64,000 bases of DNA, from NCBI RefSeq assembly GCF_902809865.1, contig NZ_CADDWH010000001.1:2480001-2544000 (forward strand). The letters run 5' to 3'. Positions within the stretch are counted from its first letter, which is position 1. Every line of letters begins with the position of its first letter. A program made the translations under genes and the position numbers. This document shows, in pieces, positions 1 to 64,000 of this stretch. The notes below the pieces were generated by a model. It had not been told where the DNA came from and ran no database searches. It worked only from the letters and a program-made list of their open reading frames with translations. Origin of the DNA: Halobacillus sp. Marseille-Q1614 (GTDB lineage Bacteria > Bacillota > Bacilli > Bacillales > Halobacillaceae).

Positions 1-776
1 GTCAAATGACGGATTCTTTTGGCTACTTCTATTTGTTCAGGGTAGCCGCGGGCTTCGTGAATGGCAGGATGGAATGCATCGATGATTCCTTCTAAAGCCT
101 CAAGCGTCATCGCTCCGATCCAATCACATTGATCGATGAGCCGTTCAGCTTCTATATAATTCACTACTCCCATCGCCGTCATCGCCTGAGTGCCATTGAT
201 CAGTGCAAGCCCCTCCTTCGCTTTTAAATCTAAAGGCAGGTAACCCTGCTCCTGATAAACCTGCTTTGTCGGTCTAATTTTTCCTTCATCATGGACTTCC
301 CCTTCACCGATCAGAACTAAAGCAAGGTGGGAAAGCGGAGCGAGGTCGCCTGACGCGCCAAGCGATCCTTGACTAGGGATGACCGGAATCAGGTCATTAT
401 TGGCAAGGTCACACAGGCGGTTGACGATGCAGGGTCTTACGCCGGAAAATCCTTTCAGCAGTGCATTCAGCCGCAGAACGACCATCGCTTTGCTTACTTT
501 TTCCGGAAAAGGATCTCCAAGAGCGCAGGCGTGTGAACGAATTAAATGAAGCTGGAGGTTATCGACATCTTCCTCACGAATCCGTACATCGCTGAACTTC
601 CCAAATCCTGTGTTTATTCCGTATACCGTTTTCTGCACCGCCACAATTCTTTCGACAGCTTCCCGGCTTTGTCTTACTTTCTCCATGCTTGCCGGATCAA
701 TAGAAATCGGCTCATTATTATATAAAATTCTCTTCATTTGTTCTAAAGTTAAGTTCAAACCGTTTAAGACAATCAT
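1..776 (-). CDS. hutH: Histidine ammonia-lyase, partial (C-terminus outside window)
   Basis: Catalyses histidine to trans-urocanate plus ammonia, the first step of histidine catabolism, in the cytoplasm. The 258 visible residues begin MIVLNGLNLTLEQM and carry the MIO cofactor triad Ala-Ser-Gly at residues 141-143 within GSLGASGDLAPLSH, plus the family segments VYGINTGFGKFS and LALINGTQAM. The start is fixed by a GAAGGGGG ribosome site just upstream. About half of the usual ~500-residue enzyme is visible; the rest is cut off by the left edge. It is the last gene of the hut block and follows a terminator carrying a HutP-type site, so its expression should need histidine-activated HutP. Confidence 0.97.
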   Translation of the reverse strand, partial: MIVLNGLNLTLEQMKRILYNNEPISIDPASMEKVRQSREAVERIVAVQKTVYGINTGFGKFSDVRIREEDVDNLQLHLIRSHACALGDPFPEKVSKAMVVLRLNALLKGFSGVRPCIVNRLCDLANNDLIPVIPSQGSLGASGDLAPLSHLALVLIGEGEVHDEGKIRPTKQVYQEQGYLPLDLKAKEGLALINGTQAMTAMGVVNYIEAERLIDQCDWIGAMTLEALEGIIDAFHPAIHEARGYPEQIEVAKRIRHL

Positions 777-814
777 GTTGGTTCCCCCTTCTTTCTATGC
801 TCTATTCATTCAAA

Positions 815-862
815 TAAAAAGGAGGCGACAATGGCATACCAAATACCATTGCCGCCTCCTTA
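815..862 (-). terminator. Rho-independent terminator between hutP and hutH (HutP-controlled attenuator)
   Basis: On the minus strand a 15-16 bp stem (AAGGAGGCGGCAATGG with its complement) around a short loop is followed by a T-rich run. It sits between the hutP stop and the hutH ribosome site, the same place as the regulated terminator of the Bacillus subtilis hut operon. HutP with histidine and Mg2+ is known to prevent termination there. The paired arms are seen directly; control of hutH is inferred from the family. Confidence 0.9.
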
Positions 863-875
863 TAACTTTTGACTA
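859..875 (-). promoter_or_regulatory. HutP RNA-binding site: three NAG triplets spaced by 4 nt
   Basis: Read on the minus strand the transcript carries UAG-N4-AAG-N4-AAG immediately before the terminator stem. Exact four-base spacing of NAG triplets is the known recognition pattern of the HutP hexamer. The third triplet forms the base of the terminator stem, so binding would block hairpin formation. Confidence 0.85.
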
Positions 876-882
876 TAGGCAG

Positions 883-1323
883 CTACCCTATATGATTTAT
901 TCCCAGACCGAACGTTTCGTGTTCGAGCCCTTTTACCGGTGCTCCAATGGTTCCGTAAAACGCGACGGCGAGCCATTCTCCTTCATCCAGCTTCTCGTAT
1001 GGCGATCCTCGCACAATCGCAAACCTTAGTCCTACGGTTCTCATCATATCGCCGGCAGCCATCTGCCCGCGCATAACGCCTTCCAGCGCTTCTAAAATCG
1101 CGTGATAGAGAGCATGTGTTTCACGATAAAGTTCATCCGAAATAATTTGATTTCTCTTCGCTGATGTTTCAACAGCTGATATGACCTTCTGCATGTTCAT
1201 AGAACCTGATTTACCTTGACAGTAGTCAACGTCTTTTAACTGATCAGCAAACGGCTCCAGCTCTTCGGGTGTCAGCGATGCTACAAGCATTGCCAGCTTC
1301 CCTATTGGAATTTTTTGAGTCAT
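883..1323 (-). CDS. hutP: HutP, histidine-responsive antiterminator
   Basis: RNA-binding antiterminator that, with L-histidine and Mg2+, opens the hut terminator. At 146 residues it matches the usual ~150. The C-terminal half is near-identical to the family: [54 protein letters not shown] chose the ATG at 1323 because AGGTG lies six bases upstream; an in-frame GTG at 1332 has no usable ribosome site. It is followed by its own RNA target and hutH. In B. subtilis hutP heads the whole operon, but here hutUIG lie upstream of it. Confidence 0.95.
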
Positions 1324-1359
1324 CGTTTTCACCTGACCTAGTAACTGCTTACTACTTAA

Positions 1360-1389
1360 ATTGTAAACGCTTTCTTAATTGGTTGTCAA
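1360..1389 (-). promoter_or_regulatory. hutP promoter (-35 TTGACA, -10 TACAAT)
   Basis: Minus strand: a consensus TTGACA at 1384-1389 and TACAAT at 1360-1365 are separated by 18 bp, about 30 bp before hutP. This gives hutP-hutH a sigma-A promoter independent of the upstream hutUIG genes. Confidence 0.8.
1362..1375. promoter_or_regulatory. cre site (CcpA operator) overlapping hutP promoter
   Basis: TGTAAACGCTTTCT fits the cre consensus TGWAARCGYTWWCW at all 14 positions. It overlaps the -10 box of the hutP promoter, so CcpA should repress hutPH when a preferred sugar is present, as known for the B. subtilis hut operon. Confidence 0.85.
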
Positions 1390-1441
1390 TGGCATGTTAT
1401 TGTATATTTTATCGTATGTGCGGCCGATTCATTCGTATCAT

Positions 1442-2770
1442 TTATAGTAAAAGATAGGCGATCGGCGTCACGATAATAATCGTAAGTATCGTCCGTTCAA
1501 TCCAGATGACGATCAGCTTTGGAATACTGACAGGGATTTCTGTTGATAGAATACAAGGAATCAGTGCAGAAAAGAACAAGACAGCCGATATCGAAACTGT
1601 GCCAATTACAAATTTAGTAACCAGCGGAGCATCTGCTGCGAGTAGTGCCGGTAAAAACATTTCCGCAATTTCAATAGCAGAAGCTTTGGCAGCCAATAAC
1701 GGTTCCGGCACCTGCATCAGCAGTGTGAATGGATAAAAGATATACCCTAAAATATCAAAGACCGGCGTAAATTCAGCAAGGACTAAGCCGAGCAGACCAA
1801 CCGATAAAATCGAGGGAAGAATCGCCATCGTCATAATAAAACCGTCTTTTAAGTTCATCCAGACATTTTTAGCTAAGGAAGGAGATTTCTCAGCTGCCTG
1901 CATAGCTTGAGTCCACGCAGCTTTTACCCGATTCACCTTAATCACTTCCTCAGGATCTTCTTTCCCTACATAATATTCTTCACTCATCTTATTCAGCGGC
2001 CAAATCCGGACGGTAATCGCAGTAACTGCAAAAGTAACAAAGAGCGTCACCCAGAAGTACGTATTCCAGATGTCCATTAAGCCAAGCGTTTTCGCTACAA
2101 CGATCATAAAAGTAGCAGAAACGGTAGAGAAACCTGTGGCAATAATCGTAGCTTCCTTAATATTGTATTTTCCTTCTTTAAATACGCGGTTCGTAATTAG
2201 AAGGCCGATCGAATAACTCCCGACAAATGAAGCGACAGCATCGATAGCTGAGCGCCCGGGAGTTTTCCAAATTGGACGCATAACAGGCTGAAGAATGACT
2301 CCGATAAATTCAAGAAGGCCGTATCCGACAAGTAGCGCTAGAAACACGGCACCAACTGGAACTAATAAACCAACAGGAATAACAAGCTTTTCAAAAAGGA
2401 ACGGTCCCATGTCAGGACTAAACAGCCAGGCTGGTCCGAAACCGAAAATTAACATAGAAGCAACTGCTACCCCTAGCACCTTGAAGATAGATAACACAAC
2501 ATTAACAGCATCTTTATTCCAAGAACCAGCAGCAAACGGGTAAACAGCCCCTAAAATAATAACAGCTAGCGCATAGTAAGGGACAACAGCAGAGAACGAT
2601 GTTTGAAGATAAGTAACGATATGGTCAAGTAAAATAGAAGAAGTTCCATTGATCGTCATTGGAATAAAAAATGTGACCACACCAATGAAGCTGAATATAA
2701 AAAATTTCCAGACACTAGAACGAGGAGTTACGGTGGGATTAATCGGCGTTTCCGTTTTGACAGATTCCAT
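1442..2770 (-). CDS. YjiH-family membrane permease in the hut cluster
   Basis: A 442-residue polytopic membrane protein with about ten hydrophobic segments and the nucleoside-recognition/gate-type layout of the YjiH family (ISIGLLITNRVFKEGKYN, IIATGFSTVSATFM, EIPVSIPKLIVIWIERT). It lies between hutG and hutP on the same strand, where B. subtilis uses the unrelated permease HutM. Uptake of histidine or a related imidazole compound is therefore the natural guess, but the substrate is inferred from neighbourhood only. A consensus ribosome site precedes the ATG. Confidence 0.8.
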   Translation of the reverse strand: MESVKTETPINPTVTPRSSVWKFFIFSFIGVVTFFIPMTINGTSSILLDHIVTYLQTSFSAVVPYYALAVIILGAVYPFAAGSWNKDAVNVVLSIFKVLGVAVASMLIFGFGPAWLFSPDMGPFLFEKLVIPVGLLVPVGAVFLALLVGYGLLEFIGVILQPVMRPIWKTPGRSAIDAVASFVGSYSIGLLITNRVFKEGKYNIKEATIIATGFSTVSATFMIVVAKTLGLMDIWNTYFWVTLFVTFAVTAITVRIWPLNKMSEEYYVGKEDPEEVIKVNRVKAAWTQAMQAAEKSPSLAKNVWMNLKDGFIMTMAILPSILSVGLLGLVLAEFTPVFDILGYIFYPFTLLMQVPEPLLAAKASAIEIAEMFLPALLAADAPLVTKFVIGTVSISAVLFFSALIPCILSTEIPVSIPKLIVIWIERTILTIIIVTPIAYLLL

Positions 2771-2861
2771 ATTCTTTCCTCCTTAGTATGAATATTCGGA
2801 AAACATTTTATAAAAAGAAATGGCGATGATATAACTTCGCCTTAAGTTATAGTGAACCTAA

Positions 2862-2990
2862 TTAACTCTGCAGCTTGCTTTTTGGAGACGAATACCATTC
2901 CCTTTTTCGCGGACGAACGCCCGAGCCTCCTCGCGAAAAAACGCACTGCAGAGACTCGTAGTATTCGATCCCTTCGCTTCAAAGCGAAAA
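2862..2990. repeat. Dispersed intergenic repeat, copy A
   Basis: The 274-bp gap between the permease and hutG holds nested inverted repeats: CTCTGCAG/CTGCAGAG as outer arms and TTTTTCGCG/CGCGAAAAA as inner arms, with GAGCCTCCTCGCG inside. The 15-mer ATTCGATCCCTTCGC at 2963-2977 recurs exactly at 23536-23550, and the GCCTCCTCG core recurs in the 515-bp elements. It looks like a decayed member of one repeat family. Confidence 0.6.
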
Positions 2991-3044
2991 TATGCTGCTC
3001 CTTTGGGCGGAGACCGTTGTCAAACATTTCTCGTTATCTTCGGC

Positions 3045-4049
3045 TTAAGAGGAATATCTCCCCTTCCTTTTACAAACACCTGTTAAAAATGAGAGCATCA
3101 CATGCACAGCGCTTTTAACCGCCATGCCTCCTATATCTTTTCGAGGATCCAGACAGACGATATCCATCGCTTTTACCTTCTGATACTCTCCGGCTAACTG
3201 TACAGCTTCAAATAGTTCGTGAGTATACATCCCCCCAGGCGTCGCTGCTGGAGCTGCCGGATTGTGGGTGATATCCAGCACATCCATATCTACGGTTAAA
3301 TAAATCGTATCAACTTCCTGGCTTAATTGATCTAAAGCCTCTTGGATCACAAAAGCCATTTTCTTATTCCGCGCCTGTTTCATCGTCACATAATTAATGC
3401 CGTGTTCATTGGCATAGTCTTTGAGTTCTTTTGCATTAAAAAATCCGTGAAGCCCAATATTGTGAACATGTGCCCCTTTAACCGCACCGCTTTCAATCAG
3501 ATTGCGGATCGGGGTACCATTAGCCGGGCCGAATTCATTTAAATCGCGCAAATCAAAATGGGTATCAAGCTGCAGGATTCCTATCGTTTCATTAGAATGA
3601 ACCTGCTTCCACCCTTTAATCAGCATGGCGGTGATCGAGTGGTCGCCTCCAAGAGAAATCGGCAGAGTGTGCGGATGATGAGTTCTCATCGCAGCCATCG
3701 CTTCTTTAATTTTTTCGTGGGTTGAAGGAATATCTGTAGCATGCTGTTTTACATTTCCTAAATCGATCGCATTCAACTCAGCTAAATCGATATCTTCATC
3801 CAAATTGTAGGTACCAAACGATTTCCAAACCTGCCGCATCGCTTCAGGGTTATCACTCGCCGCAGAGGTGCTGATCGACGATTTGGAAAGGGGGACACCA
3901 AGAATGGTTACATCATACTTCTCCCATTCGGGCGTTGAGCTGCCTGCATTTTCGATCCACTCATGAACTTTTAAATCTCTCGTCTGATCTGTCTGCTTCG
4001 GATAGATCATCATGGGAGGTTCAAGCATCGGATATGGGTACCCGCTCAT
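3045..4049 (-). CDS. hutG: Formimidoylglutamase
   Basis: Hydrolyses N-formimidoyl-L-glutamate to glutamate and formamide, the last step of this hut route. At 334 residues it is an arginase/ureohydrolase-fold enzyme with the binuclear Mn ligands in place: GGDHS (His137), DTHFD (Asp162, His164, Asp166) and DMDVLD (Asp254, Asp256). Its ATG overlaps the hutI stop (ATGA), so the two are translationally coupled. Confidence 0.96.
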   Translation of the reverse strand: MSGYPYPMLEPPMMIYPKQTDQTRDLKVHEWIENAGSSTPEWEKYDVTILGVPLSKSSISTSAASDNPEAMRQVWKSFGTYNLDEDIDLAELNAIDLGNVKQHATDIPSTHEKIKEAMAAMRTHHPHTLPISLGGDHSITAMLIKGWKQVHSNETIGILQLDTHFDLRDLNEFGPANGTPIRNLIESGAVKGAHVHNIGLHGFFNAKELKDYANEHGINYVTMKQARNKKMAFVIQEALDQLSQEVDTIYLTVDMDVLDITHNPAAPAATPGGMYTHELFEAVQLAGEYQKVKAMDIVCLDPRKDIGGMAVKSAVHVMLSFLTGVCKRKGRYSS

Positions 4050-5308
4050 TGCAGCTGTCCTCCCACTACCAGCGGCTTACCACCTTTTATAACGGTATCT
4101 ACATGGTTCATACCGTATTGATAGGAAAGTGTTAAATAGTTAGGAACATCAAAAATCGTAAGGTCCGCTTTTTTACCAGCCTCTAAGCTTCCTGCTTCTT
4201 TTGCCTGACCGATCGCATGAGCCGCATTAATGGTTGTTGCTGTGATCACCTCTTCAGGCGTCATCCCCATTTTCAAACAGCCGAGGTTCATAATGAATGG
4301 CAGAGAAATCGTTGGAGACGAACCAGGGTTGGCGTCGGTCGAAAGCGCGACGGCCACACCAGCATCGATCATTTTTCTGGCATGCGCAAATTCAGCCATA
4401 AGGAAAAAGGCGGTTCCCGGAAGCAGTACTCCGATGACTCCCGCTTCTGCCATATCCTTAATTCCTTGTTCAGAAGCTTTTAAAAGGTGATCAGCTGAAA
4501 TGGCACCGACAGAGGCGGCTAACTCTGCACCTGCATAAGGCTCGATTTCATCAGCATGTATTTTTGGAATTAAGCCATGCTCCTTGCCGGCTTCTAAGAT
4601 CCGCTTCGACTGGTCCGGGGTGAAAACTCCTCTTTCACAGAACACATCATTGAACACGGCCAACTTCTGCTCCGCTGCCTTCGGAATCATTTCATTAATG
4701 ACTCGATCGATAAACGGCTCTGGGTTTTCTTTTTCCGCCATCGGGATTGCGTGAGCCCCCATAAAGGTAGAAATGATATCTACCGGGTGATCTTCGTTCA
4801 GCTTTTTGGCTACTTCAAGCTGCTTCATTTCATGTTCAAGTGTCAGTCCATAGCCGCTTTTTGCTTCGACAGTCGTAACCCCGTGCAATAAAAATTTATT
4901 GAGACGCTTTTTCGACTGTTCATAAAGTTCTTCATGGCTTGCTTCCTGAGTCGCCCGTGTAGTGGCATGTATTCCTCCGCCAGCTTCCATAATCTCCATG
5001 TATGTTTTTCCTTTAAGTCTCATCGCATACTCATTTTCCCTTGTGCCGGCGTGGACGAGGTGAGTGTGCGGATCGATTAATCCTGGCGTAACTACTTTTC
5101 CAGAAGCGTCTATCTGCTTATCTGCTTCATATTTCGCACAGATCTCTTCACTCGGTCCCGCTTCAAAAATTTTTCCTTCTTCGATATAAACAGCCCCATT
5201 TTCAATTACATCTAAATCCGACATGGCGGAGCGGACAGCCGGTTTATCCGAATGCCCCTTCATCGTAATCAGCTGCGCCGCATTTTTAATTAATAATGAA
5301 TCTCCCAT
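4046..5308 (-). CDS. hutI: Imidazolonepropionase
   Basis: Opens the imidazolone ring of 4-imidazolone-5-propionate to give formimidoylglutamate. It is a 420-residue amidohydrolase-superfamily protein with the metal motif PHTHLVHAGTR (His81, His83), GAHAIP, the HADE motif near residue 250 and STDANPGS near 325. It sits 13 bases after hutU and overlaps hutG by four bases, so the three form one transcription unit. Confidence 0.97.
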   Translation of the reverse strand: MGDSLLIKNAAQLITMKGHSDKPAVRSAMSDLDVIENGAVYIEEGKIFEAGPSEEICAKYEADKQIDASGKVVTPGLIDPHTHLVHAGTRENEYAMRLKGKTYMEIMEAGGGIHATTRATQEASHEELYEQSKKRLNKFLLHGVTTVEAKSGYGLTLEHEMKQLEVAKKLNEDHPVDIISTFMGAHAIPMAEKENPEPFIDRVINEMIPKAAEQKLAVFNDVFCERGVFTPDQSKRILEAGKEHGLIPKIHADEIEPYAGAELAASVGAISADHLLKASEQGIKDMAEAGVIGVLLPGTAFFLMAEFAHARKMIDAGVAVALSTDANPGSSPTISLPFIMNLGCLKMGMTPEEVITATTINAAHAIGQAKEAGSLEAGKKADLTIFDVPNYLTLSYQYGMNHVDTVIKGGKPLVVGGQLQ

Positions 5309-5321
5309 AGAAACAACCCTC

Positions 5322-6992
5322 CTACTGTTTTTTCTTTAACATCGGAATTTGAATTCCCTTCTCGACTGCCGTCTTTTCAGCTAATTCATAGCCGGCGTCC
5401 ACGTGGCGGACCACTCCCATCCCTGGATCGGTCGTAAGTACTCGTTCAAGACGCTGCTCGGCTTCCTTCGTTCCGTCCGCAACAATAACCATCCCAGCAT
5501 GCAGAGAATACCCCATACCGACACCGCCTCCGTGGTGGACACTCACCCAGCTGGCACCGCCCACACTGTTGATCATTGCATTTAAAATCGGCCAGTCCGC
5601 GACCGCATCACTGCCGTCTTTCATCGCTTCTGTCTCACGGTTTGGCGAGGCAACCGACCCTGAATCCAGGTGATCACGACCAATAACAATTGGAGCGTTT
5701 AACTCCCCGCTTGCTACCATATCATTAATGATTTTCCCAAAGCGGGCTCTTTCGCCGTAACCGAGCCAGCAAATCCTAGCCGGCAATCCTTGAAAACTAA
5801 TTTTTTCCCGAGCCATACGTATCCAATTGCAAAGGTGCTTATTATAGCTGAACTCCCGTAAAATCACTTCATCCGTCTTATAAATATCTTCCGGATCTCC
5901 TGATAAAGCTACCCATCGAAACGGCCCCTTTCCTTCACAGAACTGTGGACGGATATAGGCAGGTACAAAGCCAGGGAAATTAAAAGCATCCTGCACTCCT
6001 TCATCCTTAGCAACCTGGCGAATGTTGTTTCCATAGTCAAAAGTGACGGCGCCTTTTCTCTGCATATCAAGTATCGCTTTCACATGAGCCGCAATGCTCT
6101 GTTTTGACAGGCGAATATATTTGTTTTCATCTGCTTTTCGAAGCTTTGCTGCAGCCTCCAGCGTCATATCCACTGGTATATAGCCATTGAGAGGATCATG
6201 AGCGGAAGTCTGGTCTGTTAACACATCAGGCACGAACCCTTTTTCAATCATTTCCGGCAAAAGCTCAGCCGCGTTTCCTAACAGACCGATAGATAATGCT
6301 TTTCTTTGGCGACGAGCTTCTTCCGCCAGTTTAATTGCTTCCTGAAGACTGTCTGTAGAAGTGTCTAAGTATTTCGTATCCAGCCGGCGCTGAATCCGGT
6401 GCGGGTCTATTTCAATGGCGATACAAACGCCGCCATTTAACGTAACGGCTAACGGCTGAGCTCCGCCCATTCCTCCAAGTCCGGCCGTTAATGTAATCGT
6501 CCCTTTTAAGCCGTCTTTAAAGTGCTGCTTCGCACATTCGGCAAATGTTTCATACGTCCCTTGAACAATCCCCTGGCTGCCAATATATATCCAGCTGCCT
6601 GCCGTCATTTGTCCATACATCATGAGTCCTTTTCGATCGAGCTCGTGAAAATGCTCCCAATCCGCCCAGGCCGGTACGAGATTCGAATTGGCGATTAACA
6701 CTTTTGGTGCATCTGTATGAGATCGAAAAACAGCAACAGGTTTTCCAGACTGGATCAATAAAGTTTCATCGTTTTCCAGCTTTTGAAGCGACTCAACAAT
6801 AGCTTCATAAGCGTCCCAGTTGCGGGCAGCTTTGCCAATCCCTCCATAGACAACAAGATCATCGGGATTTTCGGCTACATCAGGGTGCAGGTTATTACTC
6901 AGCATCCGCAAGGCCGCCTCTTGAATCCATCCCTTTGTATGAAGCTCTGTACCGCTGTATTGTTTCACTCTGCTTGGTTGTGTTTTAGACAT
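5322..6992 (-). CDS. hutU: Urocanate hydratase
   Basis: Converts urocanate to imidazolonepropionate using tightly bound NAD+. The 556 residues match the family's ~555. Diagnostic stretches include [16 protein letters not shown], the [10 protein letters not shown] nucleotide-binding segment, [14 protein letters not shown] and [14 protein letters not shown] start at the ATG giving [14 protein letters not shown], which matches known N-termini; the frame is open 14 codons further upstream. It is the first gene of the hutUIG unit. I see no convincing promoter or HutP site in front of it. Confidence 0.96.
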
Positions 6993-7181
6993 CTCATCCG
7001 TCCTCTCTTCCATTTGATATCTAAAGATTAGCACTTAGAATTTTCAGAAAATAGACCATCCGCTTTTGAATAAATGGATTCATTTTATGCCAAGGATAAA
7101 GATATGCTTTAAAAACTCCATTTATTACAGCACTAATTTTAGAAAATATAATTTTATTATTTTTAAGTGTATCTCTAAATA

Positions 7182-7209
7182 AAAAAAGCCGCTTATATAA
7201 GCAGCTTTT
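7182..7209 (-). terminator. Terminator after the AraC-type regulator
   Basis: Minus strand: a hairpin of the form AAAGCTGCTTATATAAGCGGCTTT is followed by seven T. It separates the regulator gene at 7270 from hutU. The remaining ~190 bp up to hutU must hold the hutU promoter, but I see no clear -35/-10 pair. Confidence 0.75.
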
Positions 7210-7269
7210 AGGTTAAGAGCGGCAGCCCGTTTCATTTGGAAGGTGCCCTTCCCGGAGTACAACCAAGTG

Positions 7270-8724
7270 CTAATGACGCCGGCGGTATTGATTTGGCGTC
7301 TTACCGGTAGCTTGTTTAAATACCCGGCTGAAATAATTAGGACTTGAATAACCCGTTTGATCAGCTATTAACTGAATCGTATCATCAGAAGCAACAAGCA
7401 GCTCTTTCGCCTCCTGAATTCGAATCGTACTTAATACCTCGCGGAATGAACGTCCGTATCGCTTCATAAAAAGATAGCTTAAATAAGAAGGATTGCGCTG
7501 CACATGGTCGGCTACGTCCTGAAGAGTCAATTCAGCCTTTCGATAATGTTCTTCCATATATACAATCGCTTCTTCGATTGCATCCTTTTTCCCAGGGCCC
7601 GGCGTTTCAGCAATCACCCCTAGTAAATCATTAATAAACAAGATAAGATCCTGGACGATCCGATAAAGGACAGGGCTGTACAAGATACTGTCAAACACTC
7701 GTTTATACATCTTTTCATTCTCTTCATCTATCATCCCTTTTCGAATCATGAAGCGGCGAACCTGAGCTAAGATGCTCGTTAACCTCGTTCGAAGCAGCCC
7801 GGGATCGGGATAAGGAGGATTGATGTTAAAGAATTGTTCATAGAGCCAGCTTTTGATCTGGTCTCTCCGCCCTTCATCGAGCATGTAGACCCAGGTCCGC
7901 TGCTCTGTCATCGTTAAAAATGGATCCATGTCCTGCCACTCGTATACTTTTGTAAGCACCTGCTGGTATCCGGTGAAAAAGGTCGTCTCCATGACCTGAC
8001 GAAGCTTCATATAAATTTGGTGAAGGGATTCTTCCCCTGGTTCAGAATGCACGGCGATCACGAGCGGCTTTCCAACTTCACGATCCCATTCCTGCATAAA
8101 GTTCTGTGCCTGCTTTAACGGTTCAGAAATATACTCCTGAAACACAAGGGCAATCCGGTCACTTGTAGAGAAAACGAGCGGCTGGTAATAAAAATCGAAC
8201 TGATCGATAAACGAACGCAAAACGGCGAGATCGTCCATAGATTCCGTTTTCACGAGATATACAGGGTATTGAAAGGAGAGGTGGTCTTCCATAAAAAGTG
8301 ATTCGTAACGGATGGACGGCACAGAGTAATTGTCTTCTAAAGCCCGGACACTGTTCGAAAGCTTATGGAAGGCCTGCTGAAGCGATCGCTTTACTGAATT
8401 TGGAGACAGCGGCTTGACCCATAAATCCAAAGCTTTAATACTCATCGCCTGCATCGCCCGCTCAAAAGTAGATTCAGCTGTCACCGCTATCACTTCATGG
8501 ACATAACGGTCAATAAACGTCTTCATCATGTCCCACTTTTCTTCCGGGACCATATCGAGTTCAAGACAGAGCACGTCCGGGCGCTCATTTTCCAGGACTG
8601 CCATAACCTCTGCCAGCTCCGAGATCTGTTTAGACTCGGAAATAGGAAACGAATATTTATCAACCAGCCAGTTAAGACCCGCCGCTTCCTGCTGATCCCT
8701 GTCAGCAATCATCATTTTATACAA
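7270..8724 (-). CDS. Response regulator with AraC-type output, degenerate receiver
   Basis: A 484-residue transcription factor: N-terminal receiver fold (residues 1-125), a ~240-residue linker, and a C-terminal AraC/XylS double helix-turn-helix (about 385-484; TLQDVADHVQRNPSYLSYLF and IQLIADQTGYSSPNYFSRVF). The overall plan is that of YesN-like regulators. The canonical phospho-acceptor position reads Glu55 in PDVLCLELDMVP instead of Asp, although Asp8/Asp10 and Lys in VKPL are kept. No histidine kinase lies beside it. Target genes are unknown; the divergence-free position between hutU and the mmsA operon gives no clear hint. Confidence 0.85.
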   Translation of the reverse strand: MYKMMIADRDQQEAAGLNWLVDKYSFPISESKQISELAEVMAVLENERPDVLCLELDMVPEEKWDMMKTFIDRYVHEVIAVTAESTFERAMQAMSIKALDLWVKPLSPNSVKRSLQQAFHKLSNSVRALEDNYSVPSIRYESLFMEDHLSFQYPVYLVKTESMDDLAVLRSFIDQFDFYYQPLVFSTSDRIALVFQEYISEPLKQAQNFMQEWDREVGKPLVIAVHSEPGEESLHQIYMKLRQVMETTFFTGYQQVLTKVYEWQDMDPFLTMTEQRTWVYMLDEGRRDQIKSWLYEQFFNINPPYPDPGLLRTRLTSILAQVRRFMIRKGMIDEENEKMYKRVFDSILYSPVLYRIVQDLILFINDLLGVIAETPGPGKKDAIEEAIVYMEEHYRKAELTLQDVADHVQRNPSYLSYLFMKRYGRSFREVLSTIRIQEAKELLVASDDTIQLIADQTGYSSPNYFSRVFKQATGKTPNQYRRRH

Positions 8725-8776
8725 ATGGGTACACCTCCCTGCCTGACTTCTTATACTTCCATATTAGCATAAGAAA

Positions 8777-8803
8777 AACCCCTTCTTTTCTAAAGAAGGG
8801 GTT
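8777..8803 (-). terminator. Terminator of the ADH-permease-mmsA operon
   Basis: A 12-bp arm AACCCCTTCTTT with its perfect complement around a four-base loop, followed on the minus strand by a T run. It lies just after the dehydrogenase stop codon. Confidence 0.85.
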
Positions 8804-8813
8804 CTGGAAGATT

Positions 8814-10274
8814 TTATACCCAGCGTGATGTTAATACCTTTTTTCTCGTATAGAATTCAAGACCGTCTTTTCCATTCGCATGCAAATCTCCGTAAAAAGA
8901 ATCCTTCCATCCCGAGAATGGGAAAAAGGCCATAGGGGCAGGAACACCGATATTTACACCAAGCATGCCGGCGTCAATGGTTTCACGGAACTGCCTTACC
9001 TTTCCTCCATCCTTCGTAAATAAGCAGGCTCCGTTAGCAAAGCGGGACTGATTGGTTAACCTCACGGCGTCCTCCAGATCTCTTACACGAGTGATAGAAA
9101 GTACAGGCGCGAAAATTTCATCCTGCCAGATCTTCATTTCTGTTGTGACATTATCAAAAATAGTTGGTCCTACAAAATAGCCTTCTCTTCTTGCTTCTTC
9201 ATCAGTCCGACCATCGCGGACGAGAGTAGCGCCTTCTTTTTCCCCTGTTTCGATATAGTTCAATGTCCGTTCTTTGTGATTTTCGCGAATGACTGGTCCG
9301 AGAAAAATTCCTTCGTCCATTCCATTTCCAATCGTTACTTCATTTGCTTTTTGACTAAGCATTTCAATAAATTCATCAGCCACCGATTCTTCAACTGCTA
9401 CTACAGAAGCGGCCATACAGCGCTCCCCGGCTGATCCAAATGCAGCATTTAAAATCTGTGTGGTCGCATTATCGATGTTGGCATCTTCCAATACGATAGA
9501 ATGATTTTTCGCACCTGCTAATGCCTGAACACGTTTTAAGTTCTCCGTACCGCGTTTATACACATATTCGGCCACCGGCTGTGAGCCTACAAATGAGATG
9601 GCAGGGACATCTTTATGATCAAGCAGTCCGTTCACGACATCGTGCGCACCGTGTACAATGTTGAATACGCCATCAGGCAGTCCCGCTTCTTTTAATAGCT
9701 CAGCAAGACGATTGGCGAGCAGCGGTGTGCGTTCGGATGGTTTTAGAACAAACGTATTCCCTGTTACAATCGCCATTGGGAACATCCAGGCCGGCACCAT
9801 CATTGGAAAATTAAATGGTGTAATCCCTCCGACGACTCCAATCGGATAACGATAAACGGCTGAATCGAGTCCTGCTGCTATAGAAGGCAGCTGATCGCCC
9901 ATCATTAACGTTGGCGCCCCCGCCGCAAATTCAACATTCTCAATTCCGCGCTGAACCTCGCCTTTTGCCTCTTTAAAGTTTTTTCCGTTTTCTATTGTAA
10001 CAATCTCCGCCAGCTCATCCCAATGATCAACAAGCAGCTGCTGGAACTTAAACAGAATTCGTGCTCTGCGCGGTACAGCTACCTCTTTCCACTCCTGAAA
10101 TGCTTCCTTCGCGCTCTGCACGGCCCTGTCCACATCTTCCTGTGTTGAAATTGGCACATGAGCGATAACTTCTCCCGTTGCCGGATTATATACTTCCTCC
10201 GTCCTGGTGGTGGCTGCTTCCACCCACTCACCGCCGATATAGTTTTTAATTTCCTTTACAGTTGTTTGTGTCAT
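8814..10274 (-). CDS. mmsA: CoA-acylating methylmalonate-semialdehyde dehydrogenase
   Basis: Oxidises (methyl)malonate semialdehyde with NAD+ and CoA to propionyl-CoA or acetyl-CoA plus CO2. The 486 residues carry the family signature segments [35 protein letters not shown], the catalytic Cys286 in [11 protein letters not shown], and [20 protein letters not shown] near the end. It is the third gene of the sigma-54-controlled operon; the upstream alcohol dehydrogenase would provide its semialdehyde substrate. The iolA paralogue of inositol catabolism is the closest alternative name, but no iol genes are here. Confidence 0.93.
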
Positions 10275-10346
10275 ATGATCCTCTCCTTTATTAAATTTGT
10301 TCTGTTTGAAAAGGGAGCGGATTCCCTCTCTATTAAGCTCATAAAA

Positions 10347-11696
10347 TTAAAAAATAGAATAAACTATTACAGCTAAGAACATAGCTGCTAATGGAATCAG
10401 CACACTTAATATAAAGACAGGTTTATAGGCTCTCTTATGAGACTCTCCACAAATTGCACGTATTGTCGTAACGACATATCCATTGTGCGGCAGGGAGTCC
10501 ATCCCGCCTGAAGCTAAAGCGGCCACCCTGTGCATTTCTCCTGGATTTAATCCTTGAGCCATGTAGAGGGGAGCAAGGATCGGGAGGGCGATTCCTAATC
10601 CGCCAGATGCTGAGCCTGTAAGTCCGCAAATGAGAGTTACCCCTACTGCCAGACTGAGCAGAGGAGGCCCCGGCATGTTAACAAGGCCATCAACTAAACT
10701 ATCGAATGCGGAGACCTGGGCAGCCACACTTCCGAATCCGACAACCGCACAAGTATTGGCCAAAGCCACCAAAGCATTCTGTGTCCCTGCGGCAAGCGAT
10801 CCCCAGAATTCTATTAAAAACTTATACATCATGGTGCAGGCTAAAAATATCCCCAATGTTAATGCAATCAACAAGGCGGTGGTAGGATTCATAAATTGAC
10901 CTAATATATTTAAGAGCACAATAACCAGTACTAATGGCAAAACAGATACTATAATATTCGGCAGAGCTTGAGCTTCAGGGTCCAGATTTTCTTCCGTTCT
11001 CGCTTCCACAGCAGACGCTGTTTCATTTTTTCCTGCTGCAGCTTCCGATGGGAGCATAAACGTTTCGCCGTCAGCCGAAGCTTTTCTCACCATGCGCCCA
11101 AGCCATAACCCGCCTGATACCATAATAGACAGGCCTATTAAAACACCAATGATCCCTCCGGCAGTAGGCGTTGTCCCAAAAAATTCTGTAGGAATAATAT
11201 TCTGAATTTCTGGAGATCCGGGAGATGTCATCGTAAATGATACCGACCCAAACACAAGAGCAGCAGGTATAAATCTGTGCGGTAAATCTGCTGTTCTGAA
11301 CAAGGATACAGCAATCGGGTAGACTGCAAAGCCAACGACAAATAGACTAACCCCTCCATAGGTCATGATGGCGGCTGCGGCTACTACCGCAAAAACAGCC
11401 CGCTTTGCGCCAAACGTATTTTTAATCCATTGGGCAATACTTTCTGCTGACTTTGTTTCCTGCATGATCTTTCCGAATATAGCTCCTAGTAAAAACACTA
11501 AAAACCAGGATGCAAAGTAACCTGTAAAACCTTCCATATAGTTTTCAGTAATAGCAGTTTCTAAATTCAGCCCGCCTGTTACCGCAACGACAACAGAGCT
11601 GAGAATGGCTGCAATGATGATGTTTATTCCTTTCATTGTTAAATAAATAAGTAAAACGAGTGAGGCTATCAGCCCCAGCATTCCAATAATATCCAT
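10347..11696 (-). CDS. GntP-family organic-acid permease
   Basis: A 449-residue inner-membrane transporter with about 12 hydrophobic segments and the GntP signature near the C-terminus (GGMDSLPHNGYVVTTIRAICGES), resembling gluconate and hydroxybutyrate permeases. It lies between an iron-type alcohol dehydrogenase and mmsA with short gaps and no terminator, so it probably imports the hydroxy-acid those enzymes oxidise. 3-hydroxypropionate, 3-hydroxyisobutyrate or a hydroxybutyrate are candidates by inference; the substrate cannot be read from sequence. A GGGGGG ribosome site precedes the ATG. Confidence 0.87.
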   Translation of the reverse strand: MDIIGMLGLIASLVLLIYLTMKGINIIIAAILSSVVVAVTGGLNLETAITENYMEGFTGYFASWFLVFLLGAIFGKIMQETKSAESIAQWIKNTFGAKRAVFAVVAAAAIMTYGGVSLFVVGFAVYPIAVSLFRTADLPHRFIPAALVFGSVSFTMTSPGSPEIQNIIPTEFFGTTPTAGGIIGVLIGLSIMVSGGLWLGRMVRKASADGETFMLPSEAAAGKNETASAVEARTEENLDPEAQALPNIIVSVLPLVLVIVLLNILGQFMNPTTALLIALTLGIFLACTMMYKFLIEFWGSLAAGTQNALVALANTCAVVGFGSVAAQVSAFDSLVDGLVNMPGPPLLSLAVGVTLICGLTGSASGGLGIALPILAPLYMAQGLNPGEMHRVAALASGGMDSLPHNGYVVTTIRAICGESHKRAYKPVFILSVLIPLAAMFLAVIVYSIF

Positions 11697-11719
11697 CCTG
11701 GCTTCCCCCCCATCATGAA

Positions 11720-12919
11720 TTATCTGGCAACTCTGCTCGCTGTTGAAAAATTATAGTCATAGCAGACTTTGTATAAGTCTGCTATTTCAGACTGCCGGGG
11801 GACCCGCGGATTGTTGGCTGGACTTCCGCTGGCTAAAGCATCGGATGCCATTTTATTGATAACGCTTTCAAATTCCTGTTTATCAATTCCCCACCCGTTT
11901 AGATTAGGGATGTTTAATTTGAGACAGAGCTTTTTAACAGAGTCAACAGCCAGGTCAGCTGCCTCTTCCATTGTATACTCTTCCTCTTCTTTCATAAAAA
12001 TAGCCCCTACATCGCCAAGCCGTTCAACCGCGTCATTTTTACTAAATTCCAGCACGGCCGGCAGAAGCATCGCGTTGGAATAACCATGAGGAACGTGAAA
12101 TAAAGCCCCAATCGGACGGGACATGCCATGTACTAAACAGACCGAAGAATTGGAAAAAGCAATCCCTGCCTGCAGGGACCCTAAGCACATCGCTTCCCTC
12201 GCTTCGAGATCATCTCCATGCTCATAAGCTTTTTCAATGTTATCTATGATCAGCTTCATCGCAGATAAAGCAATCACGTCTGTCATTGGATGAGACTTTC
12301 TTGAAATATAGGCTTCTACTGCATGACTGAGGGCATCCACTCCGGTCGCAGCCGTTACATGCTGCGGTGAAGAGATCGTCAGCAGCGGATCAACAATCGC
12401 AATATTCGGCATAAAGGCAGGCTGCTTAATCATCATCTTTACATCACTGACTGTGTTTGTGATGATGGTAGCATCTGTAGCCTCTGACCCCGTGCCCGCT
12501 GTCGTCGGTACAGCAATGTGCGGAATCGGATCGGTACCCGCTATTTTTTTACCACCCATATAATCTCCAATATACCCGCCATTAGTGGCAAGTATGGAAA
12601 CAGCCTTTGCTGTATCAATGCAGCTGCCGCCCCCAATGGAAATGATGACATCGCATTTTTCTTTTTTACATAATGTTAGAGCTTCCTCGACATAAATATC
12701 AGTCGGCTCCGATTCAACACCTAAATAAACGACACTTTCCACATTCGCCTGATCCAGATGATTACGTCCTTCCCTGACATAACCGAGCTGGTCCATAATC
12801 TTATCACTAATAATCAGCGCTCTTTTTCCCTTTCCTGCTGCTTCTTCCCCTACTTTTTCAAAAGCCCCTCTTCCGTAATTAATGGTTTGAGGCATTCTTA
12901 ACACAGCATAGCTTTCCAC
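11720..12919 (-). CDS. Iron-containing (group III) alcohol dehydrogenase
   Basis: An approximately 400-residue NAD(P)-dependent dehydrogenase with the family motifs GGGSCIDTAKA (nucleotide binding), TTAGTGSE, and the metal-binding series TGVDALSHAVEAY and VHGMSRPIGALFHVPHG. As first gene after the sigma-54 promoter it should oxidise an alcohol or hydroxy-acid brought in by the GntP permease, handing a semialdehyde to MmsA. The start is uncertain: the GTG at 12928 sits one base from the AAGGAG site, so the in-frame GTG at 12919 is preferred. Confidence 0.92.
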   Translation of the reverse strand: MESYAVLRMPQTINYGRGAFEKVGEEAAGKGKRALIISDKIMDQLGYVREGRNHLDQANVESVVYLGVESEPTDIYVEEALTLCKKEKCDVIISIGGGSCIDTAKAVSILATNGGYIGDYMGGKKIAGTDPIPHIAVPTTAGTGSEATDATIITNTVSDVKMMIKQPAFMPNIAIVDPLLTISSPQHVTAATGVDALSHAVEAYISRKSHPMTDVIALSAMKLIIDNIEKAYEHGDDLEAREAMCLGSLQAGIAFSNSSVCLVHGMSRPIGALFHVPHGYSNAMLLPAVLEFSKNDAVERLGDVGAIFMKEEEEYTMEEAADLAVDSVKKLCLKLNIPNLNGWGIDKQEFESVINKMASDALASGSPANNPRVPRQSEIADLYKVCYDYNFSTASRVAR

Positions 12920-12956
12920 TATATTCACACTCCTTTATTTTCCCTTATCCCTATAG

Positions 12957-12974
12957 ATGCAAAAAAAGTGCCAA
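12957..12974 (-). promoter_or_regulatory. Sigma-54 (-24/-12) promoter
   Basis: Minus strand TTGGCAC-N5-TTGCA matches the RpoN consensus at every conserved base (GG and GC in correct phase), about 40 bp upstream of the alcohol dehydrogenase. The enhancer-binding activator gene lies directly upstream. Confidence 0.93.
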
Positions 12975-12986
12975 GTTCAAACCCTT

Positions 12987-13000
12987 TGATAACGCTTACA
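12987..13000. promoter_or_regulatory. cre site between activator site and sigma-54 promoter
   Basis: Minus strand TGTAAGCGTTATCA fits the cre consensus at all positions. Its place between the -24 box and the putative enhancer site suggests CcpA can block activator looping or contact, giving catabolite repression of the operon. Confidence 0.75.
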
Positions 13001-13034
13001 TATCCAGGTAGATTGTAGGAAAAAAGCTACACTC

Positions 13035-13052
13035 TGTTGCTGAAACGCTACA
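13035..13052. promoter_or_regulatory. Putative upstream activator site of the sigma-54 promoter
   Basis: TGTTGC-N6-GCTACA is an imperfect dyad about 60-80 bp upstream of the -24 element, overlapping the end of the activator gene. TGT(T/A)GC-N6-GC(A/T)ACA dyads are typical enhancer sites of this activator class. Binding is inferred. Confidence 0.6.
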
Positions 13053-14838
13053 ACCCATATTTTTTCAGCTTATGATAAAGGGTCGTACGGTGAATGCCTA
13101 ATGCCTTTGCTGTTTCTGATTTGTTTCCTTTCATTTCTCTTAATGTATTTCGAATCAGTTCTTTTTCGCTTTCCACTTTAGCTTTCTTCATCAATCCCTC
13201 GTTTTCTTCCTTTTCTTCCGTCACTCCATTTTTCATAACAGATGGGAGGTCCTTAAGCTCAATGGTTTTTCTATCCACCAGGACGACGAGTTTTTCTAAT
13301 GTATTTATGACCTCTCTTATATTTCCCGGCCAAGAATAGCACAGGAAAGCTTTCATAGCTTCAGAAGTTATCACTTTTTCCGGTAATTGATGCTTCTCAC
13401 AAAGATCTGCTAAATAGGTAGACACAAGCTGAGGAATGTCTTCTGAGCGGTCCCGCAGCGGCGGAATAGGAATCTCAATAACGTTGATTCGATAATAAAG
13501 ATCCTCCCGGAAGGTTCCTTCAGCTACCATTTCCTTTAAGTTCCGATTAGTTGCGGCAATAATTCTTAACTCGATCGGCTGTTCCTTCACAGACCCAATA
13601 CGTCCCACTTCTTTTTCCTGAAGCACTCGAAGGAGCTTCGTCTGCATCATTAAAGGCATCTCCCCGATTTCATCAAGAAAGAGCGTTCCATTTGCCGCTA
13701 ATTCGAATTTACCCGGTTTGCCTCCTTTTTTCGCTCCTGTAAAAGCTCCTTCTTCATAACCGAACAATTCTGATTCAAATAAGGCCTCAGGTATGGCTCC
13801 GCAGTTCACACAAATAAATGGACCTGGTGACAGAGAACTTAAATGATGAATTCCTCTTGCATACATCTCTTTTCCTGTCCCGCTTTCTCCGGATATTAAA
13901 ACCGTCACATTCGTCTTGGCAACTTTACGGGCGAGTCGCTTAATGTTGGCCGCACTTTCACTGTCGCCGATGATCCGATCTAATGTCATCTTATTTTTTG
14001 ACAGTTTTTCATTTGATAAGTAAGGCTGACTCTCCTGATTCTCCGTTGAATTCTTCTGGATTCTTTCGTAAATACGGTAGACTTCAGAAACACCTTCGAA
14101 AATCAGTATACCGATAGCTCCTACGACTTTATTATTCTTCCAGATAGGCAGACGGTGAACAATCATAGCCTGGCCTTGAATATATTGAATAACGCCGCGT
14201 TCAGGCATTCCTGTTTTCAGTGTTTCCGGGAGATGAGTGTTGTCGATGACGTCCCTCACATGGCGGCCGACAGCGTCTTTTTTGTCGATCCCTGTAAACC
14301 GGCTGTAGGCCTCATTAAATTCTAGCAAGATCCCGTGCTCATCGACAACGGCTATCCCTTCATACGTACTCTCAAGGATTTCACTCAATATTTCAGCCGT
14401 ATGTTCCTTTTCGTTAAGGTCATTTACCAGCCGGGAAAGTCCCTCGATCATTTCACTTTTAGAAAGCGTTCCTGCCAATTCCCCTTTATGATCAACCACA
14501 CAAAATTGCTCAGACGGTAGTTTCATGACATCAAGAAGAGAATCCTGGCAGGAAACGACCGAACTCTTTTCATTGGTGAGCACCTTCCCGATCTGCTGAT
14601 CAATTTCGCCGCGCACAAATCGATGCAGTAGTGATTTTGCAGTCAGGACACCAACAGGGAAGCGATTCTTATCAATTACCGGAAGACAGTCAAGATCCAG
14701 CTCTTCCATTTTCCCAGCCGCTTCTCTTGCTGTTTTTTCTATCGTTATATAAAAGGGCAGTGGAGACATCCAGTTCTCGACCTTCAGTAATTTCTCCTCA
14801 TTATTTACCTCTAAGTCTTGAAGGTATTCATTTTGCAC
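13048..14838 (-). CDS. Sigma-54-dependent transcriptional activator (CBS-PAS-AAA+-Fis HTH)
   Basis: Enhancer-binding protein of about 596 residues: paired CBS domains (about 20-140), a PAS sensor (about 150-260), a AAA+ ATPase domain (about 290-530) with Walker A GESGTGKE, an intact sigma-54 contact loop GAFTGA and Walker B-type FLDEIGEM, and a Fis-type helix-turn-helix (KSETAKALGIHRTTLYHKLK). CBS plus PAS suggests sensing of a nucleotide and a small metabolite. The GTG at 14838 is preferred for its AAGGTG ribosome site. It sits directly upstream of a perfect -24/-12 promoter and should activate the downstream ADH-permease-mmsA operon. Confidence 0.93.
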   Translation of the reverse strand: MQNEYLQDLEVNNEEKLLKVENWMSPLPFYITIEKTAREAAGKMEELDLDCLPVIDKNRFPVGVLTAKSLLHRFVRGEIDQQIGKVLTNEKSSVVSCQDSLLDVMKLPSEQFCVVDHKGELAGTLSKSEMIEGLSRLVNDLNEKEHTAEILSEILESTYEGIAVVDEHGILLEFNEAYSRFTGIDKKDAVGRHVRDVIDNTHLPETLKTGMPERGVIQYIQGQAMIVHRLPIWKNNKVVGAIGILIFEGVSEVYRIYERIQKNSTENQESQPYLSNEKLSKNKMTLDRIIGDSESAANIKRLARKVAKTNVTVLISGESGTGKEMYARGIHHLSSLSPGPFICVNCGAIPEALFESELFGYEEGAFTGAKKGGKPGKFELAANGTLFLDEIGEMPLMMQTKLLRVLQEKEVGRIGSVKEQPIELRIIAATNRNLKEMVAEGTFREDLYYRINVIEIPIPPLRDRSEDIPQLVSTYLADLCEKHQLPEKVITSEAMKAFLCYSWPGNIREVINTLEKLVVLVDRKTIELKDLPSVMKNGVTEEKEENEGLMKKAKVESEKELIRNTLREMKGNKSETAKALGIHRTTLYHKLKKYGL

Positions 14839-14863
14839 AGTTCTCACCTTCTCTGCATAGCTG

Positions 14864-15763
14864 CTATTTTAAAGCTGTAATTTTATCGGGAAAATCTATA
14901 AAAGGGTTGCGGTTGCCTTGAATCTCATAGATGGCTTGATTGCGGTGAAGTTCATATTCCGCGGGCGGATCTCCATTGTGCCATTTAAATAGAAGTTCGA
15001 TATCTATTTTATCTTTATGTTCCTTCTCAATTTTTTCAGGATACCGGACTAAAAAATAAAGCATCGCTCTGGCTGCGGTTCCTTTTGCAAACTCAGGCTC
15101 AAACAATTCTTCCTCAGCTTTTCCACACTTATCTTCTATCCGGCTGACCTTCATTTTTTCCGGCTCATAATCTTTAAAATCATGATACGGGTAGTTACTG
15201 CGAATCGAGTTACATACTGGTTCACACGTGAAGAGATGATGCAGATCTCCCCGCATAGGCTCTTGCTTGTCAAACCAAGACTGCGGAACGACATGCTCAC
15301 AGTTATATTTAAACTTACTGGCAATCTGTTCTAACACCTTCACTTGGTCCTGTTCCACTGCTTCCGCCATCTCAATTGCTTCTTCACGCTTAATAGAAGT
15401 TTCATAGTCTTCCTTGATAACGTCTTCTACTTCACGATTCTCCCCGGAATAAATGCTCTTTAACTTGCCGTCAGGACGTAAATCAACCCAGGGATACACA
15501 TATTCACTCGGATCATAGCGGAGCGGACGGCTGTGAGTTTCCTTCAGCAGTTTTCCTAACTCGTTTATATTTATTTGTTCAAGATTAATAGATTTATAGT
15601 ATTGTTCTACTGCCTGCTTATCTTTCTCCCTGTCATAGTAGGGCTTCTCATTATCCTGAAGTTCTTTCTTCGTTTTAACAGCCTTAGTGAGGATATTGCT
15701 TAACCGCTCGGAATCTGTAGTTACAGAAAGGAGCTCCTCTTTTTCATGAGCACTTATCGCCAA
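14864..15763 (-). CDS. Endonuclease I family nuclease
   Basis: A 299-residue non-specific-type nuclease with the endonuclease I motif set: NCEHVVPQSWF (catalytic His), RGDLHHLFTCEPVCNSIRSN, AARAMLYFLVRYPE, and QGNRNPFIDFP at the C-terminus. There is no signal peptide, so unlike the exported Bsn-type nucleases it appears intracellular or leaves by another route. A lysine/glutamate-rich ~100-residue N-terminal extension precedes the catalytic part. Translation starts at TTG with a strong AAAGGAGGAA site. No obvious functional link to its neighbours. Confidence 0.85.
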   Translation of the reverse strand: MAISAHEKEELLSVTTDSERLSNILTKAVKTKKELQDNEKPYYDREKDKQAVEQYYKSINLEQININELGKLLKETHSRPLRYDPSEYVYPWVDLRPDGKLKSIYSGENREVEDVIKEDYETSIKREEAIEMAEAVEQDQVKVLEQIASKFKYNCEHVVPQSWFDKQEPMRGDLHHLFTCEPVCNSIRSNYPYHDFKDYEPEKMKVSRIEDKCGKAEEELFEPEFAKGTAARAMLYFLVRYPEKIEKEHKDKIDIELLFKWHNGDPPAEYELHRNQAIYEIQGNRNPFIDFPDKITALK

Positions 15764-15895
15764 TTTCGATTCCTCCTTTTGAAGTCAGGGTGCGATTGTC
15801 TGGCTTTAGGGATCCCGCCTTCACCGCACCGCTATAAATAAGAGTTTCTTCAAATGCCAGAGAATTCCCTGCAAAAATTTTCTAGTTAAACAAAA

Positions 15896-15924
15896 AAGCT
15901 CTGCTTATTTCTCAAGCAGAGCTT
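15896..15924 (-). terminator. Stem-loop with T-run, outer copy flanking element R1
   Basis: AAGCTCTGCTT and its complement around a seven-base loop, followed on the minus strand by six T. A copy with one difference (28 of 29 bases) lies at 16441-16469. This copy keeps the T-run and was probably the original terminator of the nitrate operon before the element was inserted. Confidence 0.75.
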
Positions 15925-16440
15925 CAGGCACCAGTTTTTTCTCATGGAGTTTCCTCTAGCGTGGTTGGCGGGATTCCATTGGTCATAAAAGGGGACGAAT
16001 GGGTCGGGAACCACCTCGCTTTCCACGGGGAAGACGGCAAGCCTCCTCGGGCTTTTAAGCCCTGTGGTGTCTTGCCAGTCTTGCTTGTCCCGTAGGAGTC
16101 TCGATACTTCCCTCCCCATTACAAGGGGGAAGGTGAATGGAATCCTATTCATACGAGAAAAGGAATCAGCTGACCTTTCACCAGGTCTCCTGCATCCTTA
16201 AGAGCGTAGACACCGGGAAGAGAGCCAATAGAACGAAAGAGAAAATTTATCAGGATAGGGGCGAAGGGAAACGGGGAGACTCCTTTGGGAAGAAAGTACA
16301 GGGTGAGATCCCTAAAAGGCTAAGCCTTAAGGAAGCTCACCGTACGCCCAAGGAAAGCGATCAGTTTCCCGGAGCCCTTTGCACTATCCTTTAAAAGATA
16401 AGTCGGTCATCTAAAAAGCATGAGGTTTCTCTACAAGCTG
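15925..16440. mobile_element. ~515-bp non-coding element R1, inserted at a terminator stem-loop
   Basis: The stretch between endonuclease I and narK contains no plausible gene. It is 516 bp bounded by near-identical 29-bp stem-loops and aligns along its length with 24169-24681. Shared internal features are GGATTCCATT (15971) with its complement (16136), a GCCTCCTCGGGC hairpin near 16041, the GGTGAG/CTCACC hairpin near 16310-16345, and the right end TTTCTCTACAAGCTG. The two halves contain inverted copies of one hairpin motif. It is most simply a non-autonomous mobile element; no transposase is present. Confidence 0.65.
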
Positions 16441-16469
16441 AAGCTCTGCTTATTTTTCAAGCAGAGCTT
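16441..16469 (-). repeat. Stem-loop, inner copy flanking element R1
   Basis: Same 29-bp stem-loop as at 15896-15924 but without a following T-run, because the element begins immediately after it. It lies just downstream of the narK stop codon. As it stands it would be a poor terminator. Confidence 0.75.
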
Positions 16470-16480
16470 TCGATCGTAAT

Positions 16481-18001
16481 TTATTCAACTAACTGGCCTT
16501 CATCCTGGTGGCTTATTTTTTCTGTCATATCGCTAAATACTCCAGCATACTGGATGGTTTCGCCTGCATCATCTTTTATAGCGTTAATGGTAAGCCATTC
16601 TAAATAATAACTTCCGTCTTTTCTCTTATTCCAGATTTCCCCCTGCCAATAACCTTTTGTCTTAATCGTTTGCCACATCTCCGTATAAAAAGAGTCCGGC
16701 TGTTTCCCTGACTTTAACATATTCGGATTGCTGCCAATTGACTCTTCGGCCGTATAGCCTGTTAAGTTAGTGAATGCTGGATTGACCGTAAGAATGTTTC
16801 CATTTATATCAGTGACCATCATTCCAAGCGGTGTAGTCGTCATTACTTGGTGGGATACGGAAAGCTTATCTTGATAGTACAACCAAATGACGAGGATTAA
16901 GCTTGCTAAAGCCACCTGTGAGAGCGCCATGAAGCCGATCGCGTAATGTCCTGTCAACTGGTATATAGATGCTAAGATTAATGGCGGGAAGAATCCCCCT
17001 AAGCCGCCCATTGCTGAAACAATTCCGTTTGCGATTCCCGCTTGTTTTTGAAAATACATAGGGACGAGTTTAAAAATGACTCCATTCCCTACACCTGCAC
17101 ACCCGGCAATTGTTATACAGCCGACTGTGTACAGCCCGATACTTGGAGCAAACGATAGCAGCACTGCCGCCAAAGTAAATCCGCCAAATACGTACATGAG
17201 CAGAATAAGTGAATGAAAACGGTCGGCCAGCCAGCCGCCAACAGGCCTCAGGAAGGTAGCTACAGCAATGAATCCTGCTGTTCGTAAGCCCGCATCCACT
17301 TTATCTAAAGCAAAATTAGCAACGAGAAAATTCGGAAGGTAGACAGTGAATGCAACGAAAGATCCGAAGGTAATAAAGTAAAAAAGGCAGAAAAGCCACA
17401 ATTTCTCATTTCGATAAATCCCTTTTATCTGATCGGCCAACGGAGACTTCACTCGAGTTTCCTGTTTATCTCCCAGAAAAAAGTTTAAGATCACAAAAAT
17501 GAGCAGTAATCCCATATAGAGTTTAATCGTAAATGACCAGCCGAAACTAGCAGCCACAACGGGGGCGGAAAAAGCGGTCAAGGCCGTACCAATATTTCCT
17601 GCCCCATAAATACCGTTGACGAATCCGTGTTTTGACTTCTCATAGTACTTCGGAAGGGACGTCACCCCCACTGAAAACACCGCACCTCCTACCCCTAGAA
17701 ATAATCCCCCGATCAGCAAATCAACAAATGTATCCGCCTCACTAAGGTAATAAACAGGAAATAGTAAAAACAAGAAGCTTGCAATAAAGACTAGACGAGC
17801 CCCAAACAAGTTGGCGAAATACCCCATTGGAATACGCAGGAGCGACCCTAATATTACCGGAACGGCGGTCACCCAAGCCACTTGGTCTGGAGCAATGGCG
17901 ATATCTTCAGTAATAAAAGGCAGCAATGAGGAGATCAGCACCCAAACCATGAATCCAGTTACAAGATTTAATGTTTGTAATGGAAGCTGAAGTTTATACA
18001 T
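16481..18001 (-). CDS. narK: NarK-type nitrate/nitrite transporter with C-terminal PAS domain
   Basis: Major facilitator of the nitrate/nitrite porter family, about 12 membrane segments in residues 1-395, with the family's glycine-rich repeats (GNIGTALTAF, GLGGFFPPLIL). Residues about 400-506 form a PAS domain (MMVTDINGNILTVNPAFTNL, GYWQGEIWNKRKDGSYY, IQYAGVFSDMTE). The ATG at 18001 has an AAGGAGAAGG site; upstream codons in the frame lack one. It is the last gene of the nitrate operon, so it would supply substrate to the molybdoenzyme. Fusion of a sensor domain to the transporter is unusual and may let redox state or a ligand gate transport. Confidence 0.92.
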   Translation of the reverse strand: MYKLQLPLQTLNLVTGFMVWVLISSLLPFITEDIAIAPDQVAWVTAVPVILGSLLRIPMGYFANLFGARLVFIASFLFLLFPVYYLSEADTFVDLLIGGLFLGVGGAVFSVGVTSLPKYYEKSKHGFVNGIYGAGNIGTALTAFSAPVVAASFGWSFTIKLYMGLLLIFVILNFFLGDKQETRVKSPLADQIKGIYRNEKLWLFCLFYFITFGSFVAFTVYLPNFLVANFALDKVDAGLRTAGFIAVATFLRPVGGWLADRFHSLILLMYVFGGFTLAAVLLSFAPSIGLYTVGCITIAGCAGVGNGVIFKLVPMYFQKQAGIANGIVSAMGGLGGFFPPLILASIYQLTGHYAIGFMALSQVALASLILVIWLYYQDKLSVSHQVMTTTPLGMMVTDINGNILTVNPAFTNLTGYTAEESIGSNPNMLKSGKQPDSFYTEMWQTIKTKGYWQGEIWNKRKDGSYYLEWLTINAIKDDAGETIQYAGVFSDMTEKISHQDEGQLVE

Positions 18002-18281
18002 TTTCCTTCTCCTTATATCGAATGACATAAGACAGGCCTGTTCTCTGATCAAAAGCTGACCATTCTCCGGCGGCTCTCTCAACTTCACTGTTAAGAGGAA
18101 CGGCTAGAAAATAGAAATCATCAAAATAGACACGTACATGCGTAGCGTCTGGGCATCTCTCAACCTTTGCGATATATTTATCTGCCCAAGGGGCCCGGTC
18201 TTCCCCTTCCCAGCCATGAATACATACCTGAACAGTTTCAGAAACAAACTCAATTAATTCTTCGACTCTCACGCTGCCCAC
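17994..18281 (-). CDS. Small uncharacterised protein of the nitrate operon
   Basis: A 95-residue soluble protein with no motif I recognise. It is acidic and aromatic-rich (VQVCIHGWEGEDRAPW, THVRVYFDDFYFLAVPLN). Its end overlaps the narK start and its start overlaps the end of the preceding small gene, which argues that it is a real, coupled operon member. I favour the GTG at 18281 (AGGGGG ten bases upstream); a GTG at 18272 is the alternative. A chaperone or accessory role in nitrate reduction is only a guess from context. Confidence 0.65.
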   Translation of the reverse strand: MGSVRVEELIEFVSETVQVCIHGWEGEDRAPWADKYIAKVERCPDATHVRVYFDDFYFLAVPLNSEVERAAGEWSAFDQRTGLSYVIRYKEKENV

Positions 18282-18579
18282 AGCTGCTGCACCCCCCTGC
18301 TGGATAAACATTAAACTGATAACCTTGCAGTGTTTCCCAGAATTCTTCTCCGGCATTTTCATCAAGGTGGTGAATTACTTCTTCCACGGAAGTCCAGCTG
18401 CTCATTCCTTTCACCTCAGCAACGACCACTTCTATTCCATCTTCTGACTTCTCATCCATATACCAATTTAACCGCTGGCCGCTGAAGATACGTTTGAACA
18501 TATTGTTCACATCACCGGCCAGGCTGCCCGTTGTCTCTTGTATAAAACAGAAATCTAAATACGTTTCATTTATTTTCAT
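18250..18579 (-). CDS. Small uncharacterised protein of the nitrate operon (Cys-rich tail)
   Basis: A 109-residue soluble protein beginning MKINETYLDFCF, with AGGGG before its ATG. Near its C-terminus PAGGCSSCGQ gives a CxxC pair. I do not recognise the family. It overlaps the gene upstream (stop at 18566) and the gene downstream (start near 18281), so it is translationally coupled inside the operon. The CxxC could bind a metal or be redox active; that is inference. Confidence 0.65.
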   Translation of the reverse strand: MKINETYLDFCFIQETTGSLAGDVNNMFKRIFSGQRLNWYMDEKSEDGIEVVVAEVKGMSSWTSVEEVIHHLDENAGEEFWETLQGYQFNVYPAGGCSSCGQRESRRIN

Positions 18580-18772
18580 GTTCGGCACCCCTGTCTCTTT
18601 CTTTTTTATAAATGATTAGTGCCGCAGGAAATAAAAGAAGGTTACATGCGGCATACACAAGCGTCGTCCAATAATTTTCATAAAAAAACTGATGAACGAC
18701 TAATTGAGTAAAAACGATATTAAGCAAAAGGATAAAACTAAGAGCCAGAACTCCCCAATAGCTACGCTTCAT
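18566..18772 (-). CDS. Small two-TM membrane protein of the nitrate operon
   Basis: A 68-residue protein with two hydrophobic helices (about 7-28 and 35-55) and a charged tail, beginning MKRSYWGVLALSFILLLN. Its start overlaps the Rieske gene end and its end overlaps the next small gene. It could anchor the complex or help assemble it; there is no recognisable family motif. Confidence 0.65.
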   Translation of the reverse strand: MKRSYWGVLALSFILLLNIVFTQLVVHQFFYENYWTTLVYAACNLLLFPAALIIYKKERDRGAEHENK

Positions 18773-19286
18773 ATCGCTTCACCCTTACCGCATAGATGCT
18801 GCCATTGTCCACCTTCACTTCTATTTCCGGGAGCGGCCGTCTAGGCGGTCCTGCTGTAGGAGCTCCCGTAAACGCATCAAACTTTCCGTGGTGACACGGG
18901 CAGATCATCTCCCTCTCTTCTTCCACCCAGTAGACGGGACACCTTAGATGGGTACAAGCATTTTGATAAGCAACATAGTTATTTTCACTCAGGCGGATGA
19001 GCAGGGCGCTGTCATGCTCGCTTGGAAAAGTAAATTTCACAGACTCTCCTGGTGCTACGTCTTTTACATCCGCAATTTTTTGGTGAGGATATTCTTTATT
19101 GCCAAGGCCCATTAACTCTTTGGCTGCAACGGCTCCCCAAGGCAGGGTAGACACCGCAAATAGACCTGCCGCTCCAGCTAATGTTTTCATAAAGCCTCTT
19201 CGATCCAGCATCCGCTCATTATTTCGATTGATATTATGGGTATAGTTATCTTCATCAAATGGGATGTTATCATTTCGATCTGTCAT
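18762..19286 (-). CDS. Rieske [2Fe-2S] protein with Tat signal
   Basis: A 174-residue electron-transfer protein. The N-terminus has a twin-arginine signal (DRRGFMK at 28-34, then a hydrophobic stretch ending near AVAAKE), so it is exported or anchored outside. Rieske ligands are Cys111/His113 in CTHLRC and Cys129/His132 in CPCHHG, with Cys116 and Cys131 placed for the usual disulfide. A consensus GGAGG precedes the ATG. It sits between the four-cluster Fe-S subunit and the small membrane protein, as part of the nitrate operon's electron chain. Confidence 0.92.
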   Translation of the reverse strand: MTDRNDNIPFDEDNYTHNINRNNERMLDRRGFMKTLAGAAGLFAVSTLPWGAVAAKELMGLGNKEYPHQKIADVKDVAPGESVKFTFPSEHDSALLIRLSENNYVAYQNACTHLRCPVYWVEEEREMICPCHHGKFDAFTGAPTAGPPRRPLPEIEVKVDNGSIYAVRVKRYEA

Positions 19287-19298
19287 TAGGTCTCCTCC

Positions 19299-19859
19299 TT
19301 AAAAGAGTTTCTCCGTTCCTTGTAATATGCCAGGCAGATTCACTTTAACGTTTGTGCTCCCTTCGAGATATGGCAGACTGGTCACCCATTTCCCATTATC
19401 GAGGTCATGCTTCTGCTGTTTTTGCTCAATTTCTTCTTCCGTAAGCCACTGCAGCGTGTTGGAAGGGCAGACACTGGCACACATCGGCGGGATACCGTCT
19501 TTCGTACGGTCAATGCAAAGGTCGCATTTATACATTAAGTTCTGTTCTTCATCGAATTTAGGAATACCATAAGGGCAGGCAATCGTACAGTTTTGGCAGC
19601 CAATACACTTTTCAACTAAGGCAGATAAAACGGCTCCTGTTTCATGAATCTGGATCGCCTGCGCCGGACAGCTTCTGGCACAAGCCGGATTCTCACAGTG
19701 CAGGCACATAAGCGGCATCGTCTGACGGCTGACATGAGGATTCACGTCATAGACATAGTTTCTGTTTCGCTGCTCATGTCCTCCACACTGCGTACACGCC
19801 GCTAAACAAGAACGGCAGCCGATGCAATTCTCTAATTCGATATATAATCTTTTTTTCAT
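19299..19859 (-). CDS. 4 x [4Fe-4S] ferredoxin-type electron-transfer subunit
   Basis: A 186-residue DmsB/NrfC-like Fe-S protein with four cysteine clusters: CIGCRSCLAAC, CLHCENPACARSC, CIGCQNCTIAC and CDLC...MCASVC. No signal peptide, so cytoplasmic face. It starts immediately after the stop codon of the molybdopterin subunit. It should carry electrons between the membrane subunit and the catalytic subunit. Confidence 0.93.
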   Translation of the reverse strand: MKKRLYIELENCIGCRSCLAACTQCGGHEQRNRNYVYDVNPHVSRQTMPLMCLHCENPACARSCPAQAIQIHETGAVLSALVEKCIGCQNCTIACPYGIPKFDEEQNLMYKCDLCIDRTKDGIPPMCASVCPSNTLQWLTEEEIEQKQQKHDLDNGKWVTSLPYLEGSTNVKVNLPGILQGTEKLF

Positions 19860-22028
19860 TTACAGCACCTTCTTAGGTGATAATTTCTTAATTTGAGCTG
19901 CACACGCTTTGAACTCCGGCATTCTAGATATTGGATCAAGCGCTGCAATCGTCAGAAGATTAATCGCTTCTTCATGACCAAAATGATAAGGAACAAATAC
20001 GGTATCTTTACGAATCGCTTCTGTTATCTTCACTTTATAGATACTTTCTCCCCTTCGCGTATAAAGCCGGACTTCTTCATCATGCTCGATCTCATACACA
20101 GCTGCTGTTTTTGGGTGAACCTCCACATAAGCTTCTGGACACATATCTTTTAAAAACGGTATCCTTCTCGTTTGATTACCGGATAAGTAGTGGTAAACGA
20201 CCCGCCCTGTCGTTAGGCGGAGCGGATACTTTTTACAAGGCTCTTCTGCGGGAGGCCGGTAAGGCAGAGCACAGATTTTCGCTTTCCCATCAGGATGATA
20301 GAATTTTTTATCTAAAAACATGTGAGGAGTCCCTGTATCACTTTCATCTTTACACGGCCAGAACACCCCATCCTGCTTATCGATCTTATCCCACGTAGCG
20401 CCGTAGTAATCAGCGTTTCCACCTTTAGAAGCCAGCCTGAATTCTTCAGCCACATCTCTCGCTGATTTTAAATGAGAAAAGTACTTTTCTTTCCCAAGAC
20501 GCTCCGCCAATTCAATTTGAATCTGCCAATCGGGTTTAGCCTCTCCAATCGGCTCCTGGGCTTTATTGATTTTTATAATTCTCCCTTCCAGATTAGTGAC
20601 CGTTCCTTCATCTTCCGCCCAAGTTACAGAAGGAAGAATTACATCGGCGAACTCTGCCGATTCAGATAAGTAAAAGTCAGCACACACCATGAAATCCAGG
20701 TTTTTCATTGCTTTTTTCACAAAATTTAAATTGGGAGCTGAAACAGCCGGGTTGGAACAAAGCAGGTAAAGGCCGCGGATTTCTTTTTCATTCATCAGCT
20801 CAAACATTTCATAAGCGGAGACCCCTGGTTTGGGCATTTCCTCTGGTGTAATACCCCATACTTTACACACTTCTTTTACGTGTTGTGGATTGGTAATTTT
20901 ACGATAACCCGGGAGCAGGTCTGATTTCTGACCATGTTCACGGCCGCCCTGCCCATTTCCCTGGCCTGTGAATGTGGCAACTCCGGATTTCGGCCGGCCG
21001 ATCTTCCCGGTCACAAGCGCCATATTCGTATAGCCAGAGACATTGTCTACCCCTTTATGCTGCTGCTCGATACCGCGGGCAAACATAACCACCGCGTTAG
21101 GAGCCTTCCCATAAATCTCAGCTGCCCGTTCAATTTTTTCAGTGGCCACTCCTGTGATATGGCTCACATATTCAGGTGTGAAATCCCTTACTAATGCTTT
21201 TGTTTCTTTAAACCCGTTTGTATGGTTTTTGATGAAATTTTCATCGGCATAACCATTTTCAATCAAAAGGTGAAGAATTCCGTTGGCTAACGCAAGGTCA
21301 GTCCCGGGTTTTAAGTCAAGATGGACATCCGCTCTCCTAGCGAGAGGTGTTTCCCTCGGGTCAACGACAATAATATATCCTCCGCGCTCTTGCACATTCC
21401 AAACGCGAAACATGGAAGTAGGGTGACATTCCGCCGTGTTGCTTCCAGCGATAAACAAGCAATCCGTCTCGTGAAGATCCGTCCATGGCAGGGTCGAACC
21501 GCGATCAACTCCGAAAGACCTCAAGAATCCACCCGCTGCACTGGACATACAGAAGCGTCCGTTGTAATCAATGTACCTTGTGCCTAACGCTACTCTGGCA
21601 AACTTCCCGGTTAGGTAACATTTTTCATTGGTCATCGATACACCACTAAACACAGAAAGGCTGTCTTTCCCATGTTTTGACTGCAGTTTCTTAAACTTAC
21701 TGACAATCAGATCATAGGCCTCTTCCCAGCTGGCTTCGCGAAAACCTTCCTTCGTCCCCTTCAGTGACTGATCATCACGAATTAATGGACGCAGCAGCCG
21801 GTCTTCATGGTTCGTCTGCTGGTAAGCTGTAACTCCTTTCGGGCACATTTTCCCAACCGTCACCGGCCAGTCGTATCGTGGTTCTACACCGATAATTTTA
21901 TTATTCAAAGTATTCACCCTTAAGTTCATCCCGCACTGCATCCCGCAATAACTGCAGTGCGTCTTAATCAGCTTCTCATTCGGGTGCTTTACGTTTTCAA
22001 TCTCGCGGAAAAATTTATCCCTTTGCAT
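19860..22028 (-). CDS. Molybdopterin nitrate reductase, catalytic subunit (NasC/NapA type)
   Basis: A 722-residue bis-MGD oxidoreductase. The N-terminal [4Fe-4S] motif is Cys25, Cys28, Cys32 and Cys62 (THCSYCGMQCGM, GKMCPKG). The Mo ligand is Cys160 in GRFCMSSAAGG, the pattern of assimilatory/periplasmic-type nitrate reductases rather than NarG (Asp) or formate dehydrogenase (Sec/Cys with His). There is no Tat signal, so it acts in the cytoplasm. Upstream, the membrane gene overlaps it by 14 bases; downstream are the Fe-S, Rieske and NarK genes. The substrate nitrate is inferred from the motif and the narK neighbour. Confidence 0.9.
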   Translation of the reverse strand: MQRDKFFREIENVKHPNEKLIKTHCSYCGMQCGMNLRVNTLNNKIIGVEPRYDWPVTVGKMCPKGVTAYQQTNHEDRLLRPLIRDDQSLKGTKEGFREASWEEAYDLIVSKFKKLQSKHGKDSLSVFSGVSMTNEKCYLTGKFARVALGTRYIDYNGRFCMSSAAGGFLRSFGVDRGSTLPWTDLHETDCLFIAGSNTAECHPTSMFRVWNVQERGGYIIVVDPRETPLARRADVHLDLKPGTDLALANGILHLLIENGYADENFIKNHTNGFKETKALVRDFTPEYVSHITGVATEKIERAAEIYGKAPNAVVMFARGIEQQHKGVDNVSGYTNMALVTGKIGRPKSGVATFTGQGNGQGGREHGQKSDLLPGYRKITNPQHVKEVCKVWGITPEEMPKPGVSAYEMFELMNEKEIRGLYLLCSNPAVSAPNLNFVKKAMKNLDFMVCADFYLSESAEFADVILPSVTWAEDEGTVTNLEGRIIKINKAQEPIGEAKPDWQIQIELAERLGKEKYFSHLKSARDVAEEFRLASKGGNADYYGATWDKIDKQDGVFWPCKDESDTGTPHMFLDKKFYHPDGKAKICALPYRPPAEEPCKKYPLRLTTGRVVYHYLSGNQTRRIPFLKDMCPEAYVEVHPKTAAVYEIEHDEEVRLYTRRGESIYKVKITEAIRKDTVFVPYHFGHEEAINLLTIAALDPISRMPEFKACAAQIKKLSPKKVL

Positions 22029-23103
22029 TTTGGTTGGCCTCCTTCGTCTTCACTTCATGTGTAGGAAATCCAGAAAATCTAGCTACGCGGTATTTTCTGC
22101 GACAAGGCAGGCACAACTCCGCCAAATGAAATCCTTCTTTCTCCATATGAAAATCAATTTCATTTTGTCCGAGTACTTGAATGACATCCTGAGATTGTTC
22201 CGTAGATACAAATTTCTCGTTACATACTTTGCATTTTTTCATCGACTGCTCACCGTAATGTTCGCGGTAATTTCGCGCAAACACACTAAGAGGCCGGAAA
22301 GGAATGTGAGCAAGCTTTCCAAAAGGCAGATAAATCAGAGTGATAATCACCGAGTATTGGTGGATCATTGACATGACATAGTGGCCCGCCCCATGTAAAA
22401 ATACGTTCATAAAAGTTAAAATCAAGCCTGTAATACTGATAAATAAAAGGAGATACAGCGGGAGAAAATCATAGATGAACTTCTGCTCAGCTCTGGCCTG
22501 CATGTTTTTCAAACGGCGGTAGAGCACCATACATACTCCAATGATTACCATAATGGCTGTAAAGTTAAGAGCATTATAAAAGAAGAAAGCAATGATCCCG
22601 TCAGCATCCACTGTCATTACATCGATCCCCATCGCGACGACCGTGTAATAACCTCCTTCCTCCATCGTGAAATATATCCATCCGAACACGAGCGGAAAAG
22701 TGACAAGGCAGGAAAGGATAACACCCCAGCCGAGCATTACGTGCTGTGTCCATCGATAAATCCCGCGGTTCCAAATAAATTTATAAGTTCCTAAGTGCTC
22801 CAAGGACGTTTTAGGAGTAGACTTTCGAAATAACAGACGGATTCCTTTTTTTATGAATATTTTCGTTGGAGGCCTTTCTCCCCAGGCAATAAATCGGTAG
22901 AAGAATCCCCCGATAAAGACAAATGTTCCAATTATGTAGCCGTATAAATTTAAATCAACATGAGTGAACATCCTCGTTCCGATGAATGAAAGAATTACAA
23001 GAATGCTTATCGATATAAAAACAGATTTAGCAAACTTTGAAGCGAACGCATTATCAAAAGAACGGGTGGTCTTTCCTATATTTCTTTGCACAGTTTCTTC
23101 CAT
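22015..23103 (-). CDS. Membrane subunit of the nitrate operon with C-terminal zinc-ribbon-like tail
   Basis: A 362-residue protein with about six membrane helices in residues 25-285. Histidines near helix ends (WTQHVMLGWG, HGAGHYVMSMIHQYS) could bind b-type haem, as in NarI-like or HdrE-like quinol subunits. After the last helix a ~90-residue soluble tail carries two CxxC pairs (KKCKVC and ELCLPC), suggesting a metal ribbon or rubredoxin-like site on the cytoplasmic side. It is the first gene of the operon and overlaps the catalytic subunit. It probably feeds electrons from the quinone pool. Confidence 0.8.
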   Translation of the reverse strand: MEETVQRNIGKTTRSFDNAFASKFAKSVFISISILVILSFIGTRMFTHVDLNLYGYIIGTFVFIGGFFYRFIAWGERPPTKIFIKKGIRLLFRKSTPKTSLEHLGTYKFIWNRGIYRWTQHVMLGWGVILSCLVTFPLVFGWIYFTMEEGGYYTVVAMGIDVMTVDADGIIAFFFYNALNFTAIMVIIGVCMVLYRRLKNMQARAEQKFIYDFLPLYLLLFISITGLILTFMNVFLHGAGHYVMSMIHQYSVIITLIYLPFGKLAHIPFRPLSVFARNYREHYGEQSMKKCKVCNEKFVSTEQSQDVIQVLGQNEIDFHMEKEGFHLAELCLPCRRKYRVARFSGFPTHEVKTKEANQNAKG

Positions 23104-23182
23104 GTCTTTCTTCCTCCCCAGTTCTGGTTCTTTTTCCCAAAACCTATAATTTCAGTATAGAAATTTACTGTTGATTTTGTAA

Positions 23183-23220
23183 TAGGGGAACTTCCCGATA
23201 TCGAAAAGGGGGATTCCCCT
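23183..23220. promoter_or_regulatory. Two G/C dyads upstream of the nitrate operon
   Basis: TAGGGGAACTTCCCGATA (23183-23200) and AAGGGGGATTCCCCT (23206-23220) lie side by side about 80-115 bp before the operon start. GGG-N4-CCC dyads resemble the NreC box (TAGGG-N4-CCCTA) described for oxygen/nitrate control in staphylococci. No nreABC genes are in the window, so assignment is tentative. Confidence 0.45.
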
Positions 23221-23347
23221 ATATCTTTATCAGATGACTTTCAACATGGCCACCCTCTTTCTTATCAAGGTTAGAACTACATGCTATGATATTCATTTTC
23301 CCCTCGAACTTTCTCTCCTTTTTCTGCGGCTTTTTATGCATACAAAA

Positions 23348-23378
23348 AAGCTCTTACGGGAATGCCCGGTAAGAGCTT
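23348..23378 (-). terminator. Terminator downstream of the VOC-protein gene
   Basis: Perfect arms AAGCTCTTAC and its complement, followed on the minus strand by six T. Together with repeat B (23455-23560) and the operon-promoter dyads this accounts for most of the 500-bp gap between the nitrate operon and the VOC gene; I see no gene in it. Confidence 0.8.
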
Positions 23379-23454
23379 AACGCTGCCGATAATGTCTCAC
23401 AGCTCTTTATTTAGATTTCGACCTCTTCGTTGTATGCCTTATATTATATAGCTG

Positions 23455-23560
23455 CGGGTTCGAAGACCGCACGCTTTCCGTGCCCAACAGACGCGGGGTC
23501 TCGGATCGCCCGTTTTTCCACAGAAGCCTCGAAGGATTCGATCCCTTCGCCTCGCCCTAA
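23455..23560. repeat. Dispersed intergenic repeat, copy B
   Basis: It contains CGCTTTCCGTG, GGGGTCTCGGATCG, CACAGAAGCCTCG and the 15-mer ATTCGATCCCTTCGC (23536-23550), exactly shared with copy A. Same order of short GC-rich blocks as the other family members. Confidence 0.55.
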
Positions 23561-23605
23561 AAGACTCTCCTGCATCTAACTACTAAATATCTTTTAACTA
23601 ATTGT

Positions 23606-23998
23606 CTACGGAAGGTTCAGCTGCCACGAGATCCCAAACTGATCAACAATCCAGGCAAACTTCCGGCTGAAAGAGTAATCGTCCAGCGGCATTAATTTAT
23701 CCCCGCCTTCTCCCAAACTGCTGTAAAGCTGATCAATCTCTTTTTCACTCTCGCAAGTAAGAAATATGGAAAACGAAGGCGTAAAAGTAAACTCATGATG
23801 CACATGGCTGTCAATACACATGAACTCCTGTCCTTTTAATGAGAAGATCGCCTGCATAACACTTCCCTCTTTACCGACCTCTTCAGATCCATAACGGGTG
23901 ATTTCCTTAATTTTAGAGTCTTCCACTAAAGTTGTATAGAAATTCATCGCTTCTTCAGCCTGTCCCTGAAACATCAGAAATGGCGTAACTTTTTCCAC
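23606..23998 (-). CDS. VOC/PhnB-like glyoxalase-fold protein
   Basis: A 130-residue single-domain member of the vicinal oxygen chelate superfamily, PhnB-like subgroup (MEKVTPFLMFQGQAEEAMNF at the start, WIVDQFGISWQLNLP at the end). The family includes dioxygenase- and isomerase-like proteins; the substrate is unknown here. It is a single gene with its own terminator. Confidence 0.85.
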   Translation of the reverse strand: MEKVTPFLMFQGQAEEAMNFYTTLVEDSKIKEITRYGSEEVGKEGSVMQAIFSLKGQEFMCIDSHVHHEFTFTPSFSIFLTCESEKEIDQLYSSLGEGGDKLMPLDDYSFSRKFAWIVDQFGISWQLNLP

Positions 23999-24168
23999 CT
24001 TATCCGCTCCTTATAAATAATAGTCATCTATTCGTCCATTATATCAAGAAAGCGGTAACATCCATATCTAAATTCGCTTACTATTATTTTACAAAAATAT
24101 TTCATTTGGTCTGATAAGGTTTGGTTCCGCTTGCTTAGTAGGTTCTGCAAATCTAAAGAGGATAGCCT

Positions 24169-24681
24169 CAGGCTGTCGAGAAAGTCACAACAGGTTTTTT
24201 TTATATAGTTTTCTGTTAAAGCCTAGCGTAGCAGGCAGGATTCCATTGGCCATAAAAGGGGAGAAATGGGTCGGGAACCACCTCACTTTCCACGGGGAAG
24301 ACGGCAATCCTCCTCGGGCTTTTAAGCCCTGCGGGGGCTAGCCAGTCTTGCATTTCCCGCAGGAGTCTCGCTGCCTCCCTCCCCATTACGAAGAGAAAGG
24401 AATGGAATCCTATTCATGTGAGAAGAGGAGTAAGCTGACTTTTCACCTGGTACATCGCATCCTTAAGAGTTCAGGCTCCATGAAGAGAGCTAATAGAACG
24501 AGAGAGAAAAACTTATGAGGATAAGGGCGAAAGGAAACGGTGAGATTCCTAAAAGGCGAAGCCTTAAGGAAGCTCACCGTACGCCCATGGAAAGCGATCC
24601 GTTTCCCGGAGCCCTTCGCTGCATCTTATCCTTTGAAAGGAAGTCGGTCGTTTAAAAAACACGTGGTTTCTCTACAAGCTG
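24169..24681. mobile_element. ~515-bp non-coding element R2, related to R1
   Basis: A 513-bp stretch homologous to R1 over its whole length, with GGATTCCATT (24238) and its complement (24401), a GGGCTTTTAAGCCC hairpin near 24317, and a GGTGAG/CTCACC hairpin closed by GGGCG/CGCCC (24525-24586). Ends are imperfect inverted repeats: left CAGGCTGTCGAGAAAGTC, right (reversed) CAGCTTGTAGAGAAACC. The flanks carry TAAAGAGGATAGCCT on both sides. No gene is visible; with the flanks it fills the gap between the VOC gene and the GH16 gene. Confidence 0.65.
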
Positions 24682-24711
24682 AGGCTATCCTCAAGTTAAA
24701 GAGGATAGCCT
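24682..24711. terminator. Stem-loop beside element R2, after the GH16 gene
   Basis: AGGCTATCCTC and GAGGATAGCCT form an 11-bp stem around an eight-base loop, six bases after the GH16 stop codon (minus strand). The half-site TAAAGAGGATAGCCT recurs at 24154-24168 on the other side of R2, preceded by a decayed copy of the remainder. The T-run lies on the plus-strand side. Confidence 0.65.
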
Positions 24712-24716
24712 TTTTA

Positions 24717-27692
24717 TCATTCATATTCGCTTGCATTTTTCACTTCAAGTACTACATTATCAATTGTAATATCATGTTCCTTACTTAGTTTCCCCATCAA
24801 AAATTTAAGCGAAGCCTGGTCATCAGCCGTCATATCAAACTCAAAATCAAAGCGCTGTTTGTCTTCATTTACAGCAACTACTTCATTGAAATAACGGTGA
24901 TAATTGTCATTTTCAAGGGTAACTTCAATATCTCTTGCCACACTGGAACTCGCGTCAAAAGAGAGAACATAAGTGATTCCTTTCGATAACGAAAGACCTT
25001 TTTGTTCCATAAGAACACTCCAGGCTTCATTCCCGCCCTCTTGAATATCTACATTCAGCACACCTTCGTCAGTTGAAACATTCGCTTGCGCATCGAAGTG
25101 AATATATTCAGTCCAATGGTCTAGACCTGATGAAAAATCACCATTTTTTAATGGATAAAGCTCAATGTCGCTGGATGTTTGAATCATTCTTACATTATCT
25201 AAATAGACGTCACCAGGCTGACCGCCGACCATAAACGTCAACTGTCCTTTTGGAGCGGATTCCGGCATGGTAAATTCTACAGTATGATTTTCCATTTCTT
25301 CGGTTAGTGTGATCGCTTCGCTCTTATAGATTTCTCTGCCATCTTCACTTACTAAATCTACTTCGATGGTTTTGTTTTGCTCTGCTCTTGCGTTAAATGT
25401 CAGTTCATAATCTTCCCCTTTTTCCAATGGGATCCCTGATTGTTTTAACTGAACATCTTCAGGATTTACACCTTCTTTTAGAATATCAACTTGCATTTCT
25501 CGTTGTTCTTCAGAAACGCTCATTTCAGCGTAAGACTGCTCTGATGTCACAAGTTCCCAGTAGCTGGTTCTTGTCATATCCCCCTGATCAAAAGTTCCAT
25601 TATAAATGAGATTTCCATCCGCTAAAGGCGGCTTTGAGTTATTCTCCTCATATTCCCCCGTGATATTTTCGACTCGGACATTTCCAATCCAGACAGGTGC
25701 CGTTCCGTTGCTTCCCATATTAAACTCTATGCGAGCGCCTAGATCTGTATCTTGGTTTAGGGTAAAAGTATATTCATAGGACTGAACTTGATCACTAAGC
25801 TCAATCGTTTTCTCTCCGGAATAATTAGCAAATCCTCTTTCTTCTCCACCGGAAATCTTCGTCATCATATTACGATTGGTATCAGATTTCGCATCAAAAG
25901 TAACTCGATACGTATTACCTTCAAGAATCGCAAGCTTTTGAATCAGCTGCAGAGACCAGAGAGCATTGCCCGGATTACCCACATTTGTTTTTGCAAAAGG
26001 AATGCCGTCTAGCTCTTCCTTCTCAATGGTGCCGTTCCCTTGAAAGTCCGGCAGCTGGACAAGATTCCAATAATTCTCGTTAAACGTATCTTCATGCTGA
26101 TCGATTATTGTAAAAGGCTCATTATACTCGTTATCATAAATTAAGTTTCCATCTTCTAATGGCTGTTTGGCATCTTCCGGCAGCTCATCTTTTACAACAA
26201 CAGGTTCTACAGGCTCTTTATAATCACGACCTGTAAGCTCATAGGCTCTTACATAGTCTACTTCCATTTTTCCAGGAAACTCTGTAGATTCATCCGGATT
26301 GCCGCCATACCAGCCGCCAACCGCTAGATTCATAATTAAATAGAATTCCTGGTCAAATGGAGCAGGGAAAGCATATTTATCAGACTGGTTCATCCCTTTA
26401 CCAAACCAATTATCTAATGTTTGATATAATTCTCCATCAACGTACCAGCGTATTTCTCCTGGTTCCCATTCAACAGAGTACGTATGGAAGTCGGTGTAAT
26501 CTTCTCCTTCAGGAAAATGGTACTCGGTTCCTTTGTAAGTATTATTCGGATATTCCTCTCCGTAATGAATCGTACCGCCGATTTTACTCGTATCTTTTCC
26601 GGCTGCTTCCATAATATCGATCTCACCGGAAACCGGCCAGTCCCCATAAACTCCATCTTCAGGCATCATCCAGAAGGCCGGCCAATAGCCTTGACCTTCA
26701 GGCAGCTTCATTCTTGCTTCGAATTTTCCGTACTTTTGGCTGAAAAGCCCTTTGGATGTTAACTTAGCTGAAGTATAGTCGTAACTTCCAAATGAGTCAC
26801 TGACAGGTTCCTCTTCTTCTTTAGCCTCGATGACCAGTTTACCGTCTTCGATATAAGAGTTATCTGATGAATCGGTGTAATACTGTAATTCGTTGTTGCC
26901 CCAGCCCGGAGAGATTCCCTCGCCATTTTCGTCTACAAGCCAGTTTCCAGTATCATGCGACCACTTCGATTGATCAATTTCGCTAGATATGAACTCATCG
27001 GACCATACGAGAGACCAGTCTGATTCCTTTTGGTCCGCATCCACGATAACGACTTTGTTTAAGTCCGAGTTAACGGATTTCACTTTATTCTGAAGCTTTT
27101 CATCAATATAGAGCGTGCCGCTGACTTTCGTATTTTTCAAGATGATGTTTCCCGGATCGGCACCTTCAGTAATAAAAAGATCACCATTGATTGAGGTGTT
27201 TTCTAAAGAAACATCAGAATGATTGATCCAGGCATTTCCTTTAATATGCTGATCTGCGTACGTCCATTGCTTATAAAAGTAGCCCTGGATAAGGGAGTCG
27301 ACCATTAAAATCGCATCGATCCGCTTTAATGGATGGTTTGAACCTTCCTCCCATTCGCTTGTAAAGGATTCAGGTAATAAAGATTGAAGAATATTTACCG
27401 CTGCCGCCTGTTTAATGGCCGCCTTCTCGTTCTTTTCTATGAACCCGGCATCTTTAGAGAATTCAAGTATACGCTCACTGCTGATATTGAACAAATTCCC
27501 AAGCAGTACGGCATATTCTGCATAAGTCATCTCTGCATTTTCATTCTTGTTCTGATTCAGCTCCGCAAGCAGCCCTCTGTCTTTCCAATACTCGACCCTT
27601 TCATCTGCCTTGTCATTCTCTGCATAGACAGGCAGTGACATAACTTGAAAAACAACAGTTAACGTTAAAAGGACAACTAAGAGTTTTTTCAA
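24717..27692 (-). CDS. Secreted multidomain GH16 endo-beta-glucanase (laminarinase type)
   Basis: A 991-residue exported enzyme that should cleave beta-1,3(-1,4)-glucan. Residues 1-25 are a signal peptide (VMSLPVYAEN). Residues ~26-220 are an N-terminal module with a short beta-helix-like section (about 150-200). Residues ~225-487 are the GH16 domain with the catalytic motif GEIDIMEAAG (nucleophile Glu357, acid/base Glu362). Three CBM4/9-like carbohydrate-binding domains follow to the C-terminus. The protein is very acidic, as expected for a halophile's exoenzyme. Start is TTG with AAGGAGGAG. A LacI-type operator lies 36 bp upstream, tying it to the importer and GH1 genes. Confidence 0.93.
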   Translation of the reverse strand: MKKLLVVLLTLTVVFQVMSLPVYAENDKADERVEYWKDRGLLAELNQNKNENAEMTYAEYAVLLGNLFNISSERILEFSKDAGFIEKNEKAAIKQAAAVNILQSLLPESFTSEWEEGSNHPLKRIDAILMVDSLIQGYFYKQWTYADQHIKGNAWINHSDVSLENTSINGDLFITEGADPGNIILKNTKVSGTLYIDEKLQNKVKSVNSDLNKVVIVDADQKESDWSLVWSDEFISSEIDQSKWSHDTGNWLVDENGEGISPGWGNNELQYYTDSSDNSYIEDGKLVIEAKEEEEPVSDSFGSYDYTSAKLTSKGLFSQKYGKFEARMKLPEGQGYWPAFWMMPEDGVYGDWPVSGEIDIMEAAGKDTSKIGGTIHYGEEYPNNTYKGTEYHFPEGEDYTDFHTYSVEWEPGEIRWYVDGELYQTLDNWFGKGMNQSDKYAFPAPFDQEFYLIMNLAVGGWYGGNPDESTEFPGKMEVDYVRAYELTGRDYKEPVEPVVVKDELPEDAKQPLEDGNLIYDNEYNEPFTIIDQHEDTFNENYWNLVQLPDFQGNGTIEKEELDGIPFAKTNVGNPGNALWSLQLIQKLAILEGNTYRVTFDAKSDTNRNMMTKISGGEERGFANYSGEKTIELSDQVQSYEYTFTLNQDTDLGARIEFNMGSNGTAPVWIGNVRVENITGEYEENNSKPPLADGNLIYNGTFDQGDMTRTSYWELVTSEQSYAEMSVSEEQREMQVDILKEGVNPEDVQLKQSGIPLEKGEDYELTFNARAEQNKTIEVDLVSEDGREIYKSEAITLTEEMENHTVEFTMPESAPKGQLTFMVGGQPGDVYLDNVRMIQTSSDIELYPLKNGDFSSGLDHWTEYIHFDAQANVSTDEGVLNVDIQEGGNEAWSVLMEQKGLSLSKGITYVLSFDASSSVARDIEVTLENDNYHRYFNEVVAVNEDKQRFDFEFDMTADDQASLKFLMGKLSKEHDITIDNVVLEVKNASEYE

Positions 27693-27727
27693 AATACTCC
27701 TCCTTAAAATTGAATTCTCCCAATTAG

Positions 27728-27739
27728 GAAACCGGTTGC
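27728..27739. promoter_or_regulatory. LacI-family operator upstream of the GH16 gene
   Basis: GAAACCGGTTGC is the same core as the two operators before the importer operon, with one arm altered. It lies between the GH1 stop and the GH16 start and gives the glucanase gene its own repressor site. Confidence 0.7.
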
Positions 27740-27756
27740 GTTAATATCGAAAAAAA

Positions 27757-29103
27757 TTAGGTTATCTCAAACCTTTGCTTTTCAATAGTATTCTTATACC
27801 AATAATAGCTTTCTTTCCTTGTTCTTTCGAATGTTTCAAAGTTGACATGAATGATGCCAAATCTTTTCTCGTATCCTTCTGCCCACTCGAAGTTATCAAG
27901 CAGTGACCAGACGATATATCCTTTAATCGACACCCCTGCTTTTATGGCTCTGTACAAAGAAGTTAAGTGCTGTTTTAAGTAGTCAATCCGTTCCTGATCG
28001 TTGACTTTGCCGTCTTCCACTCCGTGATTATAGCAGGCACCATTTTCTGTAATGTAAATAGGAATGTCCCCATACGTTTCTTTTAGATCCGTCAGGGCTT
28101 TATAAAAACCATCCGCGTAAATCGGCCATCCTATATCTGTTTGACGGTAGTCAAGAGGAATCTCTTCCACTTGAAACAATCCTGCGTTTTCCTGATGACG
28201 TCCCAGGCTGCCTGTATAATAATTAATGCCCATGAAATCAATAGGCTGCGAAATAAGCTCAAGGTCTCCTTCTTCAATTTTTAAAAAGGCGTTCTGCTTT
28301 TCAAACAGTAGGATGAGCTCTTCTGGATATGATCCTTTGAATACAGGGTCCATAAACCATTCTTTCTGCCATAGCATGCCGCGGCGGCACGCATCCTGAT
28401 CCTCCACGTCCGCACTAAAAGGTTCCAGCCAGCCGATATTTGGTGCATATCCGATTTCTCCATCAGGTACGATCTCTCTAAAAGACTGAACAGCTTTCCC
28501 ATGGGCGGTCAATAGATGATGTGATACATCAACCGCTGCCTGCAAGTCCTTTTTTCCGGGAGCATGAATCCCTAAGTAATTCGATAGAAAGGAAGCACAC
28601 CATGGTTCATTAATGGTAATCCAGCTTTTCACCTGACCTCCGAACTCTTTGAACATAGCCTCAGCATACTCTTCAAAAGCAACGATAGTGGCACGGTTCT
28701 CCCAGCCTCCCCTATCTTGAAGAGTTTGAGGGAGATCCCAGTGATAGAGCGTAATCATTGGTTTAATATTATGATTGAGCAGCTCCTCAATCAAGCTACG
28801 GTAATAGGCGACACCCTTTTCATTCAAGCTTCCTGTTCCTTCAGGCATCACTCTCGACCAGGAAATCGAGAAACGATAGAGGTCCACTCCAAGCTCCTTT
28901 AAATGCTGGATATCCTCTTTATATAAGTGGTAACTGTTACAGGCTTGATCCCCGTGGTCTCCATTTTTTACGTTTCCCGGAGTATGCGAGAAAGTATCCC
29001 ATATTGAAGGACTTCTCCCGTCTTCATGAGCCGCTCCTTCAATCTGATAGGAAGCGGTGGCCGCTCCCCACTTTAATTCATTTGAAAATTCTATTGTTGT
29101 CAT
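27757..29103 (-). CDS. GH1 beta-glucosidase
   Basis: A 448-residue cytoplasmic family 1 glycoside hydrolase that should split imported beta-glucan oligosaccharides to glucose. Acid/base Glu166 lies in TINEPWC and the nucleophile Glu353 in YITENGACYN. Other signatures are WGAATASYQIEGA near the N-terminus and WSLLDNFEWAEGYEKRFG near the C-terminus. No 6-phospho-binding pattern is apparent, which fits with ABC (not PTS) uptake. It lies 35 bp after the LacI gene. Confidence 0.95.
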   Translation of the reverse strand: MTTIEFSNELKWGAATASYQIEGAAHEDGRSPSIWDTFSHTPGNVKNGDHGDQACNSYHLYKEDIQHLKELGVDLYRFSISWSRVMPEGTGSLNEKGVAYYRSLIEELLNHNIKPMITLYHWDLPQTLQDRGGWENRATIVAFEEYAEAMFKEFGGQVKSWITINEPWCASFLSNYLGIHAPGKKDLQAAVDVSHHLLTAHGKAVQSFREIVPDGEIGYAPNIGWLEPFSADVEDQDACRRGMLWQKEWFMDPVFKGSYPEELILLFEKQNAFLKIEEGDLELISQPIDFMGINYYTGSLGRHQENAGLFQVEEIPLDYRQTDIGWPIYADGFYKALTDLKETYGDIPIYITENGACYNHGVEDGKVNDQERIDYLKQHLTSLYRAIKAGVSIKGYIVWSLLDNFEWAEGYEKRFGIIHVNFETFERTRKESYYWYKNTIEKQRFEIT

Positions 29104-29138
29104 TCGATAACCTCCATTACTAGCGTGTAAGAGGAAAC

Positions 29139-30152
29139 CTAACTTTCTATACTGGATGATCGAATTACAAGTTCTGGATCCACTTTTACCGGGTGAATAT
29201 TATTGTTTCCTTGAATGAGATCATTCAGCATATTAGCAGCCAGCTTCCCTAATTTCTGTTTATCCTGCTTGACGGTGGTAAGCGGCGGATCACTGTATCG
29301 GCAGGCTTCAATATCGTCGCAGCCGATTAATTGAATATCTTCAGGCACAGACATCCCTTTTTCTTTAATTGCTTTAAGAGCTCCAAGCGCCATCATGTCC
29401 GATGCAGCAAAAACAGCTTGAGGTAATTCTTTCTCCTGCAATATTTCTTTCATAGCTGTATAGCCGCTTTCCTCGAAGAAATCTCCAAATTTTATCCACT
29501 CGTCTTTTATAGACAGTCCAAATTGCTCCATCGCATCGACAAAGCCCTGATTACGAATGCCTGCTACAAGAGAATCCTGTTTCCCGCCAATATAAGCAAT
29601 CTTTCTTATTTGATTTAAGTAGAAGAACTCTACAACTTTTAATCCTATTTTCGCATTATCCGTCATAATATAGCTCGATTTCGGCCCGTCGAGCTTAAGG
29701 TCGATGCCGATGCAAGGAATATCACTTTCGGCAATCTCAAGGATTTCCTCTTCTATTTCATCGCCCGCAATAATCAGGCAGCCATCAACGTGGAAATGCT
29801 TACACCTTTCCAAATACTGACTTTCCCCCTGATAAAATTTCTCGTTGGAAAATAAGAGAAGGTCATATCCTTGGGCACCGACTGTTTTCTTAAAAGTGTT
29901 CACAACCTCATTGAAAAATGGGTGTTTAAAGTCTACATTGATTTTCCCTGCATAAATCAAGCCTATTAAATTTGATTTCTTAGTGGCTAAAGACTTCGCA
30001 GAGAAAGTCGGCTGATATTTTGTATCTTTAATGATTTTATATACTTTGTCTCTTGTTGCTTCGCTGATGCCGCCATAGTTGTTGATAATTTTTGACACAG
30101 TAGCAGGAGATACACCAGCCATTTTTGCAATATCCCGTATAGTTAAATCCAT
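29139..30152 (-). CDS. LacI-family repressor of the beta-glucan locus
   Basis: A 337-residue regulator: N-terminal LacI helix-turn-helix (LTIRDIAKMAGVSPATVSKI) and a periplasmic-binding-type effector domain (ASDMMALGALKAIKEKGM, IQLIGCDDIEA). It sits inside the operon it most likely controls; palindromes of the form AAACCGGTTT at 33401, 33527 and 27728 are its probable operators. A glucan-derived oligosaccharide is the expected inducer. Confidence 0.93.
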   Translation of the reverse strand: MDLTIRDIAKMAGVSPATVSKIINNYGGISEATRDKVYKIIKDTKYQPTFSAKSLATKKSNLIGLIYAGKINVDFKHPFFNEVVNTFKKTVGAQGYDLLLFSNEKFYQGESQYLERCKHFHVDGCLIIAGDEIEEEILEIAESDIPCIGIDLKLDGPKSSYIMTDNAKIGLKVVEFFYLNQIRKIAYIGGKQDSLVAGIRNQGFVDAMEQFGLSIKDEWIKFGDFFEESGYTAMKEILQEKELPQAVFAASDMMALGALKAIKEKGMSVPEDIQLIGCDDIEACRYSDPPLTTVKQDKQKLGKLAANMLNDLIQGNNNIHPVKVDPELVIRSSSIES

Positions 30153-30224
30153 CTCTTTACATCTCCTTAAGGAACCGCCATCTCAATAACTTATTGTATC
30201 AACAATCGGCTAGAGTAGCATCGC

Positions 30225-31064
30225 TTATTTAATCGAACCTTCCGTAATACTGGAAATAAACCATTTGTTGAAAATAAGGAAAATCACAATCAATGGAACC
30301 GTTGCCCAGAATACACCTGAAAGCAGCATTCCAAAATCAACCCGAAAAGCATTGTTTAATGAAGCGAGCGCCACTTGTAATGTATAAGAAGAGGGATCGC
30401 GCAGAACCGTGAACTGCCATAAAAATTCTCCCCATACGAGGGTAAACACTATAATTCCAAGCGTAGCAAAGGCCGGTTTAATAATCGGCAGTACAATGCT
30501 TCGGTAAATTCTAAAGTTCGAGCATCCATCTAATTTGGCAGCTTCTATCAGTTCATCTGGTACAGATTCGCTGATATACTGCCGCATTAGAAAAATTCCC
30601 AACGGGTTTAATAAGAATAATACTCCCGCACCAAACAATGTATCGAGCCACCCTAATTGAGAGATCAAGTAGTATTGCGGAATCAGCCCTAATTGAGGCG
30701 GGATCACCATCGTTAGGAGAATACAGATAAACAAAAAGTTTTTCCCGGGAAACGAAAATTTAGCAAATGCAAACCCGGAAAGCGAACTGATCAGCAATAC
30801 AACAACCGTTACGCTTGTACATAGCAGGATTGTATTCCACATCGCCTGAAAAAACGGAATCGTATCCAATACCTTCTGAAAGTTTTCTACAAGCATAGTG
30901 CCAGGCACCAGTGTAGGCGGAATGGAATTATACGCAGCGCTGGGCTGTGTGGCCATTACCAGCATCCAGTAAAATGGAAAAATTGATAGAATTGATGCAA
31001 TCCCTAAAGTAATGTACACCGGAATGTTTCCAGGCTTAAATATTTTTTTTCGATGCTGTTCCAT
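30225..31064 (-). CDS. Carbohydrate ABC transporter permease (MalG type)
   Basis: A 279-residue inner-membrane subunit with six hydrophobic helices and the ATPase-coupling EAA loop (ELIEAAKLDGCSNFRIYRSI). It pairs with the MalF-type permease 4 bp upstream. No ATPase gene is in the operon, so it probably shares a multi-sugar ATPase (MsmX-type) encoded elsewhere, as is common in Bacilli. Confidence 0.94.
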   Translation of the reverse strand: MEQHRKKIFKPGNIPVYITLGIASILSIFPFYWMLVMATQPSAAYNSIPPTLVPGTMLVENFQKVLDTIPFFQAMWNTILLCTSVTVVVLLISSLSGFAFAKFSFPGKNFLFICILLTMVIPPQLGLIPQYYLISQLGWLDTLFGAGVLFLLNPLGIFLMRQYISESVPDELIEAAKLDGCSNFRIYRSIVLPIIKPAFATLGIIVFTLVWGEFLWQFTVLRDPSSYTLQVALASLNNAFRVDFGMLLSGVFWATVPLIVIFLIFNKWFISSITEGSIK

Positions 31065-31067
31065 AGT

Positions 31068-32015
31068 TTAAGCCCCTTTCTTTCTGCGGCCGGCCCCTGA
31101 TGTTAACCAAGTATTGAGCGCAGCAGCTCCAACGATTATAATCAGGAGCAGCACTGCTGTAGCTGAGGCAGTACCAAATGAACCTAAGCTGAATGCATCT
31201 CGGTATAAGTACATAACAACCGTCATCGCTTCATCACGTGTAAAAGCAGATCCGCCTAGAAATACAGTAGGCTCAGCAAATAACTGAAGTGCACCTACAG
31301 TTGACATGAATACTGTCAGTAAAATAAATGGTTTTAATAAAGGAATAGTAATATGAATAAACTGCTGAACTTTATTCGCTCCATCAATTGTCGCTGCTTC
31401 ATACAAATGCTTCGGAATACTTTGCAGGCCTGCCAAGTAAATAATCGTGTTATAGCCTACCCACCGCCAGAAGACCATCAGTGAAATTGCAAATTTGGCT
31501 CCCCACTCAGACGTCTTCCAGCTTACCGGATCAATGCCGAACCAGCCGATCACATAGTTAGCAAGCGCTGTTTCATTGCTGCTGAAAAATACTCCAAATA
31601 CTAACGCCACGGCTACCATAGAGGTAATGTATGGCATAAAGATCGTAACTCTGAAAAAGTTCGTAAACCGGATCGCCGCCATGTTAAGAAAACAAGCCAA
31701 AATTAAGCCGACAATCAGCTGAGGGGCTGTCCCCATCAGGCCAATAATGACGGTATTGTACAAGGATTTCCAAAATAAAGGATCCTGAAGGACAATCGTA
31801 AAGTTACTAAGACCAACAAAATCCATTTCTCCAAGACCATTCCACTCCTGAAATGCCAGAACAATACTAAAAACGGCAGGATAAAGACCAATTATTCCAA
31901 AAATGATAAAGAAAGGAGCAACATACAAATAACCAGAGAGCATATCCTTCTTTTTCTCAGACATTTTGCTGACTTTTGAAGAGGAGACATACTGCTGTTT
32001 CTCTACACTTTCCAA
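31068..32015 (-). CDS. Carbohydrate ABC transporter permease (MalF type)
   Basis: A 315-residue permease with six helices after a charged N-terminus and the EAA loop (LYEAATIDGANKVQQFIHIT). I choose the TTG at 32015 because AGGAGGT lies six bases before it; an ATG six codons upstream has no ribosome site. It should form the translocation channel with the MalG-type partner, for beta-gluco-oligosaccharides by context. Confidence 0.93.
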   Translation of the reverse strand: MESVEKQQYVSSSKVSKMSEKKKDMLSGYLYVAPFFIIFGIIGLYPAVFSIVLAFQEWNGLGEMDFVGLSNFTIVLQDPLFWKSLYNTVIIGLMGTAPQLIVGLILACFLNMAAIRFTNFFRVTIFMPYITSMVAVALVFGVFFSSNETALANYVIGWFGIDPVSWKTSEWGAKFAISLMVFWRWVGYNTIIYLAGLQSIPKHLYEAATIDGANKVQQFIHITIPLLKPFILLTVFMSTVGALQLFAEPTVFLGGSAFTRDEAMTVVMYLYRDAFSLGSFGTASATAVLLLIIIVGAAALNTWLTSGAGRRKKGA

Positions 32016-32074
32016 TTTTCTACCTCCTGACATAGTAAAGGCCAGATTAAGAAATCATCCGGCCTCCCTTGTAC

Positions 32075-33346
32075 TTATCTCTGCAGTAAGCCTTCAATAC
32101 GTTCTACAGCATCCTGCCACTCTTTCTCTGGATCTCCGCCTTCCTGAACATTTCTTAGAGCCATTAATACTTCATTGTTAACTGTTACATATTTAGGTCC
32201 TTTGTAAACTTCCGGAATCTCTTTGGCCGCTTCTGCAAAATATGCGGCTGTATTTTGACCGCCGAAATATTCATCAGAGTTAGTCTTGAATTCTTCCATC
32301 TCATACACTTCAGGTGTAGAAGGGAACAGACCGTTTTCCGTAAAGGACTTCATTTGATTCTCTGGTGAAAGGAGCCACTTGGCAAATTCATAAGCTTCTT
32401 CACTGTGTTCTGTTTCTGCCGGAATGGATACATAAGATCCTCCCCAGTTACCAGCAAACTTCTCAGGCAGAGTGGTCACTCTCCATTTACCGGAAGCTTC
32501 CGGAGCATTCTCTGTCATGTAGCCTTTAAGCCAAGCGGGCGCCATTTCAACTGCGAAATCTCCTTTATTTAGAGCATTAGCCCATTCAGGTGTCCACATT
32601 TCATAGTCGCCGACATATCCTTCTTCGTTTAAACTAACCGCGTAATCGTAAGCATCTTTTACGCCGTTACCTTCTTCATTGATCAATAAATCTCCATCAC
32701 GATTAAAATAACTTTCTTCAAGTGCATCCATATTGGCACGAAACGCCATTTCCATACTATCCACCATTGGTTTATCCGCAGCCTCTAACACTTTATCGGC
32801 AGCATCCGCGAAAGCTTCAGGTGATGAAATTAATTCACTGACTTCATCTGGATCTGTAGGAAGCCCAGCTTTTTCAAACACTTCTGTATGATAGTACATT
32901 GCTTTTGGTCCGATATCAGTTGGAAGTCCAAAAAGGAAATCTCCTTCTCCGTTTTCTGCCACGTTCCACTTCCACTCTAAGTATTGATCCTGAATTTCGT
33001 CAGCCTCTAAGTCATACAAATTAACAAACCGTTCCTGTGCTTCCCTGTACCTGTCGAGCTGATCTACTTCAATCATTGTAAGATCAGGAGCGCCTGTCCC
33101 TGCTGATATAGCAGTAAAAAGACTGTTATGATGATCTTCTAATTCAGATTTTTTAATATTAATTTTTACATCAGGATTTTCTTCCTCGTAAGCCTTCGCT
33201 AACTCTTCATAATTCGTTGCTCCAAACACCCAGAAATCTAAAGTTACATTTCCTTCTCCTGAAGCCGAATCATCTCCGCTGCAGGCAAAAAGAAACGCGC
33301 TTATACTTAGCAGCAGCACTAAAAGCAAACTTTTCTTCAATCTCAT
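32075..33346 (-). CDS. Sugar-binding lipoprotein of the ABC importer
   Basis: A 423-residue extracellular solute-binding protein (family 1). The N-terminus is a lipoprotein signal with lipobox LFAC followed by an acidic linker. The mature part is strongly acidic. It is the first gene of the operon, after a sigma-A promoter flanked by two repressor operators. Ligand is inferred to be a beta-glucan oligosaccharide from the GH16 and GH1 genes downstream. Confidence 0.94.
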   Translation of the reverse strand: MRLKKSLLLVLLLSISAFLFACSGDDSASGEGNVTLDFWVFGATNYEELAKAYEEENPDVKINIKKSELEDHHNSLFTAISAGTGAPDLTMIEVDQLDRYREAQERFVNLYDLEADEIQDQYLEWKWNVAENGEGDFLFGLPTDIGPKAMYYHTEVFEKAGLPTDPDEVSELISSPEAFADAADKVLEAADKPMVDSMEMAFRANMDALEESYFNRDGDLLINEEGNGVKDAYDYAVSLNEEGYVGDYEMWTPEWANALNKGDFAVEMAPAWLKGYMTENAPEASGKWRVTTLPEKFAGNWGGSYVSIPAETEHSEEAYEFAKWLLSPENQMKSFTENGLFPSTPEVYEMEEFKTNSDEYFGGQNTAAYFAEAAKEIPEVYKGPKYVTVNNEVLMALRNVQEGGDPEKEWQDAVERIEGLLQR

Positions 33347-33400
33347 TTAAGCCTTCCCCTTCCAATTTTTCACTCAAAAAACAACAACTTCCAAATTAAC

Positions 33401-33412
33401 GAAACCGGTTTC
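33401..33412. promoter_or_regulatory. LacI-type operator O1 (downstream of promoter)
   Basis: GAAACCGGTTTC is a perfect 12-bp palindrome in the leader of the importer operon, about 45 bp after the expected transcription start. Confidence 0.85.
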
Positions 33413-33455
33413 CTAAAACTCTAAAAAAAATCAATTAATTTGAAAACTTAAGTTG

Positions 33456-33484
33456 ATTATAAGGTGTAATGTATTCGTTTTCAA
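33456..33484 (-). promoter_or_regulatory. Promoter of the glucan importer operon
   Basis: Minus strand TTGAAA (33479-33484), 17-bp spacer, TATAAT (33456-33461). It lies about 110 bp upstream of the binding-protein gene and between two repressor operators. Confidence 0.85.
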
Positions 33485-33526
33485 AAACTTTTTTATAAAT
33501 ATTTTTAAAATTCATCAAATTTTAAG

Positions 33527-33538
33527 TAAACCGGTTTC
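33527..33538. promoter_or_regulatory. LacI-type operator O2 (upstream of promoter)
   Basis: TAAACCGGTTTC shares the AAACCGGTTT core with O1. Its centre lies 126 bp from the centre of O1, close to 12 helical turns, a geometry suited to repression by looping. Confidence 0.8.
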
Positions 33539-33582
33539 CTACACAAGGATCCCTTTAAGCACATTAATTGTTATGACAACTA

Positions 33583-33596
33583 TGTAAACGCTAACA
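33583..33596. promoter_or_regulatory. cre site between the importer operon and the ncRNA promoter
   Basis: TGTAAACGCTAACA matches the cre consensus fully. It lies about 100 bp upstream of the importer -35 box and centred about 53 bp before the expected start of the plus-strand ncRNA, a position where CcpA can activate as well as repress. Confidence 0.75.
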
Positions 33597-33632
33597 TTTT
33601 CTTAAAAAATTATGTACCTTTTCGTCTTATGG

Positions 33633-33641
33633 TGTTATAAT
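33633..33641 (+). promoter_or_regulatory. Extended -10 promoter of the structured RNA
   Basis: TGTTATAAT is a consensus -10 with the TGn extension. The -35 position at 33613-33618 (TGTACC) is poor, which is usual for extended -10 or activator-assisted promoters. Confidence 0.75.
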
Positions 33642-33647
33642 GAGAGT

Positions 33648-34117
33648 GTGAAAAAGATAAAAAAATTAAATAAACAGCTTAGGTGGCTCAACCATCGTAA
33701 ATTCGTTTCCAAAACGAATAAAATGATGGTCATAAAAGGGAACACAACCTGTGGAGAGGAATGGGGAAACGCCCTTATATCAGGCCATCCAGATAGGCTC
33801 TGCATGCTAAAAGCACTGTAGAGAGAGCTCGTTTTACCATTTAACTTGTAAGACGATGACCTCAATAGGAATGAATATCCCACCCTAAAGAGGTAGTTTA
33901 ACATTTAAGTGTACTCTTGCAAGGATACATCATCCTTTATCAAGGTATGGTGAAAAAATTAGACTTAACCACTGACTGGAGGAAACGAATTCTTAGGGAA
34001 TTATCCTTCGAGGTATAGTTTAAAAATATGTAAGATCACGGATGATTCTTACATGGTTGGGTCACCTAAGTTGTTTAACGTTTTCCTGACATCACTTTTG
34101 TGATGTCAGGATTTTTT
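33648..34117 (+). ncRNA. Large structured non-coding RNA (~470 nt), class not identified
   Basis: No supported reading frame lies in this 800-bp gap between two minus-strand genes, but the plus strand has a promoter, a closed RNA architecture and an intrinsic terminator. A 24-nt arm at 33672-33695 pairs with 34053-34076 over its full length with only a few G-U or mismatched positions, enclosing about 360 nt. Inside are an ATTCGTTT/AAACGAAT hairpin (33701-33719), AAGGAT/ATCCTT (33920-33937), a CCT-TCG-AGG mini-hairpin near 34004, and TGTAAGA/TCTTACA (34029-34053) abutting the closing helix. The architecture recalls large RNAs such as OLE, ROOL or GOLLD, but I recognise none of them. The 5' end is estimated from the -10 box. 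Confidence 0.7.
34084..34117 (+). terminator. Intrinsic terminator of the structured RNA
   Basis: TCCTGACATCAC and its perfect complement around a TTTT loop, followed by six T on the plus strand. It begins eight bases after the closing helix of the RNA. Confidence 0.92.
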
Positions 34118-34164
34118 ATAGTCTTTATTAATCTTCATTGATTTTTCTTATATATAATTAAGAC

Positions 34165-34986
34165 CTAACGTGTAATGAGTTCACGGTCGTTTAGAGGCTG
34201 GACAGGTCGATGGTTATCAGAATAAATCTGCTCGAATAATTGGATTTGTTCTTTAGAAAGTTCAAGGGGTTCTTCATAGATTATCCAATGTACTCCCTCC
34301 GTACAAGGAGGTGTGGTAAGGGAACCTCCGTATTGAAACGTTGTTTGATCTTCAGGCAGCAAACTTGAAGCATCCAATGAATATTCCAGGCCCGATTTTT
34401 CATCTGTCTGTTCAGAAGGCAGTTCATCCCAGAATTCAGCTAAAGCATCGTTCTTCTCCCCCTCCTCCATCATCACTCCAAGAACCGCTGATTTCCCACT
34501 TTCACTTTCATGTACCAGATGGAGTTCCATAGCGTAGGACTGGTCATTAAATAAGTGTTCACTTGGTGTATGGAAGTGAAATTGCTTAAGTTGATATTCC
34601 TCTCCATCAATGACGATATTATTATTTGAACTTGCTGCTTCTGCTTGGATAGTATGACCGTTATTTACTAAGGTGAAGGAGGATTCTTGATAATTAGTTT
34701 TGATGCTTTCCATTTCGTCCTTTTTAACGGTTTGAGAGAAATCTATATTAATAGGTGATTGTTCTTCTCCTTCTGCACAGGCCGAGTATTCAGGGGCGAT
34801 CTCCCCCCAATGCTCAGGTCCTGTCTCCCCTTGGTAAGACCATTTTGCAGGCTCTAAATTCTCTTCCTCCCCGGAGCCTTGCTCTTCTTTTTGAGGCGCT
34901 CCCGTTTCTCTCGTCTGTTCCTGGCACCCTGCGATTCCAAAACTAATCGATATCGCCATAAATGGATAAGCGAGCTTCTTAGACAT
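34165..34986 (-). CDS. Alpha-class carbonic anhydrase, lipoprotein
   Basis: Interconverts CO2 and bicarbonate at the outer face of the membrane. 273 residues: lipoprotein signal with lipobox IAGC (Cys21), a Glu/Gly-rich acidic linker to ~45, then the alpha-CA domain with zinc ligands His137, His139 (QFHFHTPSEH) and His156 (ELHLVH), and SLTTPPCTEGVHW. Conserved QSPINI near the start of the domain. The strongly acidic surface suits a saline habitat. Transcribed alone; its promoter region upstream of 34986 shows nothing distinctive. Confidence 0.95.
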   Translation of the reverse strand: MSKKLAYPFMAISISFGIAGCQEQTRETGAPQKEEQGSGEEENLEPAKWSYQGETGPEHWGEIAPEYSACAEGEEQSPINIDFSQTVKKDEMESIKTNYQESSFTLVNNGHTIQAEAASSNNNIVIDGEEYQLKQFHFHTPSEHLFNDQSYAMELHLVHESESGKSAVLGVMMEEGEKNDALAEFWDELPSEQTDEKSGLEYSLDASSLLPEDQTTFQYGGSLTTPPCTEGVHWIIYEEPLELSKEQIQLFEQIYSDNHRPVQPLNDRELITR

Positions 34987-35103
34987 TAAGTATTCATCTC
35001 CTTTTTACTTCAGTTAATTTATTCCAAATCCAATTAATCACTTGCTTCCCCTCTTTCATAAAAAAATAATCTAGACTTTAGGATCAAAAGTTTAAAAGCA
35101 TAT

Positions 35104-35132
35104 AAAAAAGGATCACATGAAGTGATCCTTTT
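35104..35132 (-). terminator. Terminator of the Bcr/CflA gene
   Basis: AAAGGATCAC and its complement around a five-base loop with a T-run on the minus strand; it overlaps the stop codon of the transporter gene. Confidence 0.8.
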
Positions 35133-36351
35133 ATTTCGCTTCTTGCTGTGTCAGCTGGTCTGGCTGCTTCGTTAAAGTAAAGAATAAGACCAGCCCTATA
35201 AATGAAGTACTAAATAAAATAGCGCCCATTGGTACAGCCGTTGTCTCGTCAATCCCAACAAGAGGGGAAACGAACGATCCGAACAATAACGGGAGCATCC
35301 CTAATACGGCACTTGCACTTCCAGCTCGATGCCCCTGTTTTTCCATGGCAAGGGTAAACGTACTCGTTAAGACCATTCCCATCGAAGTCATATAGATAAA
35401 GATCGGGATAACGATTGAGGCCAGCGGTCCTTTTACTATCGTCATGGTTAAAAGAACAGAGGTCGCTGTGACTGCAATAATTACCGCTGTTTTAAGCAAT
35501 GTCCGCTCATGAATAATCCCGCCTAACCTTCCGATAATAAAGCTCCCTGAAATAATCGCCAATCCATTTATTCCAAATAAGATACTGAACACCTGGGGTG
35601 ATACTCCGTAAATCTCCTGATAGACAAACGGAGTTCCCGATACATATGCAAAGCTTCCACCATGGACAAATCCGATCGTCAGGGCATAGCCAATAAATGA
35701 ACGATCTTTAAAAAGGCTTCCAATGGTACGGACTGAACTGCCGACTGAGCTCGGAATTCGATTCTCCGGCGGCAATGTTTCCGGTAACTTCATCGTAACT
35801 GTTAAAACAATTAACAGCCCAAGTAAGCTAAGCGTGTAAAATATCGACTGCCAGTTTGAAAATGGTAGGAGAAGAATCGCTCCACCAGCCATTGGAGCAA
35901 TCATCGGCGCTGTTGCATTGATCACCATTAATAATGCAAAGAATTTAGTAAGCTCTCTTCCTGAAAATACATCACGAACAACAGCACGAGAAAGAACAAC
36001 CCCCGCTGAAGCAGTGAAGCCTTGGAGGAAACGAGCGGCGACTAAAATCGTAATATTCGGCGCCAGCGCACAAAGGAGAGAAGAAAGTGCAAATAATAAT
36101 AACGAAATGATTAATGGCTTCCTTCTTCCTTGAGCATCACTGATCGGACCTACTACAATCTGACCGACCGCCAGTCCAATTAAACAAGTCGTTAAACTGA
36201 GCTGCACAAGCGAAGCGCTGGCTTCTAGATCACTCGCAATTCCTGGGAAACTCGGCAGATACATATCTATATTTAAAGGACCTAAAATCCCAAGCATACC
36301 GAGCAGAAAAGCCAGCGCTAAACGCTCTTTTCCTGTTGGATTATGAATCAT
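35131..36351 (-). CDS. Bcr/CflA-family drug-resistance MFS transporter
   Basis: A 406-residue, 12-helix major facilitator of the Bcr/CflA drug:H+ antiporter group. Signatures: NIDMYLPSFPGIASDLEAS in helix 1, GQIVVGPISDAQGRRKPL (motif A) after helix 2, and ARFLQGFTASAGVVLSRAVV in helix 4-5. It should export a small hydrophobic toxin or dipeptide. A 350-bp gap to phoD on the other side carries a Pho box but no gene. Confidence 0.92.
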   Translation of the reverse strand: MIHNPTGKERLALAFLLGMLGILGPLNIDMYLPSFPGIASDLEASASLVQLSLTTCLIGLAVGQIVVGPISDAQGRRKPLIISLLLFALSSLLCALAPNITILVAARFLQGFTASAGVVLSRAVVRDVFSGRELTKFFALLMVINATAPMIAPMAGGAILLLPFSNWQSIFYTLSLLGLLIVLTVTMKLPETLPPENRIPSSVGSSVRTIGSLFKDRSFIGYALTIGFVHGGSFAYVSGTPFVYQEIYGVSPQVFSILFGINGLAIISGSFIIGRLGGIIHERTLLKTAVIIAVTATSVLLTMTIVKGPLASIVIPIFIYMTSMGMVLTSTFTLAMEKQGHRAGSASAVLGMLPLLFGSFVSPLVGIDETTAVPMGAILFSTSFIGLVLFFTLTKQPDQLTQQEAK

Positions 36352-36625
36352 AATATAAAAACACCTTTCCTGCCAATCTATTAGTAATAAGCCCTCAGTA
36401 AATCTACCATTTTTATAAGACTTTTAAACTCGCTGGCCAATATTTAAAATATTACCACAATCGATGGTAATATTTAGATTTCATTTTTAAACTGTAAAAA
36501 AATACAGGATTATATTACTAATCCTATATCATCATCCACCCACTCCCAAGACGCATCCTCTTTTTTTACCTCTCATTGCGAAATTCATCTCCCAGGAAAT
36601 ATGTCCCAACCTCTCCCCTTTTGCA

Positions 36626-36667
36626 TTTACAATCATTAACAGTTTCTTAAAAATGAGCTCCTATAAT
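36626..36667 (+). promoter_or_regulatory. phoD promoter with Pho box
   Basis: TTTACA (36626), TTAACA (36636) and TTAAAA (36647) form near-regular 10-11-bp repeats like the PhoP-binding TT(A/C/T)A(C/T)A series. They occupy the -35 region of a consensus -10 TATAAT (36662-36667). Phosphate-starvation control is inferred, in line with phoD of B. subtilis. Confidence 0.65.
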
Positions 36668-36703
36668 AGCAAGTGTTACATACATGAGAAAGGAGCAGAT
36701 CGA

Positions 36704-38458
36704 ATGACAGAAAAAAGATCAATGGATCAATTAATTCAGCAGCTGAATGAACAAACGTTAGCAAAAGATTTAGGCCGCAGAGATTTTATTCATGGGGCGG
36801 GAAAAATTGCCGGGATTTCTCTTGGAATGGTCATTGCCCAATCCTTAGGCAGTGTACACGTAAAAGCTGAAGAGAATTTTACAAACTATCCTTTTACACT
36901 GGGTGTAGCTTCAGGAGACCCTCTGCATGACAGTGTTGTATTATGGACGAGATTAGCTGTAGACCCGCTAAATGGCGGCGGGATGCCGAACCGCAATATT
37001 GCGGTTAAATGGGAAATAGCCACAGATGATCATTTCAGGAATGTTGTTCAAAGAGGATCAGAAATCGCTATGTCTGAATTGGCACATTCTGTCCATGCTG
37101 AGGTTGAAAACCTTAAGCCTGACACGGTTTATTACTATCGTTTTAAAGCCGGGCAGGACTTCAGTCCAACGGGCAAAACTAAAACGCTCCCGGCCCCCGG
37201 CACACCTGTATCGAGTCTTGCTTTTGCTTTTGCTTCCTGTCAGCAGTATGAACACGGCTATTACACAGCTTATAAGCATATGGCAAAAGAAGAGCTCGAC
37301 CTCGTCTTTCACCTCGGAGACTATATATATGAATATGGTCCAAACGAATATGTAGCAGGCACAGGGAATGTAAGAATGCACAAAGGTCCAGAAATTAGAA
37401 CATTGGAAGACTATCGAAACCGTCATGCTCAGTATCGATCCGATAAGGATCTGCAATCAGCTCATGCAGCTTTTCCATGGGTCGTCACGTGGGATGACCA
37501 TGAAGTAGAAAATAATTATGCAGACCAGATTCCGGAGAAAGGACAATCTGTAGAAGAATTCGTGAAACGCAGAATTGCGGCCTACCAGGCATATTACGAG
37601 CATATGCCCCTGCGCAGATCCTCCATGCCTCATGGACCAGATATGAAATTATACCGGAACTTTTCTTACGGGGATTTAGCTGACTTTTATGTATTAGATA
37701 CTCGTCAATACCGCTCGGATCAAGCCAATGGCGATAAAAGCTCTCCGCAGACTGAAGAGTCCCTTGACCCATCACGCACACTTCTCGGAGAAAAACAGGA
37801 GAAATGGCTGCTCGATAGCCTTCAGCAGTCCCACTCTCAGTGGAATGTATTGGCTCAGCAAATTTTCTTTGCTAAACGCAACTACGGGCCAAGCCCGGAA
37901 GACCCATTATACAGCATGGATGGGTGGGATGGTTACACACCAGCTCGCGAGCGGATAACCAATTTTGCCGGCAATAAAAACCTGAACAATTTAATCGTCT
38001 TAACAGGAGATGTACATGCCAACTGGGCATCTAACTTATTAGCAGATTTTGATGATTTAAAATCCCGTATTCTCGGTGCTGAGTTTGTCGGTACTTCCAT
38101 CACATCCGGCGGCAATGGTGCTGATAAACGGGCAGATACAGACCGGATCCTTGAGCAGAACCAGCATATTAAATTTTTTAACGATTACCGGGGTTACGTC
38201 CGCTGCGAAGTCACTCCTTCACAGTGGAAAACAGACTACCGCGTTATTCCATTTGTAACTCAGCCGGGAGCTGATATATCTACAAGAGCATCCTTCGTTT
38301 ATGAAAAAGATCAGGAAGGACTCAAGGAAATATCAGCTGCCATCGTCCCACAAGGAAAGCAGTCGTCTAATGAAGTAGAGATGGACCGCTATGAAGCCCA
38401 TGATAAAGCACATAAGATCCAGTCAGAAAAACAAAAGCAGCTGAACTTAACACAATAA
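36704..38458 (+). CDS. phoD: Phosphodiesterase/alkaline phosphatase PhoD
   Basis: A 584-residue secreted enzyme that releases phosphate from phosphodiesters such as teichoic acid. The N-terminus has a twin-arginine signal ([14 protein letters not shown] around residues 40-55). The PhoD-type metallophosphatase core shows [40 protein letters not shown] and [13 protein letters not shown] choose the ATG at 36704 with AAAGGAG eight bases before it. It heads an operon with tatA and tatC, its dedicated export system, and a second phosphatase. Confidence 0.96.
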
Positions 38459-38474
38459 GAGGAGGACCTTATTT

Positions 38475-38693
38475 ATGCTGACAAACATTGGTATCCCAGG
38501 TTTAATTTTAATCCTGGTCATTGCCCTGATTATATTCGGACCATCTAAGCTCCCGGAAATCGGCCGTGCCTTCGGCAAAACGTTAACAGAGTTTAAAAAT
38601 GCTTCCCACGACTTGATTTCTGGTGATGGAAAAGATAAGGGGCAGGCAGATGATCTTTCTGAAAACAAGAAGCAGAATAATTCAGCAGGATAG
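38475..38693 (+). CDS. tatA: Twin-arginine translocase pore protein TatA
   Basis: A 72-residue TatA/E protein: one N-terminal membrane helix ([20 protein letters not shown]), the [17 protein letters not shown] amphipathic helix, and a charged tail. It lies directly between phoD and tatC, the arrangement of the B. subtilis phoD-tatAd-tatCd operon, and should serve export of PhoD and PhoX. Confidence 0.95.
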
Positions 38694-38719
38694 AATTCAC
38701 AGCATGGGAGGAACAAGTC

Positions 38720-39451
38720 GTGGATGGTAAAAACCTGCAGCTCATCGGGCATTTAGAAGAGCTTCGGAACCGGATTATTCTTACGCTCCTGTCGTTTATC
38801 GGATTTGTAGTGATTGGGTTTATTTTCGTAAAGCCTATTTACAGCTGGCTGATCAAGGATTTAAATACTAAGCTGGCAGTTCTTGGACCAAGTGAAATTC
38901 TGTGGGTTTACCTTATGATTGCTGCTGTAATTGCTATGGCTCTGACCATACCTGTGGCGGCTTTTCAAGTCTGGCGGTTCGTTTCACCCGCATTGAGCAG
39001 GAGGGAAAGGCAAATCACACTGCGATTCATCCCTCCCCTCTTCTTTCTTTTTCTGGCGGGGATAGCATTTGGCTACCTATTACTGTTTCCTATCGTGCTT
39101 GGTTTTTTATTGTCCTTGTCTGAAGGCCAGTTTGAAATGATGTTTACCGCTGATAAATATTTCCGCTTCATGCTAAGCCTTACCGTACCATTTGGACTGT
39201 TGTTTGAAATGCCGTTAGTCGTTCTGTTCCTGACACGGCTTGGGATTTTAAATCCGATACGCCTTAAAAAAGCAAGAAAGGTGTCTTACTTTATTCTGAT
39301 CGTCGTATCCGTACTCATTACTCCGCCCGATTTTCTTTCAGACGTGCTGGTCATTGTACCCTTACTGCTTTTGTATGAAATCAGCATCACCTTATCGAGT
39401 GTTGTCTACAAAAAACAATTAAAGCTTTCAGCCGAACATTCAGCAGCTTAA
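38720..39451 (+). CDS. tatC: Twin-arginine translocase receptor TatC
   Basis: A 243-residue TatC with six membrane helices. Family segments: HLEELRNRIILTLL at the N-terminus, SPALSRRERQ in the first cytoplasmic loop, and FGLLFEMPLVVLFLTRLG. The start is GTG preceded by GGGAGG. It recognises the RR motif of the adjacent PhoD and PhoX precursors. Confidence 0.96.
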   Translation: MDGKNLQLIGHLEELRNRIILTLLSFIGFVVIGFIFVKPIYSWLIKDLNTKLAVLGPSEILWVYLMIAAVIAMALTIPVAAFQVWRFVSPALSRRERQITLRFIPPLFFLFLAGIAFGYLLLFPIVLGFLLSLSEGQFEMMFTADKYFRFMLSLTVPFGLLFEMPLVVLFLTRLGILNPIRLKKARKVSYFILIVVSVLITPPDFLSDVLVIVPLLLLYEISITLSSVVYKKQLKLSAEHSAA

Positions 39452-39465
39452 AGGAGGCAAAGTAA

Positions 39466-40899
39466 ATGAATACTAATAATATGAACCGACGTGATTTTTT
39501 AAAGGCAGGAGGAATTAGCACAGCAGCTATAGCTTTAAGCTCCACTGGGCTTCTATCTTTTAGTGAAAGCAAAGCGTTAGCTTCTCCTGGAAGTTCTAAG
39601 AAAGGATTTTCCGGATATGGACCGCTTGTAAAAGATCCAGGAGGTATCCTCAACCTGCCAAGAGGCTTCCAATACCGAATTATTTCTGAGGAAGGAAAAT
39701 CTTTGTCTGATGGACGGCCCATCCCTGAAAAATTTGACGGCATGGCAGCTTTTCCTGGCTCCAATAACTCTACAATTCTTGTAAGAAATCATGAACTAGA
39801 TGGAAATACGAAGTACCCTGTCATTGGGAAAAATCCATATCAAAAAGATCATACCGGCGGCACGACCACCCTTATCGTAGGCCCTGACCGCAAGATTAAG
39901 AAAGAGTACGTATCTTCTTCCGGGACGATACGAAATTGTGCAGGCGGCGCGACCCCTTGGGGAACGTGGCTCACATGTGAAGAAACGCTGGAAGAAGGCC
40001 ATGGCTATGTCTTTGAAGTGGATCCAAACGATCCGGAAAATAAGCTGTCACGGACGCCGATTCGAGATATGGGTGCCTTTTCCCATGAAGCAACGGCGAT
40101 TGATCCAGCTACAGGAATCGTTTATTTAACAGAAGATGCAGGACCAAGCTATCTGTACCGGTTTATCCCAAACGACCGCAGCCAAAGAATTGGCGCTCTT
40201 CAAAAAGGTGGTACGCTGCAGGCGGCCGCAATGGAAGAAATGAGCGCTGATCAAACGAGCGAATTCTATACCGGACAAAAATTTGGTATCGTATGGAAAG
40301 ATGTGGACCCAGAAAAACCGACCTTAGAGGCCGGCCAGAAAGGCTGTATTCAATTCAGCCGTTTAGAAGGGGCTTATTTTGAAGGAGGGGTCTTCTGGTT
40401 CGATGACACATCTGCCGGCGACAAGGAATTAGGACGAGTCTACCGCTATATTCCATCGACCAATACACTCGAGCTGTTCTATGAATCAACGTCCAAGAAC
40501 GATTTGGAAATGCCGGATAATATCTGTATTACCCCATGGGGAGATCTCTGGATAGCCGAAGATGGTGACGGAATTGACCGCATGATAGGAATGACACCTG
40601 AAGGAGAAACCTACGTCTTTGCGGAAAGTCGCTTGAACGATTCTGAACTGGCAGGACCAACTTTTTCAGCTAACGGAGATACCTTCTTTATGAATATTCA
40701 GACTCCCGGTCTTACTTTTGCCATCTGGGGACCTTTCGCTCGAAAAAATGCCGGCCGCAGAAGACAGATGGGACATGCAGCTCCACCTACACAATATGCA
40801 CCGCAGCTATCTGATAAATTATCAGCTTTTGCAGAAGTGAATGGAATGTCCGATTTGGAAGCTGCCGCTTTTCAGCGTCATGGAATACCAATTAGCTAA
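39466..40899 (+). CDS. phoX: PhoX-family alkaline phosphatase (DUF839)
   Basis: A 477-residue Tat-exported (NRRDFLKAGG signal) phosphatase of the calcium/iron-dependent PhoX family, also called DUF839. Typical stretches: LPRGFQYRIISEEG, FPGSNNSTILVRNHE, CAGGATPWGTWLTCEET and HEATAIDPATGIVYLTEDAG. It starts 14 bp after tatC and ends at a strong terminator, so two different exported phosphatases share one operon with their translocase. Phosphomonoester scavenging under phosphate limitation is the likely role. Confidence 0.93.
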   Translation: MNTNNMNRRDFLKAGGISTAAIALSSTGLLSFSESKALASPGSSKKGFSGYGPLVKDPGGILNLPRGFQYRIISEEGKSLSDGRPIPEKFDGMAAFPGSNNSTILVRNHELDGNTKYPVIGKNPYQKDHTGGTTTLIVGPDRKIKKEYVSSSGTIRNCAGGATPWGTWLTCEETLEEGHGYVFEVDPNDPENKLSRTPIRDMGAFSHEATAIDPATGIVYLTEDAGPSYLYRFIPNDRSQRIGALQKGGTLQAAAMEEMSADQTSEFYTGQKFGIVWKDVDPEKPTLEAGQKGCIQFSRLEGAYFEGGVFWFDDTSAGDKELGRVYRYIPSTNTLELFYESTSKNDLEMPDNICITPWGDLWIAEDGDGIDRMIGMTPEGETYVFAESRLNDSELAGPTFSANGDTFFMNIQTPGLTFAIWGPFARKNAGRRRQMGHAAPPTQYAPQLSDKLSAFAEVNGMSDLEAAAFQRHGIPIS

Positions 40900-40910
40900 C
40901 ATATAAGAAT

Positions 40911-40948
40911 AAGAAAAGCCGGGCCGAAATTCGGCCCGGCTTTTCTTA
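40911..40948 (+). terminator. Terminator of the phoD-tat-phoX operon
   Basis: AAGAAAAGCCGGGCCGAA and its complement form a long GC-rich stem ending in TTTTCTT. Confidence 0.9.
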
Positions 40949-41009
40949 TCTTCAATAGCTCTTTTTAAGGAAGAGATGAGTAATACGTATGATGTTGTTA
41001 AAGTAAAGG

Positions 41010-41125
41010 TAATTTGAGACACTCCTGCTGAAGAACAGGCTGGCAAGACACCGCACAGTGAGGGCGGCTTTGTCAGGTCGTCCGCAGAAAGGGAACGAAA
41101 TTACCTCGCCTTCCGCTAAGAAAAT
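41010..41125 (-). repeat. Dispersed intergenic repeat, copy C
   Basis: Read on the minus strand it has the same block order as element R1: CTTTCTGCGG, GACAAAGCCGCCC, GGTGTCTTGCCAG, GCAGGAGTGTCTC. The 13-mer GGTGTCTTGCCAG (41040-41052, reversed) is identical to 16066-16078 in R1. It lies in the 267-bp gap between phoX and ada, which has no gene. Confidence 0.55.
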
Positions 41126-41166
41126 CAAAACTTTGAGACTGCGCAAAACATTACTGTGACTTTCGG

Positions 41167-42228
41167 TTAATTTTCAGTTATCAACCTTATCTTTCGTTCA
41201 TGCTGGATCATCCATCTTTTCCTCGGCAGTCCTCCGCCATATCCTCCCAATTCTCCATTTGAGTTAATTACTCTATGGCAGGGAATGATAATGGCCAGTT
41301 GATTAGCTCCATTTGCACTTGCGACAGCACGATAAGCAGAAGGTTTTTCCAGCGATGCAGCCACCTCTGCATATGAACGGGTCACCCCTGCAGGTATCTC
41401 CCTCAATGCGTTCCATACTTGTTGTTGAAATGGAGAGCCCAGCATGTGTATAGGCGTTTTAAACGCCGTTAAGCTTCCTTCAAAGTAGTCAGTCAGCTCT
41501 TTTTCAATGGAATGCAAGATTTTTGTGGAGCCTGGAATGATTGCCGACTTTGTCTTTTGCCGCAAGAGTTCGATTTCTCGCTCCAGCCCTCGCCGCTGTA
41601 CAAATTCTAATAAATATAGAGCCTGGTCATCTGCAACAGCTACCATAGGGCCAAGCTTTGTATCAATCCAGGAAGCCTTCAGTACGTTACACTCCTCTTG
41701 GAGCCCGGGCGGTGCTCCCATTATATTAGAAAACGCGTCCCTGAACCCGCTGCTGGATTCATAACCCGTTGTAATCTGGGTATCAATTACGGAATGGCCG
41801 GATCTTATCTGTTTAAAAGCCATTCCCATTCGTCTAGCCCTTGAATATTCCACAAAAGTCATACCAAACCTTTTTTTGAATTGTCTTCTGGCCGTTGAAG
41901 GATCAATGGAAAAAGCCTGAAGATCTTCGTCTTTCCATCGCTTCTCCGGTTCTTTTTCCACCGCATCCACTAAAGTTCGTACAACCTCGGAAACATGGTC
42001 TGGATGTGAGAGAGGCCGGCAACGTCTGCAGGGACGAAACGAAGCAAGAAGAGCTTGTTCTGCCGTTTCAAAAAACTCACAGTTTTCGAATTTTGGCTTT
42101 CTTGCAGGACAGGTTGGCCGGCAGAAGACACCTGTCGTCTTTACCCCTGCAAAAAAGACCCCTTCATATTCTGCTTTTCGATCAAGTAATGCCTGGTAGT
42201 ATTCTTTTTCGACTTCTAAAGTAAGCAT
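41167..42228 (-). CDS. ada: Bifunctional Ada: methylphosphotriester sensor/regulator and O6-methylguanine-DNA methyltransferase
   Basis: Repairs alkylated DNA and activates the adaptive response. 353 residues in three parts: N-terminal zinc/methyl-acceptor domain with Cys36, Cys40, Cys67 and Cys70 (VFCRPTCPARKP, RPCRRCRP), an AraC-type helix-turn-helix (about 85-180), and the C-terminal methyltransferase with acceptor Cys317 in IIPCHRVINSNGELGGYGGG. Full-length Ada is the enterobacterial layout; B. subtilis splits these functions between AdaA and AdaB. Strong GGAGGG site before the ATG. Confidence 0.95.
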   Translation of the reverse strand: MLTLEVEKEYYQALLDRKAEYEGVFFAGVKTTGVFCRPTCPARKPKFENCEFFETAEQALLASFRPCRRCRPLSHPDHVSEVVRTLVDAVEKEPEKRWKDEDLQAFSIDPSTARRQFKKRFGMTFVEYSRARRMGMAFKQIRSGHSVIDTQITTGYESSSGFRDAFSNIMGAPPGLQEECNVLKASWIDTKLGPMVAVADDQALYLLEFVQRRGLEREIELLRQKTKSAIIPGSTKILHSIEKELTDYFEGSLTAFKTPIHMLGSPFQQQVWNALREIPAGVTRSYAEVAASLEKPSAYRAVASANGANQLAIIIPCHRVINSNGELGGYGGGLPRKRWMIQHERKIRLITEN

Positions 42229-42366
42229 TGCCCTCCACCTCTTTCATATGCTGCTACCTTAATTATAATCGCTGGATAAATCAGCGCAGCCGAAAATCAG
42301 GCATTAATTTATCAATCTATTCATTTAAAAAGCATAGGTCCCTGCAGGAAGCCCATGCCATATCGT

Positions 42367-43212
42367 TTACTTTCGTTTTCCGAAGCTCATATGTTCATAA
42401 CGTCCTCTAATCATTTGATATACGCCATAGAGGACTAAACCTAGCGCCACTAAACCTAACAGCACCTGGCCAAAAGGCTGCTTAGCTACTTCTGATAGTG
42501 CCCCATCCAGTCCTCTTGTTTTATCAGGATTATGCGTCAGGGCTGTTTGAATGATGAAAAAACCAATAAGGCCTAAAACAATGCCACGTGCGGTTAACCC
42601 CATTGTCCCAAATCTCTTGGCTGCTTTTTTCTCGTGCCTGCTCATTTCTCCCACTCGAAATTTATTTAAAAATTTCTGGCTGATACCGCCATACAATTCA
42701 TAAATACCATATCCAATAGTGACAGCCCCAACCGCTCCGAGGATCCACGCACCTAAAGGCATTTCAAGAAGCCGTGCGGACATCGATTGTTTGGAGCCTC
42801 CTCCGTTTCCGGCATTCATTGCAATTTTAAAAGCATTAAAGGCCAGGGTTCCGTAAATAATTCCACTTACGAAATAACCGGTTCGGGCAATTAACCCAGT
42901 TACATCTGTTCCTTCGTTTGTCGGGTCTTTAATAGCTTTAATAAATACCCAGATAATATAAAAAGTCAATCCAATTCCGATCAGCCATAAAAGTGTATTC
43001 CCTAAAGGCATCGCAGCTAGAGATCTAAGCATTCCAGTCGTTCCTGTTGTTTTACCTCCTATACCGATGGCAGCCATAAAAGCAAGAAGTCCAACAAGGG
43101 AGTAAACCAGCCCTTTCGCCATATAACCAGCTCTCGCTAAACGTCTGACCCATGGCTTAATTTCTTCTTTTGCCTGTTCAGCTGTCATATTTCCAGTAGT
43201 ATCCATACCCAT
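42367..43212 (-). CDS. DUF1206 membrane protein
   Basis: A 281-residue protein made of three similar repeats of two membrane helices each (segments beginning LARAGYMAKGLVYSLVG, IARTGYFVSGIIYGTLA and GLTARGIVLGLIGFFII). This triplicate pattern is that of DUF1206, function unknown. GAGG lies eight bases before the ATG. No operon partner. Confidence 0.85.
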   Translation of the reverse strand: MGMDTTGNMTAEQAKEEIKPWVRRLARAGYMAKGLVYSLVGLLAFMAAIGIGGKTTGTTGMLRSLAAMPLGNTLLWLIGIGLTFYIIWVFIKAIKDPTNEGTDVTGLIARTGYFVSGIIYGTLAFNAFKIAMNAGNGGGSKQSMSARLLEMPLGAWILGAVGAVTIGYGIYELYGGISQKFLNKFRVGEMSRHEKKAAKRFGTMGLTARGIVLGLIGFFIIQTALTHNPDKTRGLDGALSEVAKQPFGQVLLGLVALGLVLYGVYQMIRGRYEHMSFGKRK

Positions 43213-43414
43213 TTCCTACGCCTCATTTCCTATGAAGTTCTCCCTTCCATCCTTCCCTTTATACTAAAAATAGAAACCCACTTGAAAGTTCCAGTTTAAA
43301 AGCTGATAAAAAAGGAATATATGCCTTTAGATACAATTACCAATCACTATATGAGGATAATACGAAAGGAATATGTTAAGGTTGGTTCATGCCTGAATTT
43401 AAGGAGTCTTTACT

Positions 43415-43651
43415 TTGGAATTACTTCCGATTATTAAAAATGCAGGATTTACACAAGCCCAGTTTACGGATAATGATGGAAATGACTGCAGTTTCTTATT
43501 AGAAACCATTCATTCGAATGATCAACTTTTTCACCATCTTAAAATTGTTCCCACAACGGTACAATACTTCCCCTTAGAAAGACACCCTTACCTTTATTGT
43601 ATTGAAAAAGAAAAAACTTTGAAAATTAAGTTATTAAAACAGGTTCTTTAA
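43415..43651 (+). CDS. Small uncharacterised protein
   Basis: A 78-residue soluble protein starting at TTG with AAGGAG seven bases before it. No family recognised. It precedes the M50-like protease gene by 70 bp on the same strand and may be cotranscribed with it. Confidence 0.5.
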   Translation: MELLPIIKNAGFTQAQFTDNDGNDCSFLLETIHSNDQLFHHLKIVPTTVQYFPLERHPYLYCIEKEKTLKIKLLKQVL

Positions 43652-43720
43652 AACCTCCTTTTTCATAAGACAAACATCCTCTCCTTATAGGTCTATTCAC
43701 TCATTTGTTTGGAGGTTTTT

Positions 43721-44200
43721 ATGTTTACTCTCAGTGATATCCCCATGTTTTTTGTGAATTTCTTTTTGATTCTGCCCATCGTAACCCTTGTCCATGAAGC
43801 AGGTCACGTATTTACGGCCAGGTTATTTGGCGGAAAAATAAAATTTTGTATAGGTACCGGAAAAACCCTTTTTAATATCGGGCCTTTAGAAATAAAGAAA
43901 AAGTATTTCATGGAGGGATGGTGCCAATATGAAGCTTTGTCCTATAACAAAACATGGGCTCATGTTTCTATTTATTTGGCAGGAAGTCTCTTTAACCTGA
44001 TCGTCATATTAATTATGAATTATTTAATTACTATAGACGTATTGCCGGCGACGTTATTCTTTTATCAGTATGCCTATTTTTCTATTTACTTTATTTTCTT
44101 TTCCTTATTCCCTTATCGAAATGATGATGGAAAGCCGAGTGATGGCATGGCCATCCACGATGTCATTCGATACGGCAAAGCCGCGGATCCAATTGACTAA
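43721..44200 (+). CDS. Compact M50-like membrane metalloprotease
   Basis: A 159-residue membrane protein with an HEAGH zinc motif in the first helix (LVHEAGHVFTARLFGG) and a DDGKPSDG segment near the C-terminus in the position of the third zinc ligand of site-2-type proteases. About four helices. It is shorter than typical SpoIVFB or RseP proteins and has no PDZ or CBS domain. The ATG at 43721 follows TTTGGAGG; codons upstream in the frame overlap the ribosome site. Substrate unknown. Confidence 0.75.
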   Translation: MFTLSDIPMFFVNFFLILPIVTLVHEAGHVFTARLFGGKIKFCIGTGKTLFNIGPLEIKKKYFMEGWCQYEALSYNKTWAHVSIYLAGSLFNLIVILIMNYLITIDVLPATLFFYQYAYFSIYFIFFSLFPYRNDDGKPSDGMAIHDVIRYGKAADPID

Positions 44201-44201
44201 A

Positions 44202-44235
44202 GAAAAAAGCTCTCTATAGCTAGAGAGCTTTTTTC
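44202..44235. terminator. Bidirectional terminator between convergent genes
   Basis: GAAAAAAGCTCTCTA and its complement around TAGC; A-run on one side and T-run on the other serve both the protease gene (plus) and the membrane protein gene (minus). Confidence 0.88.
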
Positions 44236-45260
44236 TATATACTAGACGGCGTCCATAAAGACTGCCATTTAGATCCTATCCATAAGATAATTTCTCCTGC
44301 GAGAAAGAAGAACACCACCCAGACCCAAATTGTGAGAAATCCTGCATGAAAATCGTACATGCTGTTTAAATAATAGGGATCTTGATGTCTCATCATCGTA
44401 AAAGCATAAAACATACCAAAGGTAAAATTCCGTGACCATTGACTAACATTATAAGTGAAAATTCCTTTTCTCCAGCCAAATCTGCGGACCCGTTTGACAG
44501 CTCTCGTTATCTCCAGCACCTCTACCCCTACTAACACCCCAAAGACAACAAGCCAAAATATGAGCATAAATAAAGGCGGCATTATTTCAGACGATACCAG
44601 TGCCAGACCAGTAATGGAAAGAGCGCCATGAATAATACAATTACTATTCGTCCAGTCTTCAGTAATGGACCATTTATGCTCTGTATAACGTTTAATGATT
44701 AAACGCACACCGAGAATATAAAAAACTAAACCTAATGACATGGCTAATATGATTACAGTATCTGGGAGAAAAGAGAACATATCCACCCATAATATAACGA
44801 GAGATTGGGTGGCCACTGTTGATAATAAGACGACCCCATGGGGCGAATGATCGGTCGGCCGCTCGAGCAGCTGTTTAAAGTTATATACGCAGCTTGCGAT
44901 GAAAAATATATAAAGACAAGTGTTTAGAACTGTAATTCCTTGCATGGCGGTTATTAACTCAGGAAAATATTTAGTGATCACTTCGCATAAAACTGCTAGG
45001 CCAGCAATCCATGTCCCCATTACAAAGGAATTTACAGGATTGTTTAGTAAAGTAACCAAAAATTCTTTTTGAAGGATTTGCCGTGTGAGAGATTTATATA
45101 CGATACCTCCAATTATGGCAAAAATAATTGTGAGAATTTGTAACATGATTCGATCCAAAAAAGGAAAGGCTTCAATGGCGGCGTACAGAAAAATTCCTAA
45201 AGCCATTATAATGGAAGCGGAAGCGGGGTTAATTTTTTTCACCTTTTCGTTATACTCCAT
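44235..45260 (-). CDS. Polytopic membrane protein, TDT/SLAC1-like
   Basis: A ~341-residue protein with about ten hydrophobic helices and few charged loops, resembling tellurite-resistance/dicarboxylate transporter or SLAC1-type channels in layout (NSFVMGTWIAGLAVL, FGMFYAFTMM). Family call is tentative. The ATG at 45260 has a GAGGG site; the longer frame would run through the TetR terminator. Confidence 0.65.
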   Translation of the reverse strand: MEYNEKVKKINPASASIIMALGIFLYAAIEAFPFLDRIMLQILTIIFAIIGGIVYKSLTRQILQKEFLVTLLNNPVNSFVMGTWIAGLAVLCEVITKYFPELITAMQGITVLNTCLYIFFIASCVYNFKQLLERPTDHSPHGVVLLSTVATQSLVILWVDMFSFLPDTVIILAMSLGLVFYILGVRLIIKRYTEHKWSITEDWTNSNCIIHGALSITGLALVSSEIMPPLFMLIFWLVVFGVLVGVEVLEITRAVKRVRRFGWRKGIFTYNVSQWSRNFTFGMFYAFTMMRHQDPYYLNSMYDFHAGFLTIWVWVVFFFLAGEIILWIGSKWQSLWTPSSI

Positions 45261-45319
45261 AGCTGCCCTCTTTTCTATACAACTTACACTTTTATGATAA
45301 GGTTTTTTATACATTAAAA

Positions 45320-45343
45320 ACGAACCCGCTTCTAAGGGTTCGT
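45320..45343 (-). terminator. Terminator of the MFS-TetR operon
   Basis: ACGAACCC and its complement around an eight-base loop, followed by five T on the minus strand, three bases after the TetR stop codon. Confidence 0.8.
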
Positions 45344-45345
45344 AC

Positions 45346-45963
45346 TTACCGTACATGAAGAGCTAATTTTAAATATTCTATAAACAATTCAGACTGTTTC
45401 TTTAACTGTATTTCTTCCTTCGGTAAGATCGCGTGGTCCAGGGCCAGTCCGTCGATAAAAGAGATAATCGACTTAGCAACTAAATCACTATCATATTTGC
45501 TGCTGAATTCTCCTTTTTTTTGACCGGCTTTTATGACATCGGCATAAAGCATAAATCCATGACGATAACGTGACTGTCCATACTTTCTTCTCCGTTGATC
45601 ATTTCTGCCGGTGATAAAGAATTCGAGATTGCTAGGAGCAAGTGGATCCATTTCATCATCTGGCTGGCCATCTTTACCGAAGATCCTCTGAAGAAGCAAA
45701 TTCCAGTAAGAATCAACTTCCCCTGCCAATATCTTTTGATTTTTAGAAATTATCTGTGTCATGTTTTCTTCTAAAATAGCTTCATATAAATCTTCTTTAT
45801 TGGAGAAGTACTGGTAAAGACCTCCCCTGCTTACCTCTGCTGCTTCCATAACATGCTTCATCGTTGTTCGTTCATATCCATGCTCAATGAAAACTCGCTT
45901 CGCAGCAGTTAAGATTTTATTTCGCCGCTGCCTCAGATGTTCCTCGCTGACTTTCGGAGACAT
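45346..45963 (-). CDS. TetR-family repressor
   Basis: A 205-residue regulator with the N-terminal TetR helix-turn-helix (ERTTMKHVMEAAEVSRGGLY) and a ligand-binding C-terminal domain. It overlaps the end of the MFS gene by 47 bp and has a GGAGGG ribosome site. Its likely operators are the ATGTCGTT palindromes around the MFS promoter, giving autoregulation. Confidence 0.92.
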   Translation of the reverse strand: MSPKVSEEHLRQRRNKILTAAKRVFIEHGYERTTMKHVMEAAEVSRGGLYQYFSNKEDLYEAILEENMTQIISKNQKILAGEVDSYWNLLLQRIFGKDGQPDDEMDPLAPSNLEFFITGRNDQRRRKYGQSRYRHGFMLYADVIKAGQKKGEFSSKYDSDLVAKSIISFIDGLALDHAILPKEEIQLKKQSELFIEYLKLALHVR

Positions 45964-47173
45964 TTTCTTCCCTCCGCTCTATTCTTTGTTTGGTTACCCA
46001 TCCGCTAAATGCGATCAAAAGCAGAAGCAACCCTGTAATGATAAACGTTGGAATGACTCCCATTACTGTAGAGAGCCAGCCCCCGAGTAAAGGTCCTATT
46101 ATCGTTGCCGTTGTCATCACACTGTTTATGACTCCAAACACTCGGCCAGTCATATGAACAGGTGTATCCACTTGTACAGCAGCCTGGAAAGGTACAAATA
46201 CTAATGCCGCTGTAAAACCAGCTGATAATGCCGTTAAAGGAACCCATACAATTGAATTTCCCATATCAAAGTATGTCAATAAAGCCATCATACCAAAACT
46301 GAGTCCGATTCCACAAACACCGAGAAGCATGAGGGAAAAAGGGGTGTAATCCGTTTTTTTAGTAAGCACAAGGCCCGATAAAAACATCCCAACCCCAGCA
46401 GCTGTAACTGCATAGCCAAATAAATCCGGGGAAGGTGAAGTAAGCTGCCTTAAAAGTACGATTATTTGAGAATCAGATAGCTGTAACACCAGCATACTCA
46501 TCCCTAAAAAGAACATTCCCACCAGCATAAACCGGTTTGATTTAATAAAGGAGAATCCAATTAATATATCTTTTTTGAAAGAACCCTTAACCTCTTCTGT
46601 TTCTCGTTCAATTTCCCTTGAGCAGGAGGATTTTGGCAAGAAAAACAAAAGAGCAGCTGAAAGAATAAAAGTAGCTGAATCAATGATAAAAACGATTTGT
46701 GCTCCAAATGCAGCTACAAGAACCCCGCTTAACAGCGGACCCATAACCTTTGTAGTAGAATCGATCATCGAGGTTATGGACATCGCACTTTTCATTTCAC
46801 CATCCCCAACTACTTCTTTCAACTTTCCATTTTTCGCAGGAACAAACAGTGCTGAAAATAAGCCGATCACAAACAAACATAAGTATATCATCCACAGCGT
46901 TTCAGCGAACGAGAGCATGAGAATCAACCCTGCGCGAACTAAGTCACTCCCGATCATCAACCCCTTACGGTTAAATCGATCGGCCATCATCCCTGCTACA
47001 GGTCCTAACAATGCCATCGGCACTGCCAAACATAAGAAAACGAGTGAAACTTGCATCGGACTAGCTTCCCACTTTAAACCGACAAGAGTAATTACAGCTA
47101 CAATACTCAACCAGTCACCAATACTCGAAATCGCTTGAGCCGACATCAGGGTTACATAGCTTTGGTTTCTCAA
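45917..47173 (-). CDS. MFS efflux transporter (MFS_3/enterobactin-exporter-like)
   Basis: A 418-residue, 12-helix major facilitator. N-terminal helix SSIGDWLSIVAVITLVGLKW and the conserved ADRFNRKGLMIGSDLVRA loop place it near macrolide/enterobactin-type exporters. The start is TTG. It is first in an operon with TetR and is expected to export the compound that relieves the repressor. Confidence 0.88.
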   Translation of the reverse strand: MRNQSYVTLMSAQAISSIGDWLSIVAVITLVGLKWEASPMQVSLVFLCLAVPMALLGPVAGMMADRFNRKGLMIGSDLVRAGLILMLSFAETLWMIYLCLFVIGLFSALFVPAKNGKLKEVVGDGEMKSAMSITSMIDSTTKVMGPLLSGVLVAAFGAQIVFIIDSATFILSAALLFFLPKSSCSREIERETEEVKGSFKKDILIGFSFIKSNRFMLVGMFFLGMSMLVLQLSDSQIIVLLRQLTSPSPDLFGYAVTAAGVGMFLSGLVLTKKTDYTPFSLMLLGVCGIGLSFGMMALLTYFDMGNSIVWVPLTALSAGFTAALVFVPFQAAVQVDTPVHMTGRVFGVINSVMTTATIIGPLLGGWLSTVMGVIPTFIITGLLLLLIAFSGWVTKQRIERREENVSESQRGTSEAAAK

Positions 47174-47205
47174 TAACCTGCTAATTTTTAGTTCCCACTC
47201 TCAAT

Positions 47206-47223
47206 AACGACATTTATGTCGTT
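47206..47223. promoter_or_regulatory. TetR operator 1
   Basis: AACGACATTTATGTCGTT is an 18-bp palindrome between the -10 box and the MFS start. Confidence 0.8.
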
Positions 47224-47234
47224 TTAATACTTTT

Positions 47235-47263
47235 ATTATATTGACACTTATGTCGTTTTGCAA
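47235..47263 (-). promoter_or_regulatory. Promoter of MFS-TetR operon with operator 2 in the spacer
   Basis: Minus strand TTGCAA (47258-47263), 17-bp spacer, TATAAT (47235-47240). The spacer (47241-47258) holds a second ATGTCGTT half-palindrome, so the repressor would occupy both the core promoter and the start region. Confidence 0.8.
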
Positions 47264-47388
47264 CTGTTTTTTAAAATTTTTTTCCTTTTGTAAAATATGG
47301 CTAAATGGCTAAAGAACTAATCTAATCGTTATTCTCTATATGTTCATGTTTTTACTAGAAGCTCCTAAATGATAATCAAACTAAAAGA

Positions 47389-47403
47389 AGCCTTTTTAAG
47401 GCT
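47389..47403 (-). terminator. Weak terminator after dedA
   Basis: AGCCTT/AAGGCT stem followed by CTTCTTTTA on the minus strand, ten bases after the DedA stop. Confidence 0.55.
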
Positions 47404-47413
47404 CCTCAAACAT

Positions 47414-48016
47414 TTATCTTCTCTTTTTTATATACATTACAACTAGAACCACAATGAGAACAGCCAATATCGTATAAATGAATTTCGAATATACATCCAT
47501 GTAGCCGACAATTTCTTCCCACGACTCGCCGACCGAGGCCCCTAAATAGACGAGAACTACATTCCATATCAGAGTTCCCAGTGTTGTAAAAACAAAGAAA
47601 ACTGCCACATTCATCTTAGACATACCTGCAGGGATCGAAATCAGGCTCCTGATTAACGGGACAAACCTGCAGAAGAAAACGGTCCACGGCCCATAACGGT
47701 CAAACCACTTGTCCGCTTTGCGCACATCCTGTTTCGTCAGTCTCAGAATATGCCCCCACTTCTCAATTATCCTTTCAAGCCTTTCTACACTTAGCAGCAG
47801 GCCGATCCCATAAAGTACTACTGCCCCAAGAACCGATCCGGCTGTAGAGGCCATCACTACTCCAAAGATACTCAAATTAGATGTAGTAGTGACAAAACCT
47901 CCAAAGGTTAAAATAACTTCTGAAGGCACCGGTGGAAAAATATTTTCAAGCGCGATCAGAACTAGAATTCCCATATATCCATAATTATTAATAATTCCCA
48001 TTAACCAATCTTCCAT
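47414..48016 (-). CDS. DedA-family membrane protein
   Basis: A 200-residue DedA/SNARE-associated (VTT-domain) protein, a family that includes undecaprenyl-phosphate and phospholipid flippases. Signatures: ENIFPPVPSEVILTFGGF near the N-terminus, GSVLGAVVLYGIG, and FFCRFVPLIRSLISIPAGMS. The ATG at 48016 follows AAGGAGG; six codons upstream are open but lack a site. Confidence 0.92.
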   Translation of the reverse strand: MEDWLMGIINNYGYMGILVLIALENIFPPVPSEVILTFGGFVTTTSNLSIFGVVMASTAGSVLGAVVLYGIGLLLSVERLERIIEKWGHILRLTKQDVRKADKWFDRYGPWTVFFCRFVPLIRSLISIPAGMSKMNVAVFFVFTTLGTLIWNVVLVYLGASVGESWEEIVGYMDVYSKFIYTILAVLIVVLVVMYIKKRR

Positions 48017-48208
48017 AGTATCCTCCTTAGGCATCAGGACAAGTTATACTCATAATACAACGAAAACCAGTTTTTTTGATAGAATTTTCCAAATGAACGA
48101 AAATCTTTACAAACCCACTCCATTTTAAAAACATGTTTATGTACTCTATTACCTGGATATATAACATACTAGTTAACAAAATAAGTAAAATTAAGGAGAT
48201 GATGTAAG

Positions 48209-48397
48209 ATGGCAGATCGTTACAAGACAGGAGAAAAAGCACCAGAAAGCGGCACTTACGAATTTGACGGTTTAACAGACGGCAGAAAAAACAGCAACCC
48301 TACAGAAGATGAAAAACACGTTAAGCTTGAAAGCGGAGAAACTTTCCCGCCGCTTCGTTCCAGCAAAGAAGCAGCCTACTGGAAAAAAGTTAAATAA
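48209..48397 (+). CDS. YjzC-like small protein
   Basis: A 62-residue hydrophilic protein (RYKTGEKAPESGTYEFDGL, KLESGETFPPLRSSKEA) similar in pattern to YjzC of Bacillus, function unknown. AAGGAGATGATGTAAG precedes the ATG. It may come from a sporulation or stationary-phase gene set, but nothing here shows that. Confidence 0.8.
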   Translation: MADRYKTGEKAPESGTYEFDGLTDGRKNSNPTEDEKHVKLESGETFPPLRSSKEAAYWKKVK

Positions 48398-48559
48398 TTG
48401 ATCGTACAATCCCCTGCTCTATAGTTTACGCTGCAAGAGTGATAAAATCGAAGCGGAATTCCATTTTTTGAAAAAAGTTATTGACCTTCTACAGGAAACC
48501 GAATAATATATAACTACAGATATTGAGTAAAAAATGTGCTCACTATAGAGCGAATAACA

Positions 48560-48667
48560 CTCCAAAGGGGAGTAGCTTACAGTTATGTCGACAATACGTG
48601 ACGATTGGTCACCGGCTTAACTGGCAACATTAAGTTGTTTGCGAGACCTTTGCCATCATGGTAAAGG
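48560..48667 (+). promoter_or_regulatory. yybP-ykoY manganese riboswitch aptamer and switching helix
   Basis: The conserved AAAGGGGAGTAGC loop (from 48564) and GAGACCTTTGCC (48643-48654) frame the aptamer; CAAAGG at 48563-48568 pairs with CCTTTG at 48647-48652 as P1. The following GGTAAAGG (48660-48667) can pair either with CCTTTGCC (48647) or with CCTTTACC (48690). It is a known Mn2+-sensing class and sits before terC, a usual partner. Confidence 0.93.
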
Positions 48668-48685
48668 GATAAATGTACACATCCA

Positions 48686-48718
48686 AAGACCTTTACCAAA
48701 TTGGTAAAGGTCTTTTTT
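48686..48718 (+). terminator. Riboswitch-controlled terminator
   Basis: AAGACCTTTACC and its complement followed by six T. Its 5' arm CCTTTACC (48690-48697) can instead be captured by GGTAAAGG at 48660 when P1 is formed, which would allow read-through in high Mn2+. Confidence 0.88.
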
Positions 48719-48743
48719 GTTTGAATTTTAAAGGAGGAGAACG

Positions 48744-48758
48744 ATGTCAGCCTTATAA
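48744..48758 (+). other. Four-codon mini-ORF (MSAL) with strong ribosome site
   Basis: AAAGGAGGAGAACG precedes ATG TCA GCC TTA TAA, between the riboswitch terminator and terC. It could be a leader peptide or the stranded original start of terC after a short insertion: the next ~90 bp are rich in TCGCGGC-like repeats. No coding function can be assigned. Confidence 0.4.
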
Positions 48759-48875
48759 TCAGCTGTTCGCGGCGAAACTGAAAAAATAGCGGCTTTTTTG
48801 TGAAAAATCGCGGGCAAATTCAGAATTTCGCGGCTAAATCATTACCCGCAAAATAACAATAAAGGAGAAAACGAA

Positions 48876-49658
48876 TTGGACATTAGTTTATTAATGGAGT
48901 ATGGCTGGGTACTGCTCATTCTGATTGGGTTGGAAGGAATCTTGGCGGCTGACAATGCTCTCGTTATTGCCACGATGGTAAAGCACCTTCCCGAGGAAAA
49001 AAGAAAGAAAGCCTTATTTTATGGTTTAGCCGGCGCGTTTATCTTCCGCTTCGGCTCACTGTTTGTCATTTCTTACCTTGTACACATTTGGCAGGTGCAG
49101 GCCATTGGAGCCATTTACCTGATCGGTATCGCTGCTTATCACCTTTTGAAAAAACACGTTCTCAAGCCTAAGGTAAAGGAAGCTAAGTCCGTTAAAAAAG
49201 GCTCCAGCTTCTGGGGCACAGTTATTAAAGTTGAACTTGCCGACATTGCATTTGCAGTAGATTCGATCCTTGCTGCAGTTGCTCTGGCCGTTACACTTCC
49301 CGTTACGAGCATGCCAGAAATCGGCGGAATGGATGGCGGCCACTTCGCCGTCATTCTCGCTGGAGGTATTATTGGACTCGTCATTATGCGGTTTGCGGCC
49401 AGTTACTTCGTCGGCCTGATTGACCGACGTCCTGGTCTTGAAACAGCCGCTTACTTAATCGTTGCCTGGGTAGGCGTTAAGCTTGCTGTTTATACGCTCG
49501 CCCATCCGGAACTGGCCGTTTTAGCAGAAGGCTTCGCCAAGAGTGTTCCGTGGAAAATCACATTTTGGTCTGTTCTTCTTATGATTGGTGTCTCCGGCTG
49601 GTTCTTATCGAAAGAAGATAAAAAGGTCGACACGAAGAAGACTGCTGCCCAGAATTGA
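48876..49658 (+). CDS. TerC-family membrane protein (Mn exporter type, YkoY-like)
   Basis: A 260-residue protein with about seven helices and the TerC acidic metal-site segments EGILAADNALVIATMV and ELADIAFAVDSILAAVAL. Under Mn-riboswitch control it should export Mn2+ or deliver it to secreted enzymes, as shown for B. subtilis TerC homologues. The start is TTG with AAAGGAG eight bases before it. Confidence 0.93.
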   Translation: MDISLLMEYGWVLLILIGLEGILAADNALVIATMVKHLPEEKRKKALFYGLAGAFIFRFGSLFVISYLVHIWQVQAIGAIYLIGIAAYHLLKKHVLKPKVKEAKSVKKGSSFWGTVIKVELADIAFAVDSILAAVALAVTLPVTSMPEIGGMDGGHFAVILAGGIIGLVIMRFAASYFVGLIDRRPGLETAAYLIVAWVGVKLAVYTLAHPELAVLAEGFAKSVPWKITFWSVLLMIGVSGWFLSKEDKKVDTKKTAAQN

Positions 49659-49663
49659 AAATA

Positions 49664-49695
49664 GGCTCCGCCTCGATGGGTGGAGCCCTTCTTTT
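49664..49695. terminator. Bidirectional terminator between terC and the kinase gene
   Basis: GGCTCCGCC and GGTGGAGCC form a stem followed by TTCTTTT on the plus strand; the minus strand also ends in a T-rich stretch, serving the convergent two-component operon. Confidence 0.75.
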
Positions 49696-49724
49696 ATGGA
49701 ACCAGTTTCATTCCAATGTTTTCT

Positions 49725-50792
49725 CTAAATTGGAAGCTTTACTACAAAGTGATGCATTTTCCCATCGCTTTCCAAGTAAATGGTGCCCGCATGACGTTCA
49801 ATAATTTCTTTACTAATCGCCAGCCCAAGTCCTGTTCCTCCAGTTTGACGGTTTCGGGAAGGGTCCAGACGATAGAGCCGTTCAAAAATTTTTTCATGAG
49901 CGTCTTCCGGAATCTCCTGCCCCGGGCCTTTGACAGAAAGTACGTAATCTTTTTCCTCCCTTATCCCTTTTAGTTTTACAGGACCTTCACCTTCATAGTA
50001 ACTGAGTGCGTTACTTAATAGATTGATCAGCACCTGCTGGATAGCTCGGCGGTCTACATACAGCTCAGCAGGAACAGCATCCACTGTTAAATCTACGCCT
50101 TTTCGCTCAAACTCCAGCTGAAACAGCTGATTCACATGCTGGATGACTTCAACTACCTGTACTTTCTCCGGTGTTATCGGAGAACCTCCTGCACTTCCAT
50201 CCCACTCTTTTATCCAGTCTATTTTACTGAGCAAATCTGTAATCCGGTCAGTTTCATCAGCCAGAGATTGATAGATATCAGGACTTCCATCAATAACTCC
50301 TTTATTTAACGCTTCTAGATAGCCCCGCAAATTAGATAGAGGTGTGCGTAATTCGTGGGACATATCGCTGAGCATCCTATTTCTCACTTCTTCATTTTTT
50401 TGCAGTTGTTGATTTAAGTGGTTGAAATGATGAACGAGCTGGCCGATCTCATCGCGTTTACGGGAGACATCGATCTGATCAGGATAGCGGCCATTTTGAA
50501 TATCCTGAACAGACTGTTTTAACTTTTCAATAGGGCGAAGCATCGATCTGGTTACTTTCCAGTACATGAATCCTCCGATGAAAATCGCCACACCACTAGT
50601 TACCCAGAAGTATCGAAGCAACTCATTAGAGAATCCGGTTTGTCGGGCACTTTCTACCCCATTGATATCCCCAACTAAAAAGCAGGCAGTTTGGTATATC
50701 GTTAATCCAGTAAATAAAATAAAACATATCAGAATAATAATATTAATGAGTGTCAGCCGTACACGCAGGTTTGAAGCAAGAGACTTATTCAT
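49725..50792 (-). CDS. Sensor histidine kinase
   Basis: A ~355-residue membrane kinase: two N-terminal helices with a short (~40-residue) outer loop, HAMP (about 80-130), HisKA with phospho-accepting His146 in MSHELRTPLSNL, and a HATPase domain with NLLSNAL, GxG and GTGLGLAIS. The ATG at 50792 overlaps the regulator's stop region. The small outer loop suggests sensing in or near the membrane. It is the last gene of an operon with ccdA- and resA-like genes, so a redox or envelope thiol signal is plausible. Confidence 0.9.
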   Translation of the reverse strand: MNKSLASNLRVRLTLINIIILICFILFTGLTIYQTACFLVGDINGVESARQTGFSNELLRYFWVTSGVAIFIGGFMYWKVTRSMLRPIEKLKQSVQDIQNGRYPDQIDVSRKRDEIGQLVHHFNHLNQQLQKNEEVRNRMLSDMSHELRTPLSNLRGYLEALNKGVIDGSPDIYQSLADETDRITDLLSKIDWIKEWDGSAGGSPITPEKVQVVEVIQHVNQLFQLEFERKGVDLTVDAVPAELYVDRRAIQQVLINLLSNALSYYEGEGPVKLKGIREEKDYVLSVKGPGQEIPEDAHEKIFERLYRLDPSRNRQTGGTGLGLAISKEIIERHAGTIYLESDGKMHHFVVKLPI

Positions 50793-50793
50793 C

Positions 50794-51480
50794 TTATTGA
50801 GCAGCAAATTTATACCCCATTCCTCTTACAGTCACAATCCGCTTTGGATAACTCGAATCGGATTCAATTTTTCTCCTCAGCTTTTTGACATGGGCGTCAA
50901 TCGTGCGTGGGAAAATTTCAGCTTCATCATGGGGGTGAATATAGTCCATCAGCTGTTCCCGGCTGAAAACCTGGCCAGGGTTTTCCATCAGCAGATAAAG
51001 CAAATTAAACTCATAGGAGGTGAGCTTTACTTGCTTCCCATTCAGCCAGACTTCACCTTTTCTAGGTTTAATCACAAGCCCGTCATGCACTATTTTCTGA
51101 CAGAGGCGTCCTGTTCGACGCAGAACTGCCTCCACATGAGCCATAAGTTCTTCAGGACTGAACGGTTTTGTCATATAATCATCTGCTCCAAGGCGCAAAC
51201 CTGAGATCTTTTCATCGGTACGCGCTTTAGCCGACAGCATAATAACAGCTGGATCCTCCGGGGTTGCTTCGCTTTTAACCCATTTGAAAAAATCCTCTCC
51301 ACTTACATTTGGAAGCATTAAGTCCAAAATAATTAAACAGGGAGAATGCTTTAAATAGAGGTCTTTTGCTTCTACCCCATCATACGCCTGCAATGTGTCA
51401 TAATGGTCACCTTCTAAGTACAGCTTTATTAAATTCGAAATCTTAGCGTCGTCTTCTACGATTAAGACTTTCGGGTTCAT
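50794..51480 (-). CDS. OmpR-family response regulator
   Basis: A 228-residue regulator: receiver with phospho-acceptor Asp53 (LIILDLMLP), Thr/Ser and Lys of the switch present (MLSAKA, MTKPFSPEEL), and a C-terminal winged helix (FSREQLMDYIHPHD, VTVRGMGYKF). It lies 17 bp after the ResA-like gene and just before its kinase. Confidence 0.94.
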   Translation of the reverse strand: MNPKVLIVEDDAKISNLIKLYLEGDHYDTLQAYDGVEAKDLYLKHSPCLIILDLMLPNVSGEDFFKWVKSEATPEDPAVIMLSAKARTDEKISGLRLGADDYMTKPFSPEELMAHVEAVLRRTGRLCQKIVHDGLVIKPRKGEVWLNGKQVKLTSYEFNLLYLLMENPGQVFSREQLMDYIHPHDEAEIFPRTIDAHVKKLRRKIESDSSYPKRIVTVRGMGYKFAAQ

Positions 51481-51496
51481 CGTTACGCCTCATTTC

Positions 51497-52072
51497 TTAG
51501 AGTTCTTCATAACGCTGCATCATAATATCATAATTCATGGCACCAAGCATAACAGACTGCACCTTTCCTTCGGGGTCAATGAACACAGATGTTGGAACAG
51601 GACCAACCTGATACAATCCCATAACATCTAAATCTTTATCCATTAGTATTGGAAAGGTTAAGCCAAAATCTTGGACAAATGGATCAACGTCCATTCGGGA
51701 GCTTTCTGTTTCTGTTAAGTTGACAGCTAAAATTTCTATGTCAGTGTCTTCATAAAACTTCTGCATGTCCGGCATTTCAGCACGGCAAGGAGGACACCAT
51801 GTCGCCCAGAAATTAACGAGAACCTTTTCCCCTCTGTAGTCAGACAGCTTTACAGTTTCCCCTTCTAAAGTTTCTAAAGTAAACTCCGGTGCTGTCTCCC
51901 CTTCCTGAATGCCTGAAGACGGATTCGATTCACCGTCCCCTTCGGCTGTCATTTTCACTTCTTCGGATTCATCCGTGGCTTCTGGCACTGCCTGCTTTTG
52001 ACCGCCGGCATAATCATAAATGGCCCACCCAAATAATGCCGTCATAACAGCGACAACAATCCATTTTTTCAT
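51497..52072 (-). CDS. ResA/TlpA-like membrane-anchored thiol-disulfide oxidoreductase
   Basis: A 191-residue protein: N-terminal helix anchor, an acidic Ser/Glu linker, then a thioredoxin-fold domain with the WCPPC active site (VNFWATWCPPCRAEMPD). Proteins of this type reduce apocytochrome c or sporulation protein thiols on the outer face. It follows the CcdA-like gene by a few bases, its expected electron donor. The ATG at 52072 has AGGAG eight bases before it. Confidence 0.92.
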   Translation of the reverse strand: MKKWIVVAVMTALFGWAIYDYAGGQKQAVPEATDESEEVKMTAEGDGESNPSSGIQEGETAPEFTLETLEGETVKLSDYRGEKVLVNFWATWCPPCRAEMPDMQKFYEDTDIEILAVNLTETESSRMDVDPFVQDFGLTFPILMDKDLDVMGLYQVGPVPTSVFIDPEGKVQSVMLGAMNYDIMMQRYEEL

Positions 52073-52083
52073 AATTTCCACTC

Positions 52084-52839
52084 CTAATTAAAAAATATCA
52101 TGCCTAAATTAGAAAACCAGGTATCTTGCACCAGACGTAATAAAATATTAGATATCCGTGTCAGCTGTCCTGTATATAAAAGCAAGCCCATCATAATCAT
52201 GAGGCTTCCCCCGACCTTCATAATGACTCCGCTGTATCTAACAATTACCCGGCTTTGACCAATGAAAAGGGTGAAAAGTAAGAATGGTACGGCAAACCCA
52301 ATGACATAAGCAATGGTATAAAGAATGCCTTTTCCCGGTTCATTGGCAGCCAGCACTAGGATCGAAGCAAAGATAGGACCAATACAAGGTGTCCACCCTG
52401 CTGCAAATCCCATGCCGACAAACACTGTGCCCGCATAGCCTAACGTTCTCCGTGGTTTGACCGAAAGACGTTTATCTCTCATCAACCAGCTGAAGTTGAG
52501 CCAGCCGGCAATAAACAATCCCATAGCTATAATAAAAACGCCGGCTATCCTCTGTAAAAGAAGGCCTGTGCTGCCCGTAAATAATCCTCGAAGGAAGTCC
52601 CCTAATAACGAAGCACCTAGTCCAAGACTAATAAAAATTAGTCCAAGCCCCAGCAAAAAGAATAATGAATGGGTAATAAGCTTTCTTTTTACCTTTAAAC
52701 TTTTATCCTCTTGAATTTCCTTGACGCTCATACCTGTAATATAAGATAAATAAGCAGGAAAGATAGGCAGGGTACAAGGAGATAAAAAAGAAATAATACC
52801 GGCTCCAACAGCCAGCCAAACCGTAACGTCTGTTCCCAT
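52084..52839 (-). CDS. CcdA/DsbD-type transmembrane thiol transporter
   Basis: A 251-residue, six-helix protein carrying reducing equivalents from cytoplasmic thioredoxin to the outer face. The paired cysteines lie in FLSPCTLPIFPAYLSYITG and AGWTPCIGPIFASIL. It starts right after the stop of the preceding membrane gene (GGAGG before the ATG) and is followed by its probable partner, the ResA-like protein. Confidence 0.93.
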   Translation of the reverse strand: MGTDVTVWLAVGAGIISFLSPCTLPIFPAYLSYITGMSVKEIQEDKSLKVKRKLITHSLFFLLGLGLIFISLGLGASLLGDFLRGLFTGSTGLLLQRIAGVFIIAMGLFIAGWLNFSWLMRDKRLSVKPRRTLGYAGTVFVGMGFAAGWTPCIGPIFASILVLAANEPGKGILYTIAYVIGFAVPFLLFTLFIGQSRVIVRYSGVIMKVGGSLMIMMGLLLYTGQLTRISNILLRLVQDTWFSNLGMIFFN

Positions 52840-53448
52840 TTACAATGACCTCCTTCTCATTAGCAGCAAAACCAAAAATAAAGCACACAATACAATATAG
52901 AACATAGCGTGGACACGAATGCCCATTACGTCAGGCACTGTTAAGGGAAAGCTTAAAACAGCAGCTGCTGACACACCTAAAAACAAAAGTAATAAATAAT
53001 GCGAGTTAATGATCAGCGATGCTGTAAAGAGTAAGAACCATAAGCTAAGCTCAATCCAAGCGTTTTCGTCCTGAAAGATAATCACTAGAAAATAGAAAAA
53101 GAACTGGGTACCAGCAGCCAGCTGCATAATTGCACTATGGAAAGCGGCTGGATCCTCTTCCATGCGTGCTGTCTTTATGTAATAAAGTACCGCTGCAATT
53201 AAAGCTAAATAAAACTCTATTGATCCGCTCGGATAAGTCACCACAGCCATTGGATATTCGAAAAGCATTGAGAACTTTGTGAGGAATTTCATTAAAAACA
53301 TGTAAACAAATACTGTCGTAATAAGAGAAAGAAAAGATTCAATCCATTTCTTCTTTAGGACAGCCGAACTCTGATGGATAAAATAAAATACGATAATCGC
53401 CATAATGAATGCCGCCAATCTCGCCGCTAAATATGGAGGGATGTTCAT
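52840..53448 (-). CDS. Uncharacterised six-helix membrane protein
   Basis: A 202-residue very hydrophobic protein with about six or seven helices and short loops. No family recognised. It abuts the ccdA-like gene, so it is the first gene of the thiol-redox/two-component operon and may be a redox or envelope partner. Confidence 0.7.
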   Translation of the reverse strand: MNIPPYLAARLAAFIMAIIVFYFIHQSSAVLKKKWIESFLSLITTVFVYMFLMKFLTKFSMLFEYPMAVVTYPSGSIEFYLALIAAVLYYIKTARMEEDPAAFHSAIMQLAAGTQFFFYFLVIIFQDENAWIELSLWFLLFTASLIINSHYLLLLFLGVSAAAVLSFPLTVPDVMGIRVHAMFYIVLCALFLVLLLMRRRSL

Positions 53449-53520
53449 TCATTCCACCTCCTTATATGCCCAATTTATAGTATAAATTTCTTTTGTGAAA
53501 ATTAGATGAATGGATTCAAT

Positions 53521-53556
53521 AAAAAAACGCTCCCTATAAGGAACGCTGGTTTTTTG
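53521..53556 (-). terminator. Terminator after the DUF1697 gene
   Basis: GCGTTCC/GGGAGCGT stem (with G-U pairs) followed by seven T on the minus strand. Confidence 0.7.
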
Positions 53557-53571
53557 AATGAAGTCTTTATT

Positions 53572-54117
53572 TCAACTTGTGCTTTTACTCATCAGTTCAT
53601 ATATTTTACGTGTTGTATTTACGTTTCTAACCGTCACCTTCTTATAGATTTTCGAGCCCACCAGCTTTTTCATGCCGCTTCTATTGACGTCTTTCTTGGC
53701 TAATGACCAAAGAATCGCTCCCGAAACATATTTCACTGTATCAATTTCAGGCTTTATGACCAGATGGTTTAATACTGTTTCATCGTTAATTTCATCCCAT
53801 AAAAACATCACATCACTTTTCATTTCCTTATCGTTAGTCCAGGAATCAGGCAAAGCTTCCATAAGCTTTTCAAATTCTGTCAGACTGCGTACTACTACTT
53901 TAATGGACAAATTGAAATCTTTTTGTATGGCTTGTTCTATAATGGCCGGTAATTCTTTTTGCGTATACTGATGATCCTTAAAAATAATGTTGCCTGAATT
54001 GATATAGGTGACGACAGCTTCCATGCCGATTCTTTCAAAAGTCTTTTTAAGCAGCTTCATGTCCACCTTATTTTTTCCGCCGACGTTGATTCCTCGAAGA
54101 AGAGCAGCATAAATCAA
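53572..54117 (-). CDS. DUF1697 protein
   Basis: A 181-residue cytoplasmic protein with the DUF1697 N-terminal signature (ALLRGINVGGKNKVDM) and TYINSGNIIF. Function unknown. I choose the TTG at 54117 because AAAGGAG lies eight bases upstream and the protein then begins like its relatives; the longer frame overlaps that site. Confidence 0.88.
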   Translation of the reverse strand: MIYAALLRGINVGGKNKVDMKLLKKTFERIGMEAVVTYINSGNIIFKDHQYTQKELPAIIEQAIQKDFNLSIKVVVRSLTEFEKLMEALPDSWTNDKEMKSDVMFLWDEINDETVLNHLVIKPEIDTVKYVSGAILWSLAKKDVNRSGMKKLVGSKIYKKVTVRNVNTTRKIYELMSKSTS

Positions 54118-54187
54118 TGATAAGGCTCCTTTCTGCCATATATTCATAAGTCATTTATTCGACAGCCTCTCCTCTGAACCCTTCTAC

Positions 54188-54215
54188 AAAAAAAGAAGCG
54201 GGTACTCCCGCTTCT
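54188..54215 (-). terminator. Terminator of the small gene at 54225
   Basis: AGAAGCGGG and its perfect complement around a four-base loop followed by seven T on the minus strand. Confidence 0.85.
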
Positions 54216-54224
54216 GACGGCCTG

Positions 54225-54455
54225 CTATTCTTCTTTCTTATTTCCCCCTCGAATTAACTTGAACTTAGACAGCTTGTCCCCTGGCGGCGTTTCAAAAGCT
54301 AGGATGGTAGCCCCGGTCCCTATCTTAAGTGACCCATCCGCTCCGACAAGAAATAGAGTTCCGGGTTCTTGTACTTTAACTGACTGAACATTATGCTTCA
54401 CAAAAACCTTCTGCAAATCCTGGATCAGCTCTATCTTACTGTAAGTGAAAGCCAC
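54225..54455 (-). CDS. Small uncharacterised protein
   Basis: A 76-residue soluble protein (FTYSKIELIQDLQKVFVKHN, GTLFLVGADGSLKIGTGATI) with a C-terminal charged tail. I do not recognise it. GTG at 54455 is preferred (AAGGAG nine bases upstream); an in-frame ATG at 54464 sits directly on that site. It has its own terminator, which supports a real gene. Confidence 0.65.
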   Translation of the reverse strand: MAFTYSKIELIQDLQKVFVKHNVQSVKVQEPGTLFLVGADGSLKIGTGATILAFETPPGDKLSKFKLIRGGNKKEE

Positions 54456-54670
54456 ACCCTTCATCTCCTTGCTTTTTGTTCTATTAGTAGAAGGATATGT
54501 GAAAATAGAATAAAAAATACGTATCCATTAGTAATTTCTAAAAATTATATAGCTGTTTTCTTATCGGTAAGCTAATATAAGATTATTAAAATAAAGGGGA
54601 TAGAATATGGTGTAAATAGAGGCTTACACCATGTAAGGTGCTTAACCATTTCATTAAAGGGAGCGAATCG

Positions 54671-55222
54671 ATGAAAACTTCAAATCTATTTACTGGGAAG
54701 CTATTAAAATTAGCTGTTCCACGCAGAGAGGATGCAGCGATAAGAGCATCTTGGGAGGAAGATTCCGAATATCTGCGGAACCTTGATACAGACATCGCGT
54801 ATCCGCGGTCAACCGATCAGCTTGGGGAAGAAAGAAAGACGTCTTCTAATTCTAAGTATTTTAGACTGAGGACCGTTTCTGATGATACTTTAATTGGCTT
54901 TGTAGTCATTCATTCTATTGAATGGAATAACCGGACAGGGTCACTAGCTATAGGGATTGGAAATCCTCTGTTTCAAAATAAAGGATATGGCAGTGAAGCA
55001 TTGCAGCTCATACTCCGTTATGCTTTTCATGAATTGAACTTAAATCGTGTTGGACTTGATGTGATCGGCTATAATAGACGCGCGATCTGCGCCTATCAAA
55101 AAGCTGGTTTTATAGAAGAAGGCTGTATCCGTTCAGCTGTTTACCGGGATGGGAAATTTTCCGATCGTATTTATATGGGAATTTTAAGGTCTGAGTGGGA
55201 AGAACAGCAGAGGCAAACTTAA
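54671..55222 (+). CDS. GNAT acetyltransferase (RimJ/RimL type)
   Basis: A 183-residue acetyl-CoA-dependent N-acetyltransferase. The acetyl-CoA loop is seen in NPLFQNKGYGSEALQLILRY, followed by LNRVGLDVIGYNRRAICAYQKAGF. Substrate unknown; relatives modify ribosomal protein N-termini, polyamines or antibiotics. A short hairpin (GGTGTAA/TTACACC, 54609-54627) lies just upstream of the GGGAG ribosome site. Confidence 0.9.
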   Translation: MKTSNLFTGKLLKLAVPRREDAAIRASWEEDSEYLRNLDTDIAYPRSTDQLGEERKTSSNSKYFRLRTVSDDTLIGFVVIHSIEWNNRTGSLAIGIGNPLFQNKGYGSEALQLILRYAFHELNLNRVGLDVIGYNRRAICAYQKAGFIEEGCIRSAVYRDGKFSDRIYMGILRSEWEEQQRQT

Positions 55223-55287
55223 AGGAGGAGCTTCCCTCCTTTAGTCTGTTAATAGTGAAGAAGCAGGGAATGGCGAAAACGATTCTA

Positions 55288-55446
55288 TTAATACCTTCTA
55301 CAAAACACATCGGGATACTCTAGTACTAACCCACCCGAATCTACCGTAATGGTCGTTGTATAATCACGGCACTTGTACCTGAATTTTCGTCCTTCTGGTA
55401 ATTCATCTAGAAAAGTGTATTCCTGCTTAAGCTTTTTCATTTCCAA
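55288..55446 (-). CDS. Small uncharacterised protein
   Basis: A ~52-residue protein (KLKQEYTFLDELPEGRKFRY, ITVDSGGLVLEYPDVF) from a TTG start with GAGGG seven bases upstream. No family recognised. The codon pattern looks coding, but support is weak. Confidence 0.4.
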   Translation of the reverse strand: MEMKKLKQEYTFLDELPEGRKFRYKCRDYTTTITVDSGGLVLEYPDVFCRRY

Positions 55447-55589
55447 TGTCATTCCCTCGATATATAGCATATAGAATTTTCTTTTTTGCCCGGTCTGACG
55501 CGAGTTTCTAGGCGCTTGAGCTGGATCTCGCTCTTTTAAACATATATATCCACAGCTAGGAATTTTATAATTTACTAGACAATAAAAAA

Positions 55590-55618
55590 GACACTCACCT
55601 AGGAAAGGTAAGTGTCTC
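55590..55618 (-). terminator. Terminator of the gamma-glutamyltransferase gene
   Basis: GACACTTACCT and its near-perfect complement followed by six T on the minus strand. Confidence 0.88.
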
Positions 55619-55631
55619 TAGAATAATTGGA

Positions 55632-57386
55632 TTACTTTTTCCCAGCCGCTTTATTTATTCCTATGGCCGTTCCTTCTCTCGATGAATCTGCAGCTCCAAT
55701 ATAACCTCCATCATCAAGAATTCTAATAGCCTGGACGTTCCCGATTTCTCCAGGGTTATTCTGCCACTGATGGCCCCACTGTTCCATCGTTTCTCTTACG
55801 TCTGCAGGGATCCCTTCTTCCCACCGTATTTGAGGATAGGAAGAACTGTAAATCCTCGGCTCTTCAATCGCTTCTTTTAAGTCCATCTCGTAATCGATCA
55901 CGTTCACGATCGTTTGAAATACGGATGTTATAATTGTCGGACCTCCTGGTGAACCGACTGTCATAAATGGTTCTCCGTTTTCAAAGACCATCGTCGGGCT
56001 CATGCTGCTCATCGGCCGCTTATTCGGTTCTACCTGGTTTGGACCGCCTGGTACGGCGTCAAAGTCTGTCAATTCGTTATTTAACATAAAGCCATGCCCT
56101 GGCACCATAATTCCTGTACCAAATACTTGTTCAATCGTTGTGGTATAGGTAACGATATTTCCCCATTTATCGGCAACTGTAAAGTGTGTGGTCTCACCAA
56201 TTTCCTTATCATCCGGCTGCACTGCTGCTCCTTCTGGTTCACCGTCCTGGTAAGCCCATGGGTTACCTGGCTGAACATTTGGGTTGGCTTGGCCAAACTC
56301 AATTAATGACCTTCTTTGCGCTAGGTAATCTTCATTTAACATTCCATCAATAGGCACATCAACAAACTGTGTATCTCCGATGTAAGTATTTCTATCTGCA
56401 TAAGCGAGGTGCATAGCCTCTGCCATCAGGTGATATTTCTCAGGTGACTTGACGTCATAAGCATCCATATCAAACCCTTCAAGCATTTTAAGCATCTGCA
56501 GGATAGTGATCCCGCCAGAGCTTGGTGGTGGCATTGAAGCAATTTCGTAACCTCTGTATGTCCCTGTGACTGGTTCATCAATAGAAATTTCATAATTGGA
56601 CAGATCCTGACTCGTCATACTGCCGCCGAAATCCTGAACTGTCTCAGCCAGCGCCTCTCCTATTTCACCGCCATAAAAAGCATCTAAACCATCTTTACGG
56701 ATTAATTTATAAGTATGCGCCAGGTCTCTTTGAACTAGCAGTTCACCTTCTTTTAAAGGTTCACCTTCTGGCATAAATACATTACCGGCAGTGCTTCTCG
56801 CTAATTTATCCTGATTATCTGCAATAGCATCCGCAAGGACACCATTGACTTCAACCCCTTTGTGAGCCAGTTTGATAGACGGGTTGATCAGCTGGTTAAA
56901 TGAACGAGAGCCCCACTCTTCATATGCTGTCATTAAACCTTTAAGCGTACCGGGTACCCCCACGGCATCCCCGCTGATATGACGCTTTGAAAAAGGAATA
57001 ACATCCCCGTTTTCATCGAGAAACATATCAGGCGTGGCGCCAGCTGGCGCGCGTTCACGGCTGTCAATGATGGAAATGTCGTCTTCATTGGCATCATAAA
57101 CCATCATAAAGCCACCGCCGCCGATTCCTGACATCATCGGTTCGGCCACATTTAATGCAAATTGGATTGCTATGGCGGCATCCACCGCGTTACCACCCTT
57201 TCGAAGCACTTCTGCCCCTATCTCAGAAGCAGCTGGATGCGCTGTAGCTACCATGCCTTCTGATCCGTAAGCTTCTTTCCCTTCTGTAAAATGCGGTGAC
57301 TCTGCTAAAGTTGCAGCAGGAAAAGCCATCGTGAACAAGAGGACAATCATGATAAATGACGATAAAAAGCTAAGTTTTGTTTTCAA
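55632..57386 (-). CDS. ggt: Secreted gamma-glutamyltransferase
   Basis: Cleaves gamma-glutamyl bonds of glutathione or poly-gamma-glutamate and transfers the glutamyl group. 584 residues: signal peptide (ends near AATLAES), large subunit, and the self-processing Thr399 in ETTHFTVADKWGN that starts the small subunit. Other signatures: GGNAVDAAIA, SGIGGGGFMM, DSRERAP, and PMSSMSPTMVF. The TTG at 57386 has AAAGGAGGAG before it. Confidence 0.95.
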   Translation of the reverse strand: MKTKLSFLSSFIMIVLLFTMAFPAATLAESPHFTEGKEAYGSEGMVATAHPAASEIGAEVLRKGGNAVDAAIAIQFALNVAEPMMSGIGGGGFMMVYDANEDDISIIDSRERAPAGATPDMFLDENGDVIPFSKRHISGDAVGVPGTLKGLMTAYEEWGSRSFNQLINPSIKLAHKGVEVNGVLADAIADNQDKLARSTAGNVFMPEGEPLKEGELLVQRDLAHTYKLIRKDGLDAFYGGEIGEALAETVQDFGGSMTSQDLSNYEISIDEPVTGTYRGYEIASMPPPSSGGITILQMLKMLEGFDMDAYDVKSPEKYHLMAEAMHLAYADRNTYIGDTQFVDVPIDGMLNEDYLAQRRSLIEFGQANPNVQPGNPWAYQDGEPEGAAVQPDDKEIGETTHFTVADKWGNIVTYTTTIEQVFGTGIMVPGHGFMLNNELTDFDAVPGGPNQVEPNKRPMSSMSPTMVFENGEPFMTVGSPGGPTIITSVFQTIVNVIDYEMDLKEAIEEPRIYSSSYPQIRWEEGIPADVRETMEQWGHQWQNNPGEIGNVQAIRILDDGGYIGAADSSREGTAIGINKAAGKK

Positions 57387-57661
57387 TCTTTCTCCTCCTT
57401 TCCGTATTACTTTACATTTTACGGAAAATTCTGACATTATAATATAGACGATATCTACCAATTTTTCGACAGGACAGAGGAGAAATTAATCAAAGAAGCA
57501 CCTGTTATTTGTACTAGACTTGAATAAAATAGAACCTCAAGAACACTGGGAATCCAAGCGTTTTAGTCTTTACAAATTTCTTTAGAGTTCAGCCACTCTA
57601 GGAATATATGGTACGTATAATATGTAGTTCCATTCAAAACAACGAATGGGGTACCAGTTTT

Positions 57662-57747
57662 TTACTGAGCAAATCGTTCATCTCCTCTTGGGTTAAGCCA
57701 AATAATAACTCCTGACAGTCCAATAGTACTAAAAGTTATTTTATCCT
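57662..57747 (-). pseudogene. Possible C-terminal coding remnant
   Basis: The ~700-bp gap between ggt and the PH-domain gene holds no intact gene. One minus-strand frame here reads naturally (STIGLSGVIIWLNPRGDER) to a stop but has no start or ribosome site. It may be the tail of a lost gene; low confidence. Confidence 0.2.
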
Positions 57748-57775
57748 TCAAAACGAACGTATGTTCTGTTATAAT
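57747..57775 (+). promoter_or_regulatory. Promoter with LexA/SOS box in the spacer
   Basis: TTCAAA (57747-57752), 17-bp spacer, TATAAT (57770-57775). The spacer holds CGAACGTATGTTCT (57754-57767), which fits the Bacillus LexA box CGAAC-N4-GTTC. Confidence 0.75.
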
Positions 57776-57781
57776 TCAAAT

Positions 57782-57847
57782 AGAAAGGGAAGGAAAAAAA
57801 GTTAGGGCCTCCCCCACTAGCTGCTAACCTGTTTCCTTCCCCTTTTT
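57782..57847 (+). ncRNA. Short hairpin transcript from a LexA-box promoter
   Basis: Immediately after the SOS promoter the sequence folds into a long hairpin: outer arms GGGAAGGAAA (57787) and TTTCCTTCCC (57832), inner arms GTTAG and CTAAC, then CTTTTT. No ORF fits, so the unit would make a ~65-nt terminator-like RNA. It could be a DNA-damage-induced small RNA or the remains of a lost SOS gene. Confidence 0.5.
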
Positions 57848-58094
57848 CATTCAGCTCGTCCAAATACTTAACCTGAAAAATAGATAAATAGGAAATCCCA
57901 ATACCATTTGTGTGATAAGTTTCTGCATCACTCTCTACTACTTTTTTCTAGCTGTTCTCCTCAGCCGTTGTTTTCCTGATCAACTCAATCCATCGATCAC
58001 AAGTATAAATCTTTCTCCATCCTTCAATGCAGAACAAAACTTTTAGTAATTCAGCAATGTTTGTTCCAAGATTATCCCCCTGCTATAAGTTAAG

Positions 58095-58520
58095 CTATTT
58101 TAGAATCCTGACATGCGGACAGCGCTCCTTAATCGTTTGCATAAATTCGTCTCTGTCTTTAGGCGAAGTAAGAATGGTACTGTACTGGCCGTAGACAAGC
58201 TCTATTCTTTTAAGGGACAAGGCGGGACTTGAAATAGGGTTCATCGTTTTCTTTAGTGTTTTTATAGAATATAACGGTATTCTTCTTTTAAATGGCCCAT
58301 ATTTAACGATCAGCTCTTCCTCTTCAATAATGTAAGCGACCGTAAGCCAAAGCCAAAGAATAAAGACAGGAATTACTAGAGAAAGAAATAAAACAGACAA
58401 AAATTCACCCATTCCCATCCTTTCTGTCACAAGGGAATAGAGCCCGTTTCCCATCACATAAAGCAATGCTCCCCACAAAATAACAGCTAACCACCAGTCT
58501 TTTTTTGACTTGTACACCAA
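58095..58520 (-). CDS. Bacterial PH-domain membrane protein
   Basis: A 141-residue protein: two helices in the first 65 residues followed by a small PH-like beta domain (EEEELIVKYGPFKRRIPLYS, a layout shared by YdbS-type proteins). Function unknown. Starts at TTG or the next-codon GTG after GGAGGG. Confidence 0.75.
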   Translation of the reverse strand: MVYKSKKDWWLAVILWGALLYVMGNGLYSLVTERMGMGEFLSVLFLSLVIPVFILWLWLTVAYIIEEEELIVKYGPFKRRIPLYSIKTLKKTMNPISSPALSLKRIELVYGQYSTILTSPKDRDEFMQTIKERCPHVRILK

Positions 58521-58754
58521 AAGAATCCCTCCAATCGATCAACTTTCCCTGTTCCTACTTCGGACCAATTTCTTCATTTATTATACGGGTTTAAAAGAAG
58601 TGGAGTTTCAAAATATTGTGCCCGCCCGCTAAATCAATATTTATAGACTGACTAAACTTCTTCAATTTTTTCTCTGGCCTTAGGTATCCTCATCAAACGG
58701 AATTTCCCTTCCCACGTATACTATTTTAAGTGAAGAAATAAGGAGGGAAACAGT

Positions 58755-59333
58755 ATGTGTTTTATGGATAATTACCATGAAAGCTCTGGGTCTAAGTCTG
58801 ATTGTAAAATCGATCATAAAAAAATGGATCAAAAAAAAGATGAAAAGCCTAAGGAAAAACACTATAAAAATTGTGTAGAAGATGTATTAGAAGCCATCCT
58901 TTATGCACAAAGGGAAGTTGAAAAAAAGGATCACTGTAAAACATCCTGCCAGCAATCAATCGATGATTTATTAGGAAACAAAAAGGGAAGGAAGAACACT
59001 ATCCCTTTTATATTATATTGCGGTTGTGAACCTTTTAAAGGTACGGGAGTTACCACTTATACCTGCCATTCTAAAAAGTCAAAATTCAAATGTATTAACA
59101 GTTTTATTTTTAAAATTAAAGATTTGGATAAAAAATGTGCAGTACTTGAATTGCTTTTCTTTAAATCTGAAATTAAAGATCATGAAAAAGAGTGTCACAG
59201 TAAAAAAGAATTCTCCGCCTGCAGTCAAATTGATCATAAGTGTGTAGATGATTTGGTCGGCACAGACATTTGTATAAAAGTTGATTTATCCTGCTTTTGC
59301 GCCATTACCTGCTTACCAGCTGTCCATTTGTAG
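58755..59333 (+). CDS. CotY/CotZ-like cysteine-rich spore coat protein
   Basis: A 192-residue cysteine-rich protein. After a Lys/Asp/His-rich leader of ~35 residues comes the CotY/CotZ domain (CVEDVLEAILYAQREVE, TIPFILYCGCEPFKG, ending GTDICIKVDLSCFCAITCLP). In B. subtilis these proteins build the spore crust through disulfide-rich sheets. GAGGG precedes the ATG. Sporulation-specific expression is likely; a mother-cell sigma promoter is not clear. Confidence 0.9.
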   Translation: MCFMDNYHESSGSKSDCKIDHKKMDQKKDEKPKEKHYKNCVEDVLEAILYAQREVEKKDHCKTSCQQSIDDLLGNKKGRKNTIPFILYCGCEPFKGTGVTTYTCHSKKSKFKCINSFIFKIKDLDKKCAVLELLFFKSEIKDHEKECHSKKEFSACSQIDHKCVDDLVGTDICIKVDLSCFCAITCLPAVHL

Positions 59334-59341
59334 TCGAGAAA

Positions 59342-59374
59342 AAGAAGGTAAACCTGACATTAGGCTACCTTCTC
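59342..59374. terminator. Hairpin between convergent coat and actin-partner genes
   Basis: AGAAGGTA and TACCTTCT around a 15-base loop directly after the coat gene stop; probably a shared terminator. Confidence 0.5.
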
Positions 59375-59385
59375 TCTACATATCC

Positions 59386-59760
59386 CTACCCACTAAACGC
59401 TTCGAGAACATCTGCTATTTCTTTAATATTAATTTCTTGTGGTGAAAGTGACCCAGCTTCGTTATTTCTAAAGGGTGCAGCTTGTGCCGGCACGGCTGCT
59501 CCACTGATTAGAAGCTTTTTTATTTCCAGCAGTTCAGTTAACAAATCGCCTGTGTTCTGATTATGGACCGGTCGTTTATGGAAGTATTCATGAAGAGATG
59601 AGATGATTAAGTGAAGAAAAGTATTATTCTCAGAATGATACTCGATCTGCTCTATAACTTTTGACGTCACTTGACGAGTATCTCCTGTTTTGACGTCAAT
59701 AAATGTGTCAGGGATAGTTAGAACCGTTTGATTAAAATAATCTCTGTATGTTCTGGACAA
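59386..59760 (-). CDS. Small partner protein of the actin-like gene
   Basis: A ~124-residue protein with predicted helices and a Pro/Ala linker (SGAAVPAQAAPF). No HTH is obvious, though the position directly after a ParM/Alp-type actin is where DNA-binding adaptors of such systems are encoded. TTG at 59760 is preferred (GAGGG eight bases upstream, overlapping the actin stop). Role inferred from position only. Confidence 0.65.
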   Translation of the reverse strand: MSRTYRDYFNQTVLTIPDTFIDVKTGDTRQVTSKVIEQIEYHSENNTFLHLIISSLHEYFHKRPVHNQNTGDLLTELLEIKKLLISGAAVPAQAAPFRNNEAGSLSPQEINIKEIADVLEAFSG

Positions 59761-59772
59761 TTTATTCACCCT

Positions 59773-60963
59773 CTAGCTTTTTGTGAACGCATAATCGCTT
59801 TCGTACTCCTGCTCCTTTGTCAGTAAATGCATTTTAGATAGGATCATCAGGCCTTTTACATTGAGCTTTGTCATATCCTCTGGAAACATTAATTCAATCG
59901 GACGGCCTCTCTCGTTCCACTTAACGGCGGCTTCTTTAATTTGTTTTTCTGCAATTTCTGCCGCTCCTCCAACCGCGATATATTTCACCGCCCCTTTTAT
60001 TTCGTTCGAACTGCTCCTGATCCGGTCAAAATGCTCTAAATATTTTATTGCCATCAGCCGCAGCTGCGGGGTGATGTACTTACTGATGTCTTTTTTCACT
60101 CCTGCAAAAGGCTCTACATACCATTCCGACTGGCCTGCTGCCAGCTTCTCTTCAAGTTCCGAGCGGGAATTAAAGCTGTATAACTCATTTTTGTTTACTT
60201 TTTGAATGATATTATCTAAAAATTGATTGATTCCAAATGGCTCTCCTTCGACCGAAGCTACCGGCTTATTGTTTTTTATCCCGACAAAGTCAACGGAATC
60301 TCCGCCAAGGTCACCGATGATGATCCCTTTCCTGGAATCTTTTACGAGGGAATCATCCTTAACCATTAACGTATCCTCATCGCGTGTTAAGGCTAAGTAA
60401 GCGAGAGCTCCTTCGGCACCTACAATAACATTATCAATGTGCAATTTGACAGCGACTTCTTTAGGTTCTCTTACACCAGGAACCTTATGGAAAATGACCG
60501 TATGCCCCCCCAACAGACGCTGTTTAAAAATCTCTTTCTTTTCCTTATATTGAGTGGTCGGAAGGGAAACCGCTAACTGGTCGATCGTATAAGAGACATC
60601 ACCGTCTGAAGAATTAGAAAGTAAAGCATGATAGGCTGCTGAGGCAAACAGCAGAATATAAGTACGTTCTTCATCTATTTTCTGATTGTTAAATGAAGTT
60701 AAGCTGACATTTTTTTGTTTCATGGCTGATTTCCCAATATAAAAAATCTCACGCCGATCTATAACGGCGGGATTTTTCACTTCTACGATCAGACTCTCCT
60801 CAAATTCCACATCTTCCTCGTCGTACGGTTTTTCGTAGAATTCTTCATCAAACAGAGCAATTGCATTCGGGATCTGATAATCGACGGTATTCTCCTGATC
60901 TGAAGCAAGGATTTTGTACCAGCTGTTCCCAATATCAACTGAAAAAATATGTTTATTATTCAT
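59773..60963 (-). CDS. ParM/Alp-type actin-like ATPase
   Basis: A 396-residue actin-fold protein. Phosphate-1 loop SVDIGNSWYKIL at residues 8-19, phosphate-2 loop IIGDLGGDSVDFVGI near 230, and adenosine loop AVGGAAEIAEKQ near 345. The fold and size match ParM/Alp7A filament-forming proteins that move plasmids, and also phage actins; MreB is less likely given the N-terminal sequence. It lies in a chromosomal spore-coat neighbourhood, with a small gene overlapping its stop. Strong GGAGG before the ATG. Confidence 0.85.
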   Translation of the reverse strand: MNNKHIFSVDIGNSWYKILASDQENTVDYQIPNAIALFDEEFYEKPYDEEDVEFEESLIVEVKNPAVIDRREIFYIGKSAMKQKNVSLTSFNNQKIDEERTYILLFASAAYHALLSNSSDGDVSYTIDQLAVSLPTTQYKEKKEIFKQRLLGGHTVIFHKVPGVREPKEVAVKLHIDNVIVGAEGALAYLALTRDEDTLMVKDDSLVKDSRKGIIIGDLGGDSVDFVGIKNNKPVASVEGEPFGINQFLDNIIQKVNKNELYSFNSRSELEEKLAAGQSEWYVEPFAGVKKDISKYITPQLRLMAIKYLEHFDRIRSSSNEIKGAVKYIAVGGAAEIAEKQIKEAAVKWNERGRPIELMFPEDMTKLNVKGLMILSKMHLLTKEQEYESDYAFTKS

Positions 60964-61175
60964 TTTCTACCTCCTAATGTTTTAATCCTATGCGTAAGAG
61001 GCTGTCAATTGTGCAAGTACCCATATTTAATTTTTTAAAAAGATAGAAACGCCCCATCTTTTTCTTTAAATAACTTAGTTTAAGTTCCACGTTTATGCTG
61101 ATTCATTAGACCATGCTTAATAGAACAGCATGCATAGAATACAGTGAGGTTAATATAAAGGAGGAAAAAATACTA

Positions 61176-61934
61176 ATGAAAAAAGATAAAAATTGTGTAA
61201 ACCTTAATGAGTCAGCCTCTGTTGAACAATGCACAAGCGTGCCTGCAGCTACACCAGTAGCACCAGCAGGGGAGCGACTAATCAAAGTTCCTGTTGACTT
61301 AGGAGCTTTTACTGTAACATCTCATTTAGTGGCAAATATTTCGTTTCCTGATCCAGTATTAGAAATTAAAGACATTAAGAAAAGAGTTATTATTACTCAA
61401 TGCCGTCTTATGACGCGTACCTCAACAGGTGATGATGATCAATTTGCAGCTGGACCTTTCCCATTATTCCTTAAGGGATATGTCCGCAAAAACATTCAAT
61501 ATGCATCCCCTTGTCCACACTCAACAGAAGGCTGCATTTCATCAACGATCAAATCGTTAACGCTTAAAGTGCCTTTTGAGTGTATGACAACAGTGACATT
61601 GGACTCACCTGCTCAACTTCCTGTTTCAAATACAAGAAGTGAATTTGATTTCTTTAGAGCACAAGATCTTGGCCCTGGATATCCTGAAAAAGATCAATTC
61701 TTATCCAGCGATATCTCTCAATTCCATCAAACAAGCACTCAAGCTTACAACGAACTTCCATTCTGTGAGCTCATTTCAAGCGAGATTATTGAATGGGATG
61801 AAGCAACTGATCGTCAATCCTTTGGAGAAGGTCCTGTAGATGAAGGATACTTCCACCACATGGTTGAAAAAATGACGATTAATTTCACAGTAAAAGTGCT
61901 GCAAAACCAACAAGTTCGTGTTGACGCTCAGTAA
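61176..61934 (+). CDS. Spore-surface-like protein, paralogue 1 (SPOCS/CsxC-like)
   Basis: A 252-residue protein after AAAGGAGG. The central motif FPDPVLEIKDIKKRV, TQCRL and LFLKGYVRKNIQYASP recalls the SPOCS/DUF3794-type domain of spore proteins, and the end ELISSEIIEWDEATDR...KVLQNQQVRV is shared with the next gene. A role in the spore coat or exosporium is inferred from that motif and the nearby CotY/Z gene. Divergent from the actin-like gene. Confidence 0.75.
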   Translation: MKKDKNCVNLNESASVEQCTSVPAATPVAPAGERLIKVPVDLGAFTVTSHLVANISFPDPVLEIKDIKKRVIITQCRLMTRTSTGDDDQFAAGPFPLFLKGYVRKNIQYASPCPHSTEGCISSTIKSLTLKVPFECMTTVTLDSPAQLPVSNTRSEFDFFRAQDLGPGYPEKDQFLSSDISQFHQTSTQAYNELPFCELISSEIIEWDEATDRQSFGEGPVDEGYFHHMVEKMTINFTVKVLQNQQVRVDAQ

Positions 61935-61946
61935 TTTTTAAAAGCA

Positions 61947-61989
61947 TAATCGCCACTATTTATGGATAGTGGCCGATTGTGTTTTTTCT
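61947..61989 (+). terminator. Terminator after paralogue 1
   Basis: Nested arms AATCG-CCACTAT and ATAGTGG-CCGATT around a short loop, followed by GTTTTTTCTTTT. Confidence 0.85.
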
Positions 61990-62202
61990 TTTATATACTC
62001 TATTCAAAATGCACCATATGGTTCATTAATCCAAATTTTTAGGACAACCTTTGATTCATCTCTTTCTTCCTTTAGTAATTAGTTTTTATTTTCCGCTGCA
62101 GCTTAGCCTTGCAGCTGCATTGTCTCGATATCAAGATAAGCGCCCAGACATAGTCATTTATCCCGCATACGATAAAATATATTTTGTATGGGAGGAAGCC
62201 AA

Positions 62203-62991
62203 ATGACAGATGAACATAAGGACTTTCGAGGGTATGAATGTATCAAGAGTTCCCGTATCAGTCAATGTGAAAATAAATCATTTAAACCACAGGTGAGTAT
62301 TGGAAAGATTACGACAAAGGTTCCAGTGGTATTAGCTGAACTTCAATTACAATTAAACATTAATGAGACGATTACCTTCCCTGAGCCCGTTTTAGAAATC
62401 AAAGATATTAAAAAAAGAGTAAATTTAACTCAATGCCGCCTATTGCTTCCAACCAAAAAATTATTTATAAAAGGATTTGTCCGCAAAAACATCCAATATG
62501 CCAGCCCGTCTCATGAAATTGCACCAAGCACAGAGAAATCCGTCGCCTCTGATATTCATTCTTTCACTGTGGATATCCCCTTTGATTGTGTAACGGAAAT
62601 TAAAGATTTCTTATCCATGCCTGTCATGCCTAAAATAAACAAGCGGGAAGAATTTGATTTTGCAGTATCTAAATCCTTACCATCAGGGTTTCCGGAAAAA
62701 GATGAATTGCTAACGAGTGACCTTTCTCAGTTTCACCAGGAAAGCAGCCAATTTTATAACGAGCTTCCTTTTTGTGAACTGCTTTCCAGCAAAATCATCG
62801 AATGGGATGAAGCGTTGGATCGAGTCCCTCTTCCTGGAACTTCCCCATTTAACGAAGGATACTTTACAAAAGTAGAAGAAAAAATGGTAGTAGATATTTG
62901 TCTCAAAGTGCTGCAGAACCAACAAATACGCGTAGCTTCTTCTTGTAATGACGACTGTGATTATAAACATGATTTTGAGTCTTGTGATTAA
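62203..62991 (+). CDS. Spore-surface-like protein, paralogue 2 (SPOCS/CsxC-like)
   Basis: A 262-residue tandem relative of the preceding gene, sharing PVLEIKDIKKRV, TQCRLL, KGFVRKNIQYASP, EKDELLTSDLSQFHQ, YNELPFCELLSSKIIEWDEA and KVLQNQQIRV. The N-terminal ~45 residues differ, and the tail adds a cysteine-bearing extension (SSCNDDCDYKHDFESCD). The ATG at 62203 follows GGGAGGAAG. It has its own upstream gap of 250 bp with the terminator of paralogue 1. Confidence 0.75.
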   Translation: MTDEHKDFRGYECIKSSRISQCENKSFKPQVSIGKITTKVPVVLAELQLQLNINETITFPEPVLEIKDIKKRVNLTQCRLLLPTKKLFIKGFVRKNIQYASPSHEIAPSTEKSVASDIHSFTVDIPFDCVTEIKDFLSMPVMPKINKREEFDFAVSKSLPSGFPEKDELLTSDLSQFHQESSQFYNELPFCELLSSKIIEWDEALDRVPLPGTSPFNEGYFTKVEEKMVVDICLKVLQNQQIRVASSCNDDCDYKHDFESCD

Positions 62992-63053
62992 TACGTTAAA
63001 CAAAAAGTAAACTTAAGACATATGGATAAAAAAACTGAGGAGGGGGAGGAAGG

Positions 63054-63089
63054 ATGCGAGAGAAAAAAGCACCTTTCAAGGGGATATGA
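63054..63089 (+). other. 11-codon ORF overlapping the start of the acidic protein
   Basis: GGGGGAGGAAGG precedes ATG and the frame reads MREKKAPFKGI then TGA, which overlaps the next ATG (ATGA). It may couple translation of the downstream gene, or mark a frameshift at the true N-terminus. Confidence 0.4.
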
Positions 63090-64000
63090 AGAAAAAGAAA
63101 GATAACTTATTCACTCGACGGAATTGGCAGCACCCATCTCGTCAGAAGAGCTTACATCAAAAACATTCAGACAATTCTCCAGACGATTTTCACCCTGACT
63201 ATTCTCAAATAGAAATCATCGAGAACCTTGAGTCCTCTGACGAAAACAAAATTTACACACCCTTTAAATCAAGAGGAAAAGCCCCTCGCCCAGTTATACT
63301 ATCTCCGCCTAAGCTGGAAAACCAAATCGTAAAAGGTACTCAACAAGAGGAAGCTGACGATAGGATTCATGAAAGAACCGCTTCAAGCCCTAACCATAAA
63401 GAAAACGGAACGAAAAGGTTAAGAACTACATCTTCTTTTCGAAAGGAATTTTCTTCGATGCTTGAGGATTCATACTCTCCAACTGAAAGTGAGTATTATA
63501 TAGAAAGCTCGTCTTCTCTTCCTCTTGAAGAAAAGGAAGAAGAAGTAGATGTAAGTGAAGATCATATAGAGAGCCAATCAAAAGAGCAGCTGACACTAAG
63601 GAATTCCCTTAAAGAAGAATTTATTTCGTTATTAATCGGATCTCCCCTGTCTGAGGAGGATTTACTGGACACAGAGGAGCAATCAATTGCTAACGAGGAA
63701 GATCCCTCCAGCGACAATTATAAATACTCGATATTAAAGGATATTGTTTCTTCTATGGAAGTGGAACCTGCTGAGGAACAGAATAGGTTTAAAAACTACT
63801 ATTTTTCACAGAAAGACTTGATAGATGTTGAAGATGAAGAATCACTATCTTTTATAGATTCAGTGGATGGTATAGAATCGTTCACTGAAGAGGAATCTTC
63901 CTCTATAAATGAACCTTCGAGTGAAAGGGAGAGTAACGAATCGTTTTCTCTTATAAGTGAATCCTCTTCATTAGCAGATGATTCCTACGAATCTCTTATA
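63086..64000 (+). CDS. Acidic Ser/Glu-rich protein, partial (C-terminus outside window)
   Basis: Open for 305 codons to the right edge. The first ~40 residues are basic (MKKKKDNLFTRRNWQHPSRQ), the rest is very rich in Ser, Glu and Asp with repeated SSMxE, EEFxSLL and ESSS segments (FRKEFSSMLEDSYSPTESE, LKEEFISLLIGSPLSEEDL). It appears largely disordered. The family is unknown. It follows the two spore-surface-like genes, so a spore or surface role is possible. Confidence 0.7.
   Translation, partial: MKKKKDNLFTRRNWQHPSRQKSLHQKHSDNSPDDFHPDYSQIEIIENLESSDENKIYTPFKSRGKAPRPVILSPPKLENQIVKGTQQEEADDRIHERTASSPNHKENGTKRLRTTSSFRKEFSSMLEDSYSPTESEYYIESSSSLPLEEKEEEVDVSEDHIESQSKEQLTLRNSLKEEFISLLIGSPLSEEDLLDTEEQSIANEEDPSSDNYKYSILKDIVSSMEVEPAEEQNRFKNYYFSQKDLIDVEDEESLSFIDSVDGIESFTEEESSSINEPSSERESNESFSLISESSSLADDSYESLI

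Follow-up and report, generated by a model that had tools for sequence, protein, structure and literature searches.

The locus at 33633-34117 of the 64,000-nt stretch of DNA analysed here (the window; genome coordinates G000:C1:2480001-2544000) is close to certain to be a structured RNA gene, and the RNA class to which it belongs is real, conserved and absent from Rfam 15. We give a probability of roughly 0.58 to the reading that it is a member of a large class of free-standing, trans-acting non-coding RNAs of the Bacilli for which there is no Rfam model. Comparison of the copies shows that three predicted helices (P1, P2 and P4) make up a constant core around an exchangeable middle of about 150-900 nt, that a promoter-like start and a terminator are conserved as well, and that some genomes contain several copies. 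A sequence-only reading of the window had described an unassigned large structured RNA at this place, a description that our data support while giving it a wider scope than it had claimed. Named species of Halobacillus and Thalassobacillus carry the class, as do ten other families; its distant members score only 23-32 bits with the model built here, a range that would be lost to ordinary searches. To our knowledge, few bacterial RNAs are as large and as highly structured. With an aligned core, a concrete prediction of two states and a candidate signal for its control, the question of what a large ornate RNA does becomes directly testable.

The RNA gene in the window

The RNA unit lies on the plus strand between two minus-strand genes, one for a solute-binding protein (32075-33346) and one for a carbonic anhydrase (34165-34986). 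The extended -10 element reported earlier is indeed present (TGTTATAAT, 33633-33641) and is kept in relatives; it is followed by a presumed 5' leader beginning with GTGAAAAAGATA (33648-33671, its start placed from the -10), which reads GTGTAAAGAAGATA in many relatives. The 24-nt arm that had been proposed to close the structure, 33672-33695 with 34053-34076, is paired at 24 of 24 positions when wobbles are counted, and pairing and covariation define these segments as the two strands of P1. Inside it lie the 5' strand of P2 (33699-33710), placed by pairing across copies and doubling as the 5' half of a local hairpin, P2' (33701-33719, pairing 33701-33707 with 33713-33719), that excludes P2, and then the variable middle domain (33720-33961), which aligns poorly beyond close relatives. 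The 3' half, as placed from alignment A1 of 35 copies, contains the motif GACTTAACC (33962-33970; conserved in the window's family), the 3' strand of P2 (GGAAACGAATTC, 33981-33992, doubling as the 5' side of an alternative helix P3') and the 5' strand of P4 (GAATTATCC, 33998-34006, doubling as the 3' side of P3'); next comes the 3' strand of P4 (GGATGATTC, 34040-34048), of which 34044-34048 double as the 3' side of a hairpin H. The outermost of the 12 pairs of the window's P2 (33699 with 33992) is A-C. The intrinsic terminator that had been noticed, recovered by a terminator scan and in relatives, spans 34084-34117 and consists of a stem (12 pairs, 34084-34111) followed by TTTTTT; terminator-like sites number two in the region, against 0.4 expected from shuffles. 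The fold of 33633-34117 has an energy of -157.5 kcal/mol versus -105.7 +/- 6.1 kcal/mol for shuffled sequences (z -8.5, equalled by 0 of 100 shuffles), and its minimum-energy structure contains more than four internal hairpins, where at least four had been proposed.

The earlier statement that the unit holds no credible ORF also withstands inspection: the longest plus-strand ORF in 33672-34076 has 33 aa, a length equalled in 63 of 100 shuffles. A 69-aa plus-strand ORF (33612-33821) begins upstream of the -10, and an 89-aa ORF on the minus strand (33635-33904) overlaps the locus. In favour of an mRNA of a small protein, or of a dual-function RNA, are long ORFs in four copies, of 82 aa in L136 (0 of 100 shuffles as long), 91 aa in L053 (1 of 100), 85 aa in L084 (3 of 100) and 76 aa in L056 (4 of 100). 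However, in 60 of the 64 copies the ORFs are not significantly longer than in shuffles (at least 5 of 100 as long), and the middles, compared by eye, fail to align between families, which makes a coding role very improbable.

Copies and distribution

Sequence and covariance-model searches led to 64 copies that we inspected, from about 52 genomes and 11 families, ten of these families belonging to one order of the Bacilli and the other being represented by a single genome (f64) of another order. The length between the P1 ends varies from 254 to 999 nt, and genomes carry one to four copies, which are tandem or dispersed in several of them, including G026, G029, G033 and G036. With blastn, 25 of 61 genomes gave matches (E 0.01 or less), and the strong ones (20 of 25) fall in three genera of the window's own family, f1. 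Within f1, 25 of 44 genomes were matched by blastn and 26 of 44 by a covariance model, R1; the genomes left without a match (19 for blastn, 18 for R1) indicate that the RNA is dispensable or has diverged there beyond reach. A pattern scan of named genomes returned 25 stretches, 23 of them from Halobacillus or Thalassobacillus; the stretches from Accumulibacter and Chitinispirillales, which neither end profile matched at an E limit of 1e-3, are regarded as chance finds. Both ends are highly conserved in A1 and the middle is not.

Across 397 genomes of the order, R1 matched 17, including five of a second family (f36) with copies of 394 to 999 nt, and its weak matches in G013 (254 nt) and G058 (621 nt) were confirmed on inspection. 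Once rebuilt with far copies, the model (R2) reached 42 of these 397 genomes at an E limit of 0.1, with scores of 24-32 bits in many of them; the arms were inspected for a copy in 33 of these 42, G309 falling outside the inspection. The 20 R2 regions that were fetched comprise 21 places, 17 of them full-length copies with 21-24 of the 24 P1 pairs, the rest being one 155-nt form, one opposite-strand echo of a counted copy and two non-homologues; L166 (in G340) and L171 (a second place in G003), with 17 of 24 P1 pairs each, were rejected as homologues. The 155-nt form (L157; G054:C19:314779-314862 and upstream), excluded from every count, has 22 of 24 P1 pairs, is the only form in G054 and is perhaps a miniature or decayed copy devoid of the usual middle. 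A pattern of the 5' end found 36 of 397 genomes (one in the reversed control) and led to the members in f21, and model and pattern agree on the place in G155, G182, G215, G240, G278 and G414. A class-wide model search matched 10 of 398 genomes, among them the one of the other order (L151, f64), which has the arms. The arm pattern gave no arm pair in L144, L145, L147 and L150 (f85, f56 and f72) or in L197 (G050), and matches in G781 and G081 lie outside the inspected set. Many families of the order yielded no match at the search sensitivity used.

A covarying core and a possible competing set of pairings

P1, P4 and the long-range helix P2 meet in a three-way junction that forms the core, and P2 encloses the variable middle. 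Covariation is strong in the closing helix among relatives: P1 keeps 21-24 of its 24 pairs in all 64 copies, with compensatory changes. For the three helices together, 99.0% of 1570 cells are paired in A1 (99.3% in P1, 99.0% in P2 and 98.1% in P4) and eight pairs carry double changes, a number that 0 of 500 shuffles reach, while sliding the partner by 1-3 columns makes pairing drop to 30-51%. For a broad set of 32 representatives covering all 11 families, in which whole strands were swapped among sequences as a control, P1 is paired in 95.4% of cells versus 86.5% after swapping, and has 65 double-change cells versus 18.4 (both reached by 0 of 1000 permutations); 12 of its pairs show double changes, and position 6 uses all four Watson-Crick pairs. 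In the same set P2 is paired in 90.1% of cells versus 73.4% (0 of 1000), its 3' strands being the best match within 190 nt, badly chosen in L163, L142, L155 and L055, and its double-change count being inflated by f1 rows that have one more U-A pair in P2 than most others. Judged by duplex energy alone, P2 is weak: only 31 of the 64 copies have a best duplex between the 5' segment and the 3' region that no more than 10 of 200 shuffles equal, the mean z is -1.7, and in some of the copies this duplex does not coincide with P2. P4 alone has one double cell in A1, reached by 50 of 500 shuffles. The helix abutting the 3' strand of P1 in the broad set has a mean score of 8.9 versus 6.1 when shuffled; in 10 of 32 rows at least 9 of 60 shuffles are as good, and in four rows H is found instead of P4.

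The inner half of P1 (GCUCAACCA with UGGUUGGGU) is almost invariant across families, and being so nearly unchanged suggests that something reads it. G-U pairs are kept at P1 positions 15 and 17, where they exchange with A-U or U-A. A small mobile DNA element with terminal inverted repeats would also suit inverted ends of 24 nt and contexts that are scattered, but the promoter and terminator lie outside these repeats and are conserved with them, the internal long-range pairing covaries, and the two G-U positions behave as expected of an RNA fold, so that we regard such an element as extremely improbable. One further pairing was tried and rejected: GACTTAACC with GGTTGGGTC of the P1 3' strand, which forms eight of nine pairs in 32-35 of 35 rows and the ninth in 20 of 35 (15 gaps), is not counted as evidence because its 3' side is nearly invariant and substitutions opposite it for the most part disrupt the pairing. 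Just after P2', at 33738-33774 and in relatives, the arrangement GGGAACAC..CCTGTG..AGG..GCCC is common, and it could be a candidate pseudoknot combining CACA/UGUG with CC/GG.

The sequence-only reading had also proposed two states, in which ACCATC at the end of the closing arm would pair with GATGGT. This pairing exists in the window, with ACCATC at 33691-33696 and GATGGT at 33725-33730, one base away from the place given; yet in alignment A3 no more than 6 of 35 rows have GATGGT after the arm, and we dropped the pairing as a conserved feature. Kept in its stead are the mutually exclusive pairings P2/P4 and P2'/P3'/H. Because the set P1+P2+P4 shares strands with the set P2'+P3'+H, a second, exclusive fold is possible in Halobacillus and Thalassobacillus. 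P2' is paired in 96.3% of cells in A1, with one pair doubly changed, from G-C to A-U, in four rows; P3', in which the P2 3' strand meets the P4 5' strand, is paired in 91.0% and 92.6% of A1 cells, and H, built from the P4 3' strand, in 97.7%. P3' and H were evaluated in f1, and the comparison outside f1 is that of P2' beside P2: in the broad set, P2' has a stem of at least 7 bp in 22 of 32 rows versus 10.7 expected and of at least 6 bp in 29 of 32 versus 20.1, only moderately above chance. The divergent copies L055, L058 and L084 have a different right arm and still form an 8-bp hairpin.

Covariation within the alternative set P2'/P3'/H is not above that of shuffles, 182 of 500 having as many as its four double-change pairs and 37 of 500 reaching its score. 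In Boltzmann ensembles of six members the favoured state differs, distal pairing amounting to 0.84 in the window and 0.03 in L164; since the fold energies of the two states vary with the sequence, energy alone does not choose between them. It is plausible that the two folds constitute a regulated switch; two conserved folds are compatible with such a switch and also with an ordered folding pathway.

Candidate control signals, genomic setting and known RNAs

An operator-like site, ATGTAAACGCTAACA (33582-33596, no strand assigned), can be read upstream of the promoter; it matches WTGNAANCGNWNNCW, the cre consensus of CcpA sites, and is centred at about -59 relative to the start deduced from the -10. 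The same consensus occurs at 21 of 36 f1 promoters, starting 53-57 bases above the -10 in 18 of these 21 (shuffled mean 0.1), and at only 3 of 27 promoters outside f1. Like the sites of CcpA-activated genes, the cre-like site lies upstream of the -35 region in the window and in these 21 f1 promoters. The -10 was chosen in each copy as the best TATAAT match, with a bonus for a preceding TG, and looks misplaced in L142, L044 and L066; Of the f1 promoters, 31 of 36 have TGN ahead of the -10 so chosen, as have 22 of the 27 from elsewhere, and [GT]TGTA follows within 14 nt in 29 of 36 and 13 of 27. A generic promoter scan omits the promoter of the RNA, which has no good -35, and the case for it comes from the extended -10 of these relatives. 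A direct repeat, TNAC...NCAC, is present in 22 of 36 f1 promoters and 10 of 27 others (shuffled means 3.4 and 1.5), its start lying 46-47 bases above the -10 in 21 of the 22 and in 8 of the 10; the direct-repeat and dyad patterns were written after viewing these same promoters, six patterns being tried, and one stricter direct repeat is at chance in f1 (2 of 36 versus 1.1). Candidate readings considered for the repeat are Rex-, Fnr-, ResD-, PhoP- and WalR-like sites. The fixed upstream position would be the place for an activator, of tentative identity. Within 65 nt past the 3' arm, 57 of 64 copies have a terminator-like site (1.4 expected from shuffles); the terminator pattern is unmatched in the other seven, one of which, L066, is cut by the contig end.

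In the mechanism that we propose, an activator (CcpA or a LacI-type protein in Halobacillus) would bind the upstream operator and cause the RNA to be made. During transcription P2' may form at the 5' end, and P3' and H at the 3' end; once P1 zips shut, P2 and P4 could displace these pairings. Which fold prevails would depend on a partner (protein, RNA or metabolite) that reads either the nearly invariant inner half of P1 or the strands set free, and the variable domain may carry species-specific targets or contacts. This fuller account, of a widespread Bacilli RNA class with a bistable three-way-junction core, a 0.15-0.9 kb domain exchanged from lineage to lineage and nutrient or redox control, is tentative, and we place it a little below even odds.

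The palindrome AAACCGGTTTCC occurs twice nearby (33401-33413 and 33528-33539), upstream of minus-strand sugar-transport genes; these copies, distinct from the RNA's own cre-like site, are possible candidate operators of a LacI-type regulator (Pfam LacI) encoded at 29139-30152.

Nearest neighbours are common only within a family (42 nearest ORFs at 22 distant loci), and contexts differ among copies even in f1. Neighbours being unrelated between families, the RNA probably acts in trans; their being shared only within a family leaves no cis target common to the class. A riboswitch or cis-leader would precede a constant class of co-oriented genes, which we do not find, and the unit is terminated; nor does the RNA of the window have beside it the reverse transcriptase of a retron, its neighbours being the solute-binding protein and carbonic anhydrase genes named above. 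Nothing significant turned up in plasmids, phages or viral contigs, the best E values for the window's RNA being 5 and 6; phages had no match for this RNA or L160, and viral contigs none for two exact patterns.

Rfam 15 gave no match when the whole window was scanned at gathering scores, and 33400-34200, scanned at E up to 10, gave four sub-threshold matches, the best at E 0.035. Distant loci (twenty at the gathering score, six at E up to 1) likewise gave no match over the RNAs. A hit to L10_leader (RF00557; 26.7 bits at 33951-34126, gathering score 44) is taken as chance; the segment that drives it, CGAGGTATA, is missing by eye from most A1 rows. Among the matches listed in open-access PMC literature on Halobacillus non-coding RNA, on large, structured or ornate RNAs and on the conserved motifs, the class is not described. 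The many GGA motifs seen by eye and the conserved helix sequence would accord with a sponge for an RNA-binding protein, in the manner of a CsrA-like or 6S-like decoy; against it, no Rfam family matches at the gathering score, 6S and CsrB types included, and we consider a sponge improbable.

The sequence-only reading had been reminded of the ornate large bacterial RNAs, which stands as a likeness and does not extend to any match with those families. ROOL, about 0.6 kb long, is carried by phages and prophages, frequently close to islands of tRNA genes. At our locus RF01071, the OLE model, has no match at the gathering score or at E up to 10; OLE is found elsewhere in the window's genome (G000:C1:1093607-1094233, 505 bits) and in 26 of 31 genomes searched, this one included, versus 0 of 14 controls, so the RNA described here is a different RNA beside OLE. 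Both are large structured RNAs of Bacilli with an unclear function, OLE giving one match per genome whereas the present RNA has one to four copies. OLE is reported mainly from extremophiles (PMC9723947; PMC12286853). As for the other two, many GOLLD members exceed 800 nt and combine a constant with a variable part, as our RNA also does, and ROOL has a complex fold, again like our RNA, and an unknown function (PMC12286853); the Rfam models of GOLLD and ROOL are both unmatched by our RNA. The same source states that OLE, ROOL and GOLLD form homo-oligomers and that their functions are poorly understood (PMC12286853). The RNA may be conceived as an RNA-only or RNA-protein scaffold of this kind, with the alternative pairings being partly contacts between molecules. 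Its size, its constant core and the strict conservation of the P1 inner half in the families examined fit this idea, P2 could form between two molecules as well, and the homo-oligomers offer a precedent; yet no match links it to those families and its middle is poorly conserved, and we see the scaffold as possible, at odds clearly short of even.

SR1 and RoxS are carbon- or redox-controlled small RNAs of Bacillus, far shorter than the RNA considered here, and share with it an own promoter with a nutrient-type operator, a terminator and a presumed action in trans; the sRNA families of Rfam do not match over our RNA. A large base-pairing regulator, in which the CU-rich UUGUCCUUC would pair with ribosome-binding sites of mRNAs and tandem copies would be sibling sRNAs, is suggested by the tandem and dispersed copies and the regulated-looking promoter. 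However, part of UUGUCCUUC is taken up by pairing in P4, other families have a different sequence there, and a pattern of the P1 motif (at most three mismatches) occurs at two places of the genome besides the RNA, no more than its reversed control, all of which renders this explanation unlikely.

Some neighbourhoods contain features of their own. In the window, 36653-39451 encodes a PhoD phosphatase, a small ORF resembling TatA by eye and then TatC, and in three close relatives (L045, L046 and L047) ORFs of this PhoD cluster (c5) are likewise found close to the RNA gene. The ORF downstream of the RNA at L168 repeats a unit of about 17 residues and may be an array of DNA repeats instead of a gene. 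A Bacillaceae-1 RNA (RF01690, 57.7 bits) lies on the minus strand at L134:1423-1489, a few hundred bases upstream of a 1-kb copy.
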